Source: Bacillota bacterium (lineage in GTDB: Bacteria > Bacillota > Clostridia > Monoglobales > Firm-18). From it: a stretch of 64,000 bases of DNA. Under the pieces are notes generated by a model. It did not search any database. It worked only from the letters and a program-made list of their open reading frames with translations, and was not told the DNA's origin. A program made the translations under genes and the position numbers. Location of the stretch: assembly GCA_022706765.1 (NCBI GenBank), contig JAKJBX010000003.1, positions 74,291 to 138,290 on the forward strand, read 5' to 3'. Below are positions 1-64,000 of the stretch, piece after piece; positions within the stretch are counted from its first letter, which is position 1, and every line of letters begins with the position of its first letter.

Positions 1-1800
1 GTTTCAGGCTTTATCAAGATTGTTTTTTGGCTGATTGCGGTCGGGTATTTTTTGGTATCCGTCAGGCTTTTCGAGATGATTTCGGTCGTTGCGCTGATGG
101 TGGTTTTTTGGTTTTACAAATACAGCAAAAATCGGATTTTAGAGGATAAGATCAGCAAAAACGTGACGGACGACGTCAATGTCCTGCTGATCAATCACGT
201 CGAACGCATTGAGCGCATACAGGGCAAACTGCTGCTGAGCTGGGAAAGAACCACCGCGAGAATCCGCTATATCATATCGTGGTATTTCGGCGACATCCGT
301 GTCGTCACCGGTATCCTGCTTTTGACCGCAGTCGTGGGTTACGGCGCATACCTGACCTTTTACGACGCTTTCACCCATGCGTCGCCGTCGGGGCATGAAG
401 GCTTTCTGACGCTGATCCGGTCAAAATATATCCGGCACAGGGTGATGTTTGCGGATGGCATCTATCCGCAGGGGTTGTATATCCTGCTTGCCGTGCTGCA
501 AAAATTTGCCCAGGCGGACCATTTGTACATTGTGAATTTTGCGGGACCGCTTTTCGGGCTGGTCATCGGGCTGGGGCTGTACTTCTTTGCTTCTCGGGCG
601 GGCGCCGGCAAGGCGGGCGGCATTGTTGCGGCGACGGTTTTTTGCTGGTTCGGCAGCTTTTCCGATACAAGCGCTTTTTTGCGCACCGTATCAAGTCCCG
701 TTCAGATGTCGGTCCTGCTGGTATTCCCGACGCTGTATTTCTTTTATGCGTACATGGGTACGAGGCGCCGCAGCGATTTTTACACGGCGCTGTTCGGTGC
801 CGCCTCTGCGGGACTCGTTCACCCGATAGGCTTTGCGTTCATCACGCTCGGCGTGCTGGCGCTGCTTGTGGCATACTTCCTGCGTGACATCAAGGGCAGT
901 CTGCGTTTTATCGCAGGCTATGCGGGTGTGTTATACACCGCTGCGGCGATTGCCGCTCTGCCGGCGGCGGCAGGCGTCGTCGCCGGACTCAAATACGATA
1001 AGACCGCCGTTATGACCGCATCTGTCTTTGACGCCCTGATGCCGCCTATCCTCACCTATTATGATTTGGCGGCTGCCGGTGCGTTGGTCTTGATATTAGC
1101 GGGCGCACTGTTTTCGGTAAAAATCAAAGCAAATTTCGTCGGGAAGCTCAGCGTACTGCTGATGGGTGCGGCGGCGTTTGCCGCCTATCAATACGCTTAT
1201 ATTTTACAGAATAAATATGTTTTCGACGCCGCGCAAACGCTGTGGCTGCTGATTGTCCCGATGATATTCGCTTTCGCCGCCGGTGCGGTCTTTGACCTCC
1301 TTGCCGCCGTCACCCGCATGAAAAATATCGGTTATCTTTTTTGCATCGCCGGTCTGATCGCCTCGCTGTACCTGCTCCCGCAGGCGCCGCTTGCGGCGGA
1401 GCGCAGCTACCCCGAACAGATGGCGCGGCAATACCTGTTGATCAAAAAGGCGTTCCGTCCGACCCAGTGGATGATTGTGTCCCGTCCGGAAGGGCATATA
1501 TTCGCATACGGCTATGGCTATTATATGCAGCCGAGGGCGTTTACCGAAAAGTTTGATCCGTGGGAGGAAACGCTGAGGGAGAAGAGCGGTCTGCTTTCAA
1601 AGTCGCTCAGCACCCAGGACATCGCAGTGTTCTATCATAAAAACGACCCAACCGAGGCGTATATCAAGGCGTGGATTGACGAATACGCAACCTATCACAG
1701 CAACCTTTCCGTATTTTACGAGGACGATGAACTGATGATATGGAATATTCATCAAATACCCGGCAAGGAAGAAGCCTTTGAGGGTATGTGGCAGGAGTAG
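1..1800 (+). CDS. Polytopic membrane protein, GT-C-like (5' end outside window)
   Basis: The reading frame is open from base 1, so the first possible start in the window (TTG at 52) is probably not the true start. Alignment by eye with the next gene suggests about 55 residues lie upstream of the window. The protein has two N-terminal membrane segments, a charged cytoplasmic stretch, then about ten hydrophobic segments and a soluble C-terminal domain of about 120 residues. A non-membrane loop after the third helix carries acidic and His residues (YDAFTHASPSGHEG), an arrangement seen in GT-C type membrane glycosyltransferases. That assignment is inferred from layout only. The stop is 24 bases before the next gene, with which it appears to share ancestry and an operon. 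A role in envelope polysaccharide assembly is plausible but unproven. Confidence 0.6.
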   Translation, partial: VSGFIKIVFWLIAVGYFLVSVRLFEMISVVALMVVFWFYKYSKNRILEDKISKNVTDDVNVLLINHVERIERIQGKLLLSWERTTARIRYIISWYFGDIRVVTGILLLTAVVGYGAYLTFYDAFTHASPSGHEGFLTLIRSKYIRHRVMFADGIYPQGLYILLAVLQKFAQADHLYIVNFAGPLFGLVIGLGLYFFASRAGAGKAGGIVAATVFCWFGSFSDTSAFLRTVSSPVQMSVLLVFPTLYFFYAYMGTRRRSDFYTALFGAASAGLVHPIGFAFITLGVLALLVAYFLRDIKGSLRFIAGYAGVLYTAAAIAALPAAAGVVAGLKYDKTAVMTASVFDALMPPILTYYDLAAAGALVLILAGALFSVKIKANFVGKLSVLLMGAAAFAAYQYAYILQNKYVFDAAQTLWLLIVPMIFAFAAGAVFDLLAAVTRMKNIGYLFCIAGLIASLYLLPQAPLAAERSYPEQMARQYLLIKKAFRPTQWMIVSRPEGHIFAYGYGYYMQPRAFTEKFDPWEETLREKSGLLSKSLSTQDIAVFYHKNDPTEAYIKAWIDEYATYHSNLSVFYEDDELMIWNIHQIPGKEEAFEGMWQE

Positions 1801-1824
1801 ACTTGATTTTTTAGGAGTGAGCAT

Positions 1825-3910
1825 ATGTTTCCGATGCACGTGACAATTTTACTTTTGATCAAGGTGGTTCTTGCCTTTTATTTGCTGTATATTTATTTGC
1901 CGTCAAGGGTCATCGTCTTTGACGAGTACGGCGACACGTGGCTTGATAAGGTCTTTATTTCACTGGTTCATGCACATTTCTTCATCATCGTGATCGTGCA
2001 CCTGCTGGTCGGCGTCAGGATTTATGAAACCATTTCGCTTGCCATTGCGCTGATCGTTATTCTGATTTATATCTTTTCGACCATTATGCGCCAGCCTGCG
2101 GTCGGTGACGAGGATAAGCGGCACAAGAACATGCTCTCACTGCTGCTCGACCTGGTCGACGGGCGGTTGGGACTTTTCGGCAATCTGATGAACTCCGTCA
2201 AAAACAGCATCCGACGATTGCCCGGAAAAATTAAAAACTGGGCGACCCACCTGTTTTTGCATCCGTTTGACGGCATATTGATGCTGGGGCTGCTTGGCGT
2301 TGCCGCATTTTTACGGTTCCGTCATTCCCTGACTTACCTTTATTACGGGGCGTCCGACTGCTATGTCCACCTGGCGTGGACGAAGTACATAGGCATCAAT
2401 AACATTTACCAGGACGGCGTTTATCCGTACGGCTATGAGGCGGTCATATCAGCACTCAACAAACTGTTCTTCATCGACCCCGTGGTGCTCGTCCGTTTCT
2501 TCGGCGGGATCGGAAGCTTTATGCTGATGCTTGCGATCTACTATGTGCTCAAAAAGAACCTTGGTAAATCCTATATCGTTATTTTCGCCGCCGTATTCGC
2601 CTTTGCGTTCGGAACCGAATTCCCCAATGCGGCAAGCACCTTTTGGCGTCAGATGTCGGCGCTGCCGCAGGAGTATGCGACGATATTCATGCTGCCCGGT
2701 ATGCACTTTTTAAACGTCTTTTACAATACCGGCAGAAAGAAATACCTGCTGCTTGCCGCCGAGGTGCTGTCGGTTACGGTGTTCATCCACTTTTACGCCG
2801 CCATCTTCGTCGCCGTCGGCTATGTGCTGCTGTCGCTGTTCCACCTCAAAAAGGTGTTTTATGAAAAGAATTTCGTTTGGGTAGTCGGCGCCATGGGCGC
2901 AGGCGGCGTCATCGGCGTCCTGCCGATCGTTATTGCACTGGCTTTGGGCAAAAAGTTTCACGCCCTGTCATACAGCTATTTTACCGAAAGCGCCGTTATC
3001 GGCAAGGGGCTGGACTGGCGGAGTGAAATTTTCAGATTCACCGAAACAAATAAGCCGCTGCTGTTGCTGCTTGCCTGCGTTGCCGCCATCACACTGTTTG
3101 CGCTGATCCGGCTGGCATTCAAAAAAATCCCCCGACTATTCAGGCAGGATCAAGCTGTTTTTGGCGGTGGCGTTTTTGAGCCTGTTCTTCTACGGTCAGG
3201 TGCGTGCGGAGGACATCGGCTTTTTCACACTGATGGAGGCGTACCGCACCAGCACCTTCCTGGTCGTTGCGGTGGCTGCGCTCTATGGCATGACGGTCTG
3301 CCTGATAGACTTCACGCCGCTGCATAAGCTGATACGCTATGCCATCAAAGCAGTCGGCGCCGCATTGATTGTTGTGACCGTATTTTCGACCGTCAACGCC
3401 GGTGGGATATTTCAGCAAAAGGGCAGCAAGCTTGAATACGACGAGGCGGCGTATATCTACTATAAAATCAAGGATGAATTCCCGATACTCAACTGGACGA
3501 TCATCTCACCGGTCGAGCAGTATTCGCAGAGCATGGGCTACGGCTGGCATTACAACCTTTGGGAATTTGTTTATGACACGCAGGTTGAGCCTAAGGATGA
3601 GGTTGAATTTCCGACCGACTATGTCTTTGTCATTGTCGAAAAGCGTCCGCTCAACCAGGCAAGCGCCTATACCCTGACCGAGCCTGTTTCCCGTACGGAC
3701 GCCGCACAGCCGTTTCCGGTCATCACCGGCTCGTATGACAAGTACTATACGGTTTACAACAACCGCAGGGCCATCGAAGCCAAGGCGTATTTTTGGATGG
3801 AGGATTATATCGCCAAAAATAACCGCTTTACCACCTATTACGAATCCGATCTGATCAAGGTTTATATGCTCACACAGGACGGAAAGGAACCGCTTAATTT
3901 GGCACAGTAG
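1825..3910 (+). CDS. Paralogous polytopic membrane protein, GT-C-like, frameshifted
   Basis: ATG 1825 follows a good ribosome site (TTAGGAGTGAGCAT). Frame 1 codes for a membrane protein up to about base 3120. The matching continuation (LFLAVAFLSLFF onward) is in frame 2 and runs to 3910. The total span is 3n+1 bases, so a single extra base explains the break. The likeliest place is the run of seven A at 3121-3127 or the C run just after it. Repaired length would be about 695 residues. The protein resembles the preceding gene in its N-terminal helices (GVRIYETIS versus SVRLFEMIS), in the loop after the third helix (GASDCYVHLAW) and in the soluble C-terminus (AYFWMEDY versus AYIKAWIDEY). It is therefore a tandem duplicate. 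Function is unknown; a membrane glycosyltransferase or polymer-handling role is an inference. Confidence 0.6.
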
Positions 3911-3945
3911 CATTGATATTGAAGAGACTGGGGAGGCAAGAAAAG

Positions 3946-5790
3946 ATGAAAGAGATTATTTTTACAGCCGCGGCTTTGGCAGCAATCATCCTGCTGATGC
4001 TTATCTTGTGGATGGTGCAGAAGAAAAAACAGGAGGCGGAGACAAAGCTGCTTAAACAGATTTTGTCGTGTTGCGCAAAGTTTGAAAGCGCCTCCAAATC
4101 GATCAACGAAATCTTTTCAATCCTTTCGCAGTACGTTAAGGCGGAGGAGTATGCCTTTTATCTGATTGACAACAAGGATAAGCAGTATGTTTTAAAGGCG
4201 GTGCATTATAAAAACACCTCGGACGCCACCCTCAATTTGTCTTATTCCGGTCTTGTCCCGCACAAAAAGGTGAAGTACGCTTTCCCCGTATCGCTGGGTG
4301 CGGCGGATTTCGGAAGCGGCGTCACTGTGCGTGACGGCGATAAGATGCGCCTGATCAGCATACCGATTAAGGGCGGTAATGCTGTGGTCGAGTTGAAGGT
4401 CGGACCGAAGTATACGCTCCGCGCCGGCACGAAGGCAAAGCTTGAAGAGATTGCGCAGGAACTTGAAGTCGCCGCAAACCTCATCGTCGCCGTCGAGCGG
4501 TTTTCCAACCGCATCAAGGTGCTTGAAACCGCCAAGCAGGCGACACGCAGCGTCGCCAGCATTATCAGCGGCAACGGCGTGTTCAAGATGGCGATCAATA
4601 TGTTTGCCAAGACCATCAACGCAAAGGGCGGCTTTTTCCTGAGGGAAAGCATCGACGCCTTAGAGCTTGACGTTGAATCGGGCATGACCAAGGAAAATTC
4701 CCTGATTTTTAAATACGACGCCGACATCCACAAGTTCTTCAAGCAGATCGTCACCGCTAAGAAAATTGCTACGCTCAATAAAAACGACAGCTTGTTTGAA
4801 AACCTGCCCGTCTATTTCACCTCCGAGGGCGTTCGGCAGATCATCCTTTTTAACATGGATTTTGAGGGCAACAGCGGTATTGCGGGCTTTTGGTACGACC
4901 AGGTCTATGAGATCGACGACTATCAGACCTCCTCACTGCTGCTCATGTTCTCTAAAATATCCGATGTGTTCAAACGCTCGTTCCTGATTACCAGTCATTC
5001 GCAGGACAACATCGAAACCTTGAAGCTGATTTCCACGTTGGTTGACGATTTGAGCCCGTACACCGTCGGCTTTTCACAGCTGATGGAGTATTATGCCACC
5101 GCCATTGCGCAGGAGTTGAAGCTGCCGCAAACGGAGGTCAAAAAGATTGCGCTGGCAGCATTTTTAAACAACATCGGTATTTCGGTTTTGTCGTACGACA
5201 TCTTCCTTGCCAAAGGCAAATATATGGAGTATGACTACGAGGTCATCAAGCTGCACTCTGAGGTCGGCGCCGACATCATCGAAGCCATATACGGCGACAC
5301 CGCCATTGCCAACATGGTCAGATACCACCATGAGCGCATCGACGGGCTTGGGTATCCATACCGCATTAAGGGTGACGAGATACCGCTCGGCGCAAAAATT
5401 TTGGCGGTCGTGCAGTTTTTTGTCGCCAAAATTTCGCCCAGGAGCTTCCGTGATGCGGCGACCTTTGACGAAACCCTCGAAGCGCTGCGTCATGTTGCGG
5501 GCACGCAGCTCGACGCGGATGTCGTGGATACCTTCTTGTCGTGGATCACACGCACACGAAACGCGTTTGCGGGTGCGGACCATTCGCTCGACTATTGCTG
5601 GAATATGCGCTGCGTTTCGGACGAGATCTGCAACAAATGTCCCGCTAAGCTGAAAGTGACAAAAAGGTGCTGGGAAGAGGACGGCAACGCCTGCATGGCG
5701 CATGGCAACAAGTGCGAAACCTGCTTCATTTTCACCGAATATCAGGGCAGAAAAAAACTCGCCAGGCACAGCGAGGCAAGCCTTGTATAA
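3946..5790 (+). CDS. Membrane-anchored GAF-like/degenerate HD-GYP protein with Cys-rich tail
   Basis: ATG 3946 is chosen because GGGGAGG lies about 9 bases upstream. The 614-residue product has one N-terminal membrane helix (about 4-24), two regions that look like GAF-type sensor folds (about 40-185 and 200-350) and an HD-GYP-like domain (about 370-530). The HHExxDGxGYP segment is intact near residue 461, but the catalytic HD of the HDIGK motif is replaced by Asn-Asn (residues 408-409, NNIGIS). Phosphodiesterase activity is therefore doubtful, and a ligand-sensing role is more likely. The C-terminal ~50 residues hold many cysteines with CW pairs (CWNMRC, CWEE), like two-CW domains. It sits between the membrane paralogues and the GH114-like gene and overlaps the latter. 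I infer it regulates or scaffolds the locus. Confidence 0.72.
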   Translation: MKEIIFTAAALAAIILLMLILWMVQKKKQEAETKLLKQILSCCAKFESASKSINEIFSILSQYVKAEEYAFYLIDNKDKQYVLKAVHYKNTSDATLNLSYSGLVPHKKVKYAFPVSLGAADFGSGVTVRDGDKMRLISIPIKGGNAVVELKVGPKYTLRAGTKAKLEEIAQELEVAANLIVAVERFSNRIKVLETAKQATRSVASIISGNGVFKMAINMFAKTINAKGGFFLRESIDALELDVESGMTKENSLIFKYDADIHKFFKQIVTAKKIATLNKNDSLFENLPVYFTSEGVRQIILFNMDFEGNSGIAGFWYDQVYEIDDYQTSSLLLMFSKISDVFKRSFLITSHSQDNIETLKLISTLVDDLSPYTVGFSQLMEYYATAIAQELKLPQTEVKKIALAAFLNNIGISVLSYDIFLAKGKYMEYDYEVIKLHSEVGADIIEAIYGDTAIANMVRYHHERIDGLGYPYRIKGDEIPLGAKILAVVQFFVAKISPRSFRDAATFDETLEALRHVAGTQLDADVVDTFLSWITRTRNAFAGADHSLDYCWNMRCVSDEICNKCPAKLKVTKRCWEEDGNACMAHGNKCETCFIFTEYQGRKKLARHSEASLV

Positions 5791-6547
5791 GATTGACGCT
5801 TTGAATCACATCAAGCGCTTTGCGGTGTTCTACGGACGCCATGGAGAGCGCTGCCTTGACCGTTACGACCTCTTGATTTTAGAGCCGGCCGGGCATACAT
5901 CCGAGCAAATCGGCATATATAAAAAAGCGGGGAAGACGGTCGTCGCCTATCAGAGCGTCCTTGAAACCGGACGACACCAAGACTGTTTTGAACGCTTTGA
6001 CCCTCAGACGGACTATGTGATGTTAGACGGCAAGCCGATATACAATGCAGAATATGACACCGTATATCTTGACGTCTCAAAGCAAAAAGTCATCGACATG
6101 TTGTATGAGCAAATTTCCGGACACTTTGAAAACGGCTATGACGGCGTTTTCTTAGATACACTTGGCAACCTCGACTATCTTTATCTGGGCGATGCGGATT
6201 CGGAAAAGCTGCGCTCAGGTGTCTCGGCGCTTTTGGGGCGTGTCAAGCGCAGCTATCCCGATAAAATCATCATTCAAAACAACGGCTTTTTGCGTCTCAT
6301 TGATAATACCTGTGACAGCATCGACGCCATTTGCTTTGAAAACCCGCCGCTCGGCAGCGTTCGAAGCGTGTTATGGACGATGCGCGTTCTAAAAAAACTC
6401 CATTGTCTGATGACGGAGGATAAGCTGCTTGTGCTTGTTTTGCAGGAAAAAAGACCCAAAGCGCCGCTTTTCGAACAGTTATTGCTTAAACTGCTGCTTA
6501 AAAAATACCGGTTTTTGTACAGTCGGTCTCCGAGATTTTATAGATAG
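5783..6547 (+). CDS. GH114/TM1410-like glycoside hydrolase family protein
   Basis: The start chosen is TTG 5783, which overlaps the upstream stop codon; GAGG at 5772 is the likely ribosome site. The 254-residue product shows the beta-barrel pattern of the GH114/TM1410 family. It has an early FAVFYG strand, a YDLLILEP segment with an acidic residue at the strand end, a YDGVFLDTLGN segment and an IIQNNGF strand near the end. GH114 enzymes cleave alpha-1,4-linked galactosamine polymers, and PelA of the Pel exopolysaccharide systems carries such a domain. No signal peptide or membrane helix is visible, so the product should be cytoplasmic unless held by partner proteins. This is unusual for the family. 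Membership is well supported; the substrate is unknown. Confidence 0.7.
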   Translation: MYKIDALNHIKRFAVFYGRHGERCLDRYDLLILEPAGHTSEQIGIYKKAGKTVVAYQSVLETGRHQDCFERFDPQTDYVMLDGKPIYNAEYDTVYLDVSKQKVIDMLYEQISGHFENGYDGVFLDTLGNLDYLYLGDADSEKLRSGVSALLGRVKRSYPDKIIIQNNGFLRLIDNTCDSIDAICFENPPLGSVRSVLWTMRVLKKLHCLMTEDKLLVLVLQEKRPKAPLFEQLLLKLLLKKYRFLYSRSPRFYR

Positions 6548-6562
6548 AGGTTGTGGAGGAAC

Positions 6563-7558
6563 TTGTCAGGTTTAAAACGTGTCATCACATTTCCTTTTCG
6601 CAGTAAAAAACGTACGGTGTTTACCATTGTTATGCTTATTTTTCTTGTCGCACAATACCTTTTATTTACCAAGGGAGTTGTAAAGCCGTTTTACTTTACA
6701 CTTTCGGTTAAGCCGAGCGCTCTTGTGCTGATGAAAAACGAGGAGGTCAAAATACGGCTCGGCGGAGTTTTCCCGTTTTACGCCAAGTATGACGCGGAGT
6801 TTGTCAGCAGCAACGAAGCGGTGATAAGGGTCTCGGATGGCAATATTGTCGGCGTTTCGCAAGGGTCGGCTGTGCTGACCGTCAGCGCCGGCGGCAAAAC
6901 CGCAACCGCCGATGTGACCGTAACCTCGACCGGTATCATCCATTTTGATAAGGGCAAATACATTGGTGAACTGAGCGGTTCAAAGCGCAGCGGCTACGGC
7001 ACGATGTATTACCAAAACGGCGACATTTATGAAGGATATTGGAAAGACGATGCCATCAACGGCTTCGGAAGCATGACCTGGACGAGCAAAAACAGATATG
7101 TTGGCGGCTGGAAGAACGAACAGTTTGACGGCTTCGGTACAATGGAATATAAGGGTCAGTACGTCTATACGGGCGGCTTTACAAACGGCGGATTTGACGG
7201 CTACGGCATCATCTCGTGGAAACACGGCGACACCTACACGGGCGGCTTTGCGGATGGGAACCTCAGCGGATACGGCGTCTTCAAATGGAAGAGCGGCGAC
7301 CAATATTCCGGCATGTGGAAGACCGGCAGCCGTGACGGCTACGGGGAGTTTACCTTTAACCGCAACCGCAGCAGGTATGCCGGCGACTGGGTCAATAATC
7401 TACGGGAGGGCTATGGCATCGAATATACGGGCGACCGCATCTATTACAGCGGTCAATGGAAGAACAACCTTTACGACGGTTTCGGCAGGCTGTATAAAAA
7501 CGCCGATACCGTTGAGTTTGAGGGCGAATTTAAGGAAAACAACCCGGTTTACCATTAA
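6563..7558 (+). CDS. Membrane-anchored Ig-like (BIG2) and MORN-repeat protein
   Basis: TTG 6563 is preferred over TTG 6551 because GGAGGA lies just upstream, though the spacing is short. The product (331 residues) has a basic N-terminus, one membrane helix (about 20-40), a bacterial Ig-like fold (about 45-130, ending in an LTVSAGGKTATADVTV-type strand) and then eight to nine MORN repeats of 22-23 residues with the recurring pattern GYGxxxxxxGDxYxGxW. MORN repeats form elongated beta sheets that bind lipids or proteins. With the helix at the N-terminus the repeats would lie outside the cell. It ends the 5' cluster and is followed by a terminator. Role unknown; a structural partner of the presumed polymer system is an inference. 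Confidence 0.75.
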   Translation: MSGLKRVITFPFRSKKRTVFTIVMLIFLVAQYLLFTKGVVKPFYFTLSVKPSALVLMKNEEVKIRLGGVFPFYAKYDAEFVSSNEAVIRVSDGNIVGVSQGSAVLTVSAGGKTATADVTVTSTGIIHFDKGKYIGELSGSKRSGYGTMYYQNGDIYEGYWKDDAINGFGSMTWTSKNRYVGGWKNEQFDGFGTMEYKGQYVYTGGFTNGGFDGYGIISWKHGDTYTGGFADGNLSGYGVFKWKSGDQYSGMWKTGSRDGYGEFTFNRNRSRYAGDWVNNLREGYGIEYTGDRIYYSGQWKNNLYDGFGRLYKNADTVEFEGEFKENNPVYH

Positions 7559-7580
7559 TGGAACGGCTCGAAAATTGCTG

Positions 7581-7610
7581 CCCGGCAGGTTTTATATCTG
7601 CTGGGTTTTT
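7581..7610 (+). terminator. Rho-independent terminator after the MORN gene
   Basis: The arms CCCGGCAG and CTGCTGGG (one G-T pair) are separated by nine bases and followed by a T run. The position 23 bases after the MORN gene stop fits the end of the 5' operon. Confidence 0.75.
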
Positions 7611-7613
7611 TAT

Positions 7614-7643
7614 TATGATAGGAAATTTCTATTTCCTATCATA
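7614..7643. repeat. R1-type palindrome
   Basis: Thirteen-base arms (TATGATAGGAAAT and complement) flank a four-base loop. The same 12-base core recurs in the palindrome at 21139-21186. This copy lacks the conserved CCTTGGCAAAGG tail seen in other R1 copies. Confidence 0.7.
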
Positions 7644-7731
7644 TGCCTCAGGCGTTTTGTTTTGTACGAATGTGTAAAATTTGAACGTCAACTTTTGTCA
7701 CTTTGACCACAAAATTTTTTCATATAAGGCA

Positions 7732-7760
7732 TTGAAATATATCACATTTTCTGATATGAT
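7732..7760 (+). promoter_or_regulatory. Sigma-A-type promoter for the P-type ATPase
   Basis: TTGAAA at 7732-7737 and TATGAT at 7755-7760 are separated by exactly 17 bases. The start of transcription would fall near 7767, so the leader of the ATPase mRNA would include the R3 inverted-repeat element. Confidence 0.6.
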
Positions 7761-7774
7761 TATAGCAATTTGCG

Positions 7775-8060
7775 GCATTAGGCATAGGGGAGTCGAACAC
7801 ACACAGCCCCTGCCGTGTAATTTTTGCGTATTTTATCGTTGTCGTCCTTGCCTTGCGTCAGCAAGGCATCGTCCTTCGCCGAAAAAATCCATCCAAAATT
7901 CCGGCGGCAGGGGTGCTTCGCAGTTTTGGGCAAGTGGATTTTTGTTTGGGCAAGCAAAATCACGCGGGTAATATGACGTATTGCCAAGGGATTTTGCGCC
8001 GCACAGGCACAAATCCACTACCCAAAACCTATGCGGGTTCAACTCCACTATGCCTAAGCG
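7775..8060. repeat. R3 MITE-like element in ATPase leader
   Basis: The 24-base ends at 7775-7798 and 8037-8060 are inverted copies of each other with few mismatches (sharing TTAGGCATA and GGAGT). Inside are further inverted segments, such as AAATCCACT and its complement. A GC-rich core at 7838-7880 is shared in inverted orientation with the element in the oxidoreductase operon. No credible coding frame is present. It fills most of the 529-base gap between the MORN gene and the ATPase. Confidence 0.7.
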
Positions 8061-8087
8061 ATACAAAATAAATCAAAGAGGTGCGTA

Positions 8088-10740
8088 ATGAAACAGTATT
8101 TCAATTGGACAGTTGCAAAAACTGCGCAGGATTTGGAGGTTGATCTTTCCTCCGGACTTTCGTCGGCGGAGGTATCGGCACGAAGCCTGGCGCACGGTCC
8201 GAACCGCTTGGAGGGCGGCAAAGAAAAATCCCTTTTCCAAATGGCTTTGGAGCAATTAAAGGACTTTCTTGTGCTCATTCTGATGGCAGCGGCGGTGATT
8301 TCGATCTTCCTGGGCGAAGCTTTGGAAGGCATTGTTATCCTTGCCATCGTTGTGCTCAATACGATTTTGGGCGTTTACCAGGAAAACAAAGCAAGTAATG
8401 CGCTAAAAGCGCTAAAAGAAATGGCAAGCCCCCACGCCAAGGTACTGCGTAACGGTCAGGTCATTGAAATTGCGTCAAGCGAAGTGGTTCCTGGCGACGT
8501 TGTGATCCTCGAAGCCGGTGATTACATACCTGCCGACCTGCGCTTGGTTGAAACCATCAACCTCAAAATTGACGAGGCGGCGCTGACGGGCGAATCCGTG
8601 CCGGTCGAAAAGGACGCTTCCGCCGAACTGGCGGAGGATGCCAGCCTTGGCGACCGCATCAACTCTGCCTACATGGGAACCGTCATTACTTACGGTCGGG
8701 GCAGGGGTATCATTACCGACATCGGTATGCAGACACAGATGGGTAAAATTGCGGGTATGCTGAGCGATAGCGACGACGAGGACACCCCGCTTCAAAAAAA
8801 GCTGGATAGCCTCGGCAAGCTGCTGGGCATTGTCTGCCTTGCGATCTGCGGCGTTATCTTCCTGCTCGGGCTTTTGCGCGGCATGAAGGTTTTCGATATC
8901 TTTATGACCTCCGTTTCTTTGGCGGTGGCGGCAATCCCCGAGGGGCTTACGGTCGTCGTTACGGTCATTCTTGCCATGGGTATGCAAAAAGATGGTCAAG
9001 TGCAATGCAATCATTAAGCGCCTCAGCGCCGTTGAAACGCTGGGCAGCACGACGGTCATCTGCTCGGATAAAACAGGTACGCTTACACAGAACAAGATGA
9101 CCATACAGCGCATTTTTAACGGCAAGGAATTGTTCGACGTCACCGGTACGGGATACAGCCCCGTCGGCGAAATCATCGGCACATCGGGCGGCAAAGGCGC
9201 ACAGGCAGTCAACAAGGTTTTGGCGTGTACGCTGCTTTGTAACGATGCTATCTATGACCCGGGAAACCGGTCGATCGTCGGCGACCCGACCGAGGGTGCG
9301 ATGGTGGTTTTAGCGCATAAGGCGGGTATGGTGAAAACCGACTGGGATAAAAAGTATCCGAGGTTGCAGGAGATCCCGTTCGACTCTCACCGTAAGCTGA
9401 TGTCGACTTTCCACGGCATTGACGGCAAAATCGTGATGTATGTCAAAGGCGCTCCCGACGAGCTGCTCAAACGTTGCGTGTCGGTTGAAATTGACGGCAG
9501 CGTGCAACCGCTCGACGATGCAAAGCATCAGGAAATTCTGGGCGTCAACCACAAGTTCGCCGAATCGGCGCTGCGTGTTATCGGCGCGGCATACCGCAAT
9601 GTCGATGCGATCGACACATCGTTTGAAGCCGAGAACGACCTGACATTTGTCGGGCTTGTCGGTATGATCGACCCGCCGAGAGAGGAAGCAAAGGCGGCGA
9701 TCGATGTCTGCAAAAAGGCGGGCATACAGGTCAAGATGATCACGGGTGACCACAAAATCACCGCAACTGCCATAGGCCGTCAGTTGGGTATCGTCGGCGA
9801 CGACGCTGTCGCCATTGAGGGTCGTGAAATTTCCGAAATGACCGATGAGCAGCTTCAGGCGTGCGTCAAGACGACCAACGTCTTTGCCCGTGTGTCTCCC
9901 GAGCATAAGGTACGCCTGGTCGACGCCGTCAAGGCAAACGGCGACATCGCCGCCATGACTGGCGACGGCGTTAACGACGCACCCTCGCTCAAACACGCCG
10001 ATATCGGCGTTGCGATGGGCATCACTGGCACGGATGTGTCGAAGGAAGCCGCCGATATGATCTTGACGGACGACAACTTCGCCAGCATCGTCAGTGCGGT
10101 GTCCGAGGGACGTACCATATACAGCAATATCCGAAAAGTCGTCGGCTTTTTGCTGTCTTGCAACATCGGCGAGATCCTGGTCATACTGATCGCCATGCTG
10201 TCCGGGTTGAAAGAAGTGTTGCTGCCCATTCAGCTTTTGTCGATCAACCTCATCACAGATGCGTTTCCTGCATTTGCGCTGGGTATGGAAAAGGCGGAAC
10301 AGGGTGTTATGGAAAAGAAACCGAGAGACCCCTCCGAACCAATCGTCGACAAAAAGATGGGTATCGCAGTCAGCATACAGAGCATCGCCCTTGCACTGGG
10401 TACGCTCGGCTCCTACCTGTACGCTTTATATGTACACGGCGATGAAGAAACCGCCCGTACAGCCTGCTTCTTTACCATTGTTCTCGGCGAGCTGCTTCGC
10501 GCCTATTCCGCACGTTCAGAAAAACTTTCAGTCTTTAAGATGCGCTTCTTTGAAAACGGTTACCTCAACAAGTGCGTGCTTGCATCTATGGCATTTCTGT
10601 TTGCGAGTATCTACGTTCCGGCGCTCAACCCGATCTTCGGGACGATGCCGCTTCTGTTCGACGAGATGATCGTTGCGCTGCTTTTGGCGTTTATACCGAT
10701 GCTCGGCGGCGAACTGGCAAAGCGTGTTACCGGCAAGTAA
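8088..10740 (+). CDS. P-type Ca2+-transporting ATPase (type II), frameshifted
   Basis: ATG 8088 follows AAAGAGGTGCGT. The product would be about 883 residues, normal for type II calcium pumps that export or sequester Ca2+ at the cost of ATP. Visible motifs are the actuator TGES, the membrane PEGL, the phosphorylation site DKTGTLTQNK and the hinge GDGVNDAP. Frame 1 runs to a stop at 9015-9017, while DKTGT and everything after lie in frame 2. The total span is 3n+1 bases. Removing one A from the run of five at 8986-8990 restores GMQKMVKCNAIIKRLSAVE without any other change. Either this is a single-base insertion artefact or a recent inactivation; both halves otherwise look intact. It forms a single-gene unit with its own promoter and terminator. 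Confidence 0.9.
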
Positions 10741-10758
10741 GACAGTACATATATCAAG

Positions 10759-10788
10759 GCGGACAGCATAAATGCTGTCCGCTTTTTT
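10759..10788 (+). terminator. Rho-independent terminator after the P-type ATPase
   Basis: A perfect 11-base stem (GCGGACAGCAT and complement) with a two-base loop is followed by six T. Confidence 0.92.
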
Positions 10789-10870
10789 GTCTTAGCGGAG
10801 GCATTCGGGAAAGCGCATACGTGCTCGAACGCTTTTGTGCTATAATAGCAAATTCCTGTTTTCTAACGTC

Positions 10871-10899
10871 TTTACATTTTGGGACACATGTGATACAAT
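10871..10899 (+). promoter_or_regulatory. Sigma-A-type promoter for OLE RNA
   Basis: TTTACA at 10871-10876 and TACAAT at 10894-10899 are spaced by 17 bases. They predict a transcript start at about 10906, exactly where the conserved non-coding block begins. Confidence 0.8.
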
Positions 10900-10905
10900 A
10901 TATAA

Positions 10906-11500
10906 GCGTGGTGCAGTATCCTAGTCAGATCTGTCAATTCCCAAGACGGGCCTAAAAATCCGTAAAAGGGCATATCGATGAAGTTCCTGGTGCGTGCTTT
11001 GGACGCCCAGTCCGGGGTATGTGCTGGGAGTTAAGGAAGTGGGGCGATCCGCAATGGCATGTGGGCGTTGACCCCTATTCCGTGGAGACCTAATCTTGTG
11101 CTCTCATGGGGGGTATCCCTCTTAGGGAGTACGACTTAGGATGAAACCTGTTTTGCGGTGTGAAATTTGCGCTGTGGACAGTGTAGCCTGCCTTGAGTGG
11201 AAATGGTGGATAATGGAACAGACGAGTGCGCATTGGCCGATGTGTGCAAGTTATTGCCGCTTGAAACCATTTTTGCAAAAGAGGACAAGAATTGATTAGA
11301 CTGTTGAGGAAATCTCCTAGGCTGTAATATAAACGCGCAGAGGATTGCAGTGCGGACTAAGTGGTAATCTGCCAGCGCCTCCGGCGACGGGGCGAAGCAG
11401 GGTTTAAAGGGAAACCGCCATTTCGGCGACGAAAAGGTATCCTGCGGGGAAATCCGGACAGACCTATGCCGCAAAGTTTACTCTGTGCGTTACCACCTTT
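10906..11500 (+). ncRNA. ole: OLE RNA (ornate large extremophilic RNA)
   Basis: This block of about 595 bases has no supported coding frame on either strand. It has a strong promoter immediately upstream and is rich in local stems and GNRA-like stretches. Its length and genomic setting match OLE RNA: it lies directly before a small membrane protein with a D-x3-D motif and the dxs-tlyA-nadK-argR-recN operon, as known for this RNA class in Firmicutes. OLE RNA forms a membrane-associated ribonucleoprotein with OapA and has been linked to tolerance of alcohol, cold and Mg2+ stress. The 3' end is placed just before the palindrome at 11504; the exact end is uncertain. Identification rests on recognition and context, not on a covariance search. 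Confidence 0.88.
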
Positions 11501-11503
11501 TTT

Positions 11504-11560
11504 ATTTTGATATAAAATTCTTTAAATTTTATATCAAAATAATTTATTCCTTGGCAAAGG
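11504..11560. repeat. R1 palindromic repeat between OLE RNA and oapA
   Basis: Sixteen-base arms (ATTTTGATATAAAATT and complement, 11504-11519 and 11525-11540) are followed by the R1 tail ending in CCTTGGCAAAGG at 11560. Similarity to the copy at 53314 continues weakly past the tail (ATGGCG). The remaining bases up to 11747 hold no recognisable gene. Confidence 0.75.
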
Positions 11561-11747
11561 GGCATGGCGATGAGCTTATTACCTCCCCCCACGGCAGAAA
11601 ATTATGGGAAAAATTCCCTGGCAAGAGGTTGTGGCTGCGCACCTGAAACGCAGCGCAATTGATATGGCATACTTTTGGGATATGCCGCATAGGTTAGTGT
11701 AACTTTTATCATCGGTATTTGAAGGTTAACTGAGGAGCTGTTGTTTT

Positions 11748-12347
11748 TTGGGCAGTGATCGGAAAGTAAAAATTAAAGAGTCCAACAATTTTAAGGGCAC
11801 AGACTATAAATGGGTGGTTCTCATCACCTTTTGGACGTTTGTCACCTCGATGTTGCTCACGCTTTTTGCGGACTCGGTCATGCCGAGGGCGCACATCGGT
11901 GTTGCCGCCGCCATTTTGATGACTTTCATTTCGGCGGGCATTTTTTTTGATATCATCGGACTTGCCGTCGCGACGGCGAGCGAGCCTCCCTTTCATTCGA
12001 TGTCTTCACGCCGTGTTTCGGGGGCAAGGCAGGCGATCCGCCTTATCAGAAACGCCGAAAAGGTGTCTAATTTTTGTAATGACGTGGTAGGCGACATCTC
12101 CGGCATCATAAGCGGCTCGACGACCGCCGCCATTGTGGCAAGGGTTGTGAACGCTTACGGCATGGAGTCCATTTTCATATCCCTTTTGTTTACGGGTATC
12201 GTCGCCGCACTGACGGTCGGCGGCAAGGCGGTCGGCAAGGGCTACGCCATTAAAAACGCTAATGCCGTGACCTATCAGGTCGGCTTGCTTTGGCATTATT
12301 TCAGAAAACTCCGTGGAAAAGAGGAACGCAATGGGACTCATCAATAA
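11748..12347 (+). CDS. oapA: OLE-associated membrane protein OapA
   Basis: TTG 11748 lies about 10 bases after GAGGAG. The 199-residue protein has about four membrane segments (roughly 22-44, 48-77, 118-136 and 142-162) and a cytoplasmic loop after the second. In that loop D112-V-V-G-D116 gives the D-x3-D motif that is essential in the described OapA. OapA is the membrane partner of OLE RNA and is needed for the RNA's membrane localisation. The gene follows the OLE RNA by about 250 bases and overlaps the dxs start by 17 bases, so the two are probably co-transcribed. The assignment depends on the motif, size, topology and position together. Confidence 0.85.
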   Translation: MGSDRKVKIKESNNFKGTDYKWVVLITFWTFVTSMLLTLFADSVMPRAHIGVAAAILMTFISAGIFFDIIGLAVATASEPPFHSMSSRRVSGARQAIRLIRNAEKVSNFCNDVVGDISGIISGSTTAAIVARVVNAYGMESIFISLLFTGIVAALTVGGKAVGKGYAIKNANAVTYQVGLLWHYFRKLRGKEERNGTHQ

Positions 12348-14166
12348 CATAAATTGTCCAGATGACATCAAAAAGCTGGATTCACGGCTGCTTGCGCCGC
12401 TTGCCTCGGAAATCAGGGAATTTCTCATCACCAGCCTTTCCAAAACGGGCGGGCATTTGGCGTCTAACCTCGGTATCATCGAGCTGACCATCGCTCTGCA
12501 CAGGGTGTTTGATACCCATGAGGATAAAATCGTGTGGGACGTCGGTCACCAGACCTATACTCACAAAATTCTCACGGGACGTTTTTCCGAGTTCGCCACG
12601 CTGAGGGGTTTTGGCGGCATCAGCGGTTTCCCCAAATGCGACGAAAGCCTGCACGACTGCTTTAACACGGGACATTCCAGCACCTCAATTTCGGCGGCGC
12701 TCGGTATGGCGAAGGCGAGGGATTTGCAGGGCAAAAGCCACAGCGTTGTCGCGGTCATCGGCGATGGCGCGCTGACGGGCGGACTGGCGTTTGAAGGGCT
12801 GAACAATGCGGGACGCAGCAAGACCAACTTTATCGTGGTCTTAAACGATAACGAAATGTCCATATCCCAAAATGTCGGCGGTATCTCGAAATACCTGAAT
12901 AAAATCCGCTCGAACCCCGGCTATTTCAAGGCGAAAAGAAACATCGACATCCTGCTCAACAAAATCCCGAGGTTCGGCAACACGATTTCGCAGCAATTGC
13001 AACGGGCAAAGGACAGCTTGCGCTATATGCTGGTCGAAGGCTCGATTTTTGAGGAATTGGGGTTTACCTATTTCGGTCCGATCGACGGACACAATATTGC
13101 GCAAATGTCTGAGGTTCTAAGCCACGCACGCATGGTAAACGGTGCGGTGCTGATTCACGTCATTACCAAAAAAGGCAAAGGCTACGGCTATGCCGAGGAG
13201 GCGCCGCAAAAATTCCACGGCGTCGGGGCGTTTGACGTCGGCACAGGGCGTCAAAACGGCCCACACGACAAGGAGTCGTCAAGCAGGTTCTTTTCCGAAC
13301 AGATGATAGAGGAAGCGCAAAGCAATCCGTCGGTCGTCGCCATCACGGCGGCAATGCCGGACGGCACGGGGCTTTCGGCGTTTTCCAAGCAATTCCGCTC
13401 ACGCTTTTTTGACGTCGGCATCGCAGAACAGCACGCCGTCACCTTTGCTGCGGGGCTTGCAAAGGAGGGCATGGCGCCGGTCGTCGCCGTCTATTCTACC
13501 TTTTTACAGCGTGCGTACGACCAGATTTTCCATGACGTCGCTCTGCAAAACCTGCACGTGGTGTTTGCCGTCGACCGGGGAGGCATCGTTGGCGAGGACG
13601 GCGAAACGCATCACGGCATTTATGATATTGCTTATCTTTCGCACATACCGAATGTCACGGTCTTAGCGCCGTCGGACGGCAGTCAGCTGCGGCAGATGCT
13701 GCACTATGCCGTCAGCGGCTGCAACCAACCGGTCGCCATTCGCTACCATAAGTTTTCTTCGCCGCAAATCACCGAAAAGCCGTTTGTAATTGGCAGGGCG
13801 GAGGTCATTGCCGAAGGGGAGGATATTACCCTTGTCGCTGTCGGCAGTATGCTTGAAACGGCGCTGGCAAGCGCTGAGCTTTCTGGCAAAAGCGTCGAGG
13901 TCATCGACCTGCGCACCGTCAAGCCGCTTGACGTCGACACGCTTTCAAAATCCTATGCAAAAACGGGGAAGATGCTTGTGCTTGAAGATCATGTGCGCAT
14001 CGGCGGTGCGGGAAGCCAGATCGAATCGGCTCTCCAACAGCCGGTCATCGCATTGGGATATTCGGATAAGCCGATACCGCACGGCGATTTTGACGCACTG
14101 TACAAAGCGTGCGGCGTCGATGCGGACAGCATCGCGCAAATCATCAAGAGGGAGTGTGGCGTTTGA
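12331..14166 (+). CDS. dxs: 1-deoxy-D-xylulose-5-phosphate synthase
   Basis: ATG 12331 is chosen because AGAGGA sits 6 bases upstream. The 611-residue thiamine-diphosphate enzyme condenses pyruvate and glyceraldehyde-3-phosphate, the first step of the MEP isoprenoid pathway. Visible features are the substrate His segment WDVGHQTYTHK, the ThDP-binding GDGALTGG, and in the pyrimidine domain the catalytic-region FDVGIAEQHAVTFAAG. Length is normal for the family. The MEP route is also represented in this window by the IspH fusion. The gene overlaps oapA upstream and tlyA downstream, indicating tight translational coupling. Confidence 0.96.
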   Translation: MGLINNINCPDDIKKLDSRLLAPLASEIREFLITSLSKTGGHLASNLGIIELTIALHRVFDTHEDKIVWDVGHQTYTHKILTGRFSEFATLRGFGGISGFPKCDESLHDCFNTGHSSTSISAALGMAKARDLQGKSHSVVAVIGDGALTGGLAFEGLNNAGRSKTNFIVVLNDNEMSISQNVGGISKYLNKIRSNPGYFKAKRNIDILLNKIPRFGNTISQQLQRAKDSLRYMLVEGSIFEELGFTYFGPIDGHNIAQMSEVLSHARMVNGAVLIHVITKKGKGYGYAEEAPQKFHGVGAFDVGTGRQNGPHDKESSSRFFSEQMIEEAQSNPSVVAITAAMPDGTGLSAFSKQFRSRFFDVGIAEQHAVTFAAGLAKEGMAPVVAVYSTFLQRAYDQIFHDVALQNLHVVFAVDRGGIVGEDGETHHGIYDIAYLSHIPNVTVLAPSDGSQLRQMLHYAVSGCNQPVAIRYHKFSSPQITEKPFVIGRAEVIAEGEDITLVAVGSMLETALASAELSGKSVEVIDLRTVKPLDVDTLSKSYAKTGKMLVLEDHVRIGGAGSQIESALQQPVIALGYSDKPIPHGDFDALYKACGVDADSIAQIIKRECGV

Positions 14167-14969
14167 AACAACGTCTTGATCTTTTCCTCGTCGAAAACGG
14201 CTACGCCCCAAGCCGTGAGCGTGCCAGAAGCGTCATCATGAGCGGCTGCGTCTACATTGACGGTCAGAAAGCGGATAAAGCCGGTGACACGGTGCCGGAC
14301 GGCGCGAACGTCGAGGTGCGGGGGGCTGCGCTCAAATATGTCAGCAGAGGCGGGTTGAAGCTTGAAAAGGCTTTGGACTTTTTCCACATAGATTTAAGCG
14401 AAAAGGTGTGTATGGACGTCGGTGCGTCCACAGGCGGCTTCACCGACTGTATGCTGCAAAACGGTGCGAGTAGAGTTTATGCGGTGGACGTCGGCTATGG
14501 TCAGCTTGCATGGACGCTGCGGCAGGACGGGCGTGTGGTAAACTTGGAGCGGACGAATATCCGCTTTGTCGACGACACGCATGTGCCGGAAGCGCTTAAC
14601 TTTGCTTCCGTTGATGTAGCGTTTATTTCGTTGAAACTGGTGCTGCCCGTGGTCCATCGACTGCTTTCGGACAACGGCACAGTGGTTGCCCTCATCAAGC
14701 CGCAATTTGAAGCGGGACGTGACAAGGTCGGCAAAAAGGGCGTTGTCCGTGACCCCGAAGTCCACAAAGAAGTCATTGTAAAGGTGTTAGACTTTACACG
14801 TGAAATCGGCTTTTGCATCAAGGGTCTGACCTTCTCGCCCATCAAGGGACCGGAGGGGAACCTTGAATATTTGATGTATATCGGCAAGGACGGCGCCGAA
14901 ACAGCCGTTGACCCTGTCGAGGTCGTTACGGCGTCACATTCTGCGCTTTTGGCGCCAATGCGTAAGTGA
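14163..14969 (+). CDS. tlyA: TlyA family rRNA methyltransferase
   Basis: TTG 14163 overlaps the dxs stop and has GAGGGAG upstream. The 268-residue protein has an N-terminal S4 RNA-binding domain (RLDLFLVENGYAPSRERAR) and an FtsJ-like methyltransferase fold with the SAM-binding stretch DVGASTGGFTD, plus a KPQFEAGR segment near the C-terminal third. TlyA enzymes 2'-O-methylate cytidines in 16S and/or 23S rRNA. In Clostridia and Bacilli the gene lies, as here, between dxs and nadK. Which rRNA is targeted cannot be told from sequence. Confidence 0.92.
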   Translation: MKQRLDLFLVENGYAPSRERARSVIMSGCVYIDGQKADKAGDTVPDGANVEVRGAALKYVSRGGLKLEKALDFFHIDLSEKVCMDVGASTGGFTDCMLQNGASRVYAVDVGYGQLAWTLRQDGRVVNLERTNIRFVDDTHVPEALNFASVDVAFISLKLVLPVVHRLLSDNGTVVALIKPQFEAGRDKVGKKGVVRDPEVHKEVIVKVLDFTREIGFCIKGLTFSPIKGPEGNLEYLMYIGKDGAETAVDPVEVVTASHSALLAPMRK

Positions 14970-14986
14970 AAGGAGCGGGCGAGTCC

Positions 14987-15829
14987 ATGCGGCGTATCGC
15001 AGTGATTCCCAATAAAATAAAAGACCCCGATTTGTCGGCGACACGAAATTTGGTGGAGACCATCAAAAGCTGCGGCGCACGACCGATACTGCCTTCGGCA
15101 TATCAAAACAGCGGTATCGGCGCCGACTATGGCGGCACGGGCGAGCTTGGAAGGTCAGATATGCTGGTCGTGCTGGGCGGTGACGGTACCATCTTGGCGG
15201 CAGCAAGGGAGTTTGCCGAATCAGAAGCCCCGATACTCGGCATCAACTACGGACATCTCGGCTTTTTAGCGGAGATCGAACGCACCGAGGACATTGATTT
15301 TGTCAGTATTTTAAACGGCGACTATACCGTCGCACGGCACATGACCTTAAATGTCACTGCCGGCGGTGAGCGGTTCTGCGCCTTAAACGATGCGGTCATA
15401 CACAGGGGCAGCTCCTCGAAAATGCTGGAATTTTCGCTTTACATTGACGATAACCGGGTCAACACAATTTTGGCTGACGGGCTGATCATCTCGACGCCGA
15501 CAGGCTCTACGGCATATTCGCTGTCGGCAGGCGGACCAATTGCCGATCCGGCGCTTGAAATCCTGATCGTGACGCCGATCTGTCCGCACGACTTATCCTC
15601 ACGCAGCATCATTCTTCCGGCATACAAGGACGTGTGTATTGCCGTAAAGACGGCGCCGCAGTCCGAGGCGGTCCTCACGGTTGACGGGCAAAACGGGTGC
15701 TCCTTAAAGAGCGGCGACGAGGTCGCCGTCGGCGGTGGAAAGAAGATCGGACTTGTGCGTACGAAGCACAGCAGCTTTTACGAAAAGCTCAGACGAAAGC
15801 TGTACGAAAATCGTAACGGAGGGTGCTAA
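14987..15829 (+). CDS. nadK: NAD kinase
   Basis: ATG 14987 is preferred to the upstream GTG because AGGAG lies 11 bases before it. The 280-residue enzyme phosphorylates NAD+ to NADP+. The family signatures are all present: GGDGT with its catalytic Asp (VVLGGDGTILAA), the NYGHLGFLAE turn, LNDAVIHRG and the TPTGSTAYSLSAGGP loop. It ends one base before argR starts. Its place in a tlyA-nadK-argR-recN string is conserved across Firmicutes. Confidence 0.95.
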   Translation: MRRIAVIPNKIKDPDLSATRNLVETIKSCGARPILPSAYQNSGIGADYGGTGELGRSDMLVVLGGDGTILAAAREFAESEAPILGINYGHLGFLAEIERTEDIDFVSILNGDYTVARHMTLNVTAGGERFCALNDAVIHRGSSSKMLEFSLYIDDNRVNTILADGLIISTPTGSTAYSLSAGGPIADPALEILIVTPICPHDLSSRSIILPAYKDVCIAVKTAPQSEAVLTVDGQNGCSLKSGDEVAVGGGKKIGLVRTKHSSFYEKLRRKLYENRNGGC

Positions 15830-16288
15830 ATGCCTGAAAAGAAAAAAAGACTGGCCAAGATACTTGAAATCATTGAGCATAACGCCGTTGAAAAGCAGGA
15901 GGACATCGTCGACATGCTGCAAGCCGCAGGCTTTAACGTCACGCAGGCGACCGTATCGCGGGATATTCATAACCTCCGGCTGATCAAGGTGACTCGGGAC
16001 GACGGCGTTTCGGTCTATGCCCAGTCGCCCCGGACCGGCGAGGATAAATATAATGCCAAGCTGCACAGGATTTTTGCTCATTCGGTGACGAGCGTTGTGG
16101 CGGCGGCAAATATCGTGGTGGTCAAAACGCTGAGCGGCGCGGCGCAGGCGGCGGCGAGTGCGGTTGATTTTTCGGGTATTTCCGAAATCGTGGGCAGTAT
16201 TGCGGGCGACGACACCATTATGATCGTGGCGCATTCCGATACGGACGCCAAAAACATCTGCGCCAGGCTCAATGAGATGAGGAGATAG
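15830..16288 (+). CDS. argR: Arginine repressor ArgR
   Basis: ATG 15830 follows GGAGGGTGCTAA. The 152-residue protein has an N-terminal winged helix (QEDIVDMLQ with TQATVSRDI as recognition helix) and a C-terminal oligomerisation domain with the arginine-binding GDDTIMIV segment. ArgR proteins form hexamers that bind ARG boxes when arginine is present and control arginine synthesis and breakdown. No arginine genes are near; the gene is carried in the conserved recN operon. Confidence 0.95.
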   Translation: MPEKKKRLAKILEIIEHNAVEKQEDIVDMLQAAGFNVTQATVSRDIHNLRLIKVTRDDGVSVYAQSPRTGEDKYNAKLHRIFAHSVTSVVAAANIVVVKTLSGAAQAAASAVDFSGISEIVGSIAGDDTIMIVAHSDTDAKNICARLNEMRR

Positions 16289-16292
16289 GTTT

Positions 16293-17984
16293 ATGCTGAC
16301 AAGCCTGCACATTAAGAATATCGCCGTGATTGACGAGGTACATATTGATTTCACCGAAGGCTTTAATGTGCTGACCGGCGAGACGGGTGCGGGCAAGTCT
16401 ATTATCATCGACGCCATCAACATGGTGCTGGGTCAAAGGACGAGCCGTGAGCTTATCCGTACCGGCGCGCAAAAAGCTGTTGTCGAGGCGATTTTTTTCA
16501 TAAACGATACCGAAATCCTCGCGCGGCTCTCGGAAATGGGCATCGAAGCCGAAGACGGCGGCTTGCTTATCTACCGTGACCTGAGCGTTGATGGCAGAGG
16601 CAATGCCCGAATAAACGGGATGCTTGCCACGGCGGGGATGCTGAAAGAGGCGTCAAAACACCTCATTAATATACACGGGCAGCAGGACAACCAGTCGTTG
16701 CTGTCGCCCGCTTCGCACCTTGAATACCTTGACAGCTTCGCAAGGTGTACGCAGCTGCGGGCGCAGTACAAAGAAGCCTATGATAAAGCGGCGGCGATTG
16801 AAAAGCAAATCCAAAACGCCGCCATGGACGAGAGCGAAAAGGCACAAAGGATAGACATTTTACAGTATCAAATCAGCGAGATCAATTCCGCCAGGCTCAA
16901 AGCCGATGAGGAACGGCAGCTTACCGAGCGCCGTGACTTTTTGGGCGGTGTCGGCGAGATCACCGCCGCTGTGGAAAACGCCCGTAGCGTGCTGTACGGC
17001 GGCGACGGCGACGCGCCCTCGGTGCATGATATGCTGTCGGGCGTAGTCAGCGAATTTTCGCATGTCGCACGTTATGATGACACCCTGTCGCAGTTTCACA
17101 ACACGCTTGCTGCCATCAGCATCGACCTTGACGACGTGATTGACCAAATCCGTGACTATGCCGAAGCTTTTGATTTTTCGCCCGACGAGCTTGACCGCAT
17201 TGAATCAAGGCTTGACGTCATCCACAGCTTAAAGCGCAAATATGGCAAAAGCGTTGAGGAAATATTAGCTTATGCCGCCGAAAAACAAGAAGAACTCGAA
17301 CGCATCACCCAAAATGCGGAATACATCGCCGGACTCCAAAAGGCGCTGGATGCGGCGCTGGATGTGCAATGCAGCCTTGCCGGTCAGTTGACCGAAATCC
17401 GTACAAGCGCCGCAAAGACGCTGTCGGATAAGATTTCAAGCGTACTGCAAGAGCTGGATATGCACAAGGTCAGCTTCCGGGTAGACATCGCAAAGGGCAG
17501 GTACACCTCCGCCGGCTGTGACGACGTGGAGTTTTTGATCTCCGCCAACGTGGGCGAGCCGCCAAAGCCCCTTTCCAGGATTGCATCGGGCGGTGAAATG
17601 TCGAGGATCATGCTTGCTATCAAGACCATTTTGTCCGATGACGACAGCGTCCCGACCCTGATATTTGACGAGATAGACACCGGAGTGAGCGGCAGGGCGG
17701 CGCAGAAAATTGCCCAAAAGCTGTTTGCGCTTTCACGAAAAAAGCAGGTGCTGTGCATCACCCATCTTGCGCAGATCGCCAGCATGGCGCGCACGCATTT
17801 CCTGATCGAAAAGGGCATGACGGATACGGCGACGACCACGGATGTGCTGCCATTATCGGGCGACGACCGTGTTGCAGAGCTGGCAAGGATCATCGGCGGC
17901 ACGCACATCACCGGACTGACGCTGCAAAACGCAAGGGAAATTCTGCAATTGGCGGAGGAATATCAAGTTGGAAGCAGTGGGTAA
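16293..17984 (+). CDS. recN: DNA repair protein RecN
   Basis: ATG 16293 follows AGGAGATAGGTTT. The 563-residue SMC-like ATPase acts early in double-strand break repair by tethering DNA ends. The Walker A motif TGETGAGKS lies near residue 28. Long coiled-coil stretches span about 150-350. The ABC signature RIASGGEMSR and Walker B LIFDEIDTGVSG are in the C-terminal third. Length is typical. The 3' end overlaps the next gene by 17 bases. Confidence 0.95.
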   Translation: MLTSLHIKNIAVIDEVHIDFTEGFNVLTGETGAGKSIIIDAINMVLGQRTSRELIRTGAQKAVVEAIFFINDTEILARLSEMGIEAEDGGLLIYRDLSVDGRGNARINGMLATAGMLKEASKHLINIHGQQDNQSLLSPASHLEYLDSFARCTQLRAQYKEAYDKAAAIEKQIQNAAMDESEKAQRIDILQYQISEINSARLKADEERQLTERRDFLGGVGEITAAVENARSVLYGGDGDAPSVHDMLSGVVSEFSHVARYDDTLSQFHNTLAAISIDLDDVIDQIRDYAEAFDFSPDELDRIESRLDVIHSLKRKYGKSVEEILAYAAEKQEELERITQNAEYIAGLQKALDAALDVQCSLAGQLTEIRTSAAKTLSDKISSVLQELDMHKVSFRVDIAKGRYTSAGCDDVEFLISANVGEPPKPLSRIASGGEMSRIMLAIKTILSDDDSVPTLIFDEIDTGVSGRAAQKIAQKLFALSRKKQVLCITHLAQIASMARTHFLIEKGMTDTATTTDVLPLSGDDRVAELARIIGGTHITGLTLQNAREILQLAEEYQVGSSG

Positions 17985-18351
17985 GGTTATCAGGACAAGC
18001 GGCTTGACCGCAACGGTCGAAATTGTCCGCGCATCCGCTTGCGGCGAAAACTGTGCATCCTGCGCAGGCGGGTGCGGGGGCGCAAAGCGTACCGTCACCG
18101 CCCGCAACGACGTCGGTGCGGCGGTCGGCGACATGGTGAGGATGGAACTGAGCGGCAACAGGGTGCTGTTCGCGGCGTTCATCGTCTATATCATCCCGAT
18201 TTTCCTGCTGATTATAGGGCTTGCGGCTTTCGGAGCGGGCGTTGGCATCGCCATATTCGCAGCGGCGTTTGCCGCATTGGTATTGCTCGATAAAAAGCTT
18301 GCGCCGCGCTATACGGCGCACATCACAAAGGCATGGAGGAAGAGTCATTGA
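17968..18351 (+). CDS. RseC/MucC-like SoxR-reducing system protein
   Basis: TTG 17968 lies inside the recN 3' end with GGCGGAGGAA upstream. The 127-residue protein has a small N-terminal beta domain with a cysteine cluster (CGENCASCAGGCGG) and two membrane helices (about 69-88 and 91-107). This is the RseC/MucC layout, associated with Rnf/SoxR redox systems in other bacteria. The Cys cluster could bind a metal or an Fe-S centre. It overlaps the P-loop gene and precedes ferredoxin-linked genes, so a redox role fits. The precise function is unknown. Confidence 0.75.
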   Translation: MEAVGKVIRTSGLTATVEIVRASACGENCASCAGGCGGAKRTVTARNDVGAAVGDMVRMELSGNRVLFAAFIVYIIPIFLLIIGLAAFGAGVGIAIFAAAFAALVLLDKKLAPRYTAHITKAWRKSH

Positions 18352-19004
18352 TATACGTCATTACGGGCCACTACGGAAGCGGAAAAACCGAAATCGCCAT
18401 CAACCTTGCGATGTCGCTCGAAGACGCAACCGTCATCGACCTTGACATCGTTAACCCTTATTTCAGAAGCGCAGACGCTGCCAAAATGCTGACGGAGCGA
18501 GGCGTGCGTGTGATCGCGCCGCAGTTTGCGAACACAAATATCGACATTCCGGCGCTTCCGCCCGAGGTGGTTTCGGCGTTACAGGGGGACGGCAATGTGG
18601 TGGTCGATGTCGGCGGCGACGACGACGGCGCTATTGCTTTGGGTCAGTACAAGGCCTATTTTGATACTGCGCCTTATGAGATGTACTTTGTACTGAACCA
18701 AAAACGTCCGCTCACGGCAAAGGCGGAGGACGTCGTCCCGCTTTTGCGCAGCATCGAGACGGTGTCCCGCATTAAGGTAACAAAGCTCATCAACAACACC
18801 AACGTGATGGGGCTGACGACTGCCACGGATGTGCTTGCGGGGCAAAAACTTGCCGACGAGGTGTCGGCGCTGACAGGGATACCCGTGGGTGCGGTTTCGG
18901 GGCGCTTGGAGGTCATCGGCGGCATCGACGTCAATGTGCCCAAAATGCCCCTGGATCTATATATGAATTTACCTTGGGAGGTGTGGAATAAATGGCAAAG
19001 GTGA
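18348..19004 (+). CDS. MinD/CobQ-like P-loop ATPase
   Basis: TTG 18348 is preferred to ATG 18333 because GGAGG at 18335-18339 gives an 8-base spacing. The 218-residue protein starts with a P-loop (GHYGSGKTE). It has a DLDIVNPYFRS segment like the deviant Walker ATPases and a VVVDVGGDDDG Walker B region. Similar ATPases often precede 2-oxoacid:ferredoxin oxidoreductase genes in anaerobes, as here. It may assist Fe-S assembly or regulation of that enzyme; this is inference. Confidence 0.7.
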   Translation: MIYVITGHYGSGKTEIAINLAMSLEDATVIDLDIVNPYFRSADAAKMLTERGVRVIAPQFANTNIDIPALPPEVVSALQGDGNVVVDVGGDDDGAIALGQYKAYFDTAPYEMYFVLNQKRPLTAKAEDVVPLLRSIETVSRIKVTKLINNTNVMGLTTATDVLAGQKLADEVSALTGIPVGAVSGRLEVIGGIDVNVPKMPLDLYMNLPWEVWNKWQR

Positions 19005-19198
19005 CGTTTGACGAAAATGCGTGTAAGGGCTGTGAGCTGTGCACGACGGTATGCCCCAAAAAAATCGTCATGATGGCTAAGGACAGGCTGAACGACAAGG
19101 GCTTTCACCCTGCGCAGGTTCTTGAAATGGATAAGTGCATAGGGTGCAAGTTTTGCGCCATAATATGTCCCGACGTGGTCATCACCGTCGAAAAATAA
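18992..19198 (+). CDS. 2[4Fe-4S] ferredoxin-type subunit of 2-oxoacid oxidoreductase
   Basis: ATG 18992 overlaps the end of the ATPase gene and follows GGGAGGTGTGGAATAA. The 68-residue protein holds two CxxCxxCxxxCP motifs (CKGCELCTTVCP and CIGCKFCAIICP), each ligating one 4Fe-4S cluster. It is the delta subunit of the KorABCD/VorABCD type. It passes electrons from the TPP active site to free ferredoxin. The three other subunits follow directly. Confidence 0.9.
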   Translation: MAKVTFDENACKGCELCTTVCPKKIVMMAKDRLNDKGFHPAQVLEMDKCIGCKFCAIICPDVVITVEK

Positions 19199-19223
19199 GA
19201 CAACTTTTTGAAAGGGATGGTAA

Positions 19224-20282
19224 TTGAACGTGGATAAAGTGCTTATGAAAGGCAATGAAGCGATTGCCGAGGCTGCGATCCGTGCGAATTGCAGACATTT
19301 TTTCGGTTATCCGATCACGCCGCAGACGGAGATTTCCGCCTATATGGCAAAGCGTATGCCGAAAATCGGCGGGACGTTTTTGCAGGCTGAAAGCGAAGTG
19401 GCAGCGATCAATATGGTATATGGCGCAGCGGGCGCAGGCGTGCGTGCGATGACAAGCTCGTCAAGCCCTGGCATCTCGTTAAAGGCCGAAGGACTGTCTT
19501 ACATAGCGGGCGCAGACCTGCCGTGCGTGGTGGTCAACATCGTCAGGGCGGGTCCCGGGCTGGGCGGTATCCAGCCGGCGCAGTCCGACTATTTTCAGGC
19601 GGTCAAGGGCGGCGGTCACGGAGACTATAAAATGATCGTCCTTGCCCCGTCCTCCATTCAGGAGACGGTGGATTCGACCTTTGACGCTTTTGATCTGGCG
19701 GATAAATATCGTATGCCCGTGATGATTTTGGGCGACGGAATGTTGGGTCAGATGATGGAGCCGATTTCTTTCCCCGACAGCGCCGACCGTCCGACCTATG
19801 ACAAGGACTGGGCGACGACCGGCACCAAAAACAAGCGCAGGGCAAACGTCATCAACTCGCTGTATATACAGCCTGAGGAGCTTGAACAGGTCATTTGGGC
19901 ACGTGAGGAAAAATACCGTGAGATCGAAAAGACCGAGGTCAAATACGAATCCGAAGGCTTGGGAGACGCCGATGTCGTTGTGGTCGCATATGGTACGACC
20001 GCACGTGTCGTAAAGGCGGCGGTCAAGGCGGCGGCTGACGAGGGTATCAAGGTCGGGCTAATCCGTCCGGTCACGCTGTGGCCCTTCCCGAGCGAAATCA
20101 TCGCAAAGACGGCGAAAAACGTCAAGGCTATGCTGTCCGTTGAAATGAGCACGGGTCAAATGGTTGAGGATATCCGGCTTGCGGCAAACGGCGCATGTCC
20201 TGTGGCTTTCTACGGCAGGACGGGCGGCGTGATTCCGACGCCTGACGGCATATTAGAGCAGATAAGGAGGATGGTCATATAA
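19224..20282 (+). CDS. vorB: 2-oxoacid:ferredoxin oxidoreductase, alpha subunit (VorB/KorA type)
   Basis: TTG 19224 follows AAGGGATGG; GTG 19230 is an alternative. The 352-residue subunit has the pyrimidine-domain features of this family: [10 protein letters not shown], the [11 protein letters not shown] segment and the EMSTGQM stretch near the C-terminus. The complex oxidatively decarboxylates a 2-oxoacid to its acyl-CoA with reduction of ferredoxin. The order delta-alpha-beta-gamma fits the 2-oxoisovalerate or 2-oxoglutarate type. Which substrate is used cannot be decided from sequence alone. Confidence 0.88.
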
Positions 20283-21034
20283 TGGAAATCGTATTTCAAA
20301 GACCCAAGGCGCTCGCCGATGTGCCGTTTCATTATTGCTCCGGCTGCTCACACGGCATCGTCCACAGGCTGGTCGCAGAGGTCATAGACGAGCTGGACAT
20401 TGCCGGCGATACCATTGGCGTCGCGCCTGTCGGTTGTTCGGTGTTTGCCTATAACTATTTCAATGTGGATATGCAGCAGGCGGCGCACGGCAGAGCCCCT
20501 GCCGTCGCGACGGGCGTCAAGCGTGCGAACCCTGATAACATTGTGTTCACCTATCAGGGCGACGGCGACCTTGCGGCAATCGGTACCGCCGAAACGGTGC
20601 ACGCCGCCGCAAGAGGCGAAAACATCACCGTTATTTTCATCAACAACGCTATTTACGGCATGACGGGCGGTCAGATGGCGCCGACCACGCTGGTCGGTCA
20701 GGTGACCCAGACCTCTCCGTATGGGCGCAAAATAGAGGCGCAGGGCTACCCCATCAGGATGTCCGAAATGCTTGCCACCTTAGAGGGACCGTCCTTTATC
20801 AAGCGTTGCAGCGTCGACAGCGTCAAGAACATTAACGATACCAAAAATGCCATCAAAAAGGCGTTTCAAAATCAGATGGACAAAAAAGGCTTTTCTATGG
20901 TCGAGATCCTGTCGACCTGTCCGACCAACTGGGGCTTGTCTCCTGTCGAATCGCTCGGCTGGCTGAGGGAGAACATGATCCCGCATTACCCCTTAGGTGT
21001 GTATAAGGACATTGACGGGGGTGAAAAAGTTTGA
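20282..21034 (+). CDS. vorA: 2-oxoacid:ferredoxin oxidoreductase, beta (TPP-binding) subunit
   Basis: ATG 20282 overlaps the last base of the alpha gene and follows AAGGAGGATGGTCATATA. The 250-residue subunit binds thiamine diphosphate. It shows the CSGCSHG segment, the ThDP motif start [11 protein letters not shown] and the [16 protein letters not shown] loop. These are characteristic of KorB/VorA subunits. Its stop codon lies within a 32-base perfect palindrome, and the gamma gene is displaced downstream by repeat elements. Confidence 0.9.
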
Positions 21035-21054
21035 AACGCGTTTCAAACTTTTTC
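21023..21054. repeat. 32-base perfect palindrome at the vorA stop
   Basis: Two 16-base arms (GAAAAAGTTTGAAACG and complement) meet without a loop and include the stop codon at 21032-21034. It could form a hairpin that attenuates transcription into the displaced gamma-subunit gene. A second small hairpin, AAAACGCC-TTT-GGCGTTTT, follows at 21082-21100. Confidence 0.7.
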
Positions 21055-21117
21055 AAGGCTTTTGTACACAAAATGCGAAACAAAACGCCTTTGGCGTTTT
21101 AGGTACGCTAACACAAT

Positions 21118-21186
21118 CCTTTGCCAAGGAATAATTAAATGTTTTTGTATGATAGGAAATTCCTATTTCCTATCATACAAAAACAT
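21118..21186. repeat. R1 palindromic repeat in the oxidoreductase operon
   Basis: The copy is in reverse orientation: the tail complement CCTTTGCCAAGGAATAATT at 21118-21136 precedes a palindrome with 22-base arms (21139-21160 and 21165-21186). The core ATGATAGGAAAT is identical to the copy at 7614. Confidence 0.85.
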
Positions 21187-21223
21187 GTCTGACGGCACCT
21201 GCGTTTTGACGCAGTGACCATTG

Positions 21224-21381
21224 ATACTGTTTCGTATTCAAAATAGGGATGAGATGCTGCCGGATTTTTTGTTCGCAGCAAGGCGAAGGACGCAGCCTTG
21301 CTGACGCAAGGCAAGGACAACAACGCAGCTGCGGGCAAAAAAGATGCGGCAGATATTCCTGTTTTGGATGTGAAACAGTAT
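21224..21381. repeat. R4 MITE-like element in the oxidoreductase operon
   Basis: The ends (ATACTGTTTCGTATTCAAAA at the left, its near-complement at the right) are inverted. The similarity continues inward over about 55 bases per side. The core at 21281-21324 is shared in inverted orientation with the core of R3 at 7838-7880. With the R1 copy beside it, it fills the gap between the beta and gamma subunit genes. Confidence 0.7.
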
Positions 21382-21452
21382 TAAACGCCTTATCCGGCTC
21401 ACGATAAGTGCGTGGTCAAGATTATTATTAATTTCGTGAGCCAGAAAGGCTA

Positions 21453-21998
21453 ATGGTTACAATTATGCTTCATGAAATATTATTCGCTGGTTTCGGCGGA
21501 CAGGGTATCCTGTTTTCGGGCAAGGTTGCGGCATATGCGGGTCTGGTAGACAACTTGGAGGTGTCCTGGCTGCCGTCATATGGTCCCGAAATGCGCGGCG
21601 GTACGGCAAACTGTCACGTTATCATCTCCGACAAACCTGTCGGCTCGCCGGTCATCACTACCCCGACCAATTTGGTGGCGATGAACCTGCCCTCCTTTGA
21701 CAAATTCGAAAAGACAGTCGCACCCGGAGGCATCATCATCATTGATTCCAGTTTGATCCACAAGACGTCGGACAGGAGCGACATCAGCTTTTACAGCATT
21801 CCCGCAACCCAAATGGCAAACGATATGGACATTCCCAGGCTCGCTAACATGATCATCCTCGGCAAGCTGATAAAAGTAACGGGTATGGCGACACTGGACA
21901 CAATCAGAAAAGCGGTCGAAAAAAGCGTTCCGCCGACCAAGACTGAGCTGATCGATACCAATATGAAGGCTATCGAAGCAGGGTATCATTACCTATAA
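21453..21998 (+). CDS. 2-oxoacid:ferredoxin oxidoreductase, gamma subunit
   Basis: ATG 21453 and ATG 21465 are both possible; family members usually begin close to the HEILFAGFGGQG segment, which slightly favours 21465. The product (181 residues from the first ATG) has the signature GFGGQGILFSGK and the WLPSYGPEMRGGTANC stretch typical of gamma subunits. It completes the four-subunit enzyme. It lies 418 bases from the beta gene, although these genes are usually adjacent. The gap contains two repeat elements, so this looks like an operon opened by insertions. A terminator follows. Confidence 0.9.
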   Translation: MVTIMLHEILFAGFGGQGILFSGKVAAYAGLVDNLEVSWLPSYGPEMRGGTANCHVIISDKPVGSPVITTPTNLVAMNLPSFDKFEKTVAPGGIIIIDSSLIHKTSDRSDISFYSIPATQMANDMDIPRLANMIILGKLIKVTGMATLDTIRKAVEKSVPPTKTELIDTNMKAIEAGYHYL

Positions 21999-22015
21999 AA
22001 TCTTGATATATCAGG

Positions 22016-22050
22016 AAAAGCCCTTCTGTATTGGTCAGTGAAGGGCTTTT
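22016..22050 (+). terminator. Terminator after the oxidoreductase operon
   Basis: Arms AAAAGCCCTTC and GAAGGGCTTTT enclose a 13-base loop, with the T run forming part of the stem. A small second hairpin (AAAACACC-TGC-GGTGTTTT) follows at 22067-22085. Confidence 0.85.
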
Positions 22051-22269
22051 ATAAGATGAGCAAGGGAAAACACCTGCGGTGTTTTAGATACGAAGCCGCA
22101 AGCCTTTGCTAAGAAATCAGTTGAATATTGTGATACAATTACAAAAATAGAATAGGAATTTTGTTCCTGCTGCTTTGCTTTGTGCGAAACAGTCGGGTTG
22201 ATCTATGCCCTTAGATGTCGAAATATAAACTATTATGTCATATTTTATTGTTTTTTAGCGAAAAATGGG

Positions 22270-22298
22270 TTGACTTACCAACAAGACAATGGTAAAAT
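22270..22298 (+). promoter_or_regulatory. Sigma-A-type promoter of the secreted lyase gene
   Basis: TTGACT at 22270-22275 and TAAAAT at 22293-22298 have 17-base spacing. The transcript would carry a leader of about 245 bases before the lyase ATG. In that leader AGGAGG at 22371-22376 precedes two overlapping short frames: ATG 22378, 24 codons, with very short spacing, and ATG 22383, 3 codons, with normal spacing. Either may be a leader peptide or chance. The rest of 22086-22550 holds nothing I recognise apart from a degenerate R1 tail near 22102-22122. Confidence 0.65.
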
Positions 22299-22550
22299 TA
22301 GTTGTATTATGAGCAAATGATTTGTTTTCGTTAAAAATCCTTATGGGTTTTTATATCACGCTACAAAATAAGGAGGAATGCCATGCTTGTTTGAAACTGA
22401 TTATCAGCAACCTTTGTTACATCATTGCCCCTTCAACTTGGTTTTCGCATAATTTTTGTGACAGTTAACCGACACTTCTTAATATTCAGCTTATGTTTCA
22501 TCAAGCGTTTACATGACGAAAACAGCTAATTTTTTAAAGGGGGAAATATC

Positions 22551-25466
22551 ATGTTAAAAAACCACCGCAAAGTTCTTAAAGGCGTGTTGACTTCTACACT
22601 GATTTTGGCAATGTTAATGACCGCTCTGCTGACGACATATCTGCCGAATGTGTCTGCCGCCCCGAATTTTTACAGACCATCCGCGGCGAAAATTTTACAG
22701 GATTTACAGGCGACAAACCCCAATTATCAGCATCCGAGGCTGATGCTGACACCCGCAAAATTGACCCAGTTGAAAACTGATTGTAAAAACACCGAGCCCT
22801 ATAAGACATGGTACACGGGCATTAAAAATTCGGCGATCGACATTGTCAACAATCAGCCGCTGCTCACAGAGGGCGCTTCGGTATCGCCTGATAAAATGTT
22901 AAACTCTGCCTTTAAGCTGTCTTTGGCTTATTTGGTTGAAACGTCTAACCGTGACCGCTTCAAGACCAGACTTTATAACGAGATAGTCAACGTCGCCGGT
23001 TTCTCGGACTGGGAGGAAAATGAGTCCTTTTTGAGCACGACAGACTACATCATGGCGTTTGCCATCGCATATGACTGGCTGTACAGCAGCTGGACATCCA
23101 CGGAAAAAACGACCATCCGAACGGCGTTGGTCAATAAGGGGCTGCAAAAAGGCAGGGATCAGCTGGATCAGAGCGCTAACGGGACGCTTCCTGACGGCGT
23201 TTTCGATTGGCCAAGTTGCAGCCATAACTGGAATATGATTTGCAACAGCGGTATCGGCATCGGCGCGCTTGCTATTGCCGACGAATCCGCCTATTCCTCG
23301 TTGTGCTCAGGGCTGCTACGAGACGGCTTTTTGTCCTATGAGAATTTCATCGTCCATTTTGCGCCCGACGGCGGATACTTTGAAGGTCCTGCCTACTGGC
23401 GGTTCCTCAACCAAACAATGGTGCCTTACTTTTCAAGCCTGATGACGGCGCTCGGCACCCACTACGGCTATCTCGACCTTGAAGGTATCAATAGGACGGG
23501 CTATTTTGGCATAGCCATGATGACAAAAACCGGATGGAACAATACCCAGGACAGCGGCTACGGTATCACCTCAATGCCAGGGCTATTTTTCTACGGCAGC
23601 TATTTTAGCGACCCCAAGCTGTCCGCATACCGTTATAAGCAAATAGGACTCGGCTTGTCGGATACCGCCGCAGAGGTTTTGGACGTGCTGTGGTACACAC
23701 CGCCGCCATCAGGCACCTATGACTCTATTTTCAACACGCTGGATTTAGACTACTATTTTGAAAACTCCCAGGACGCCATCTTCAGAAACAATTTCTTCGG
23801 CAGCGACAGCAATTATGTCGGCATAAACGGCGGCAAGGGAAATGTCAACCACGGTCACCTGGACGCGGGCAGCTTTGTTTATGAGGCTGCCGGCGTAAGA
23901 TGGGTATACGACCTTGGCAAGGATAATTACGACCTTTCAAAGAACTTCTCTTACGGCGATGCGACGCAGTCCCGATGGAGCTATTACCGTTACAGGGCGG
24001 AAGGTCATAATACGCTTGTTATCAATCCCACCGCTCTTGCCGATCAAAACATTAGCGCCACCATTCCCGTAACGGTCAACGCCATCAACCAAACGAACGT
24101 CAAAGCGGTGGTGGATCTGACGGACGCCTATGCGAGCTCTGTCAATTCGGCGACCAGAACGATGAATTTCAACAAGGATACCGGGAAACTGGTGCTGACG
24201 GACAAGATTAGTTTTAAAACGGCAAGCGGAAATACGCTCTATTGGTTTATGCACACGAAAGCCGCAATCAACATCGCGCCCGACGGTAAGAGCGCGATAC
24301 TCACGCAAGGCGACAAAGCGCTGAGGGTCACGGTGCTTGACAACAAGCACACCCTGTCGTCCGCTCCCGCAACGCCGCTGGCTACCTCGCCCAATCCGAA
24401 CACCTGGCCGGCAAACATATCGAAGGGTTTGACGCAAAACGCCAATGCCGATTATAATAAGCTGGTCATCAGCGCGACAAACGCCGGAGGCAGCAATTAT
24501 CTGCTCAGGGTATCGATGAAGCCGGTCGTTGACCAACTGACCGTAAACGATGCCGCTAACGCAAGCGATTGGAGCGTCCAACCGGGTATTCAGGCGGGTG
24601 ACACACAGTACGGCGACAGAGCACAGACGCTCGCATCAGTGCCTGCCAGCCTTGCAGGCTCCCCCTGGATCAGGACGGCGAACGATTCAAAGACCTATAC
24701 CTCTAATCCGCTGGTATCCTTTAAGGTAACTGAAGACACCGAGGTGTATGTGGCGCACAACGACCTGATCACCACAAAGCCTTCCTGGCTCACAAGCGGT
24801 GGCTGGACAGATACCGGCGAGGACATCGTTAATTCCGACGGCACGGTATACAGCGCCTATAAAAATACGTTCACCGCAGGCTCGACCGTGTCGCTCGGCA
24901 GCAACGGCAACACGTCCAGCAGCTTATATATGATCGTCTTGAAGCCTGTATCCGTTGCAATCGGTCCGACTGACGACAATTTTACCAAGGGCGGTTCTGA
25001 CGCAACCGTTGTTCAGGGCAGTGGAGGGACGGCAACGTTTCTTATGATAAAAGACGACCCGAATTCCTCTGAACTCTATGACAGAAAGGCCTACATCAAG
25101 TTCAATATTGGTCAGATGGAAAGCGTAGAAAAAGCCGTTTTGCGTGTCTATGGATACAACAACACGGACGCGACGCCTGTAACGATTAGAGCCTACGGGA
25201 CCGGCGGAAGCAATGACTGGACGGAGTCAACCATTACATGGGCAAATGCGCCCGCAGTGTCCGGCAGCGTGCTTTCGACCGCTGCGGTCACCGATACAAG
25301 ACAATATTACGAGTTTGACGTCAGCCCCTATGTGCGTTCCAGGAGCGTTGACAGCAAGGCGCTACTGACCATCGTCCTATGTGACGAAGACGTAGCCAAC
25401 AAAACGGTGACTTTCAACAGCAAGGAATATACAGCAAAACCGCCGGAGCTGGTTATTATTCGGTAA
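22551..25466 (+). CDS. Secreted heparinase II/III-like lyase with C-terminal DNRLRE-type domain
   Basis: ATG 22551 follows AAAGGGGGAAATATC. The 971-residue product starts with a classical signal peptide (KVLKGVLTSTLILAMLMTAL, cleavage near VSAA at about 36). An alpha/alpha-toroid region follows to about residue 400 (HPRLMLTPAKL, WPSCSHNWNMICNSG). Next is a beta-sandwich with the heparinase II/III signature NGGKGNVNHGHLDAGSF and its His residues. The last ~160 residues (NFTKGGSDATVVQG... to the end) resemble DNRLRE/CBM96 carbohydrate-binding modules. It is likely a wall-released or free lyase acting on uronate-containing glycans such as alginate, heparin-like or plant polymers; the substrate is not determined. 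It is a lone gene with its own promoter and terminator. Confidence 0.82.
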   Translation: MLKNHRKVLKGVLTSTLILAMLMTALLTTYLPNVSAAPNFYRPSAAKILQDLQATNPNYQHPRLMLTPAKLTQLKTDCKNTEPYKTWYTGIKNSAIDIVNNQPLLTEGASVSPDKMLNSAFKLSLAYLVETSNRDRFKTRLYNEIVNVAGFSDWEENESFLSTTDYIMAFAIAYDWLYSSWTSTEKTTIRTALVNKGLQKGRDQLDQSANGTLPDGVFDWPSCSHNWNMICNSGIGIGALAIADESAYSSLCSGLLRDGFLSYENFIVHFAPDGGYFEGPAYWRFLNQTMVPYFSSLMTALGTHYGYLDLEGINRTGYFGIAMMTKTGWNNTQDSGYGITSMPGLFFYGSYFSDPKLSAYRYKQIGLGLSDTAAEVLDVLWYTPPPSGTYDSIFNTLDLDYYFENSQDAIFRNNFFGSDSNYVGINGGKGNVNHGHLDAGSFVYEAAGVRWVYDLGKDNYDLSKNFSYGDATQSRWSYYRYRAEGHNTLVINPTALADQNISATIPVTVNAINQTNVKAVVDLTDAYASSVNSATRTMNFNKDTGKLVLTDKISFKTASGNTLYWFMHTKAAINIAPDGKSAILTQGDKALRVTVLDNKHTLSSAPATPLATSPNPNTWPANISKGLTQNANADYNKLVISATNAGGSNYLLRVSMKPVVDQLTVNDAANASDWSVQPGIQAGDTQYGDRAQTLASVPASLAGSPWIRTANDSKTYTSNPLVSFKVTEDTEVYVAHNDLITTKPSWLTSGGWTDTGEDIVNSDGTVYSAYKNTFTAGSTVSLGSNGNTSSSLYMIVLKPVSVAIGPTDDNFTKGGSDATVVQGSGGTATFLMIKDDPNSSELYDRKAYIKFNIGQMESVEKAVLRVYGYNNTDATPVTIRAYGTGGSNDWTESTITWANAPAVSGSVLSTAAVTDTRQYYEFDVSPYVRSRSVDSKALLTIVLCDEDVANKTVTFNSKEYTAKPPELVIIR

Positions 25467-25479
25467 GTCCGGAAAGTTT

Positions 25480-25513
25480 AAAGGGACACTGCAAATGCAG
25501 TGTCCCTTGTTTT
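25480..25513. terminator. Bidirectional terminator between lyase gene and nadE
   Basis: A stem AAAGGGACACTGC / GCAGTGTCCCTT with a short loop is followed by GTTTTT, serving the + strand lyase gene. It can equally end the convergent nadE transcript. Confidence 0.8.
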
Positions 25514-25572
25514 TATCTAATAGGAAATTTATTGAATTTCCTATTAGATAAAAACAATTAATTCATTCCTCG
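25509..25572. repeat. R1 palindromic repeat
   Basis: Twenty-one-base arms at 25509-25529 and 25535-25555 share the AGGAAATT core. They are followed by the tail AATTAATTCATTCCTCGG, which departs from the family consensus at its end. Confidence 0.85.
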
Positions 25573-25586
25573 GAAAAATCTTCCGG

Positions 25587-27515
25587 CTATGCTTCGTCTA
25601 AGTCTTTGAGCCACAGTGCGGACAGCGCGTCGGACGGCATACGCCAGTCCGTGCGCGGCGACAGCGTCACAGACCCGATCTTCGGTCCGTCCGGCATACA
25701 GGAGCGCTTGAACTGATGATTGAAAAACCTTGTCAGAAAGGTCTTTAAGCATTGCCTGATGGTTGGCTCGTCATACTCGCCGTCAAAAGCCGTCTTGGCT
25801 AAGTACAGGATTTTTTGAGGCGTAAATCCGAAGCGGATAAAATAATAGAGGAAGAAGTCGTGCAGGATGTAATCGCCGAGGATTTCCTCCGTCTTTTGCG
25901 AGATTTTTCCCTCCTCGTCCGCCGGCAACAGCTCGGGGGATACGGGGGTGTCCAAGATGTCGGCAATGACCGCCTGAACATCGCCTTGAAGCACCGCTTC
26001 ACCAAGCCATGCGACAAGGTGGCGCACCAGCGTTTTGGGTACGCCGCTGTTGATGCCGTACATCGAGATGTGGTCGCCCGCATAGGTCGCCCAGCCAAGC
26101 GCAAGCTCTGAAAGGTCGCCTGTGCCGATAACCAGACCGCCCTCCTGGTTGGCGATGTCCATCAGGATTTGCGTGCGCTCACGCGCCTGCACATTTTCAA
26201 AGGTGACGTCAGTGTTGCCGATATCGTGTCCGATGTCCTTAAAATGCACCTTGCACGCCTCGACAATGCTGATTTCACGCAAGGTGGCGCCCAACAGGTT
26301 CGTGAGCCTTTTGGCGTTTTCGAGCGTGCGTCCGGTCGTGCCGAAGCCCGGCATCGTCACGCAAATGATATGCTTTCGTTCAATTTTTAAGATGTCGATC
26401 GCCCGCACGATGAGCAGCAGTGCAAGCGTCGAATCAAGTCCGCCCGAGATGCCGACAACCGGCGACTTTATCCCCGTGTGCTTTAAACGCTTTGCCAGCG
26501 ATAGCGCAAGGATGTCACAAATTTCGTGCATCCTGTCGTTTTTGTCGGCAGCCGACCTCGGTACAAACGGAAAGCGTGCCACGCTGCGTGTGAGCTTATC
26601 GAGCGGCTTTTCGCCAAGGTCAGCCTTAATGGTCCGGTAAGGTCTGTCCGGACATAGCACGCTGTCAAAGGTCGTGCGTTTTTTTCTGTCGGCTTCAAGC
26701 CTGTCCAAATCAATCTCGGAATAGAAGATGTTACTGTCGAAGGACAGATGCTTTTCGTCAAGCAGCACGCTGCCGTTTTCGGCAATCAGGGCATGCCCCG
26801 AATAGAGGGTGTCGGTGGTGGATTCCCCCACGCCCGCCGACACAAAAACATAGCCGCAATGGGATGTAAAGCTTCTTTGCTTTACAAGCATCTTCCGGTA
26901 GCTGCTCTTGCCGATGACTGCATTGGTCGCCGACAGGTTAACGATGATGTTTGCGCCGTTTAGGGTATGCATCGCCGACGGCGGTGTGGCGACCCACATG
27001 TCTTCGCAGACCTCGGCGGCAATTTTAAGCCGTCCGCAGTCGATGATCAAATTAGAGGACATCGGCACACGCTGACCGCAGATGTCAATTTCGTCGGTGA
27101 TGGCTTTGCCGCCCGGAAAGAACCAGCGGCTCTCATAAAACTCACCGTAATTCGGAACATACGTTTTGGGGACAACGCCCAGCACCCTGCCTTGATACAA
27201 GAACGCCGCGCAGTTGAGCAGATGCGCCCCGTCAAACACCGGCAGCCCGACGATTGCCACGATGCTTAAATCTTTGGTTTTTTGCAAAATATCCGCAACG
27301 CCCGCAAGCGCTCCGTCCAGTAGGGTCTTTGAAAAGAACAGGTCTGCGCAGCTATAACCCGTGACGCAAAGCTCGGGAAACACAATGACGCTCGCCCTGT
27401 TTTCCGCCGCCTGTCTGATAAGCCTTGCGATTTCACCGCAATTGCCCCGCGCATCGGCGACCTTGCAGCTTGGCACAGCCGCCGCGACACGTACAAACCC
27501 AAAGCTGTTATCCAT
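25587..27515 (-). CDS. nadE: Glutamine-dependent NAD+ synthetase
   Basis: This 642-residue two-domain enzyme converts deamido-NAD to NAD. It has an N-terminal nitrilase-fold glutaminase with the Glu of VFPELCVTGY, the Lys region and the nucleophile Cys in AAEVCEDMW. The C-terminal synthetase has the ATP pyrophosphatase loop GISGGLDST near residue 360. The ATG at 27513-27515 has TGAGGTGATGACAA before it on the - strand. It converges with the lyase gene and is followed on the same strand only by repeats. NAD made here is the substrate of the NadK encoded in this window. Confidence 0.95.
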   Translation of the reverse strand: MDNSFGFVRVAAAVPSCKVADARGNCGEIARLIRQAAENRASVIVFPELCVTGYSCADLFFSKTLLDGALAGVADILQKTKDLSIVAIVGLPVFDGAHLLNCAAFLYQGRVLGVVPKTYVPNYGEFYESRWFFPGGKAITDEIDICGQRVPMSSNLIIDCGRLKIAAEVCEDMWVATPPSAMHTLNGANIIVNLSATNAVIGKSSYRKMLVKQRSFTSHCGYVFVSAGVGESTTDTLYSGHALIAENGSVLLDEKHLSFDSNIFYSEIDLDRLEADRKKRTTFDSVLCPDRPYRTIKADLGEKPLDKLTRSVARFPFVPRSAADKNDRMHEICDILALSLAKRLKHTGIKSPVVGISGGLDSTLALLLIVRAIDILKIERKHIICVTMPGFGTTGRTLENAKRLTNLLGATLREISIVEACKVHFKDIGHDIGNTDVTFENVQARERTQILMDIANQEGGLVIGTGDLSELALGWATYAGDHISMYGINSGVPKTLVRHLVAWLGEAVLQGDVQAVIADILDTPVSPELLPADEEGKISQKTEEILGDYILHDFFLYYFIRFGFTPQKILYLAKTAFDGEYDEPTIRQCLKTFLTRFFNHQFKRSCMPDGPKIGSVTLSPRTDWRMPSDALSALWLKDLDEA

Positions 27516-27578
27516 TTGTCATCACCTCATGCGGATATTATATCATATATTTTTAAAAAATAAAGGGGGAGGACAGTA

Positions 27579-28229
27579 TTACTTTGCAAAAACGTGTTTG
27601 CCGATACGTGCGACGACGGGTCTGGAATAAATCCACTGGTTGGTGGTCTTTGCGGGGTTGTAATAATATATTGCGCCTTTTGAGGGATCCCAGCCGTTCA
27701 TGGCGTCACGTGCGGCGTTGTATGCCGATGCGGCGATCTGCGCGTTAAACTGACCGTCTACAACAGCGGTAAACGCCCCGGGCTGATAGATGACGCCTGA
27801 AAGTGTGTTTGGAAACGACGGGTGCCTCACCCTGTTCATGACGACAGCGCCGACGGCGACCTGCCCCGCATATGTCTCGCCCCTTGCCTCCGCACTGATG
27901 ATCCTTGCCAAAAGCTGAACATTGCTTTCATGGTTGTTGCCGCTCGCAATGCCCATTGCGCCGAGCGTTTGTGCGCCGGCGATGCCGTCGGCTTTGAGAC
28001 CGTTATTCTTTTGGAAATTCGTGACGGCGGACTTGGTTTCCCAGCCATAGATGCCGTCGACCTTCGAGATTTTATATCCCCAGTTTTGCAGCCGTGCTTG
28101 GATCTGCCTGACCTCCGTGCCCCGTGAGCCGTACTTTGAAAGCGTCGTCACTGCGGAAAGCTGAAACGCCATAGCAGAGCAAACGATGACGATTGCCGTA
28201 AATATCAAAACAAAGTGTTTTCTTCTCAT
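27579..28229 (-). CDS. sleB: Spore cortex-lytic enzyme SleB
   Basis: The 216-residue protein has a signal-anchor helix (about 7-25), a peptidoglycan-binding domain (GSRGTEVRQIQARLQNWGY to about residue 90) and a C-terminal hydrolase_2 domain. The hydrolase shows the EARGETYAGQVAVGAVVMNR signature, whose Glu is the catalytic acid. SleB degrades muramic-delta-lactam cortex peptidoglycan during germination. The ATG is preceded by GGAGGTAGC on the - strand. It is divergent from lonB, with 110 bases in between. No YpeB partner gene adjoins it in this window. Confidence 0.88.
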   Translation of the reverse strand: MRRKHFVLIFTAIVIVCSAMAFQLSAVTTLSKYGSRGTEVRQIQARLQNWGYKISKVDGIYGWETKSAVTNFQKNNGLKADGIAGAQTLGAMGIASGNNHESNVQLLARIISAEARGETYAGQVAVGAVVMNRVRHPSFPNTLSGVIYQPGAFTAVVDGQFNAQIAASAYNAARDAMNGWDPSKGAIYYYNPAKTTNQWIYSRPVVARIGKHVFAK

Positions 28230-28339
28230 ATGCTACCTCCAAGTTAATATGCAAGTCAATATATCGGATATTTTTTGCCTTTCTCGGAATTTTATTCCCG
28301 AAATTTAGAAATAATAGAGGGGAAGGGAGTTGGAAAACA

Positions 28340-30007
28340 ATGCTGGTTACCATTTTGTTTGTCGTACAATTTGTCTTTTCCGTCGTTATCGGGCTTTATT
28401 TTTTCAATGCGCTCAAGAATCAAAAGGGCAATAAGCAGGCGCTCCAAAAGGAAGCGGGGCGGGAGCTTACAAAGCTGCGAAAGATGCAGCAGATCAAGCT
28501 GACCGAGCCGCTGTCCGAGGTCACGCGCCCTAAGACGCTGGGCGAGGTGGTGGGTCAAAAGCAAGGGATTTTGGCGCTTCGTGCGGCGATATGCAGCCCC
28601 AACCCGCAGCACGTCATCATTTACGGTCCCCCCGGAATCGGCAAGACCGCTGCGGCGCGTGCGGTGTTGGAGGAAGCGAAGCACTGCATAAATTCGCCGT
28701 TTTTGAGCACCGCCAAGTATGTGGAAATTGATGCAACGACCTTGCGCTTTGACGACCGCGGCATTGCCGATCCGTTGATCGGCACGGTGCATGACCCGAT
28801 ATATCAGGGGGCGGGCGCATACGGTCCCGCAGGCATCCCCCAGCCAAAACAGGGGGCGGTGTCCAAGGCGCACGGCGGGATGCTGTTCATCGACGAAATC
28901 GGCGAGCTGCACCCCATTCAGATGAACAAGCTGCTCAAAGTGTTGGAGGACAGGTGCGTGCATTTTGAAAGCTCCTATTACAGCGCATCCGACAACAATA
29001 TCCCCGCGCACATCCACGAGATTTTTCAAAAGGGACTGCCCGCCGACTTCCGGCTGGTCGGCGCGACCACCAGGACCCCCGATGAGATCCCGCCTGCACT
29101 GCGCTCACGCTGTGTGGAGATATTCTTTAAGCCGCTGACCAACGAGGAAATTATCACCATCACCAAGAACGCCTCCAAAAAAGGCGGCGCCGAGCTTTCG
29201 GACGAAGCGGTTATGCTGACCGCCAAATACGCCCAAAACGGCAGGGACGCCGTTAATATCGTCCAGACCGCCGTCAGCATCGCCCAATATGAAAGACGCT
29301 TGAAAGTAGAAAAAAAGGACATCGAATGGGTGGTAGAGTTTGGGCAGTATAACCCCAAAACCGAAAAGAAAGTCGCCAAGGGCAGTGCGGTCGGCTTGGT
29401 GAGCGGGCTTGCCGTGTACGGCGCCTCCATGGGGACGGTCATGGACATTGAGGTGAGCGCCGCCCCCGGCAGCGGCAAAGTCAACATCACTGGCATCGTC
29501 GAAAGCGAAGAGATCGCCGGCAAAGGGCAAAAGAAGATGATGAAAAGCAGTGCGAAAGCGTCTGTGGAAAACGTGCTGACGGTACTGAGCAGGCTTTATA
29601 AAATTGATTTTTCAAAGCTCGACCTGCATATCAACTTCCCGGGCAGCGCACCGGTCGACGGTCCGTCCGCAGGGACGGCGATCGCGTGCGGCGTCTATTC
29701 CGCTATCCACAACATACCGATCGACAGCGAAACGGCGATGACCGGCGAAATCTCGATCAGCGGCAGCGTGCGTCCCGTGGGCGGGATCGTGCCAAAGGTC
29801 GAGGCGGCAGAAAAAGCAGGGGTCAAAACCGTGCTGATCCCCGCTGACAACTATCGTGACTGCTTTGCCGATATGGATATTCAGGTAGTGCGCACAGACA
29901 ACATTGCCGATGTTTTCGAGATGGTGTTCGGTCTTTGCAGTTCAGGTCAGTATACCCCGTCCACCGTCGGGGGGGATGCGAAAATCGCCGCTGCGACAAG
30001 GCTTTGA
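28340..30007 (+). CDS. lonB: Spore-type Lon protease LonB
   Basis: ATG 28340 follows GGGAGTTGG. The 555-residue protein lacks the large Lon N-terminal domain and instead has one membrane helix (about 3-24). An AAA+ module follows with Walker A GPPGIGKT (about 96-103) and Walker B MLFIDEIGEL. The C-terminal Lon proteolytic domain carries the catalytic Ser in PVDGPSAGTA and the Lys in KVEAAEKAGVKTV. LonB is produced in the forespore in Bacillus. Here it lies just before lon, as in Bacilli, but is separated by repeats and a new promoter. Confidence 0.92.
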   Translation: MLVTILFVVQFVFSVVIGLYFFNALKNQKGNKQALQKEAGRELTKLRKMQQIKLTEPLSEVTRPKTLGEVVGQKQGILALRAAICSPNPQHVIIYGPPGIGKTAAARAVLEEAKHCINSPFLSTAKYVEIDATTLRFDDRGIADPLIGTVHDPIYQGAGAYGPAGIPQPKQGAVSKAHGGMLFIDEIGELHPIQMNKLLKVLEDRCVHFESSYYSASDNNIPAHIHEIFQKGLPADFRLVGATTRTPDEIPPALRSRCVEIFFKPLTNEEIITITKNASKKGGAELSDEAVMLTAKYAQNGRDAVNIVQTAVSIAQYERRLKVEKKDIEWVVEFGQYNPKTEKKVAKGSAVGLVSGLAVYGASMGTVMDIEVSAAPGSGKVNITGIVESEEIAGKGQKKMMKSSAKASVENVLTVLSRLYKIDFSKLDLHINFPGSAPVDGPSAGTAIACGVYSAIHNIPIDSETAMTGEISISGSVRPVGGIVPKVEAAEKAGVKTVLIPADNYRDCFADMDIQVVRTDNIADVFEMVFGLCSSGQYTPSTVGGDAKIAAATRL

Positions 30008-30022
30008 CATGTTTTATTTCAT

Positions 30023-30051
30023 AAGGGAATGAATTAATTGCTTTTATCTAA
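30023..30051. repeat. Half copy of the R1 repeat
   Basis: AATGAATTAATTGCTTTTATCTAA is the reverse complement of the tail plus one arm seen at 25536-25566 and 41858-41880. The second arm of the palindrome is missing. Confidence 0.6.
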
Positions 30052-30057
30052 GATGAA

Positions 30058-30178
30058 AAAAGCGTTCGAGCGCGTATGCGTTTTCTCGAACGCGTCCGCT
30101 CACCCCGTGAGCAAAAGCGCAGGCGGATTCACTTCGCCGGAGCGTGGAAATTACGCCGATTTTGCGTAATTTTCTATA
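30058..30178. repeat. R2 repeat between lonB and lon
   Basis: The block begins AAAGCGTTCGAGCGC and ends with the hairpin AAATTACGC-CGATTTT-GCGTAATTT. Most of it matches 41730-41826, and the 3' third matches 53901-53948. It sits just upstream of the lon promoter. Confidence 0.8.
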
Positions 30179-30191
30179 AATAAAAAAACTC

Positions 30192-30220
30192 TTGAAATAT
30201 TGCCTAAAAAAAGTTATAAT
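30192..30220 (+). promoter_or_regulatory. Sigma-A-type promoter of lon
   Basis: TTGAAA at 30192-30197 and TATAAT at 30215-30220 have 17-base spacing, 42 bases before the lon start. No CIRCE or CtsR-like heat-shock operator was recognised. Confidence 0.8.
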
Positions 30221-30261
30221 GTATGGATACTGTATGGAGGAAAGCTTTGAGGTGAGATATT

Positions 30262-32676
30262 TTGGAAGCTAATAGGAAACAAACACCAAGAACAAAAAAG
30301 ATCACGCTGCCTGTGCTGCCATTGCGGGGGCTTTGCGTGTTTCCCTATATGGTGCTGCATTTTGATGTCGGCAGGCAAAAGTCTGTTGCCGCCTTGGAGC
30401 AGGCGATGGTCGGCGACCAGCAGATTTTCCTGGTCGCCCAAACGGACACCAAAACCGACAACCCGCAAAAGGACGATTTATATACGTTCGGCGCCGTTTC
30501 CAAGGTCAAGCAGCTTTTGAAGCTGCCTGGCGGAAACATCCGTGTGCTGGTCGAAGGGCTGTACCGTGCCAGGCTTGTCGGAATTGCCGACAACGGCAAG
30601 TATTATGTCGGCGAGGTCAGGAAGTATGCCAACACGGCGCCCGAAATCACGCCGGAGCTTGAAGCGATGACGAGGACGGCGAAGGACATCTTTGACGAGT
30701 ACCTGCAAATGATGTCCAAAACCCCGCAGGAGACTGTCGTCTCGATTTTAAACATCAAAAATCCCGGTGAGATTGCGGATGTGATTGCCGCCAACGTGTT
30801 TGTGAATTTAGAGGATAAAATCGCCATTTTAGAGGAGACTGACGTCGTAAAGCGCATCGAAAAGCTGATCGTGATCATGCACCGTGAGGTGGAGATCGCA
30901 AGGCTTGAGCAGGATATTTCAGATAAAGTCAAGCGGCAGCTCGACAAAAACCAGCGGGAGTATTACCTGCGTGAGCAAGCGAGGATCATCCAAAAGGAGC
31001 TTGGAGACAAAGACGGCATCGCCGCCGAGGTCAAGGCTTATAAGCAGAAAATCGCAAAAACGGGCATCCCGGAGGAATCGGCAAAAAAGCTGTGCACCGA
31101 TGTGGACCGCCTGTCCAAGATGCCTGCCGGCACAAGCGACAGCGCGCTTTTGAAAACCTATCTCGATATGGTGCTGTCGCTGCCATGGAATGTGAAAACC
31201 AAGGAAAGCTTTAATATAGAGCGTGCCAAAAAAACTTTGGACGACGACCATTACGGTCTTGAAAAGGTCAAGGAGCGTATTTTGGAATTCCTCTCCGTCC
31301 GTCAGCTGGCAAAGGACGTTAAGGGTCCTGTGCTGTGCCTGGTCGGACCGCCCGGCGTCGGCAAGACCTCCATTGCACGCAGCATTGCCAAAGCGCTCAA
31401 AAAGAAGTATGCGCGGATGTCGCTCGGCGGCGTGCGTGACGAGGCGGAAATCAGGGGTCACCGCAAGACCTATATCGGCGCAATGCCGGGCAGGATCATA
31501 AACGCCCTGCGCAATGCGGGCAGCGGCAACGCGATGATTCTGCTCGATGAGATCGACAAAATGAGCAGCGACTACAAAGGCGACACGGCGTCCGCCATGC
31601 TGGAAGTTTTGGATGCGGAGCAGAACTTTGCCTTTGTCGACCACTATATCGAAGTCCCGTTTGATTTGTCCGACGTGATGTTCGTCACGACGGCGAATTC
31701 GCTCGACGCCATTCCCCGTCCGCTGCTTGACCGTATGGAGGTTATACACCTGTCGAGCTATACCGAATATGAAAAGCGGCAAATCGCACAGCGCTATCTT
31801 ATTCCAAAGCAGCGCAGCGCGCACGGCATCACGGCGGCGCAGCTAAAAATCGGCGAGGCGGCTGTGTCGGACATCATCAATTACTATACCAAGGAATCGG
31901 GCGTCCGGAATTTGGAACGCCAAATCGCTGCGGTCTGCCGCAAGACGGCACGCAAAATTATTGAGGACGGTACGAAGAAGATCAATATCACCCCCGATAA
32001 TCTCGAAATATTCCTCGGCAAACGGATTTATACCTATGATCGTGCGCTGGAAAACGATGAGATCGGCGTGGCGACAGGGCTTGCGTGGACATATTTCGGC
32101 GGAGACACCCTGCAAATCGAGGTCAACATCATGGACGGCAAGGGTGAGCTTGTGCTGACGGGTCACCTCGGCGACGTGATGAAGGAGTCGGCGCGGGCGG
32201 CAATCAGCTATATCCGCTCGGTTGCGGGTCAGCTCGGCATACCCTCGGACTTCCACACACGAAACGACATCCATATCCACGTCCCCGACGGCGCAACACC
32301 GAAGGACGGACCGTCGGCGGGCATTACCATTGCGACGGCGCTTATCTCGGCGCTCATGGGCAGGGCGGTTAAAAAGTCGGTGGCGATGACGGGCGAGATC
32401 ACCCTCCGCGGTCGTGTGCTGCCGATTGGCGGACTTAAAGAAAAAGCGCTGGCGGCGTACCGTGCCGGGATCATGAGCATCATTATCCCCCGTGAAAACG
32501 CAAGGGACTTAGAGGACATCCCGCAGGAAATCCGGGAAAAAATGATATTTATCCTCGCCGACACCATGGACAACGTCATCATAAACGCACTGCTGCCGGC
32601 AAGCGACACGCTCGGCTATCACCTTTTGAGCGGCACAGCCGACAGCTTCAGCGAGGGGGCGGGACTCAGCCAATGA
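30262..32676 (+). CDS. lon: ATP-dependent protease Lon (LonA)
   Basis: TTG 30262 follows GAGGTGAGATAT. The 804-residue protein has the N-terminal substrate-binding domain (LPVLPLRGLCVFPYM onward), a coiled-coil middle, AAA+ with Walker A GPPGVGKTS near residue 362 and Walker B MILLDEIDKM. The protease domain has the catalytic Ser in PKDGPSAGIT and the Lys in GGLKEKALAA. It degrades misfolded and regulatory proteins in the cytoplasm. The stop overlaps the engB start, a gene order lon-engB that is common in Firmicutes. Confidence 0.96.
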   Translation: MEANRKQTPRTKKITLPVLPLRGLCVFPYMVLHFDVGRQKSVAALEQAMVGDQQIFLVAQTDTKTDNPQKDDLYTFGAVSKVKQLLKLPGGNIRVLVEGLYRARLVGIADNGKYYVGEVRKYANTAPEITPELEAMTRTAKDIFDEYLQMMSKTPQETVVSILNIKNPGEIADVIAANVFVNLEDKIAILEETDVVKRIEKLIVIMHREVEIARLEQDISDKVKRQLDKNQREYYLREQARIIQKELGDKDGIAAEVKAYKQKIAKTGIPEESAKKLCTDVDRLSKMPAGTSDSALLKTYLDMVLSLPWNVKTKESFNIERAKKTLDDDHYGLEKVKERILEFLSVRQLAKDVKGPVLCLVGPPGVGKTSIARSIAKALKKKYARMSLGGVRDEAEIRGHRKTYIGAMPGRIINALRNAGSGNAMILLDEIDKMSSDYKGDTASAMLEVLDAEQNFAFVDHYIEVPFDLSDVMFVTTANSLDAIPRPLLDRMEVIHLSSYTEYEKRQIAQRYLIPKQRSAHGITAAQLKIGEAAVSDIINYYTKESGVRNLERQIAAVCRKTARKIIEDGTKKINITPDNLEIFLGKRIYTYDRALENDEIGVATGLAWTYFGGDTLQIEVNIMDGKGELVLTGHLGDVMKESARAAISYIRSVAGQLGIPSDFHTRNDIHIHVPDGATPKDGPSAGITIATALISALMGRAVKKSVAMTGEITLRGRVLPIGGLKEKALAAYRAGIMSIIIPRENARDLEDIPQEIREKMIFILADTMDNVIINALLPASDTLGYHLLSGTADSFSEGAGLSQ

Positions 32677-33260
32677 ACCTTAACAACATTACGCTTTTGG
32701 TGTCCGCCGTCCGGGAGGCGCAGTACCCCCAAAACAACCTGCCCGACATTGCGCTCGCCGGCAGGTCGAACGTGGGCAAGTCGTCACTGATTAACCGCCT
32801 GCTGCGGCGAAAGGCGCTGGCGAGGGTCAGCTCCAGCCCCGGCAAGACGGCAACCATCAATTTTTATGACATCGACCGCTGCTTTAACCTCGTCGACCTG
32901 CCCGGCTATGGCTTCGCAAGAGTTTCTAAGGTCGAGAAGGAAAAGTGGGCGAAGATGATCGACGAATACCTGCACAGGCGTGAGAACCTGGCGCAGGTGC
33001 TGCTGCTGGTGGACATCCGGCACAAGCCGTCGGCGGACGACGTGACGATGATGAACTGGATTAGGGAAAACGGCTTTACGCCGGTCGTGGTGGCGACTAA
33101 AAAGGATAAGCTCAAAAAATCTCAAATAGACGGCGCCGTCGAGCTGATCAAACAGACGCTCGGCATCGACAGCGTGATTGCGTTCTCGTCCGAAAAGGGC
33201 GACGGCGCGGACGAGGTTTGGGCAACGATCAACGCCATTATTTCGGAGGCGAAAGTATGA
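32673..33260 (+). CDS. engB: Ribosome biogenesis GTPase EngB/YsxC
   Basis: ATG 32673 overlaps the lon stop. The 195-residue GTPase assists late 50S subunit assembly. The G motifs are G1 GRSNVGKSS, G3 DLPGYG and G4 TKKD. Length is typical. It ends in an ATGA overlap with the next gene. Confidence 0.95.
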   Translation: MNLNNITLLVSAVREAQYPQNNLPDIALAGRSNVGKSSLINRLLRRKALARVSSSPGKTATINFYDIDRCFNLVDLPGYGFARVSKVEKEKWAKMIDEYLHRRENLAQVLLLVDIRHKPSADDVTMMNWIRENGFTPVVVATKKDKLKKSQIDGAVELIKQTLGIDSVIAFSSEKGDGADEVWATINAIISEAKV

Positions 33261-34015
33261 AGATCATTAAATTTTCAAAGGACAATACGCAAAGCTGGGG
33301 CATGCTCAGCGGCGATACCGTCAGCGTCATAGACGGCGATATTTTCGGTACATATCATGTTTCGGATAAAAGGTACGACCTTTCGGAGGTCAAAGTGCTT
33401 CCACCCTGCAACCCTTCTAAAATCGTGTGCGTGGGGCTGAATTACCTTGACCATCAAATCGAGATGAACGACTTTGCGGAGGACTTCCCGAAGCTGTTCA
33501 TCAAGCCGTCTACGGCGGTGATCGCGCACGGCGAGGACATCATAAAGCCCGGCGGCGTTGACCGTGTGGACTTTGAGGCGGAGCTGGCCGTCGTCATCGG
33601 CAAGACCGCAAAGAACATTGTAAAAGGCAGCTGGAAAGACTATGTGTTTGGTTATACCTGTTTAAACGATGTGACTGCCCGTGAGATCCAAAGCCTCGAC
33701 GTGCAGTGGACACGATCCAAGTCGTACGACACCTTTGCGCCGTGCGGTCCGGTAATCGAAACAGAGCTTGACCCGTCAGGCGTTGACGTGACGCTGCTGT
33801 TAAACGGCGAGGTCAAACAACACGCAAACACCCGGCAGCTCATATGGGACGTTGGCTTTTTGGTTGAAGAAATCTCAAGGATCATGACGCTGCTGCCTGG
33901 CGACATTATCTCGACCGGCACGCCTGCGGGCTGCGGCAGGATGGAACCCGGCGATAGGGTCGAGGTCGTCGTCGAGGGCATTGGCACGCTGACGAATTAT
34001 TTGACACATCCTTAA
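33257..34015 (+). CDS. Fumarylacetoacetate hydrolase family protein
   Basis: ATG 33257 is chosen over upstream frames because TCGGAGG precedes it and it overlaps the engB stop. The 252-residue protein has the FAH fold: the CVGLNYLDH strand, the metal-ligand segment FEAELAVVIG, a TARE-type segment (DVTAREIQ) and the C-terminal STGTPAGCG. Family members are divalent-metal enzymes that hydrolyse or decarboxylate beta-diketo or oxo-acids such as acylpyruvates or oxaloacetate. The substrate cannot be told from sequence, and the neighbours (GTPase, tRNA synthetases) give no clue. Confidence 0.85.
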   Translation: MKIIKFSKDNTQSWGMLSGDTVSVIDGDIFGTYHVSDKRYDLSEVKVLPPCNPSKIVCVGLNYLDHQIEMNDFAEDFPKLFIKPSTAVIAHGEDIIKPGGVDRVDFEAELAVVIGKTAKNIVKGSWKDYVFGYTCLNDVTAREIQSLDVQWTRSKSYDTFAPCGPVIETELDPSGVDVTLLLNGEVKQHANTRQLIWDVGFLVEEISRIMTLLPGDIISTGTPAGCGRMEPGDRVEVVVEGIGTLTNYLTHP

Positions 34016-34033
34016 TTGAATGGAGTTGACAAT

Positions 34034-35287
34034 ATGCTGACAAAAGCACCGAGAGGGACAAAGGACGTCACCCCCGATAACGTCTATAAATGGCAGTATG
34101 TCGAGGATACCATCCGTGCGCTGTGCAAATGCTTCGGTTATAAGGAGATACGGGTGCCCGTCTTTGAGCATACCGAGCTTTATGAGCGCGGCGTGGGCGA
34201 CACGACCGACGTCGTGCAAAAGGAAATGTACACCTTCAACGACAAGGGCGGCAGGAGCGTCACGCTGCGCCCCGAGGGCACGGCAGGGGTCGTGCGCGCG
34301 TTTATCGAGAACAACCTCTATGCCGAATCCGCGCCGTCAAAGCTTTACTATATCCTGTCCTGCTATCGCTATGAGAAACCGCAGGCGGGCAGGCTGCGGG
34401 AGTTCAACCAGTTCGGCGTCGAAGCCTTCGGCGCCTATTCGCCCGAAACAGATGCGGAGATTATTTCACTTGCCATGACGCTTTTATCAAGGTTGAAGCT
34501 GGCTGATCTGGGGCTTTATATCAACAGCGTCGGCTGCCCGGAATGCCGCCAGGCATACAACCAAAAGCTGCGTGCCTACTTTTCGGATTATGTGGATCAG
34601 CTTTGCGAAACCTGTCTGACACGGCTTGAAAAAAACCCGATGCGTATCATCGACTGCAAAAACAAGACCTGCAAAAAAATCGGCGAGGGCGCGCCGTCGC
34701 TGCTCGGTGAGCAGTGCGGCAAGTGCGGTGAGCATTTTGACGAGGTCAAGCATATCCTCCAAGAAATCGGTATCCCGTACGACATCGACCCGACCATCGT
34801 GCGCGGGCTGGACTACTACACCACTACGGTGTTTGAGATCAAGTCCGGCAATATGGTGGTCTGCGGCGGCGGCAGGTACAATAATCTTGTTGAGGAGTTG
34901 GGCGGTCCGCCGACGGCAGGCATCGGCTTCGGGCTTGGTATGGAGCGCATCATCATGGTATTGGAAGAGAAAAACCTCTTCCCCGAAAAGCCAAGCGGCT
35001 GTGACCTGTACATCGCATCGATCGGCGACAACGCACATAAGGCGGCACAAAAGCTGGTGCATGGACTGCGCCAAAGCGGCATAGCGGCGGAGGGCGACCT
35101 CATGCGCCGAAGCGTCAAGGCACAGATGAAATATGCCGATAAGATCGGCGCAAAATATGTCATTGTCTTGGGTGACGACGAAATTTCATCGGGCGAGGCA
35201 AAGGCAAAGCATATGCAAACCGGGGAACAAGCGCCTGTAAAGCTAAACACCTTGACAGACGATTTGAGCAAACTGGGTAACCTCTAA
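34034..35287 (+). CDS. hisS: Histidyl-tRNA synthetase
   Basis: ATG 34034 has GGAG 9 bases upstream and gives the typical beginning KAPRGTKDVTPD. The 417-residue class II synthetase shows motif 2 (CYRYEKPQAGRLREFNQFG), the HisA segment RGLDYYTTTVFE and motif 3 (GIGFGLGMERIIM), followed by the anticodon-binding domain. A four-Cys zinc-like insertion (CKNKTCKKIG ... CGKCG) lies in the insertion domain. The last two sense codons and the stop lie in the left end of the R5 repeat, so the C-terminus was set by that insertion. No T-box leader was seen. Confidence 0.95.
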   Translation: MLTKAPRGTKDVTPDNVYKWQYVEDTIRALCKCFGYKEIRVPVFEHTELYERGVGDTTDVVQKEMYTFNDKGGRSVTLRPEGTAGVVRAFIENNLYAESAPSKLYYILSCYRYEKPQAGRLREFNQFGVEAFGAYSPETDAEIISLAMTLLSRLKLADLGLYINSVGCPECRQAYNQKLRAYFSDYVDQLCETCLTRLEKNPMRIIDCKNKTCKKIGEGAPSLLGEQCGKCGEHFDEVKHILQEIGIPYDIDPTIVRGLDYYTTTVFEIKSGNMVVCGGGRYNNLVEELGGPPTAGIGFGLGMERIIMVLEEKNLFPEKPSGCDLYIASIGDNAHKAAQKLVHGLRQSGIAAEGDLMRRSVKAQMKYADKIGAKYVIVLGDDEISSGEAKAKHMQTGEQAPVKLNTLTDDLSKLGNL

Positions 35288-35432
35288 AAACCAGCTTTGT
35301 GCGGGTTGCCGAGAAAATTTTTAGGATTTTCAAGGCGGCGAAGCCGTGAATACTTTGTGTATTTACGGTTTTGACCAACGATGAAAAGACAAAAATTTGC
35401 CGGCAAGCTGTGCGAATGGGTTTTTTAGAGGT
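35279..35432. repeat. R5 MITE-like element between hisS and aspS
   Basis: The ends AACCTCTAAAAA and TTTTTTAGAGGTT are inverted, and similarity extends about 45 bases inward on both sides. The left end includes the hisS stop codon. The frame of aspS stays open through most of it, which makes a false N-terminal extension possible. Confidence 0.75.
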
Positions 35433-35472
35433 TGCCAATGATTTGATCTTAATACAGAATGGAGAAGCGAAG

Positions 35473-37260
35473 ATGCAAAAAGGATTGGCTGGCTTAAAAA
35501 GAACAAACTACTGCGGCTCTCTGACAAAAGCCGATGCAGGGAAGACCGTGACGCTGATGGGATGGGCGGCAAAGAACCGCGACCTTGGCGGCGTGATTTT
35601 CGTTGACCTGCGCGACAGGAGCGGCGTGGTACAGACGGTGTTCAACGAGGAGTCGGGCAGTGATGTCTTTACGCTTGCGGAGAGCATCCGCAGCGAGTTC
35701 GTCATCGGCGTCGAGGGCGTTGTACGCGAGCGTGATCCCCAAACGGTGAACCCCAACATCGCAACGGGCGAAATCGAGGTCGTGGCGTCGCAGCTCGTCG
35801 TCTATTCAAAGTCCGAAACGCCGCCTTTTTACATCGAGGAGGGCATCGACACCAACGAGCAGGTGCGGCTCAAATACCGCTATCTTGACCTCAGACGACC
35901 CGATATGCAGCGCAATATGCTGCTGCGTCACAAGGCGTGCAAAATCGCCCGTGACTATTTTGACACCAACGGCTTTTTGGAAATCGAAACGCCCATCCTG
36001 ATCAAGAGCACGCCCGAGGGTGCACGTGACTACCTTGTGCCAAGCCGCGTGCATCACGGGTCGTTCTATGCGCTTCCCCAGTCGCCCCAGCTTTATAAAC
36101 AGCTTTTGATGGTGTCCGGTATGGACAGGTACTTCCAGATCGCCAGGTGCTTCCGTGACGAGGATCTGCGTGCCGACCGGCAGCCGGAGTTTACCCAGAT
36201 AGACATTGAGATGTCCTTTGTCGATATGGACGACGTCATCTCGATCAACGAGGGGATGCTCGCCAAGATGTTTGACGAAACCCTCGGTTACAAGGTGGAA
36301 ACGCCCTTCCTGCGCCTTTCCTACAAAGAAGCGATGGCGCGCTTCGGCTCCGACAAGCCTGACACGCGCTTTGGCTTGGAGCTGATCAATATGTCCGACG
36401 TGGTTGCAGGCTGCGGCTTTAAGGTGTTTGCGGACGTGGTTGCAAGCGGCGGCAGCGTCCGTGCCATCAACGTCAAAGGTGCGGCTGACAGGCTTTCGAG
36501 GCGTGACCTTGACAGCCTTGTAGAGTTTGTGAAGATTTACCGTGCAAAGGGTCTTGCGTGGTTTGTGGTGACCGAGGGCGAAATCAAATCGCCGGTCACC
36601 AAGTTCCTAACCGAAGAAGAAACACAGGCGATCATCACTCGTGCCGGCGCCGAGATCGGCGACGTGGTGCTGTTTGTGGCGGATAAAGACCCGATCGTGT
36701 TCGACGCGCTCGGCGCGCTGCGCTGCGAGCTGGCAAAGCGCCTTGATTTGATTGATAAGTCCAAGTTCAACTTCCTGTGGGTGACGGACTTCCCGCTGCT
36801 CGAATACGACGATGAAGAGAAGAAGTACGTGGCGATCCACCACCCGTTCACCTCGCCCAAGGACGAGGATTTAGCGCTGCTCGAAACCGATCCGCTTAAA
36901 GTCCGCGCCAAAGCCTATGACGTCATCCTAAACGGCACAGAGCTTGGCGGCGGCAGTATCAGGATATATGACAGCCAGCTGCAGTCAAAGATGTTCTCGC
37001 TGCTCGGCTTTTCGCAGGAGGAGGCGCACGCACGTTTTGGCTATCTTTTGGATGCCTTTAAGTTCGGCACGCCTCCGCACGGCGGTATGGCATACGGTCT
37101 TGACAGGCTGATCATGCTGCTGACGGGCAGCAGCTCCATCCGTGACGTGATGGCGTTTCCGAAGGTACAAAACGCTTCGGAGCTGATGACCAACGCCCCT
37201 GATACGGTGGATTTAAAGCAGCTCAAAGAGCTTGGCATAAAGCTTGTGTCGGTTGAATAA
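35473..37260 (+). CDS. aspS: Aspartyl-tRNA synthetase
   Basis: ATG 35473 is chosen because GGAGAAGCGAAG precedes it; the frame stays open upstream only because of the R5 repeat. The 595-residue class II enzyme has an N-terminal OB-fold anticodon domain (VTLMGWAAKNRDLGGVIFVDLRD), motif 2 (FRDEDLRADRQPEFTQID), the bacterial-type GAD insertion and motif 3 (GLDRLIMLL). The hisS-aspS pair is a common Firmicute arrangement. Confidence 0.95.
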   Translation: MQKGLAGLKRTNYCGSLTKADAGKTVTLMGWAAKNRDLGGVIFVDLRDRSGVVQTVFNEESGSDVFTLAESIRSEFVIGVEGVVRERDPQTVNPNIATGEIEVVASQLVVYSKSETPPFYIEEGIDTNEQVRLKYRYLDLRRPDMQRNMLLRHKACKIARDYFDTNGFLEIETPILIKSTPEGARDYLVPSRVHHGSFYALPQSPQLYKQLLMVSGMDRYFQIARCFRDEDLRADRQPEFTQIDIEMSFVDMDDVISINEGMLAKMFDETLGYKVETPFLRLSYKEAMARFGSDKPDTRFGLELINMSDVVAGCGFKVFADVVASGGSVRAINVKGAADRLSRRDLDSLVEFVKIYRAKGLAWFVVTEGEIKSPVTKFLTEEETQAIITRAGAEIGDVVLFVADKDPIVFDALGALRCELAKRLDLIDKSKFNFLWVTDFPLLEYDDEEKKYVAIHHPFTSPKDEDLALLETDPLKVRAKAYDVILNGTELGGGSIRIYDSQLQSKMFSLLGFSQEEAHARFGYLLDAFKFGTPPHGGMAYGLDRLIMLLTGSSSIRDVMAFPKVQNASELMTNAPDTVDLKQLKELGIKLVSVE

Positions 37261-37263
37261 CCG

Positions 37264-39003
37264 ATGACGAAGATGATGACAAACGCTTATCAGTGGGTGC
37301 AAAAACCGCACGACGACGCTTTGGTCGGCGAGATTATCAATCAATACGGCGTTTCACGGCTGGCTGCCTGCGTTTTGCAAAACCGCCACGCATCCGTGAC
37401 AGACAGCATCGGGCTTGACGGCGAGGCGCTGGCGGGACTTTTGCACAACCCGTTTTTGATGAAAGATATGCAGCGCGCGGTTTCGCGCATCGACCGGGCA
37501 ATCACGCGGCAAGAACAAATCACTGTTTACGGCGACTATGACGCTGACGGCGTCACCGCTACCGCGCTGCTGTATCTGTTTTTGCGCAGCAAGGGTGCGA
37601 ACGCCGACTACTACATCCCAAGCCGTGCGGACGAGGGCTATGGCGTCAACACCTCGGCGCTGGACACGATCGCACAAGGCGGTACGAAGCTTGTAATTAC
37701 GGTGGATACCGGCGTTTCCGCCTCCAATGAGATCGCCTATGCCAAAACCCTCGGCATGGACGTCATCGTCACCGACCATCACGAATGCGGCGAGGTCGTT
37801 CCCGACTGCGTCGCAGTTATCAACCCCAAGCAGCCCGATTGCGGTTATCCGTTCCCGATGCTTGCGGGAGTCGGCGTGGTGTTCAAGCTGATCTGCGCGG
37901 TAGACGGTGATCTGGCGCTGTCCGAAAGCAAGCAATATTTTCCTCTGGTCTGCATCGGTACCGTTGCAGACGTCGTGCCGCTGGTTGACGAAAACCGTGT
38001 GTTTGCCGCACTCGGCATGAAGTATATCGGCGAAAGCGGCAACGCCGGTATCGGTGCATTGCTCGGCGAGCTGGACGCAAAGGACAAGAAGATCACAGCG
38101 GGTGTCGTCGCCTTTGGCATCGCGCCCCGCATCAACGCTGCGGGACGCTTGGGCAAGGCGGATAAGAGCGCCGAACTGTTCATCTGCAACGACAGGGAAC
38201 GGGCGGGCGTCATCGCCCGTGAGCTCAGTGAGATCAACACGCTGCGGCAAAATATCCAGCAGCAGATCTATGACGAGGCAATTGCTTATATTGAAGAAAA
38301 CCAGCTGCAAAACAATAAAATCATCGTTGCGGCGTCGCCATCCTGGCACCATGGCATCATCGGCATCGTCGCCTCTAAAATTACAGAACACTATCACCGC
38401 CCGACCATCCTGATCGGCATCGAGAACGGCGTCGGCAAAGGCTCGGGCAGGAGCACCCATCCGTTTAATCTGTTCGAGGCTCTGCAAAGCAATGCGGCGT
38501 ACCTGACCAAATTCGGCGGACACAGCCTTGCCGCAGGGCTGACCATTGACGCAGGCTTAATCGACGAGTTTTCCGATGCTGTCAATACATACGCAAAGTC
38601 CGTATCCGGCGACAGCGAGCTTGTTCCAATGCTGACGATTGACGCACTGATCGAGGGCGGACTGCCGGATGTCGGGGACGTGCGTGAGCTGTCCCTGCTT
38701 GAACCCTTTGGGATGGGCAATCCCGCACCGGTGTTTGCCTGCATGGGCGTGACGGCGCTGCAAGTGGTGACCATGTCCGACGGCAAGCACCTTAAAATAG
38801 CGTTTTCGGACGGAAAAAAACGCTCGGAAGCCATCGGCTTTAACATGGGGCAGCTGGCGGACAGGATTAAAACAGGTGAAATCATTGACATTGCGGGCAC
38901 ACTTGACGTATGCTGTTATAAAAACAGCGAAAGCGTGAGGTTTTTGATTAGGCAAGTCAATTTTACAATGGGCGGTGCAGAGCGTGAGGTACGAAGAGCT
39001 TAG
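37264..39003 (+). CDS. recJ: Single-stranded-DNA-specific exonuclease RecJ
   Basis: ATG 37264 lies three bases after the aspS stop. The 579-residue 5'-3' exonuclease belongs to the DHH family, with motifs VYGDYDADGVTA, VTDHHE and the DHHA1-type stretch GKGSGRS ... GGHSLAAGL. It works in recombination and base-excision repair. Size is that of the short RecJ forms. The 3' end overlaps the rel gene by 29 bases. Confidence 0.93.
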   Translation: MTKMMTNAYQWVQKPHDDALVGEIINQYGVSRLAACVLQNRHASVTDSIGLDGEALAGLLHNPFLMKDMQRAVSRIDRAITRQEQITVYGDYDADGVTATALLYLFLRSKGANADYYIPSRADEGYGVNTSALDTIAQGGTKLVITVDTGVSASNEIAYAKTLGMDVIVTDHHECGEVVPDCVAVINPKQPDCGYPFPMLAGVGVVFKLICAVDGDLALSESKQYFPLVCIGTVADVVPLVDENRVFAALGMKYIGESGNAGIGALLGELDAKDKKITAGVVAFGIAPRINAAGRLGKADKSAELFICNDRERAGVIARELSEINTLRQNIQQQIYDEAIAYIEENQLQNNKIIVAASPSWHHGIIGIVASKITEHYHRPTILIGIENGVGKGSGRSTHPFNLFEALQSNAAYLTKFGGHSLAAGLTIDAGLIDEFSDAVNTYAKSVSGDSELVPMLTIDALIEGGLPDVGDVRELSLLEPFGMGNPAPVFACMGVTALQVVTMSDGKHLKIAFSDGKKRSEAIGFNMGQLADRIKTGEIIDIAGTLDVCCYKNSESVRFLIRQVNFTMGGAEREVRRA

Positions 39004-41188
39004 CCTGGAACAGAGCTTTCAGGAGCTGAAAAACAAAATAGCGCAGTATAACCCCAATTACGACCTCTGGATGCTCGACAAGGCGTTTAATTTTGCCGTC
39101 GTGGCACACTCGGGGCAAAACAGGGTTTCGGGCGAGCCGTATGTCACCCATCCTTTGCATGTCGCACACATTTTAGCGGAACTCGAAATGGATTTGGAAT
39201 CCATCATCGCCGCACTGATGCACGACATTGTGGAGGACACCAATTACAGCTATGACGACATCAAGGAGCTGTTCGGCGAGACGACAGCGCTGCTGGTCGA
39301 GGGCGTCACAAAGCTCGGAAAAATCGCATACAGCACCAAGGAAGAGCAGCAGATCGAAAACTTCCGAAAGATGTTCCTTGCCATGGCGAAGGACATCCGT
39401 GTCGTGCTCATCAAGCTTGCCGACAGGCTGCACAATATGCGCACATTAAAAAGTATCCCCCGTGAAAAGCAGCTTGAAAAGGCAAGGGAAACGATGGAAA
39501 TCTATGCCCCGCTTGCGCACAGGCTGGGTATGTCGCGCATCAAGTGGGAGCTTGAAGATCTGTCGCTTTTATACCTCGACACCGACGCCTACCACGAGAT
39601 TGCCGAACACATCTCCTTAAAGCGTCAGGAGCGCGAGGATTACCTCGAACAAGTCAAGGGAACGCTGAAAGTCAAGCTCACCGAGCTGGGCATCAACGCC
39701 CACATCGAGGGGCGTGCGAAGCATTTTTTCAGCATCTATAAAAAGATGTATTCTAACAACATCGACATCGAACAAATTTATGACCTGCTTGCCGTACGTG
39801 TTATCGTCGATTCCATCAACGAGTGCTACGCCGTTTTGGGACTTGTGCATGAGCTTTACAAGCCTATCTCCGGACGGTTCAAGGATTATATCGCCATGCC
39901 GAAAAAGAATATGTACCAGTCGCTGCACACCTCCGTCATCGGTCCGACCGGCAAACCCTTTGAGATTCAAATCCGTACATGGGAAATGCACAGGATCGCC
40001 GAGGTCGGCATCGCTGCGCACTGGAAATACAAAGAGGGCAAGACGGGTGAGAGTGAGCTGGACTCCAAGCTCGAATGGGTGCGTCAGCTGATCGAAATCC
40101 ACAATGACACCACCAACGCCGACCCCGAGGAGTTTATGCGCAACGTGCGGGTCGACCTGTTTGAGGACGAGGTTTTTGTCTTTTCCCCCAAGGGCGACGT
40201 CATCAATCTGCCCGCAGGCGCCATTCCGATCGACTTTGCATACGCCATCCACAGCGCCATCGGCAACAAGACCACGGGCGCCAAAATCAACGGCAAGATC
40301 GTACCGCTCGACTATGTGCTGCAAAACGGCGACATCGTCGAGATCATCACGTCCTCCGTGCCTCACGGTCCGAGCCGCGACTGGGTGAAGATCGTCAAAA
40401 CCTCGCAGGCACGCAAAAAAATCAACGAGTGGTTCAAGAAGGAAAACAGGGAAGAAAATATCGTTCGCGGTAAGGATGCGCTGGAAAAAGAATTGAAGCG
40501 CAACGGACTGCCGCTCGGCGTACTGCATAAAAAAGAACTCATGGAGCCGCTGTTTAAAAAATATACGGCAGGCTCGGTCGAAGACATCTTTGCGATGATC
40601 GGCTACGGCGGACTTGCCACAGCGAAGGTCATCACGAGGCTGAAAGAGGAATACCGCAAGACGGAAAAAGCCGATGTCAGCGAGTTTCCGTTGATTGAAG
40701 CGACCGTCCGACGTCCGAAAAATTCAGATAACAACGGCGTTGTGGTCAAGGGTATCGAAAACTGTCTGGTGCGCTTTTCCCGCTGCTGCAACCCCGTGCC
40801 CGGCGACGAGATTGTCGGCTATATCACGAGGGGCAGAGGCGTTTCGGTTCACCGCAAGGACTGCATCAACGTGCGGAATCTGACCGACTCCGTACTGCAA
40901 GAGGGCGAGCGCTTTATCGATGTGTGGTGGGATGACAACCAAAAATCCAACTTTTTCACCGACATTCAGATCATCGCCAACGACAGGCAGGGGCTTGTTT
41001 TGGAAGCGACCAACGCCGTGTCGGAGCAAAAGGTCACCATGCATGCGATCAATGCAAGGTCTACCAAGGACGGACTGGGCATCATCAACATCACGCTCGA
41101 AGTCCACAACAAGGATCGGCTTGACAACATCATCAAACGCTTTTGGCGTATTCAAAACGTCATTAACGTTATCCGAAAGAAGCAATAA
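38975..41188 (+). CDS. rel: Bifunctional (p)ppGpp synthetase/hydrolase Rel
   Basis: GTG 38975 is used; GTG 38984 is also possible. The 737-residue protein has the hydrolase HD domain (HSGQ..., LMHDIVEDT), the synthetase domain (SGRFKDYIAMPKKNMYQSLHT), TGS (EDEVFVFSPKGDVINLP), a zinc-finger-like segment and a C-terminal ACT domain. It makes and degrades the alarmone (p)ppGpp in response to starvation. Both catalytic centres look intact, so it is a bifunctional Rel. It is preceded by recJ and followed closely by a metallo-hydrolase. Confidence 0.95.
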   Translation: MQSVRYEELSLEQSFQELKNKIAQYNPNYDLWMLDKAFNFAVVAHSGQNRVSGEPYVTHPLHVAHILAELEMDLESIIAALMHDIVEDTNYSYDDIKELFGETTALLVEGVTKLGKIAYSTKEEQQIENFRKMFLAMAKDIRVVLIKLADRLHNMRTLKSIPREKQLEKARETMEIYAPLAHRLGMSRIKWELEDLSLLYLDTDAYHEIAEHISLKRQEREDYLEQVKGTLKVKLTELGINAHIEGRAKHFFSIYKKMYSNNIDIEQIYDLLAVRVIVDSINECYAVLGLVHELYKPISGRFKDYIAMPKKNMYQSLHTSVIGPTGKPFEIQIRTWEMHRIAEVGIAAHWKYKEGKTGESELDSKLEWVRQLIEIHNDTTNADPEEFMRNVRVDLFEDEVFVFSPKGDVINLPAGAIPIDFAYAIHSAIGNKTTGAKINGKIVPLDYVLQNGDIVEIITSSVPHGPSRDWVKIVKTSQARKKINEWFKKENREENIVRGKDALEKELKRNGLPLGVLHKKELMEPLFKKYTAGSVEDIFAMIGYGGLATAKVITRLKEEYRKTEKADVSEFPLIEATVRRPKNSDNNGVVVKGIENCLVRFSRCCNPVPGDEIVGYITRGRGVSVHRKDCINVRNLTDSVLQEGERFIDVWWDDNQKSNFFTDIQIIANDRQGLVLEATNAVSEQKVTMHAINARSTKDGLGIINITLEVHNKDRLDNIIKRFWRIQNVINVIRKKQ

Positions 41189-41206
41189 CGAAAAGGGATG
41201 GATAGC

Positions 41207-41731
41207 ATGATTTTAGAAATCATACCTGTGGGCAGTTATCAGGCAAACTGCTATATCGTCGGCGACGAAGCCACCAAAGAGGTTGTCATCGTCGACCCGG
41301 GCGACGAGGAAAAGAAGATTATTGATGCGGTTGAAAGGCAGGGCTATGCTGTAAAGTATGTTACCTTTACACATGCGCACTTTGACCATGTTACGGCGCT
41401 TGAAGCGGTACAGCGACACTTTAACGCACCTGTACTGACGGATGTTGCCTCCTTTGAGGTCGGCGGTTTTGAAGCAGAGGTCATCAAAACGCCCGGGCAC
41501 ACGCCCGACAGCGTCTGCTTTAAAATCGGGCGCATCCTGCTGTCGGGCGACACGCTGTTTTACCGTTCGGTGGGCAGATGCGACCTTCCCGGCGGCGATT
41601 TCCCGCAGCTCGAACAGTCTGTGAAGATGCTGTACAAGCTGCCCGATGATACCGTCGTCTATCCCGGACACGGTCCCGCCACCACGATCGGCGACGAAAA
41701 ACAAAGCAATCCGTATATCAGGGCAGAATAA
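41207..41731 (+). CDS. Metallo-beta-lactamase fold hydrolase (glyoxalase II-like)
   Basis: ATG 41207 is preferred over ATG 41198, which overlaps the ribosome site AAGGG. The 174-residue protein has the metal-binding THAHFDH motif, a second His in TPGHTPDS, GDTLFYRSVGRCD and the terminal YPGHGPATT. It is the short YcbL/GloB-like form often found after rel in Firmicutes. Hydrolysis of a thioester such as S-lactoylglutathione analogues is possible; the natural substrate is unknown. Confidence 0.85.
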   Translation: MILEIIPVGSYQANCYIVGDEATKEVVIVDPGDEEKKIIDAVERQGYAVKYVTFTHAHFDHVTALEAVQRHFNAPVLTDVASFEVGGFEAEVIKTPGHTPDSVCFKIGRILLSGDTLFYRSVGRCDLPGGDFPQLEQSVKMLYKLPDDTVVYPGHGPATTIGDEKQSNPYIRAE

Positions 41732-41826
41732 AGCGTTCGAGCGCCTCCGCTCACCGCGCGAGCGTAAGCGTAGACGGACCCACTCCGCCGGAGCGCGGAA
41801 ATTGCGCCGATTTTGCGTAATTTTTT
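41730..41826. repeat. R2 repeat before hemZ
   Basis: This copy matches 30058-30178 from AAAGCGTTCGAGCGC to the hairpin ending GCGTAATTTT, with a shorter middle. It begins at the stop codon of the preceding hydrolase. Confidence 0.8.
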
Positions 41827-41890
41827 ATCTGACAGGAAATTCGAGAAATTTCCTGTCAGGTAAAAGCAATTAATGATTCCTTGACAAAGG
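41823..41890. repeat. R1 palindromic repeat before hemZ
   Basis: Nineteen-base arms at 41823-41841 and 41847-41865 (one G-T pair) are followed by the tail CAATTAATGATTCCTTGACAAAGG (split here only by length, 41866-41890). It is joined directly to an R2 copy. Confidence 0.85.
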
Positions 41891-41953
41891 GCTGCGGCTG
41901 TACACCAAAAAGTGCCGCAAGACACTTTTCTATTAAAAAAGGGGATGATAGGT

Positions 41954-43135
41954 TTGTCTTGGGGAAGCCTTACCGGCGTGCGCCCCGTGAAGCTTGTCAG
42001 GCAAATGCTGAACGTCGGCATGACGGCGAAGGAGGCGGCAGCCGCTTTTTCGGCAGCCTACGGCGTCAGTGCAGACAAGGCGCGGCTCAGTGCGGACATT
42101 GCCCTTTTGCAGCAGGAAATGCTGGAAAGCGTCGGCGCAGCGGATATTTGCCTCTATATCGGTATACCGTTTTGCCGGACACGTTGTCTGTACTGTTCGT
42201 TTGTTACGGCACAGACCGGCACGTCGACCCATCTTGCAGACGACTTTGTGGGGGCGCTTTTGAAAGAAATTGCGGCAGTCGGAAGCCTTGTGCGCACAAT
42301 GAAATACCGCATTGCCGCCATCTATATCGGCGGCGGCACGCCGACCTTTTTGCAGGCGGCGCAGCTTGGCGCGATCATTGATTGCTGCAAGGCGCATTTT
42401 GATTTGTGCGACCTCAAAGAGTTCACAGTAGAGGCGGGGCGGCCCGATACGATCGACGCGCAAAAGCTTGCGGTGTTAAAGCAAAGCGGTGTGACCCGCA
42501 TCAGCATCAACCCCCAGACGATGCACGACAAAACGTTGCAACGCATCGGCAGACAGCATTCCGCAAACGCAGTCAGGGAGGCATTTGCACTGGCACGGGA
42601 TTACGGCTTTGACCACATCAATGCCGACGTGATCGCGGGCTTGCCCGACGAAACCCCCGGCGATTTTAAATATACGCTCGGAGAAGTGACGGCGCTGTCT
42701 CCCGAGAGTATTACGGTACATACCCTAAGCATCAAGCGCAGCTCGCACCTCAATGCGCAGCGCACAGATTTTGCGCTCACCGACGGCGATACGGCGCAAG
42801 AGATGGTTTCGTACGCTTTAAAAATGCTGACGCAATCGGACTATTTGCCGTATTATCTATACCGCCAAAAGCATATGCTCGGAAATCTTGAAAACATCGG
42901 CTATGCCAAACCGCACCGCGCCTGCCTTTACAACGTACTGATGATGGAGGACCTGACAACCGTTATCTCGCTCGGCGGCGGAGGCGTCACGAAGTTTTTG
43001 GACCCCGTCAGCAAAAGGCTGACACGGTGCTTTAACGTCAAGGAACCCCAAAGCTATATCGGGCGCATAGATGAAATGATCATGCGCAAAAAAATACTGT
43101 TCGGAACAGGAGATGTCATAAATGCCGATACTTGA
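41954..43135 (+). CDS. hemZ: Radical SAM coproporphyrinogen dehydrogenase HemZ-like, N-terminally short
   Basis: TTG 41954 is placed 10 bases after AAAAGGGG; ATG 41945 and GTG 41912 are alternatives. The product (393 residues) opens at the WGSLTGVRPVKL segment, which in usual HemZ proteins follows an N-terminal region of about 100 residues. The radical SAM motif CRTRCLYC, the GGGTPTFL strand and the INADVIAGLPDET segment are intact. The missing N-terminus coincides with the adjacent R1/R2 repeats, so an insertion or deletion may have removed it. HemZ-type enzymes act on coproporphyrinogen III without oxygen. The truncated protein may or may not be active. Confidence 0.82.
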   Translation: MSWGSLTGVRPVKLVRQMLNVGMTAKEAAAAFSAAYGVSADKARLSADIALLQQEMLESVGAADICLYIGIPFCRTRCLYCSFVTAQTGTSTHLADDFVGALLKEIAAVGSLVRTMKYRIAAIYIGGGTPTFLQAAQLGAIIDCCKAHFDLCDLKEFTVEAGRPDTIDAQKLAVLKQSGVTRISINPQTMHDKTLQRIGRQHSANAVREAFALARDYGFDHINADVIAGLPDETPGDFKYTLGEVTALSPESITVHTLSIKRSSHLNAQRTDFALTDGDTAQEMVSYALKMLTQSDYLPYYLYRQKHMLGNLENIGYAKPHRACLYNVLMMEDLTTVISLGGGGVTKFLDPVSKRLTRCFNVKEPQSYIGRIDEMIMRKKILFGTGDVINADT

Positions 43136-44099
43136 TATGCCGCTCAGCAAACTGAAAGACTACATGGGGATCACGCCATGCCCCGCCGACTTTGATGCGT
43201 ACTGGGACGAGGCGCTGCGTGAAATGCACAGCATCGACTCCGACATTAAGCTGGTCCCCTTTGCCAAGCCTTATAAAAATGTCGAATGTTTTGATCTTTA
43301 TTTCACGGGCGTGCGCGGTGCAAGGGTACACGCAAGGTTTATGCGTCCCGTCAAAATCAGCGAGCCTGCGCCCGCTATATTGTTTTTCCACGGCTACGGG
43401 CACTTTACCGTCGACTTTCCCGCCATGCTTGCCTATGCGGGTCAGGGATTTTGCTGTGCGTCGCTTGATTCAAGGGGTCAGTTCGGTCAATCCGAGGATT
43501 TGGGCGGCGTCACCGGAACGACGCTGCGGGGGCATATTGTCAGGGGTCTTTCATCTGACGACCCGCACGATTTGATGTTCCGGAGCAATTTCCTCGATGC
43601 GGCGCAGCTTGCTAAAATCGTGATGAGCTTCCCCGAAGTCGACGAAAAAAGAGTGGCGACCAAAGGCAGCTCACAGGGCGGTGCATTGTCGCTGGTATGC
43701 TCGGCGCTCGAGCCCAGGATACGTAAAACGGTTACGCTGCATCCGTTTTTGTCCGACTATAAGCGTGTCTGGCAGATGGACCTGACAAAAGACGCTTATT
43801 CGGATTTGCGTGATTATTTCAGGTTCTTTGACCCGATGCACCTTTCCGAGGATGCGATTTTTGAAAAGCTGGGCTACATAGACATCAAAAACCTTGTGGG
43901 GCGCATCAAAAGTGACGTGCTGTTCGGCATCACGCTGATGGACAATATCTGTCCGCCGTCGACACAATTTGCCGCCTTTAACCACATCGTCTCGCCCAAA
44001 AAACCGCTCATTTTCCATGACTACGCCCACGAGTCCATCCCGGAATTTGAGAACATCGCACTGGACTTTTTGTTGGATATATCGTATTTTATTGCATGA
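43122..44099 (+). CDS. Acetylxylan esterase/cephalosporin-C deacetylase family (CE7)
   Basis: ATG 43122 follows AGGAGATGTCATAA and overlaps the hemZ end. The 325-residue alpha/beta hydrolase has the CE7 hallmarks: the RGQ segment (SLDSRGQFGQS), nucleophile elbow GSSQGG, the catalytic Asp region (TLMDNICPPSTQF) and the His in YAHES. CE7 enzymes remove acetyl groups from xylo-oligosaccharides and cephalosporins. No signal peptide is present, so it acts inside the cell, typical of the family. No xylan genes are adjacent. Confidence 0.9.
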   Translation: MPILDMPLSKLKDYMGITPCPADFDAYWDEALREMHSIDSDIKLVPFAKPYKNVECFDLYFTGVRGARVHARFMRPVKISEPAPAILFFHGYGHFTVDFPAMLAYAGQGFCCASLDSRGQFGQSEDLGGVTGTTLRGHIVRGLSSDDPHDLMFRSNFLDAAQLAKIVMSFPEVDEKRVATKGSSQGGALSLVCSALEPRIRKTVTLHPFLSDYKRVWQMDLTKDAYSDLRDYFRFFDPMHLSEDAIFEKLGYIDIKNLVGRIKSDVLFGITLMDNICPPSTQFAAFNHIVSPKKPLIFHDYAHESIPEFENIALDFLLDISYFIA

Positions 44100-44155
44100 T
44101 GCTTTATGATTTTCATTTTATTTTGATAAAATACAGATTATTTTGCAAATAACGG

Positions 44156-44184
44156 TTGACTTTGCAGGAAAAGTTTAGTATTCT
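44156..44184 (+). promoter_or_regulatory. Putative promoter of the HPr gene
   Basis: TTGACT at 44156-44161 and TATTCT at 44179-44184 are 17 bases apart. A TATAAT at 44189-44194 is a better -10 but lacks a fitting -35. Confidence 0.5.
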
Positions 44185-44241
44185 ATTGTATAATAGAAAT
44201 GTTCTTCAATAACCTGAGTCGAAAGTTGAGGGAGAGAGAAT

Positions 44242-44505
44242 ATGTTTTCAAAAGAAGTGCTGGTTAGCAATCAGGTGGGTCTGCATGCCCGCCCTGCAAC
44301 ATTCTTCATCCAAAAGGCAAACGAGTTTAAGTCCGGCATTTGGGTCGAAAAGGATGAGCGCAGAGTGAATGCAAAGAGCCTGCTGGGTGTTTTGTCTCTC
44401 GGCATTACCCGTGGTGTCAACATTACGGTAATTGCAGAAGGCGCCGACGAAGAGGACGCTGTCAATGCGCTGATTGATTTGATCACGTCAAACTTCGCCG
44501 AATAG
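44242..44505 (+). CDS. Phosphocarrier HPr family protein
   Basis: ATG 44242 follows AGGGAGAGAGAAT. The 87-residue protein has both HPr phosphorylation sites: His15 in GLHARPA, used by enzyme I in the PTS phosphorelay, and Ser46 in NAKSLLGVLSLG, the target of HPr kinase in Gram-positive catabolite control. It stands alone with its own promoter and terminator, separate from enzyme I. It could be ptsH itself or a Crh-like paralogue; presence of His15 favours HPr. Confidence 0.92.
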   Translation: MFSKEVLVSNQVGLHARPATFFIQKANEFKSGIWVEKDERRVNAKSLLGVLSLGITRGVNITVIAEGADEEDAVNALIDLITSNFAE

Positions 44506-44533
44506 TTTCTTGATTTCGTGCGTCATGAATGGA

Positions 44534-44563
44534 TAGTTCTGTCTTGTGCAGGGCTATTTTTTT
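44534..44563 (+). terminator. Terminator after the HPr gene
   Basis: Stem TAGTTCTG/CAGGGCTA (with two G-T pairs) and a 7-base loop are followed by seven T. Confidence 0.75.
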
Positions 44564-44616
44564 CATATGACGGGAAATGAATAACGCAGGTTATACTATC
44601 TTTTAGGGTGATGCCG

Positions 44617-46440
44617 ATGCTGACCGAAAAAATCAAAAATCTTCCGACCAATCCCGGCGTCTATTTGATGTATGATTCAGACGGCGTGATTATCTATGTC
44701 GGTAAGGCAAAAAACTTGAAAAACAGGGTCACGTCCTATTTTCGGGGCGGCTCGCACACGCCGAAGGTTTCTGCGATGGTTTCAAATATTGCAAACCTTG
44801 ACTATATCATCACTGATTCCGAGCTCGAAGCCCTGGTGCTGGAATGTAACCTGATCAAAAAGCACCGTCCAAAGTATAACATCCTGTTAAAAGATGACAA
44901 GGCGTATCCCTTTATCAAGGTGACGGTGAACGAGGAATATCCGAGGATCGTCCTTGCACGCAGGGTGGAAAACGACGGCGCAAGGTATTTCGGTCCGTAC
45001 CTGAGCAGCTTTGTGGTGCGGGAAACCATTGACCTCGCCAAAAAGGTGTTTGCCATCCGCTCCTGCAAAAGGAACCTGCCCCGTGACATCGGAAAGTCAC
45101 GACCCTGTCTGAATTTTCACATCGGTCAGTGCACGGCGCCGTGCGACAACCGCATATCACAGGCGGCGTACAGGGCACTGTTTGACCAGATCATCACATT
45201 TTTGGAGGGAGACCAAAGCGGAATTGTGAGCAGCCTGACCGAGCAAATGCGGCAGGCGTCGGATAATTTGGAATTCGAGCGCGCCGCAAGGCTGAGGGAC
45301 AAGCTGTCGGCAATAGACAGGCTGTCGCAAAAGCAAAAAATCGTGTCGACCACGCAGGGCAATCAGGACATCATCGCCTTGGCGCAGGACGGTAAGACGG
45401 TGTGCATACAGGTGTTCTTTGTGCGGGGCGGCAAGGTGTCCGGCAGGGAGACCCATATCGTGAAAAATGCCGACGAAGCCTCAATAACGCAGCTTTTGAC
45501 CGACTTTGTCAAGCAGTATTACGGCATGGCGACCTTTATCCCCAAAAACATCCTGCTGCAAGCCGAAATTGAGGACATGCCGCTGATCGAGCAGTGGCTG
45601 TCGGAAAAATGCCGCGGCAGTATTAAAATCACTGTACCACAGCGCGGCGAAAAAGCGGCTATTCTGAACATGGCGATGCGCAATGCAACGGAGGAGCTGG
45701 CGCTGCACCTGATCAAAAGCGACGTCCAAAAGCGCAAGAAAAGCAGCGTGCTCTTTGCGCTAAAGGACCTGCTTTCCCTGCCGGCGTTCCCGATGCGCAT
45801 CGAAGCCTATGACATCTCCAATACTTCCGGCAGCGACAGCGTCGGCGTGTGCGTGGTGTTTGAAAACGGATTGCCCAAAAAGAGCGGCTATAAAAAGTTC
45901 AACATCCGCACCGTAGAGGGCGCCGACGACTATGAGAGCATCAAAGAGGTCGTCTACCGCAGGATCTCCAACGGCGTGGAAGGTGAGCAAGGGTTTGCGG
46001 AGCTGCCTGACCTTTTACTGATCGACGGCGGAAAGGGTCAGGTGCAAAAGGCTTTGGAGGTTTTGACCTTTTTTGACCTTGATATCCCTGTCTACGGCAT
46101 GGTCAAGGACGACCGCCACCGCACCCGCGCTTTGGTGACCGCCGACGCTGAGCTGTCCGTCAAGATGCAGACCGCCGTTTTCAACCTTTTGACGACAATT
46201 CAGGACGAGGTTCACCGTTTTGCGATAGAAAGTCATAGGAAAAAACGCAAAAAAACCGCTATTGCGTCCGAGCTTGAAAGCATCGAGGGAGTCGGCGAAA
46301 AACGTCGGGTTTTATTATTAAAGCACTTTAAGACGGTCAAGGCAATCAAAAATGCTACTGCCGACGAGCTTGCCGCAGTGCGGGGAATCGACCGCAAAAC
46401 AGCGGAGCGGATACATCGCTATTTTGCCGGTTCGGTTTGA
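44617..46440 (+). CDS. uvrC: Excinuclease ABC subunit C
   Basis: ATG 44617 gives the usual MLTEKIKNLPTNPGVYLM start, with TTTAGGGTG upstream. The 607-residue protein has the N-terminal GIY-YIG nuclease (PGVYLMYD ... IIYVGKAKNLKNRV), a Cys-rich RSCKRNL/CLNFHIGQCTAPC segment, a UVR coiled coil, the RNase-H-like 5' nuclease domain (AYDISNTSGSDSVG) and terminal HhH motifs. With UvrAB it makes both incisions in nucleotide excision repair. uvrA and uvrB are not in the window. Confidence 0.95.
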   Translation: MLTEKIKNLPTNPGVYLMYDSDGVIIYVGKAKNLKNRVTSYFRGGSHTPKVSAMVSNIANLDYIITDSELEALVLECNLIKKHRPKYNILLKDDKAYPFIKVTVNEEYPRIVLARRVENDGARYFGPYLSSFVVRETIDLAKKVFAIRSCKRNLPRDIGKSRPCLNFHIGQCTAPCDNRISQAAYRALFDQIITFLEGDQSGIVSSLTEQMRQASDNLEFERAARLRDKLSAIDRLSQKQKIVSTTQGNQDIIALAQDGKTVCIQVFFVRGGKVSGRETHIVKNADEASITQLLTDFVKQYYGMATFIPKNILLQAEIEDMPLIEQWLSEKCRGSIKITVPQRGEKAAILNMAMRNATEELALHLIKSDVQKRKKSSVLFALKDLLSLPAFPMRIEAYDISNTSGSDSVGVCVVFENGLPKKSGYKKFNIRTVEGADDYESIKEVVYRRISNGVEGEQGFAELPDLLLIDGGKGQVQKALEVLTFFDLDIPVYGMVKDDRHRTRALVTADAELSVKMQTAVFNLLTTIQDEVHRFAIESHRKKRKKTAIASELESIEGVGEKRRVLLLKHFKTVKAIKNATADELAAVRGIDRKTAERIHRYFAGSV

Positions 46441-46458
46441 CACCGGCGGCATTGTGTG

Positions 46459-46486
46459 ATAAAATATCCACAAGCGGATATTTTAT
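46459..46486 (+). terminator. Stem-loop after uvrC
   Basis: Eleven-base arms ATAAAATATCC and GGATATTTTAT enclose a six-base loop. The A/T-rich ends allow termination in either direction. A second A/T-rich stem (TTTATCAT/ATGATAAA) follows before lysA. Confidence 0.55.
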
Positions 46487-46612
46487 GCTCCGCATGGAAT
46501 TTATTGCGCTGCCGAAGTTTTTCCCGCAAAGAACGCTCGGAAACGGCGATGCGCAATTTTATCATAATTTCAGAAAAAATGATGATAAAATATTTTCTTA
46601 GGGGTGAGACAT

Positions 46613-47911
46613 ATGTTTGTAATGGATTGTTTAGGCGTGAATGAAAAAAACAACCTGACCATCGGCGGCGTAGACGTTGCGGAGCTGGCACAGGAATATC
46701 AGACACCGCTGTATGTGATGGATGAGGATAAAATCCGTGAAAACTGCCGTTGCTATACTGGCGCAATGAAGCGTTATTATGACGGCAACGGTCTTGTGCT
46801 TTATGCAAGCAAAGCGTTTTCCTGCTTACATATCTGCCGCATTGCAGCGGAAGAGGGTTTAGGGCTTGACGTGGTCTCGGACGGAGAGCTTTACACCGCA
46901 ATCAAGGCGGGTTTTCCGATGGATAAGGTGTATTTCCACGGAAATAATAAGACGGAGGACGAGCTTACACTTGCGCTTGAAAACAACGTCGGGCGCATCG
47001 TGGTGGACAACAAATTTGAGCTTTCACTGCTCAGCGGCATCGCCGGCAGGCTGGGCAAGGAGGTTGCGGTATCCTTCCGCATTAAGCCCGGCATTGACGC
47101 ACATACGCACGACTTTATCATGACAGGTCAAATCGATTCGAAATTCGGCGTTGCGCTCGAAACGGGCGAAGCGGAGGAGATTATTGTTTATGCGTCGCAG
47201 CTGCCCAATATCAACGTGGTGGGCGTGCATTGCCACATCGGCTCGCAGATTTTCGACATCGACCCTTTTCTGCTGGCAGCCGACAAGATGACAAGCCTGA
47301 TCGCCGACTTAAAGGACAGGCACGGCATCGTCATTTCGGAGCTGAACCTCGGCGGCGGTTATGGCATCAAATACACAAGCAGCGACGATCCCGTACCCTA
47401 TGACGCATACATTAAAAGCGTAAGCGAAGTCGTCAAAAAGGTGTGCGCCGACAGGGGCGTTACCTTGCCGAAGATCTTGATGGAGCCGGGACGCTCCATC
47501 GTTGCGCCTGCCGGTATCACGGTTTATTCCGTCGGCGCCGTCAAGGAAATTCCGGACGTCCGCACCTATGTGTCGGTGGACGGCGGTATGGCGGACAATC
47601 CCCGGTATATTATGTATGAGTCAAAATACGACGCCCTGCCCGTGCACGACCCTGCGGCAAAGCGTGAAAAAATTGTCACAATTGCGGGCAAATGCTGTGA
47701 ATCCGGCGATATTTTGATCAAGGACATTGCTTTCCCGAAGATTGATGCGGGCGATTTGATTGCCGTTTTGGCAACCGGCGCATACAACTATTCGATGTCG
47801 AGCAACTATAACCGCATCCCCAAGCCGCCGGTCGTGATGATCAGCGGCGGCAAGTCCAAGCTTGTTGTCAAACGCGAGAGTTATGACGACTTGATTAAAA
47901 ACGATATTTAG
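46613..47911 (+). CDS. lysA: Diaminopimelate decarboxylase
   Basis: ATG 46613 follows GGGGTGAGAC. The 432-residue PLP enzyme makes L-lysine from meso-diaminopimelate. Visible are the PLP lysine in YASKAFSC, the HCHIGSQ-type segment (GVHCHIGSQI), the LNLGGGYGI phosphate loop, EPGRSIVA and the cross-subunit CCESGD motif. No lysine riboswitch was recognised in the short upstream region. It is followed within 11 bases by an M50 protease and the scp genes. Confidence 0.95.
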   Translation: MFVMDCLGVNEKNNLTIGGVDVAELAQEYQTPLYVMDEDKIRENCRCYTGAMKRYYDGNGLVLYASKAFSCLHICRIAAEEGLGLDVVSDGELYTAIKAGFPMDKVYFHGNNKTEDELTLALENNVGRIVVDNKFELSLLSGIAGRLGKEVAVSFRIKPGIDAHTHDFIMTGQIDSKFGVALETGEAEEIIVYASQLPNINVVGVHCHIGSQIFDIDPFLLAADKMTSLIADLKDRHGIVISELNLGGGYGIKYTSSDDPVPYDAYIKSVSEVVKKVCADRGVTLPKILMEPGRSIVAPAGITVYSVGAVKEIPDVRTYVSVDGGMADNPRYIMYESKYDALPVHDPAAKREKIVTIAGKCCESGDILIKDIAFPKIDAGDLIAVLATGAYNYSMSSNYNRIPKPPVVMISGGKSKLVVKRESYDDLIKNDI

Positions 47912-47922
47912 AAGGTGATTGC

Positions 47923-48588
47923 TTGATTTGGAACACATCATTGACACAGTGGCTGCTGTTGCTGCCCGTTTTGCTGCTTTCGCTGACAGTGCATGAGCTT
48001 TCGCACGGGCTTGCGGCGTATGTGCTCGGCGACAACACCGCAAAGCGCCAGGGAAGGCTTTCGCTCAATCCCATCAAGCACATTGACCCGATCGGCTTTT
48101 TGCTGCTGGTGGTTGCGGGTTTCGGCTGGGCAAAGCCGGTGCCGGTCGACCCGGGCTATTTCAAAAAGCCCAAGCAGGGCATGGCGATCACCGCTGTTGC
48201 GGGACCGCTGTCTAACCTGATACTGGCGTTTATCAGTACATTTATTATTCTTGCAACGGAGGGTTTTGCACCCATATATCAGTATATTGTTAAGCACGTG
48301 TATCCGGATTCAATCGTGACAAGCGTTTTATTACTTTTGATTATATATAATTGTGTTTTGGCTTTGTTTAACCTGATACCCGTGCCGCCGCTTGACGGCT
48401 CAAAGATTTTAGCGGCGTTTTTGCCGAACAGAATTTATTACAAGTATCTTTATTATGAGCGTTACGGCATGATATTGATGCTATTGCTTGTTACAACCGG
48501 TGTGTTTTCCGGTGCGCTATCCCGCGGTGTTCTTTATTTGATTATCACGATGGTGAAGTTCATCACGCTTATGGGAATCGGCGTATGA
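47923..48588 (+). CDS. Site-2-type intramembrane protease (M50 family)
   Basis: TTG 47923 follows AGAAGGTGATTGC. The 221-residue polytopic protein has the zinc motif HELSH in its first membrane helix and the second ligand region NLIPVPPLDGSKI. An early NPIKHIDPIG segment is also typical. This short YwhC/SpoIVFB-like form without PDZ or CBS domains is common before scpA in Clostridia. The substrate is unknown; a sporulation or stress sigma pathway is possible but not shown. Confidence 0.88.
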   Translation: MIWNTSLTQWLLLLPVLLLSLTVHELSHGLAAYVLGDNTAKRQGRLSLNPIKHIDPIGFLLLVVAGFGWAKPVPVDPGYFKKPKQGMAITAVAGPLSNLILAFISTFIILATEGFAPIYQYIVKHVYPDSIVTSVLLLLIIYNCVLALFNLIPVPPLDGSKILAAFLPNRIYYKYLYYERYGMILMLLLVTTGVFSGALSRGVLYLIITMVKFITLMGIGV

Positions 48589-49346
48589 AACAGATTTCGT
48601 TTAAGCTGGAAATCTTTGAGGGACCGCTTGACTTGCTGCTGCACCTTATCAGCAAGAACAAGGTGAGTCTTTACGGCATCCCCGTGAGCGAGATCACCGA
48701 GCAGTACATGGATTACCTTGCCGAAATGAAGCACTTTGACATCGAGGTATCCAGTGAGTTTTTGGTGCTTGCCGCGAACCTTTTATACATAAAGTCCAAA
48801 ATGCTGCTGCCCAAGTATGACGGTACGGAGGAAGACGATGACCCGAGGACGGAGCTGACCCAGCGGCTTGTCGAATATAAGCGCTTCAAAGAGGCGGCGC
48901 AGTACCTTTGCGAACGTGAGTTTGCGGGCAGCCATACCTTCTACAAGCTGCGTGATTACATCGAGCCGAGGCTGATCGACGAGAGCCTTGCGGATGTGAC
49001 CGCGCTGCACCTTTTGGACGCCATATCGGACATCGCCGACAGGGTCACATACCGCAAACCCGTATCCGCCAGGGCTTTTACCGGACTGGTCGGGCGTGAG
49101 GTCGTGTCGGTTTTCTCAAAGGTCAAGGCGGTGCTGCTGACCTTAAAGTCCTTAAAGCGTATGCGGTTTCTTGATGTTTTCAGGGGGGTCAAAACACGAT
49201 CCGAGGCGGTCGCGTCCTTTTTGGCGGTATTGGAGCTTGTGAAGATGAACCGTGTAAAGATCACGGACAACGGCGGCGATGTGGAAATCAAATATCAGAA
49301 TGTGAGGAAGAAAGAGGCGATAGGGTTTGGAAATCCAGCAGATTGA
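48585..49346 (+). CDS. scpA: Segregation and condensation protein A
   Basis: ATG 48585 overlaps the protease stop. The 253-residue kleisin starts with the signature FKLEIFEGPLDLLLHLI and has a C-terminal winged helix. ScpA bridges the heads of SMC and binds ScpB to compact and segregate the chromosome. It overlaps scpB by 20 bases. smc is not in the window. Confidence 0.94.
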   Translation: MKQISFKLEIFEGPLDLLLHLISKNKVSLYGIPVSEITEQYMDYLAEMKHFDIEVSSEFLVLAANLLYIKSKMLLPKYDGTEEDDDPRTELTQRLVEYKRFKEAAQYLCEREFAGSHTFYKLRDYIEPRLIDESLADVTALHLLDAISDIADRVTYRKPVSARAFTGLVGREVVSVFSKVKAVLLTLKSLKRMRFLDVFRGVKTRSEAVASFLAVLELVKMNRVKITDNGGDVEIKYQNVRKKEAIGFGNPAD

Positions 49347-49893
49347 GGCAATCATCGAAGCCGTTCTTTTCGCTTCCGGCGACGCTGTTTCGGTTGACAA
49401 GCTGTGCGAAATCACCGAGGTGGACAAAACCACCCTGCTGTCCGTCGTGGCGCATCTTTCCGACACCATGAATTATGAGCGCAGAGGTATAAAAATCATC
49501 AGGGTTGGGGACAAATATCAAATGGCAACACGCGGCGAATTTTCCGAATATGTCCAAAAAATCACTCCGCCCAAAAAGCGCAACCCCCTGTCGAAGGCGA
49601 CCCTTGAAGTGCTGGCGATCGTCGCCTATAAGCAGCCGGTCACCCGTACGACCATCGAAGCCATCAGGGGCGTGAATTCCGACAACTCCGTCACCAGGCT
49701 GTTGGAGCTTGGTCTGATCGAAGAAACCGGACGGCTCGATGCGCCCGGCAGACCGTCTCTTTTCGGTATAACTGACGAATTCCTGCGCAGCTTTGCCATT
49801 GGTTCGGTGTTGGAGCTGCCGCCTATCAATGAATTTGTCATTCAGGACCTGCCTGACATAGGGGCGGAGGGTGCGCAGCAAATCATAGAGTAG
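49327..49893 (+). CDS. scpB: Segregation and condensation protein B
   Basis: TTG 49327 lies within the scpA 3' end, with AAAGAGGCGATAGGG upstream. The 188-residue protein has tandem winged helices, including the PLSKATLEVLAIVAYKQPVTR segment conserved in ScpB and the TRLLELGLIEETGR strand. It acts as a dimer with ScpA and SMC. Confidence 0.94.
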   Translation: MEIQQIEAIIEAVLFASGDAVSVDKLCEITEVDKTTLLSVVAHLSDTMNYERRGIKIIRVGDKYQMATRGEFSEYVQKITPPKKRNPLSKATLEVLAIVAYKQPVTRTTIEAIRGVNSDNSVTRLLELGLIEETGRLDAPGRPSLFGITDEFLRSFAIGSVLELPPINEFVIQDLPDIGAEGAQQIIE

Positions 49894-49905
49894 GATTGTG
49901 AGAAT

Positions 49906-50502
49906 ATGCTGATTTTTTGCATGGCCTTAGCCGTTTTAGTTTTACTTACCCTCTTTTTGATTTTGAAAAAGTGGCGCGTTACCCTGCTGTACCGCGACAA
50001 TGCTTTTACTGTAAAGGTTGGATGCTTTACAGTTACCCCAAAGGGTGACGGGAAGAAGCAGGATAGCGATTATATCAAAATCCCCAAGCTTGGGTTTAAA
50101 GATTTCGGCGCAAGGGTGAAGATCGTCAGGGCGCTTTATATTGTCGAAAAGCCCGAAATCATTAAGCTGCTGCAAGAGGCGCAGCGCCTTGTGCAGGTCA
50201 GATCTTTCAGCATGTCGCTGACCTATGGTTTCGGCGACGCTGCGGTCACTGGCATTGCAAACGGCATTGTGTGGAACGTTATCAATTGTTTTGTAAATTT
50301 TGCGGGCAGGTACATTGATTTGGACGGCAAGACAAACATCGCCGTATCTCCGCAGTACACCCGGTCCTGCTTTGATGCGGATGTGTGCTTTGTGTTTGAT
50401 GTCAGGTTGTTTCAAATCATCGGCTTTACCGGACGGGCTAAGAAGCTCTTTAAACGTTTGAAATTAAAATATCATGAGGCGGTGAAGGTCAATGGCAAGT
50501 GA
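49906..50502 (+). CDS. DUF2953 (YtfI-like) membrane protein
   Basis: ATG 49906 follows AGGATTGTGAGAAT. The 198-residue protein has an N-terminal helix (about 3-19) and a beta-rich remainder with a GDAAVTGIANGIVW-type segment and an ISPQY-like AVSPQYTRSCFDADVCF stretch typical of DUF2953. In Bacillus the equivalent gene ytfI is next to ytfJ, as here. It overlaps the gerW start by 11 bases. The molecular function is unknown. Confidence 0.8.
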   Translation: MLIFCMALAVLVLLTLFLILKKWRVTLLYRDNAFTVKVGCFTVTPKGDGKKQDSDYIKIPKLGFKDFGARVKIVRALYIVEKPEIIKLLQEAQRLVQVRSFSMSLTYGFGDAAVTGIANGIVWNVINCFVNFAGRYIDLDGKTNIAVSPQYTRSCFDADVCFVFDVRLFQIIGFTGRAKKLFKRLKLKYHEAVKVNGK

Positions 50503-50857
50503 GCTTGAAAACATGTTTTCCTCCACGATGGAAGGACTACGCTCGATGATTGACGTGAACACAATCGTCGGCGCCCCGATTGAGACCCCTGACGGAACGG
50601 TGATCATCCCCGTTTCAAAGGTGGCTTTCGGCTTTGGCATGGGCGGGTGGGACCAAAACGCCACCATCGAAGCCAACCAGATCGCCGGCGGCAGCGGCGG
50701 CGGCGTGACCGTCACCCCGGTCGGTTTTCTGATCGTCAGCGGCGGCAATGTCAAAATGCTCGGTGTCGACGCATCCTCACCGTTCGAAAAAATTGTCGAA
50801 ACCGTGCCCGACCTGATCAAGAGCATCGGGGCGATGTTTGGTGACGCAAACAAATAG
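50492..50857 (+). CDS. gerW: Spore protein GerW (YtfJ family)
   Basis: ATG 50492 overlaps the DUF2953 gene, with GAGGCGGTGAAGGTC upstream. The 121-residue protein has the YtfJ signature: the VGAPIETPDGTVIIPVSKV start, a glycine-rich middle (GGSGGGVTVTPVGF) and the IVETVPDLI tail. YtfJ/GerW is a forespore protein required for normal germination in Bacillus. It supports the view that the host forms endospores. Confidence 0.92.
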   Translation: MASELENMFSSTMEGLRSMIDVNTIVGAPIETPDGTVIIPVSKVAFGFGMGGWDQNATIEANQIAGGSGGGVTVTPVGFLIVSGGNVKMLGVDASSPFEKIVETVPDLIKSIGAMFGDANK

Positions 50858-50877
50858 ACAAATAATATAAAAATCAA

Positions 50878-51061
50878 CCTCATATAATAGATAGTGTGGA
50901 CACGAAATATAAATACCCGCCTTTTGGCGGATTTTCCGCCATGCTGCGTTGCTCGTCAGTCCAATATCGACGGATATTCTCCTTCCTCATGCTTTGCCTG
51001 ACGAAAAATTCGCTCAAAACTCGAACATTTCATCTCGTGTCCACACTATCTAATCATGAGG
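50878..51061. repeat. R6 MITE-like element upstream of the carboxypeptidase gene
   Basis: The ends are inverted copies of about 30 bases, both containing TAGATAGTGTGGACACGA or its complement. The right end terminates at GAGG, which serves the ribosome site of the next gene. Inside is a CGCCTTTTGGCG hairpin. The reading frame of the next gene runs open through it by chance. Confidence 0.8.
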
Positions 51062-51069
51062 TGATTTTT

Positions 51070-52191
51070 TTGGCTTATTGGCATTTCCCAAAATATTTAT
51101 CGGTTTTTCTGCTTTGTCTTTTCCTTTGGAACGTCAAGGCATTTGCCTTATCGGCAAAAAGCGCCGTGCTCATCGACGCCCACAATGGCAGGGTGTTGAT
51201 GGCACAGGACGCTGATAGGAAGATGGGGATGGCGAGCACCACCAAGATCATGACCGCGCTTGTCGCCATCGAGAGCGGCAGGCTTGAGGATCTTGTGACC
51301 GTGAGCGCAAAAGCCGCCGCTACGGAAGGCTCATCCATGTACTTAAAGGGCGGCGAACAGTTGCCGATGAGCGCTTTGGTTTATGGTTTGATGCTGTCCT
51401 CGGGCAATGACGCAGGCGTTGCGATCGCCGAGCATATCAGCGGCGATGTCGACAGCTTTGCAGCGCTGATGAACCAAAAGGCTCAGCAGCTCGGGTTGTT
51501 CGACACCAACTTTACCAACCCGCACGGGCTGGATAATGAGCAGCACTATACCACCGCATATGATTTGGCGCAGCTCACAAGATATTGCCTGCAAAACCCC
51601 GAGTTTGCTAAAATTGTATCGACCCGCTCCATCACCGTCGGCAGCGGCGAAGGAGCGAGGACGCTTGTCAACCACAACAAAATGCTGTCGATGTACAAAG
51701 GGGCTGACGGGGTCAAGACAGGCTTTACCAAAAAATGCGGGCGGTGCCTTGTGTCGTCTGCGACCCGGGACTGCCTACAACTGATTGCCGTGACGCTTGA
51801 TGCCCCCGACGACTGGAATGACCATCAGCAGATGTTTGACTACGGTTTTTCGCAGTATAAGTGGCAGGCGCCAATCAAAGAGGGCAGCTACATGCGCACA
51901 GTCAGTCTGCTCGGCTCGGACGCCGACAAGGTGTCGCTGTATGCGGCGTCGGATGCTGAAATTGCATACAACAAAAACGACAGTGTGAAACTGGTCTATG
52001 ATATTCCGAATTTTGTGGAGGCGCCCGTCATAAAGGGTCAGACACTCGGCAGAGTGTCGGTCTATTTGTCGGATGAGCTGGTCAAAACCATCGAATTGGT
52101 GGCGGGGGATGACGCCGCAGAGACCAAGAAAAATCAGCTGATTAATAATTTCAAGTATTTGTTCACCGAATTGATTGGCTTAGGGGGATAA
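51070..52191 (+). CDS. D-alanyl-D-alanine carboxypeptidase (DacF/DacB-like)
   Basis: TTG 51070 is chosen because GAGGTG lies 7 bases upstream and it gives a clean signal peptide (YLSVFLLCLFLWNVKAFA). The longer frame beginning at 50896 would encode repeat DNA. The 373-residue S11 enzyme has the three active-site motifs SxxK (STTK), SGN and KTG (VKTGF). It trims D-Ala from peptidoglycan stem peptides outside the membrane. Proximity to gerW and scpB suggests, but does not prove, the spore-type DacF role. Confidence 0.92.
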   Translation: MAYWHFPKYLSVFLLCLFLWNVKAFALSAKSAVLIDAHNGRVLMAQDADRKMGMASTTKIMTALVAIESGRLEDLVTVSAKAAATEGSSMYLKGGEQLPMSALVYGLMLSSGNDAGVAIAEHISGDVDSFAALMNQKAQQLGLFDTNFTNPHGLDNEQHYTTAYDLAQLTRYCLQNPEFAKIVSTRSITVGSGEGARTLVNHNKMLSMYKGADGVKTGFTKKCGRCLVSSATRDCLQLIAVTLDAPDDWNDHQQMFDYGFSQYKWQAPIKEGSYMRTVSLLGSDADKVSLYAASDAEIAYNKNDSVKLVYDIPNFVEAPVIKGQTLGRVSVYLSDELVKTIELVAGDDAAETKKNQLINNFKYLFTELIGLGG

Positions 52192-52201
52192 TGAGGATCA
52201 T

Positions 52202-52927
52202 ATGGAAAGCGTTCGACTTCAAAAATATCTTGCCGACTGCGGGGTGGCTTCGCGCAGAAAGTGCGAGGAAATCATCCTGCAGCAAAGGGTGACCGTAGAC
52301 GGCGCCGCCGTCAGCGAGCTCGGCGTGAAGGTCAGCGGCGGCGAGCGGATTTGCGTCGACGGCAAGCCCGTCAAGGCGGCTACAAAAAAGCGGTATATCC
52401 TGCTCAACAAGCCGTCGGGTTATGTGACGACGGTCAGCGACGAGTACGGGCGTAAAACCGTGCTTGACCTTATTAAAAGTGAAATAAAAGAGCGTATCTA
52501 TCCCGTCGGACGTCTTGATTTTGAGAGCGAGGGGCTGCTCATGCTGACAAACGACGGAGAAGCGGCTTACGCCATGACCCATCCAAAGCATGACTTTGAC
52601 AAAACCTATATCGTGGCGCTTAATAAAGTGCCTTCTCCCGCAAATGTGGACAAGCTGCGCAGGGGTGTTGTGATTGACGACAAAAAGACATTGCCCGCCA
52701 AGGTGGAGTGGATGAAGGACAATGTCTTAAAAATCATCATCACTGAGGGCAGAAACCGCCAAATCCGCAAAATGGCGGAGGCGGTCGGATACGAGGTCGT
52801 GTCGCTCAGGCGCATTGCCATCGGCAATATTCAGTTGGGACATATCCCGTCCGGCCGGTGGCGGCATATGACGCCGGGTGAGATCCGGTACGTAAAGGGG
52901 GCGGCAGACGATGATCACCGTTCATAA
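52202..52927 (+). CDS. rluB: Pseudouridine synthase, RsuA/RluB family
   Basis: ATG 52202 follows GGGGGATAATGAGGATCAT. The 241-residue protein has an N-terminal S4 domain (VRLQKYLADCGVASRRKCEE) and the catalytic Asp in the GRLDFESEGLLMLTNDG motif. Such enzymes isomerise specific uridines in 16S or 23S rRNA. The position after scpAB and the size favour an RluB-like 23S enzyme. It overlaps the next gene by 17 bases. Confidence 0.9.
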   Translation: MESVRLQKYLADCGVASRRKCEEIILQQRVTVDGAAVSELGVKVSGGERICVDGKPVKAATKKRYILLNKPSGYVTTVSDEYGRKTVLDLIKSEIKERIYPVGRLDFESEGLLMLTNDGEAAYAMTHPKHDFDKTYIVALNKVPSPANVDKLRRGVVIDDKKTLPAKVEWMKDNVLKIIITEGRNRQIRKMAEAVGYEVVSLRRIAIGNIQLGHIPSGRWRHMTPGEIRYVKGAADDDHRS

Positions 52928-53225
52928 TATCAGCCCGATGGACGACTTTGTGTTTATGCAGATGAAGGACGGCGAGGAAATCCTGTGCGAGGCATCCGCC
53001 AAAATCTGCGGCGGCGAGTCGGAGCTTTTAGACATCAGGGATTACGGCAGCGGTCTTTCGTACGATATGGGCAAGGCAATCTTGAACGCTTTGGATTTAA
53101 AAGGCGTCAAGACTGTCGTCTGTACGAATGAAAAATTGCAAAAAACACTTATGCAATTGCGTTTTTCCGCTTTCAGTTGTGAATATTCACTAAGTCTTGC
53201 GGGATATTTTTCGCCTAATTGTTGA
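52911..53225 (+). CDS. Small protein of unknown function
   Basis: ATG 52911 overlaps the pseudouridine synthase gene, with GGGGGCGGCAGACG upstream. The 104-residue product shows no motif I recognise. It has two acidic N-terminal strands, a middle segment (YDMGKAILNALDLKGVKTVVC) that could be a beta-alpha-beta unit, and three cysteines in the C-terminal half. No membrane helix or signal peptide is visible. The overlap indicates coupled translation with the upstream gene, which supports it as real. Confidence 0.6.
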   Translation: MITVHNISPMDDFVFMQMKDGEEILCEASAKICGGESELLDIRDYGSGLSYDMGKAILNALDLKGVKTVVCTNEKLQKTLMQLRFSAFSCEYSLSLAGYFSPNC

Positions 53226-53254
53226 TTTTTACTACCTATTTTTCAAATTTGTAC

Positions 53255-53283
53255 TTGAAGATTTGCAAAAAATAGTGTAAAAT
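53255..53283 (+). promoter_or_regulatory. Sigma-A-type promoter of the decarboxylase operon
   Basis: TTGAAG at 53255-53260 and TAAAAT at 53278-53283 have 17-base spacing. The predicted leader of about 240 bases contains the R1 repeat at 53314-53380; otherwise 53381-53532 shows nothing recognisable. Confidence 0.6.
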
Positions 53284-53313
53284 AAAAGCATATAATGAAT
53301 TTTTTACCGATGA

Positions 53314-53380
53314 TTTTTATAGGATGGTAAATGCTTGTGTCCTATCCTGTAAAAACAGTGAATTCATTCTTTGGCAAAGG
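53314..53380. repeat. R1 palindromic repeat in the decarboxylase operon leader
   Basis: Arms TTTTTATAGGAT and ATCCTGTAAAAA (one G-T pair) are followed by the tail GAATTCATTCTTTGGCAAAGG (53360-53380). Similarity to the copy at 11504 continues into ATGGCG. Confidence 0.75.
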
Positions 53381-53532
53381 ATGGCGGAGAGCCCCCTAAA
53401 ATGCCGAGAGTGTTTTGTTTTGCGCTCCTTTTCAAGGCAGTGTCTGTTTTGAGGGATGCGGAAAATGCGTGTAAAAGATAGCCATATTTAAACTAACGCA
53501 GTGCTACTGTGGGACAAGATGAGGTGAAATGT

Positions 53533-53901
53533 ATGCAGAATTTCCAGGAAATTACGATTTTTGTCAACTCATTAACGATTCTTTTGACTGTCATCGGAAT
53601 TATTGTTCTTGCCCGGCTGATCGCCAGACTGTCAAAGTCCAGCGGCGCCGAAGCCCGCAATGAGTCGACGCAAGCAGCGGTGCCCACACAGCCCCTGCAA
53701 TATGCACAACCTGCGGCAAAGGCTTATCCACTCACCACCTCGGACGTTACGGACACCGGTGAGCTGATTGCTATGGTTTCCGCTGCGATTGCGGCGCATA
53801 TCGGCACACCCGTCGGCAGCATTAAAATCGCTTCGATTAAGAAAACAGACGGCGGCGCTGTCATTTGGAACAAGGTTGGACAAGAGGAATTACTGAGTTA
53901 A
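53533..53901 (+). CDS. OadG-like gamma subunit of Na+-pump decarboxylase
   Basis: ATG 53533 follows GAGGTGAAATGT. The 122-residue protein has one N-terminal membrane helix (about 10-30), a linker rich in Ala, Pro and Gln, and a C-terminal domain with the segment ELIAMVSAAIAAH, typical of OadG/MmdD subunits. It would tether the soluble carboxyltransferase to the membrane pump subunit. It starts a three-gene set with a biotin carrier and an alpha subunit. Confidence 0.8.
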   Translation: MQNFQEITIFVNSLTILLTVIGIIVLARLIARLSKSSGAEARNESTQAAVPTQPLQYAQPAAKAYPLTTSDVTDTGELIAMVSAAIAAHIGTPVGSIKIASIKKTDGGAVIWNKVGQEELLS

Positions 53902-53948
53902 AGCGCTATCGCAGAAATTACGCTGTCTTTGCGTAATTTCCTATAAAA
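53901..53948. repeat. Partial R2 repeat
   Basis: AAAGCGCTATCGCAG followed by the AAATTACGC...GCGTAATTT hairpin and CTATAAA matches the 3' third of the R2 copy at 30058-30178. It lies in the 69-base gap between the gamma and biotin carrier genes. Confidence 0.6.
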
Positions 53949-53970
53949 ATTATCTTAGGAGGTTTATGTT

Positions 53971-54360
53971 ATGAGAAAATTCGTGATCAATATCAACGGT
54001 AAATCATATGAGGTCGAGGTAGAAGAAGTCGGTGCCGCAGCCGCTCCGGTTGCTGCTCCCGCTGCTGCGCCTGTTGCCGCCGCTCCCGCTCCCGTAACCC
54101 CTGCTCCGGTTGCCGCTCCGGCTGCGCCGGCAGTATCAGGCTCGCTCGGCAGCACGCTGGTCGCCGCTCCGATGCCCGGAACCATCGTTTCGGTCAACGT
54201 GAATGTCGGCGAAGCCGTTAAAAAGGGTCAGGTCATCCTTATCCTCGAAGCGATGAAGATGGAAAACGAAATCTTGGCGCCGAGTGACGGCGTGATTGCG
54301 TCCGTCAACGTATCGAAGGGGTCTTCGGTCAACACCGGTGACACGCTCGTATCGCTTTAA
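53971..54360 (+). CDS. Biotin carboxyl carrier protein of the decarboxylase
   Basis: ATG 53971 follows TTAGGAGGTTTATGTT. The 129-residue protein has a short N-terminal fold (FVININGKSYEVEVEEV), an Ala-Pro-Val-rich flexible linker and a C-terminal biotinyl domain with the acceptor Lys in EAMKMEN. It shuttles CO2 from the carboxyltransferase to the partner subunit. It is 33 bases upstream of the alpha subunit gene. Confidence 0.92.
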   Translation: MRKFVININGKSYEVEVEEVGAAAAPVAAPAAAPVAAAPAPVTPAPVAAPAAPAVSGSLGSTLVAAPMPGTIVSVNVNVGEAVKKGQVILILEAMKMENEILAPSDGVIASVNVSKGSSVNTGDTLVSL

Positions 54361-54393
54361 GCGTGGAATTTTTTCCAAAAGGAGGGAAACTAT

Positions 54394-55785
54394 ATGGCAA
54401 GAAAGGTAGGAATTACCGAAACGATATTGCGTGATGCGCATCAATCGCTTATCGCCACCCGTATGACTACGGAGGATATGATGCCGATTGTCGCAAAGCT
54501 TGACGATATTGGCTATCATTCGCTCGAAGCCTGGGGCGGTGCGACCTTTGACTCGTGCCTCAGGTTTTTAAACGAGGACCCATGGGAAAGGCTGCGTAAA
54601 TTCAAGAGCGTTGCGAAAAAGACGCCCTTGCAGATGCTTTTCCGCGGTCAGAACATTCTCGGTTACAGGCATTACGCCGACGATGTGGTGGAATACTTTG
54701 TACAAAAGTCCATTGCAAACGGCATCGACATCATCAGAATTTTTGACGCGCTCAACGACATACGCAACTTTGAAACGGCAATCAAGGCGACGCAGAAGGA
54801 AAAGGGTCATGTACAGGCGGCGGTTTCATACACCATCAGCCCCGTCCACAACAACCAGACCTTCATCGACTTGGCAAAGCGCCTTGAAGATATGGGCGCC
54901 AACTCGATTTGCATCAAGGATATGGCGGGTCTTCTGACGCCGTACCAGGCGTATGACCTTGTCAAGGGCATCAAATCAACCGTTAAAATTCCGCTTCAAC
55001 TGCACACGCATTACACCAGCGGCGTCGCTTCGATGACCTATCTTAAAGCCATTGAAGCAGGCGTTGATGTGGTGGACTGTGCGCTTTCGCCGTTTGCTAT
55101 GGGGACCTCCCAGCCGCCTACCGAGCCACTTGTCGCAACGCTCAGTGGTACGGAGTATGACACGGGCATTTCGCTCGAAAAGGTCAGCGATGCGTCGGAA
55201 TATTTCAGACCGTTGCGTGAGAAATACTTAAAGAGCGGACTGCTTGACGCCAAGATGCTCGGCGTCGACGTCAACACCTTGATTTATCAGGTGCCAGGCG
55301 GTATGCTGTCCAACCTGGTTTCACAGCTCAAACAACAGAATAAAGAAGATAAATATGACGAGGTTTTAAAAGAAGTACCCCGTGTGCGTGAGGACTTCGG
55401 CTATCCGCCGCTGGTCACGCCGACCAGCCAAATCGTCGGCACGCAGGCAGTGCTTAATGTTTTGATGGGTGAACGCTATAAGATGGTATCCAAGGAATCC
55501 AAGGCGCTCGTGAAGGGCGAGTACGGCACGACGCCCGTACCGATTTCCGATGAGTTCCGCAAACGCATCATCGGCGACGAAACGCCAATCACCGGCAGAC
55601 CGGCAGACCTCTTAAAGCCGGAGCTTGACAGGCTCCGCAGCGAGATTAAGGACTATATCGAACAGGATGAGGATGTTCTCTCTTATGCGCTCTTTGAACA
55701 GGTCGCTATCAAGTTCTTCGAGGCAAGGAAGAAGAAGGACGCGCCTGCCCAGCCGCTGGTTGTCGGTATCCGGGAAGTCGTCTGA
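54394..55785 (+). CDS. oadA: Oxaloacetate decarboxylase alpha/pyruvate carboxylase B-type carboxyltransferase
   Basis: ATG 54394 follows AAAAGGAGGGAAACTAT. The 463-residue protein has the HMGL-like TIM barrel with the metal-binding RDAHQSLIATRM start, the catalytic-lysine region CIKDMAGLL, and LHTHYTSG carrying the His ligands. The C-terminal PYC_OADA domain ends without a fused biotin domain, which is encoded separately just upstream. It transfers the carboxyl group of oxaloacetate (or a related acid) to biotin. The membrane beta subunit expected for a Na+ pump is not encoded next to it. Confidence 0.9.
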   Translation: MARKVGITETILRDAHQSLIATRMTTEDMMPIVAKLDDIGYHSLEAWGGATFDSCLRFLNEDPWERLRKFKSVAKKTPLQMLFRGQNILGYRHYADDVVEYFVQKSIANGIDIIRIFDALNDIRNFETAIKATQKEKGHVQAAVSYTISPVHNNQTFIDLAKRLEDMGANSICIKDMAGLLTPYQAYDLVKGIKSTVKIPLQLHTHYTSGVASMTYLKAIEAGVDVVDCALSPFAMGTSQPPTEPLVATLSGTEYDTGISLEKVSDASEYFRPLREKYLKSGLLDAKMLGVDVNTLIYQVPGGMLSNLVSQLKQQNKEDKYDEVLKEVPRVREDFGYPPLVTPTSQIVGTQAVLNVLMGERYKMVSKESKALVKGEYGTTPVPISDEFRKRIIGDETPITGRPADLLKPELDRLRSEIKDYIEQDEDVLSYALFEQVAIKFFEARKKKDAPAQPLVVGIREVV

Positions 55786-55816
55786 TTGGCAATAGTTTAA
55801 GCACAGACACAGATCT

Positions 55817-55851
55817 AATTGGTGTAAAGTTCTTTGGCTTTACACCAATTT
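55817..55851 (+). terminator. Stem-loop after oadA
   Basis: Thirteen-base perfect arms (AATTGGTGTAAAG and complement) enclose an 8-base loop. The trailing bases are A/T-rich but not a long T run. Confidence 0.6.
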
Positions 55852-55853
55852 AT

Positions 55854-55951
55854 TATCAAACGCCCTAATATCCCCGCCTCAATAGGCGGAAGGGATAAAC
55901 AGGTTATTTATCAGTAATCTGTACAAGCCCTGACTGATAGGGCGTTTGATA
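55854..55951. repeat. 98-bp element folding as a three-way junction
   Basis: The 14-base ends TATCAAACGCCCTA and its exact complement pair as P1. Inside, TATCC+CCGCCT pairs with AGGCGG+GGATA around a CAAT loop (P2, 55869-55897). ACAGGTTA pairs with TAATCTGT (P3, 55899-55922). A single-stranded stretch closes the junction. It may be a MITE or a structured leader RNA of the next gene. Confidence 0.6.
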
Positions 55952-56010
55952 AAACGCTCGCGGCGCGACACACCAAAACGCGCAAGCGCTCATTGAATGA
56001 GGTGAGAAGA

Positions 56011-56916
56011 ATGGATAAGCACTCTGATTTACTCAAACGCATCAACGAACAATACAATACTTTCAGCAAGGGTCAAAAGAAAATTGCGGATTATTTTGTC
56101 GCCAATTATGACAAGGCGGCGTTTATGACCGCCTCCCAGCTCAGCAAGACGATTTCGGTCAGCTGCTCTACGGTCGTCCGCTTTGCGGTCGAATTGGGCT
56201 ATGACGGCTATCCGATGCTTCAGCGCGCGCTTCAAGAGCTTGTCCGCACCAACCTTACCGCTTTACAGCGTATCGAGATGACGTCCAGCCGTGTCGGCGG
56301 ACAGAACCTTTTGTCTACCATCTTGAATTTTGACATCATGAAAATCAAGCAGACCCTGGAAGAGATCGATTACACGGCGTTTGACGCCGCGGTCGAGTCG
56401 ATCCTTAAAGCCGAGCGGATCTACATTGTCGGCGTCAGAAGCTCATCCGCGCTCGCAAACTTTTTGGGTTTTTATATGAATTTGATTTTTGACAACATCC
56501 GCCTGATACACACGACGAGCGCCAGCGAAATTTTCGAGCAAATCCTGCGTGTTAACAGCAAGGACGTCGTCATCGGCATATCTTTCCCGAGGTATTCCGC
56601 AAGGACGATCAAGGCGATGGAATATGCAAGAAACCAGGGGGCGTGCATCGTTGCCGTTACCGACAGCGAAACCTCTCCGCTGACCCCGATTGCTACCCAC
56701 GCTTTAATTGCCCGAACGGACATCGCTTCGTTTGCCGACTCGCTCGTGGCGCCGCTCAGCGTGATCAACGCTTTGATCGCCGCGCTCGGTATGAAGCGCA
56801 AGGACGGCATCTATAACACCTTTGACGAATTAGAACGCATTTGGAGCGAATATGAGGTGTACGAAAATCTGTCAAGCGATTATAAGAAAATTAGTAAAAA
56901 TGAAAAATCAGTATAA
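56011..56916 (+). CDS. MurR/RpiR family transcriptional regulator
   Basis: ATG 56011 is chosen because GAGGTGAGAAGA precedes it. The 301-residue protein has an N-terminal RpiR-type helix-turn-helix (AAFMTASQLSKTISVSCSTVVRF) and a C-terminal SIS sugar-phosphate-binding domain (IYIVGVRSSSALA, VVIGISFPRYSARTI). Such regulators respond to phosphosugars and control sugar or amino-sugar genes. No obvious target operon adjoins it; the next gene is a flavoprotein that it overlaps. Confidence 0.9.
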   Translation: MDKHSDLLKRINEQYNTFSKGQKKIADYFVANYDKAAFMTASQLSKTISVSCSTVVRFAVELGYDGYPMLQRALQELVRTNLTALQRIEMTSSRVGGQNLLSTILNFDIMKIKQTLEEIDYTAFDAAVESILKAERIYIVGVRSSSALANFLGFYMNLIFDNIRLIHTTSASEIFEQILRVNSKDVVIGISFPRYSARTIKAMEYARNQGACIVAVTDSETSPLTPIATHALIARTDIASFADSLVAPLSVINALIAALGMKRKDGIYNTFDELERIWSEYEVYENLSSDYKKISKNEKSV

Positions 56917-58126
56917 TGTGATTGTTATAGGCGGCGGTCCTGCGGGGCTGATTGCCTCGGCGACCGCCGCAAAGCGCGGTAAAAGCGTGCTGCTGATCGA
57001 AAAAAACAAGGTGCTTGCCAAAAAACTGCGCATCACGGGCAAGGGGCGCTGCAATATCACCAACAGCGCCGACGTCAGCGATTTTTTAGCCAACGTCAAC
57101 GTCAATGCATCCTTTTTATACAGTGCGTTTTACAGCTTTACGGGCGACGACATCATCGCCCTGTTAGAATCTCTCGGCGTGAAAACCAAGACAGAGAGAG
57201 GCGGCAGGGTATTTCCCGCATCCGACAAGGCAAGCGACGTCGCCGACGCGCTGATAACTTATGCTACGGAGTGCGGCGCAAAAATCTTAAACGCCGCCGT
57301 GAAGGAAGTGCTGTATTCGGGCGGCTGTGCGTGTGGCGTCGTCACATCGGAGGGCGCAAGGATCGCCGCAGACAGCGTGGTTATCGCAACGGGCGGCATT
57401 TCCTATCCGCAGACAGGCTCGACGGGCGACGGCTATACGTTCGCCAAAGCGGCGGGGCACACGGTTACTGACCTGAGACCCTCGCTTGTGCCGCTGACCA
57501 CCGCGGAAAAATGGGTGCCGGAGCTTATGGGGCTGTCGCTCAAAAACGTCGCCATCCGTGTGACGGACGGTGAAAGGCTGATATACAGCGATTTCGGCGA
57601 AATGCTGTTTACACATTTCGGTGTTTCCGGTCCCGTGATACTGAGCGCCAGCGCACACATCAAGGACTTTAAAAAGACCTATGCGCTGACCGTCGACTTA
57701 AAGCCCGCACTCACTCCGGAGCAGCTCGACAAGCGTATCCTGCGGGATTTTGAGACGTTTGCCAACAAAAACTTTTCCAATGCGCTGGGTGCGCTTTTGC
57801 CGCAAAAGCTGATTTCTGTTGTGGTTGCGCTGTCAGGCATACCGCCGACCGAAAAGGTGCACCAGATTACTAAAGCCGCCAGACAGCGGTTGACGCATCT
57901 GCTCAAAAACTTGCGTTTAACTGTCAACGGCTCACGCTCCGTTGCGGAGGCGGTCATCACCTCCGGCGGCGTCAGCGTTGCCCAAATCAATCCGTCCACT
58001 ATGGCGTCAAAGCTTGCCGACGGGCTGTACTTTGCGGGCGAGGTCATCGACGTCGATGCATACACAGGCGGTTATAACCTGCAAATTGCGTACAGCACCG
58101 GGTTTTTAGCGGGGAGCAACGCGTGA
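56900..58126 (+). CDS. HI0933/YhiN/BaiN-like flavoprotein
   Basis: ATG 56900 lies inside the end of the regulator gene. The 408-residue protein begins with the FAD-binding VIGGGPAGLIAS motif. The HI0933 family signature ITGKGRCNITN follows, with RVFPASDKA and a C-terminal GLYFAGEVIDVDAYTGGYN loop. Members are NAD(P)/FAD-dependent enzymes of mostly unknown substrate; BaiN of gut Clostridia acts in bile-acid dehydroxylation. Assignment to that pathway is not supported by the neighbours. Confidence 0.88.
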   Translation: MKNQYNVIVIGGGPAGLIASATAAKRGKSVLLIEKNKVLAKKLRITGKGRCNITNSADVSDFLANVNVNASFLYSAFYSFTGDDIIALLESLGVKTKTERGGRVFPASDKASDVADALITYATECGAKILNAAVKEVLYSGGCACGVVTSEGARIAADSVVIATGGISYPQTGSTGDGYTFAKAAGHTVTDLRPSLVPLTTAEKWVPELMGLSLKNVAIRVTDGERLIYSDFGEMLFTHFGVSGPVILSASAHIKDFKKTYALTVDLKPALTPEQLDKRILRDFETFANKNFSNALGALLPQKLISVVVALSGIPPTEKVHQITKAARQRLTHLLKNLRLTVNGSRSVAEAVITSGGVSVAQINPSTMASKLADGLYFAGEVIDVDAYTGGYNLQIAYSTGFLAGSNA

Positions 58127-58189
58127 ATTTTCGCATATCGCATGTAACCCCTGAAAATTGCATAAACTAAACCTGAAAGGGTGATTTTT

Positions 58190-58645
58190 ATGCGGTTTTT
58201 CAAAAACAGCGGTATATACATCAATGTGCACAAAACCTACCGCCTTGTCATGACGGCGCTTGTGGCGGCGCTGTTGCTTACGCAGCTTGCCCTGACGTCG
58301 CCCGCCGCGCGCTCGGCGCTGACCTTCACCGACAGGTTAGAGGGCGTATCCGGCGATGGCAGAGCGTCAATGCTCGGTGAAATCAAGCTGACGCTGGTCG
58401 GGGCTGCGCCATCCTCCGAGATTGAGGTTTTGCAAAACGGTCAGACTATCGCGTTCTTTTTTGATCGGGAAGTTACGCTGACCGTGTCTGACAACTCGGT
58501 CATTGAAATTGACGGGCGGGCGTCCAAGGAACCCTTTGTGGTGAATGTTCACACGGTTTCGCCGAATATCACCATCGAAAATTCGGTAACCGCTGCCGAG
58601 GTCCGCTCAAATATCGCCTTAATCGGCAGAGTTTTTGTCAAGTAG
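58190..58645 (+). CDS. Membrane-anchored or exported protein of unknown function
   Basis: ATG 58190 follows AAAGGGTGATTTTT. The 151-residue product has a basic N-terminus and one hydrophobic segment (about 18-36, TALVAALLLTQLALTSPAA) that could be a signal peptide or anchor. The remainder is beta-rich with no cysteines and no motif I recognise (VLQNGQTIAFFFDREVTLTV). It lies between the flavoprotein and cmk, with its own ribosome site. Confidence 0.65.
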   Translation: MRFFKNSGIYINVHKTYRLVMTALVAALLLTQLALTSPAARSALTFTDRLEGVSGDGRASMLGEIKLTLVGAAPSSEIEVLQNGQTIAFFFDREVTLTVSDNSVIEIDGRASKEPFVVNVHTVSPNITIENSVTAAEVRSNIALIGRVFVK

Positions 58646-58651
58646 GGGATG

Positions 58652-58680
58652 TTGCATCATGACGCCCGATAGTGTATAAT
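58652..58680 (+). promoter_or_regulatory. Sigma-A-type promoter of the cmk-plsC-ispH operon
   Basis: TTGCAT at 58652-58657 and TATAAT at 58675-58680 have 17-base spacing, 18 bases before the cmk ATG. This would give a very short leader. Confidence 0.7.
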
Positions 58681-58698
58681 CGTACATGGAGTGATAAA

Positions 58699-59385
58699 AT
58701 GAACACCATTCAAATTTCGATCGACGGTCCCGCAGGCGCAGGGAAAAGCACGATTTCCAAGGCGGCGGCGAGGGCGCTTGGCTTTACTTACATAGACACG
58801 GGTGCCATGTATCGCGCGGTGGGCTTAAAGGCTATCCGCCTCGGGCTGGACACCAAAACGGACGCCGATAAAATTGCGTCTATGATGGACGATACCGACA
58901 TTGATATTCGGCATGCAGATGACGGTCAGCATATTATTTTAGACGGCGAGGACGTCACGGCGCAGATTAGGCTGCCGGAGGTTTCCATTGCGGCGTCTGA
59001 CGCTTCCGCTGTTGCGGCGGTGCGTTTAAAACTGGTCGGGTTGCAGCGCAGGCTTGCCGAAAAGGACAGCGTCGTGATGGACGGACGTGACATCGGAAGC
59101 TTTGTCCTGCCGGACGCGCAGATCAAGATATACCTCACCGCAACGGTCGAGGATAGGGCGAAACGCAGATACGACGAGCTGATCGAAAAGGGCATTGCGG
59201 CAAATTATGACGAGGTGAAGGCGGACATCGCATATCGGGACAAAAACGACGCTTCCCGAAAGATTGCGCCGCTTAAAGTGCCTGACGGCGCCATCGTTTT
59301 AGATACGACCGGCAACACACTGGAACAGTCGATTGCACTGATGCTTGGCACGATAAAGGAGAGATTGCGTTGTTTTTCAGAGTAG
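58699..59385 (+). CDS. cmk: Cytidylate kinase
   Basis: ATG 58699 follows TGGAGTGATAAA. The 228-residue enzyme phosphorylates CMP and dCMP. It has the P-loop DGPAGAGKST, the YIDTGAMYRA substrate segment and the VMDGRDIGS motif. In many Firmicutes cmk is followed by plsC and then ispH or rpsA, exactly as here. It overlaps plsC by 16 bases. Confidence 0.95.
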   Translation: MNTIQISIDGPAGAGKSTISKAAARALGFTYIDTGAMYRAVGLKAIRLGLDTKTDADKIASMMDDTDIDIRHADDGQHIILDGEDVTAQIRLPEVSIAASDASAVAAVRLKLVGLQRRLAEKDSVVMDGRDIGSFVLPDAQIKIYLTATVEDRAKRRYDELIEKGIAANYDEVKADIAYRDKNDASRKIAPLKVPDGAIVLDTTGNTLEQSIALMLGTIKERLRCFSE

Positions 59386-59966
59386 TCTATTTTTGTGTCC
59401 TGCCGATACTCCGGGGGTTTTTCAGGCTTTTTTTCTTCGCAAGGGTAACAGGACGTGAAAAAATCCTAAAAAACGGCGGCTTTGTCGCCAGCGCCAACCA
59501 TATCAGCAATTTTGACCCGGTGTTTTTCGGGTGCTTCATACCGAGAAAGTTAAACTTCCTTGCCAAGCGTGAGCTGTTTGAAAACAAGTTTTTGGGCTGG
59601 CTCATCGGCGGACTCGGCGCTATCCCGATCACAAGAGGCGGTTCGGACATCGGAACCCTCAAAACCGTTATCTCCGTCTTAAAAGGCGGCGGCATCATGA
59701 CCGTCTTTCCCGAGGGGACACGCAGGCTGACTGACATCGAAAAGGTCAAGCCGGGGGCGGTGCTGTTTGCCATTAAAAGCAAGGTGCCGGTTCAGCCGGC
59801 TGTGATTATCGGGAAATACCGCCTGTTCGGCGGCATCAGGCTGGTGTTCGGCGACCCGATATACTATGACGCCTATTACGACAAAAAGCTGTCTGAGGAC
59901 GAGCTCCACAGGTTGAGCGTTGAGCTGATGCAAACCATTTACGGTCTTGCGGAGGGTGGTGCATAA
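59370..59966 (+). CDS. plsC: 1-acyl-sn-glycerol-3-phosphate acyltransferase
   Basis: TTG 59370 lies within the cmk end, with AAAGGAGAGATTGCG upstream. The 198-residue membrane-associated enzyme converts lysophosphatidic to phosphatidic acid. Motif I is NHISNFD (NHx4D), followed by PITRGGSD and the phosphate-binding FPEGTR. An N-terminal hydrophobic stretch anchors it. Confidence 0.92.
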   Translation: MFFRVVYFCVLPILRGFFRLFFFARVTGREKILKNGGFVASANHISNFDPVFFGCFIPRKLNFLAKRELFENKFLGWLIGGLGAIPITRGGSDIGTLKTVISVLKGGGIMTVFPEGTRRLTDIEKVKPGAVLFAIKSKVPVQPAVIIGKYRLFGGIRLVFGDPIYYDAYYDKKLSEDELHRLSVELMQTIYGLAEGGA

Positions 59967-59970
59967 AATA

Positions 59971-62064
59971 ATGGATATGATTCTTGCCAAGAGCGCCGGC
60001 TTTTGCTTCGGGGTGCGGCGTGCGGTGGATATGACCTTTGATGCGGCTAAAACTGCGGACAAGCCGGTCTTTACGCTCGGTCCGCTCATCCATAACCCCC
60101 AGGTCAATGAACGCCTCAAAGCCATCGGTATCACCGAGGTGCAAAGCGTCGGCGAGCTGCCCGACGGCTGCATAGTCATCATACGCACCCACGGGGTCGC
60201 CAAGGAGATCTATGAAGAGCTTGCCCGCAGGGGAATAGAATACATCGATGCGACCTGCCCGTTCGTCAAAAAAATTCACAGGATCGTGCAGGAGCAGCAC
60301 AACAAGGGCAACAAGATCGTTATATTCGGTGACAAAAACCATCCCGAGGTGCGGGGCATCAATGGATGGTGCGATTACAGCGCTGAAATTATTGAAAATC
60401 TGTCGCAGTTGCTGCAGCTGACGCTTTCCGACGGCACCTGCATTGTATCGCAGACCACTTCTTCAAAAGATGTTTGGGAAAATATTAAAAATTTTGCAAA
60501 AACATCTTGCAAAGAGGTACTGTTATTTGATACAATATGCAGTGCGACATATGAGCGTCAGAACGAGGCGCAAAAGATTGCCAGGACTGCCGACTGCATG
60601 ATCGTCATCGGGGGTCGTGAAAGCTCCAATACGAGGAAACTATTTGATGTCTGCTGTGATTTCTGTTCGCAGACCTATCAAATCGAAAACGCATCGGAAC
60701 TGCCAAAAGCGGTTTTTGATAAATGCATGATAGGCGTGACGGCCGGTGCCTCAACGCCTGAATGGATTATTAAGGAGGTCATTAGTATTATGTCAGAAGA
60801 AATCACACAGACCGGTGAGCTGAGTTTTGCGGAGGAGCTTGACAAATTATTGGTCAATCCCAAGACAGGAGATATATTGAAAGGAACCGTCATCGGCGTA
60901 ACGCCCACCGAAGTTTATGTTGACATCGGCTATAAGGCAGACGGCGTCATTCCGCTTGACCAGCTTTCAAGCGATCCTGATGCCAAGCCCGAAGACCTGA
61001 TCAAGGTCGGCGACGAAATCGAAGCCTTTGTGTACCGTGTCAGCGACATTGAAGGCACTGTCGGACTTTCGATCAGAAAGCTGGGCGCCATTGCCGCCAA
61101 GAAAAAGCTCGAAGAAGCCCTCGAATCTAAAGAGATTTTGACGGGCAAGGTCGTCGAAGCCGTGAACGGCGGCGTCATCGTGCTATACGGCGACAGCAGG
61201 ATTTTTGTTCCCGCCTCGCAGGCAAGTTCAAGATTCCTGCAGGATCTGTCCACGCTTGTCGGACAAACCGTATCGTTTAGAGTGATTGAACTCAATCCCT
61301 GCAAGCGCAAGACCATCGGCTCTATCAAGTCGGTGGCTGACGAGGTCAGAAAGCAGCAGTATGAGAGCTTTTGGACATCAGCGGAGGTGGGCAAGGAATA
61401 TGACGGCGTCGTGAAGTCTCTTACGGATTTCGGTGCGTTTGTCGATATCGGCGGTGTAGACGGCTTGGTACATATCTCCGAGCTGTCGTGGGGCAGGATC
61501 AAGCACCCTTCTGAGGTTGTCAGTGTCGGCGATGCCTTGAAGGTCTACATCCTTGCCATCAACAAGGAAACCAACAAAATCTCGCTCGGCTTTAAACGCA
61601 AGGAGGACAATCCCTGGGAAAAGGCAAAGGGCACCTTTAACGTCGGCGATGTGGTGACCGCCAAGGTCGTACGCCTTGTCGCTTTCGGCGCTTTTGCGGA
61701 GCTGCTGCCTTCGGTTGACGGTCTTATCCACATCTCGCAGATCTCGACCGAACGCATCTTGAAGCCGTCGAGCGTACTGACCATCGGTCAGGAGGTCCAG
61801 GCGAAGCTCACCGCCATTGATTGGGATAACAAGAAAATCAGCCTGAGCATCCGTGCTTTGTTAGAGCCTGAAATGCCTGTCGAGGAAACGGTTGTTTCCG
61901 AGGAAACGGTTGCTTCCGAAGAAACGGTTGCTTCCGAAGAAACGGTTGTTCCCGAAGAAACGGTTGCCGAGGATAATGTTTCGGAAGAAGCATCAGCCGA
62001 AGCTGTTACCGAAGAAGTCATTTCGGAAGAAGCGCCTGCCGAAGATACAGGCGACGAGGCTTAA
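59971..62064 (+). CDS. ispH: IspH (HMBPP reductase) fused to ribosomal S1-like domains
   Basis: ATG 59971 follows GGAGGGTGGTGCATAAAATA. The 697-residue protein joins two functions. Residues 1-275 are IspH, with the [4Fe-4S] cysteine in GFCFGVRRAV, DATCPFVKK and the third in DTICSATYERQ; this catalyses the last MEP step to IPP and DMAPP. Residues about 300-640 hold four S1 RNA-binding domains (for example GAFVDIGGVDGLVHISEL). The C-terminal ~55 residues are an acidic tail with repeats of SEETVA. Such fusions are known in Clostridia. It is in the usual cmk-plsC context. Confidence 0.94.
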   Translation: MDMILAKSAGFCFGVRRAVDMTFDAAKTADKPVFTLGPLIHNPQVNERLKAIGITEVQSVGELPDGCIVIIRTHGVAKEIYEELARRGIEYIDATCPFVKKIHRIVQEQHNKGNKIVIFGDKNHPEVRGINGWCDYSAEIIENLSQLLQLTLSDGTCIVSQTTSSKDVWENIKNFAKTSCKEVLLFDTICSATYERQNEAQKIARTADCMIVIGGRESSNTRKLFDVCCDFCSQTYQIENASELPKAVFDKCMIGVTAGASTPEWIIKEVISIMSEEITQTGELSFAEELDKLLVNPKTGDILKGTVIGVTPTEVYVDIGYKADGVIPLDQLSSDPDAKPEDLIKVGDEIEAFVYRVSDIEGTVGLSIRKLGAIAAKKKLEEALESKEILTGKVVEAVNGGVIVLYGDSRIFVPASQASSRFLQDLSTLVGQTVSFRVIELNPCKRKTIGSIKSVADEVRKQQYESFWTSAEVGKEYDGVVKSLTDFGAFVDIGGVDGLVHISELSWGRIKHPSEVVSVGDALKVYILAINKETNKISLGFKRKEDNPWEKAKGTFNVGDVVTAKVVRLVAFGAFAELLPSVDGLIHISQISTERILKPSSVLTIGQEVQAKLTAIDWDNKKISLSIRALLEPEMPVEETVVSEETVASEETVASEETVVPEETVAEDNVSEEASAEAVTEEVISEEAPAEDTGDEA

Positions 62065-62091
62065 TCATTAAATCCTTTGCATACAATTGTT

Positions 62092-62125
62092 ATAAAGCAC
62101 CTTTTACGGGGTGCTTTATGCTTTT
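62092..62125 (+). terminator. Terminator after ispH-S1
   Basis: Ten-base arms ATAAAGCACC and GGTGCTTTAT enclose an 8-base loop. A short T stretch follows, and murD starts 41 bases after the stem. Confidence 0.7.
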
Positions 62126-62159
62126 GCGTAAGCACTCATTGAAGTTAGGTGGTCGTCAT

Positions 62160-63512
62160 ATGGAATTACAGGAGTTTATTACAATGGTGAAGGGCAAGTC
62201 CGTCAGCGTCGTAGGCATCGGCGTCAGCAACACGCCGCTGATTAAAATGCTTCTGGGTTACGGCGCAGCCGTCACCGCCCGTGACAAAAAGACTGCTGAA
62301 GAGCTCGGCGGCATTGCGGAGGCGCTGAGCGCCATGGGCGTGTCGCTTGTGCTTGGCGAGGGCTACCTTGACGGAATCACCGAAGAGGTCATTTTCAAGA
62401 CCCCCGGACAGCGCTTTGACGCCCCGCAGCTTTTGACGGCAAAGGAAAAGGGCTGCATTATGACATCCGAAATGGAGATGTTTTTCGCACTGTGTCCGGC
62501 GCCTATCATTGCGGTGACGGGCAGCGACGGCAAAACCACCACAACGACGCTGATTTATGAAATGCTTAAAGCCGGAGGCTTTACCTGCCATTTGGGCGGC
62601 AACATCGGCAAGCCGCTGCTTAGTGAGGTGCAAAGCATTTCACCGGAGGACAAGGTGGTGGTGGAGCTCAGCAGCTTTCAGCTGCACACTATGACGCAAA
62701 GCGCACACATTGCGGTCGTGACCAACCTGTCGCCCAACCACCTCGACTGGCACATATCCATGTCGGAATATATCGCCGCCAAGGAAAACGTCTTTGCCTG
62801 CCAAAACGCGTCCGATACGCTGGTCATCAATGCGGACAACGAGATTACCGCAGGCTTTGCGAAAAAAGCAAAGGGAAAGGTCGTACTCTTTGGGAAGAAC
62901 GCCATTACAGGCGTGCATATCAAGGACAATGTCATCTGCTTTGCCGGCACGCCCGTGCTGAATGCGGGTGATATTTTGCTCCCCGGTGCGCACAACGTCG
63001 AGAATTATATGGCGGCAATCGGCGCCGTGTGGGGTATGGTAGACGTCCCGACCATCCAAAGGGTGGCAAAAACCTTCGGCGGCGTGCCGCACAGGATCGA
63101 GCTTGTGCGGGAAGTCGGGGGTATAAAGTATTATAACGACTCTATTGCAAGCAGCCCGACACGCACGATGGCGTGTATCAACGCTTTTGACCAAAAGCTG
63201 ATCATCATCGCCGGCGGCTCGGACAAATACATCCCCTTTGACAATTTCGGCAAGGCGCTTGCGCAGCGTGCCAAAGCGCTTGTGCTAATCGGGCAGACCG
63301 CCGGTAAAATCAAGGCGGCTGTCGAAAACGCCGAGGGCGAAAAGCCTCCGATTTATCAGGCAAAGACCCTAAACGATGCGGTGTTGGCGGCAAAGAACGC
63401 CGCAAGCGCCGGCGATATCGTGGTGCTGTCGCCGGCGTGCGCCAGCTTTGATATGTTTAAAAACTTTGAGGACAGGGGAAATCAATTCAAGGAATGTGTG
63501 ATGAGGATATGA
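62160..63512 (+). CDS. murD: UDP-N-acetylmuramoyl-L-alanine--D-glutamate ligase
   Basis: ATG 62160 follows TTAGGTGGTCGTCAT. The 450-residue Mur ligase adds D-Glu to UDP-MurNAc-L-Ala. It has an N-terminal Rossmann-like domain (VSVVGIGVSNTPLI), the P-loop TGSDGKTTTT, ELSSFQLH and the C-terminal YYNDSIASSPTRT segment. A separate position from other mur genes is seen in several Clostridia. It ends in an ATGA overlap with the next gene. Confidence 0.95.
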   Translation: MELQEFITMVKGKSVSVVGIGVSNTPLIKMLLGYGAAVTARDKKTAEELGGIAEALSAMGVSLVLGEGYLDGITEEVIFKTPGQRFDAPQLLTAKEKGCIMTSEMEMFFALCPAPIIAVTGSDGKTTTTTLIYEMLKAGGFTCHLGGNIGKPLLSEVQSISPEDKVVVELSSFQLHTMTQSAHIAVVTNLSPNHLDWHISMSEYIAAKENVFACQNASDTLVINADNEITAGFAKKAKGKVVLFGKNAITGVHIKDNVICFAGTPVLNAGDILLPGAHNVENYMAAIGAVWGMVDVPTIQRVAKTFGGVPHRIELVREVGGIKYYNDSIASSPTRTMACINAFDQKLIIIAGGSDKYIPFDNFGKALAQRAKALVLIGQTAGKIKAAVENAEGEKPPIYQAKTLNDAVLAAKNAASAGDIVVLSPACASFDMFKNFEDRGNQFKECVMRI

Positions 63513-64000
63513 GTGTACTAAAAGACCTGTGTGAAATGCGGGGCGTTTCGGGCTTTGAATTTCAAATTAGTGAAAAAATCAAAGCAGAGTTTGAAAAATA
63601 TTGCGACAGCGTCCTGATTGATAGCCTCGGCAACGTCATCGGCGTAATGGGCAAGGGCGGCAAAAAGCGTATAATGGTCGAGGCGCACTATGATGAAATC
63701 GGTCTGATTGTAAAGGACATCGACGACAACGGTTTTGTACGCTTTGATCAAATAGGCGGCGTCAACAAATCTGTGCTGCCGTCCGCCGGAGTCATTATCC
63801 ACGGCGCGGAGGAGGTCTGCGGCGTCGTTGGCGCAAAGCCGCCGCATTTGCAGGATGAGGAAGAGAACAAAAAACCATATGCGTTTGATAAGCTCTACAT
63901 CGACACGGGCTTTGACAGAGCGCAGCTCAGCGAAAAAATCAGCATCGGCGACCCCATCTCGTTTGAGGCAAGCTCTAAGATGTTGCTGAACAATATTTTC
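63509..64000 (+). CDS. M42 family metallopeptidase (3' end outside window)
   Basis: ATG 63509 overlaps the murD stop, with GTGATGAGGAT upstream. The visible 164 residues run open to the end of the window. They start with LKDLCEMRGVSGFE and contain the first metal-ligand motif AHYDEIG, as in M42 aminopeptidases (FrvX, TET-like and glutamyl aminopeptidases formerly annotated as endoglucanase M). Family members of about 340 residues form large cytoplasmic peptidase particles. The remaining ligands lie beyond the window. Confidence 0.88.
   Translation, partial: MSVLKDLCEMRGVSGFEFQISEKIKAEFEKYCDSVLIDSLGNVIGVMGKGGKKRIMVEAHYDEIGLIVKDIDDNGFVRFDQIGGVNKSVLPSAGVIIHGAEEVCGVVGAKPPHLQDEEENKKPYAFDKLYIDTGFDRAQLSEKISIGDPISFEASSKMLLNNIF

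Follow-up and report, generated by a model that had tools for sequence, protein, structure and literature searches.

A conserved Pel-related locus of a new type in Bacillota, encoding PelF, GT-C-like membrane proteins and a degenerate HD-GYP protein

Introduction

Does the group of five genes at the start of the 64,000-nucleotide stretch of Bacillota DNA analyzed here (the window) belong to a Pel system, and if so, to which kind? Pel is a major polymer in the biofilms of Pseudomonas and of certain Gram-positive bacteria, and canonical Pel needs a deacetylase. The first-pass annotation, made from the letters of the window, had proposed a Pel-related but distinct envelope-polymer locus that genes upstream might complete. 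For Gram-positive bacteria, the parts of the published descriptions considered here present Pel loci with a pelDEA_DAFG core and with hydrolase and galE accessories, mention loci in which only pelF and pelG were identified, and name neither GT-C proteins nor an HD-GYP receptor (PMC7112168, PMC7112194). A search of the open-licence literature likewise found no description of the gene set reported below or of degenerate HD-GYP receptors.

Results

Extent and gene content of the locus

All five linked genes proposed for the window were present as open reading frames (ORFs) on the + strand, and were found to form the 3' part of a 13-gene cluster in a 1.63-Mb draft genome that is 82% complete. The first gene of the cluster lies about 9.5 kb upstream of the window, and upstream coordinates are given here in L004, position 10001 of which is window position 1. 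The eight cluster genes directly before MEM1, all on the same strand as MEM1, encode in order an EAL protein, a weak-SLH/MORN protein, a GT2 glycosyltransferase, a DUF2304-type membrane protein, PelF, two coiled-coil proteins and a PelG-like membrane protein. They are followed by the membrane proteins MEM1 and MEM2, a GAF/HD-GYP protein, a glycoside hydrolase and a MORN protein. The upstream extension supplied genes of the kind that the first-pass annotation had suggested looking for there, the PelF glycosyltransferase and a PelG-like exporter with a predicted MOP fold. Its statement that no PelF, PelG or PelD was visible held for the window, and no PelD was found, but PelF and the PelG-like protein are both present upstream.

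The end of the locus was placed at 7558 because the genes past 8 kb, a P-type ATPase and a DXP synthase as named from their translations, are unrelated. The calcium-type ATPase gene is itself broken into overlapping ORFs (8088-9017 and 8971-10740), so that the assembly probably has another frameshift besides the one in MEM2. A little further upstream of the locus lies a gene named galE from its sequence. A LytTR response regulator and a GHKL histidine kinase (L002 7922-9436) are encoded directly upstream of the locus, and a similar regulator occupies the equivalent place in G002, a genome from a different genus of the same family.

PelF and the PelG-like exporter

The protein encoded at L004 4876-6618 matched NF038011, the NCBIfam PelF equivalog, with 152.4 bits (cut-off 100) and PF11997 with 132.5 bits, carries TPR_8 above cut-off at its C-terminus, and is the sole DUF3492/PelF-type protein of the genome. 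No separate PelE-like ORF was noticed at the locus. Phylogenetically, the PelF proteins of new-type loci were separated from those of canonical loci with 100/100 support by a long branch, in an unrooted tree with no outgroup; distant GT4 outgroups gave very long branches and were left out of the final tree.

The PelG-like membrane protein (535 aa, L004 8246-9853) was harder to place. The Pfam PelG model PF16933 had no match in the source genome, even at E 10. Structure models were needed for this protein and for MEM1 because PDB sequence searches with their profiles gave no useful match. For an AlphaFold model of a Paenibacillus homologue (pLDDT 57.5, pTM 0.50), the first 27 Foldseek rows were all of MATE, WzxE or MurJ type, and the first 47 VIA rows were again all MATE/WzxE/MurJ (Z 9.2-15.0), with the next unrelated row at 8.3. 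PelG is assigned to the MOP superfamily, and the predicted fold of the PelG-like protein, from this low-confidence model, is likewise the MOP fold. In profile-profile comparison it aligned with PelG colinearly over 395 columns to the C-terminus, weakly (probability 12%, E 0.0023); among the controls MurJ scored worse, and one short, spurious alignment of 56 columns reached E 0.0042. One homologue, in genome G340, narrowly passes the Pfam PelG cut-off of 29 with 32 bits in two colinear pieces. We therefore name the exporter PelG-like, not PelG, and regard it as apparently very divergent, and it is on account of this divergence that standard Pel models mostly miss the new locus.

GT-C-like membrane paralogues and the genes for a putative lipid-linked sugar

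MEM1 (641 aa, window positions 1-1800, with its start 126 bases before the window) and MEM2 (1825-3910) had been described as two GT-C-like membrane paralogues, and their families are true paralogues by hhalign (E 4.3e-95 over 645 columns). The MEM proteins had no sequence match among the Pfam family models or the solved GT-C structures. The AlphaFold model of MEM1, with a pLDDT of 50.4, was read for fold class only, and places the protein in the GT-C fold that the first-pass annotation had suggested checking by structure prediction. The first 10 Foldseek rows were all STT3/DPY19 with probability 1.00, and the first 45 VIA-align rows were all GT-C (Z 8.4-18.4, next unrelated row 7.3), the closest folds being oligosaccharyltransferases with Z up to 18.4. 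These alignments covered residues 97-486, with an rmsd mostly of 4.4-5.8 over about 300-400 residues. Additionally, the first long extracytoplasmic loop of the MEM family has a conserved acidic residue (Asp in 15 of 17 members), a feature that GT-C enzymes also show. MEM2 is regarded as GT-C-like from its homology to the MEM1 family.

MEM2 is split into overlapping ORFs, 1825-3327 and 3161-3910, and a one-base frameshift is indicated because the G002 homologue is a single intact ORF of 701 aa. The poly-A/poly-C homopolymers at 3121-3133 of this draft assembly are the most likely site, and the frameshift may be either a sequencing error or real decay.

Lipid-linked sugars are the substrates of GT-C enzymes. 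The GT2 of the locus (L004 3761-4477), whose gene precedes that of the 121-aa DUF2304-type membrane protein (L004 4500-4865), matched AglJ (E 9e-24) and the polyprenyl-phospho-GalNAc synthase PpgS (E 4.5e-22), both under the curated cut-offs. A decoration step is proposed below because of this resemblance to polyprenyl-phosphate-sugar synthases, combined with the substrate preference of GT-C enzymes.

A degenerate HD-GYP protein in the place of PelD

The protein encoded at 3913-5790 consists of an N-terminal hydrophobic (TM) segment, two GAF domains, an HD-GYP domain (HD_5, E 1.4e-27) and a Cys-rich tail. The GAF-like part claimed for it stood in two homologues, in which GAF domains were above cut-off at the equivalent places, but the window's own protein gave no Pfam GAF match. 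The tail bears a conserved Cys-rich pattern, CWxMxC...CPA...CWE...C...C..C, which is possibly a metal or redox sensing element.

The degeneracy of the HD-GYP domain, also claimed earlier, was borne out at the level of single residues. Like the HD-GYP phosphodiesterases PmGH, V-cGAP3 and RpfG, the window protein has an HD_5 domain and the HHExxDGxGYP motif, but unlike these it has lost most metal ligands and the catalytic Lys, and so lacks the full set of eight metal ligands and catalytic Lys of such an enzyme. By motif alignment against the PmGH residues of PMC4159591, the equivalents of H189, H221, D222, D305, D308 and K225 are all replaced, and those of H250, H276 and H277, the HHE motif and the GYP loop are kept. 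In PmGH, changes to Ala at H189, H221, D222 and K225 essentially abolished activity (PMC4159591). The position of K225, the catalytic Lys, is hydrophobic in all nine aligned HD-GYP members, including those that keep the HD pair. The protein is thus probably enzymatically dead.

The Pfam PelD model (PF16963) had no match in the source genome and matched nowhere in the control set either, and no PelD-like ORF was noticed at the locus. PelD itself consists of GAF and a degenerate GGDEF domain. At this locus, the combination of GAF and degenerate HD-GYP appears to stand in its place, which makes the protein a candidate for the c-di-GMP receptor function of PelD. The nucleotide is very likely made in this organism, since the genome encodes at least seven full GGDEF domains.

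The hydrolase and the accessory proteins

The hydrolase gene runs to 6547 from an approximate start at 5792; its ORF is open from 5702, which would overlap the HD-GYP gene, and homology begins near 5800. The GH114-like assignment was sustained by PF03537 (31.1 bits, cut-off 27), and the best PDB match of this GH114/GH166-type enzyme was the hydrolase domain of Pseudomonas PelA (5tcb, E 1.8e-10), with entries for GH114 and TM1410 ranking lower. Asp152 and Glu213, numbered on the 281-aa ORF, are invariant in eight homologues. In PelA, D160 and E218 have been mutated to inactivate the hydrolase (PMC12022489). In direct alignment, the stretch around the Asp corresponds to FLDTLD in PelA, and Glu213 is the presumed equivalent of the PelA Glu. 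Judged by these matches, the enzyme is a predicted relative of the PelA hydrolase with the catalytic Asp/Glu present.

A PelA-type deacetylase is absent from the locus and from its G002 counterpart, and the two polysaccharide deacetylases found elsewhere in the source genome are unlinked to the locus. The related loci L009, L010, L011 and L012 and those of genomes G360, G340, G316, G267 and G427 do include a DUF3473-type deacetylase, in many cases accompanied by an ATP-grasp protein and a flippase of MurJ type.

The last gene (6551-7558) encodes a membrane-anchored protein that had been described as an Ig/MORN scaffold. Its MORN part was clear (PF02493, 80.6 bits in six stretches, at least six repeats), but the Ig-like part gave a sub-threshold match only. 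A homologue with 48% identity sits at the same position in G002. MORN proteins were considered as a core part and rejected, being found at three of 13 loci, and are treated as a local accessory. The weak-SLH/MORN protein of this locus is encoded at L004 2368-3747.

The EAL protein, which has a partial GGDEF domain and a DivIVA-like coiled coil (L004 537-2432), and both coiled-coil proteins (143 aa, L004 6719-7150; 357 aa, L004 7160-8233) start with a DivIVA-like FG(Y/L)xxxxV motif, which suggests a shared membrane-targeting module. The EAL protein has an N-terminal module in common with the family of the 357-aa protein (37% over 158 residues), and the DivIVA model matched the G360 homologue with 39.2 bits (cut-off 28) and other members under cut-off. 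A role for the coiled coils in placing the polysaccharide machine on the membrane is a sensible guess and no more.

Conservation and genome distribution

The first-pass annotation had proposed conservation of gene order as a check, and the order is indeed kept: G002 has all 13 genes in the same order, with identities of 81% for PelF, 79% for the PelG-like protein, 68% for the HD-GYP protein, 45% for MEM1 and 38% for the hydrolase. A scan of genome collections identified PelG-like homologues with 46-51% identity in Paenibacillus filicis, P. alginolyticus, a Bacillota MAG and an uncultured Clostridia MAG, each of them adjoining PelF and a MEM-family protein. Confinement of the locus to close relatives was rejected through these distant carriers.

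By profile search the PelG-like protein was present in 8 of 398 genomes of the phylum, a ninth match being a weak 92-residue piece. Long, strong MEM matches occurred in exactly these eight genomes and in none of the 390 others, besides five weak, short pieces. The chance of such co-occurrence is about 7e-17 if genomes are independent, and related genomes are not entirely so. Chance was excluded on the grounds of full synteny in another genus together with the identical genome distribution of the two families.

The core was present at 13 loci, from Paenibacillus to deep Bacillota, with counts that reflect imperfect ORF picking in high-GC genomes. MEM proteins were found at all 13 loci (at least two at 10), PelF at 12, and the HD-GYP protein at 12, once as a fragment and once in a different build. 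The hydrolase was found at nine loci, always adjoining the HD-GYP gene, and the GT2 at 11, weakly in four. The DUF3473-type deacetylase and the ATP-grasp protein were each present at nine of the 13 and the MurJ-type flippase at seven.

Comparison with known loci

Among the 398 genomes, 12 had Pfam PelG (PF16933) above cut-off, one of which, G340, carries the new locus. Ten of the other loci were examined and PelF was found in nine. These nine are canonical: PelF and PelG come after large genes, and MEM, HD-GYP and coiled-coil proteins are missing.

Compared with the pelDEA_DAFG locus of Bacillus cereus ATCC 10987, as far as the considered part of its description extends (PMC7112168), the new locus is alike in its PelF equivalog with an adjacent MOP-fold PelG-like exporter, in having a PelA-type hydrolase and galE as neighbours, and in a membrane protein that combines GAF with the degenerate domain of a c-di-GMP enzyme. 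It differs in that PelD with its degenerate GGDEF domain, a separate PelE and a PelA-type deacetylase were not seen, and in adding at least two GT-C proteins, GT2/DUF2304, DivIVA-like coiled coils and the degenerate HD-GYP protein. Additionally, its PelF falls in a separate clade and its PelG-like protein escapes the Pfam PelG model. With pelABCDEFG of Pseudomonas aeruginosa it has in common PelF, the PelA hydrolase domain and, putatively, PelG-type export and c-di-GMP-type control, but not the outer-membrane PelB/PelC, PelD or the PelA deacetylase domain. MEM1 resembles the GT-C enzymes (STT3/PglB/AglB, DPY19, PMT, ArnT, Emb) in fold and in the acidic residue of the first loop, but by sequence it matched neither a GT-C protein of solved structure nor a Pfam family.

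Discussion

Altogether, homology, folds from low-confidence models, synteny and co-occurrence show that the locus is real and conserved, and that it is a new type of Pel-related locus, in which PelF, a PelG-like protein, a PelA-type hydrolase, GT-C proteins and a degenerate HD-GYP protein occur together. The outline given by the first-pass annotation, of a distinct envelope-polymer locus related to Pel and completed by upstream genes, is supported. As to its function, we rather favor a c-di-GMP-gated, Pel-like exopolysaccharide machine in which the pseudo-HD-GYP protein replaces PelD and the GT-C enzymes decorate or extend the polymer. We infer all of the activities that follow, and the order in which they would act. 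The nearby GalE would provide a UDP-GalNAc/UDP-Gal-type sugar, which PelF, a cytoplasmic GT4 whose C-terminal TPR may stand in for PelE, would polymerize, and the PelG-like MOP-fold protein would export the chain through the membrane. The GAF-GAF-HD-GYP protein in the membrane would bind c-di-GMP without being able to hydrolyse it and, as PelD does elsewhere, switch the PelF/PelG-like synthase on, at c-di-GMP levels set by the neighbouring EAL protein and the GGDEF enzymes of the genome. The GT2, of polyprenyl-phosphate-sugar-synthase type, and DUF2304 would make a lipid-linked sugar that MEM1/MEM2 would add to the polymer at the outer face. The PelA-like hydrolase would trim the polymer, the DivIVA-like coiled coils would position the complex at the membrane, and polymer would be held at the surface by the MORN proteins. 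The polymer could be a different glycan than Pel.

The same genes could also serve cell-wall or S-layer glycosylation, with the PelF-like GT4, GT2/DUF2304 and GT-C proteins building a teichoic-acid-like or protein-linked glycan, not a free exopolysaccharide, which the hydrolase and MORN proteins would remodel. Glycosylation of walls and proteins typically involves GT-C proteins and polyprenyl-phosphate-sugar synthases. The folds nearest to MEM1 are those of oligosaccharyltransferases, the GT2 matches the S-layer glycosylation enzyme AglJ, many relatives have a MurJ-type flippase, and SLH was weakly matched by one of the upstream proteins. Roseburia pel genes are, moreover, reported within capsule or teichoic-like clusters in the part of PMC7112168 considered. 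However, we noticed neither Wzy nor a ligase, a LytR-CpsA-Psr protein or an acceptor protein at the locus, and the joint travel of PelF, the PelG-like protein, a PelA-type hydrolase and a c-di-GMP-type receptor fits Pel-type secretion better, so that we consider wall or S-layer glycosylation unlikely, while giving it appreciable weight.

Considerably less probable is that the HD-GYP protein of the same exopolysaccharide locus acts not as a receptor but as a phosphodiesterase, active or residual, by which c-di-GMP is lowered locally. Several distant members (G062, G360, G340, G267 and G363) do retain the HD pair together with most of the metal ligands, but the window protein has replacements at all six positions listed above, four of them those at which Ala essentially abolished PmGH activity (PMC4159591), and even the members that keep the HD pair have a hydrophobic residue at K225. 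We would be surprised if the locus were a decayed, non-functional pel remnant in a reduced uncultured genome: the frameshift in MEM2 and the split ATPase gene downstream would suit decay, but the rest of the genes are intact and have conserved counterparts in G002 (38-81% identity), and the MEM2 break within a homopolymer of a draft genome is likely a sequencing error.

Within the favored reading of a c-di-GMP-gated exopolysaccharide machine, a bolder proposal, which we hold tentatively and at somewhat less than even confidence, is that these loci form a separate, second Firmicutes class of Pel type. Here a pseudo-HD-GYP protein that binds c-di-GMP would gate a PelF/PelG-like synthase, which would be coupled to outer-face GT-C enzymes using lipid-linked sugars, yielding a branched or hybrid polymer that depends on both a synthase and a lipid carrier. 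The known Gram-positive Pel loci share one plan, and the locus described here represents a second plan, carried by about 2% of the sampled genomes of the phylum and by at least seven families in the sample. This second plan predicts that a dead HD-GYP enzyme can replace PelD as a c-di-GMP switch, that GT-C enzymes can modify a polymer made by a synthase, and that DivIVA-like proteins can place a polysaccharide synthase.
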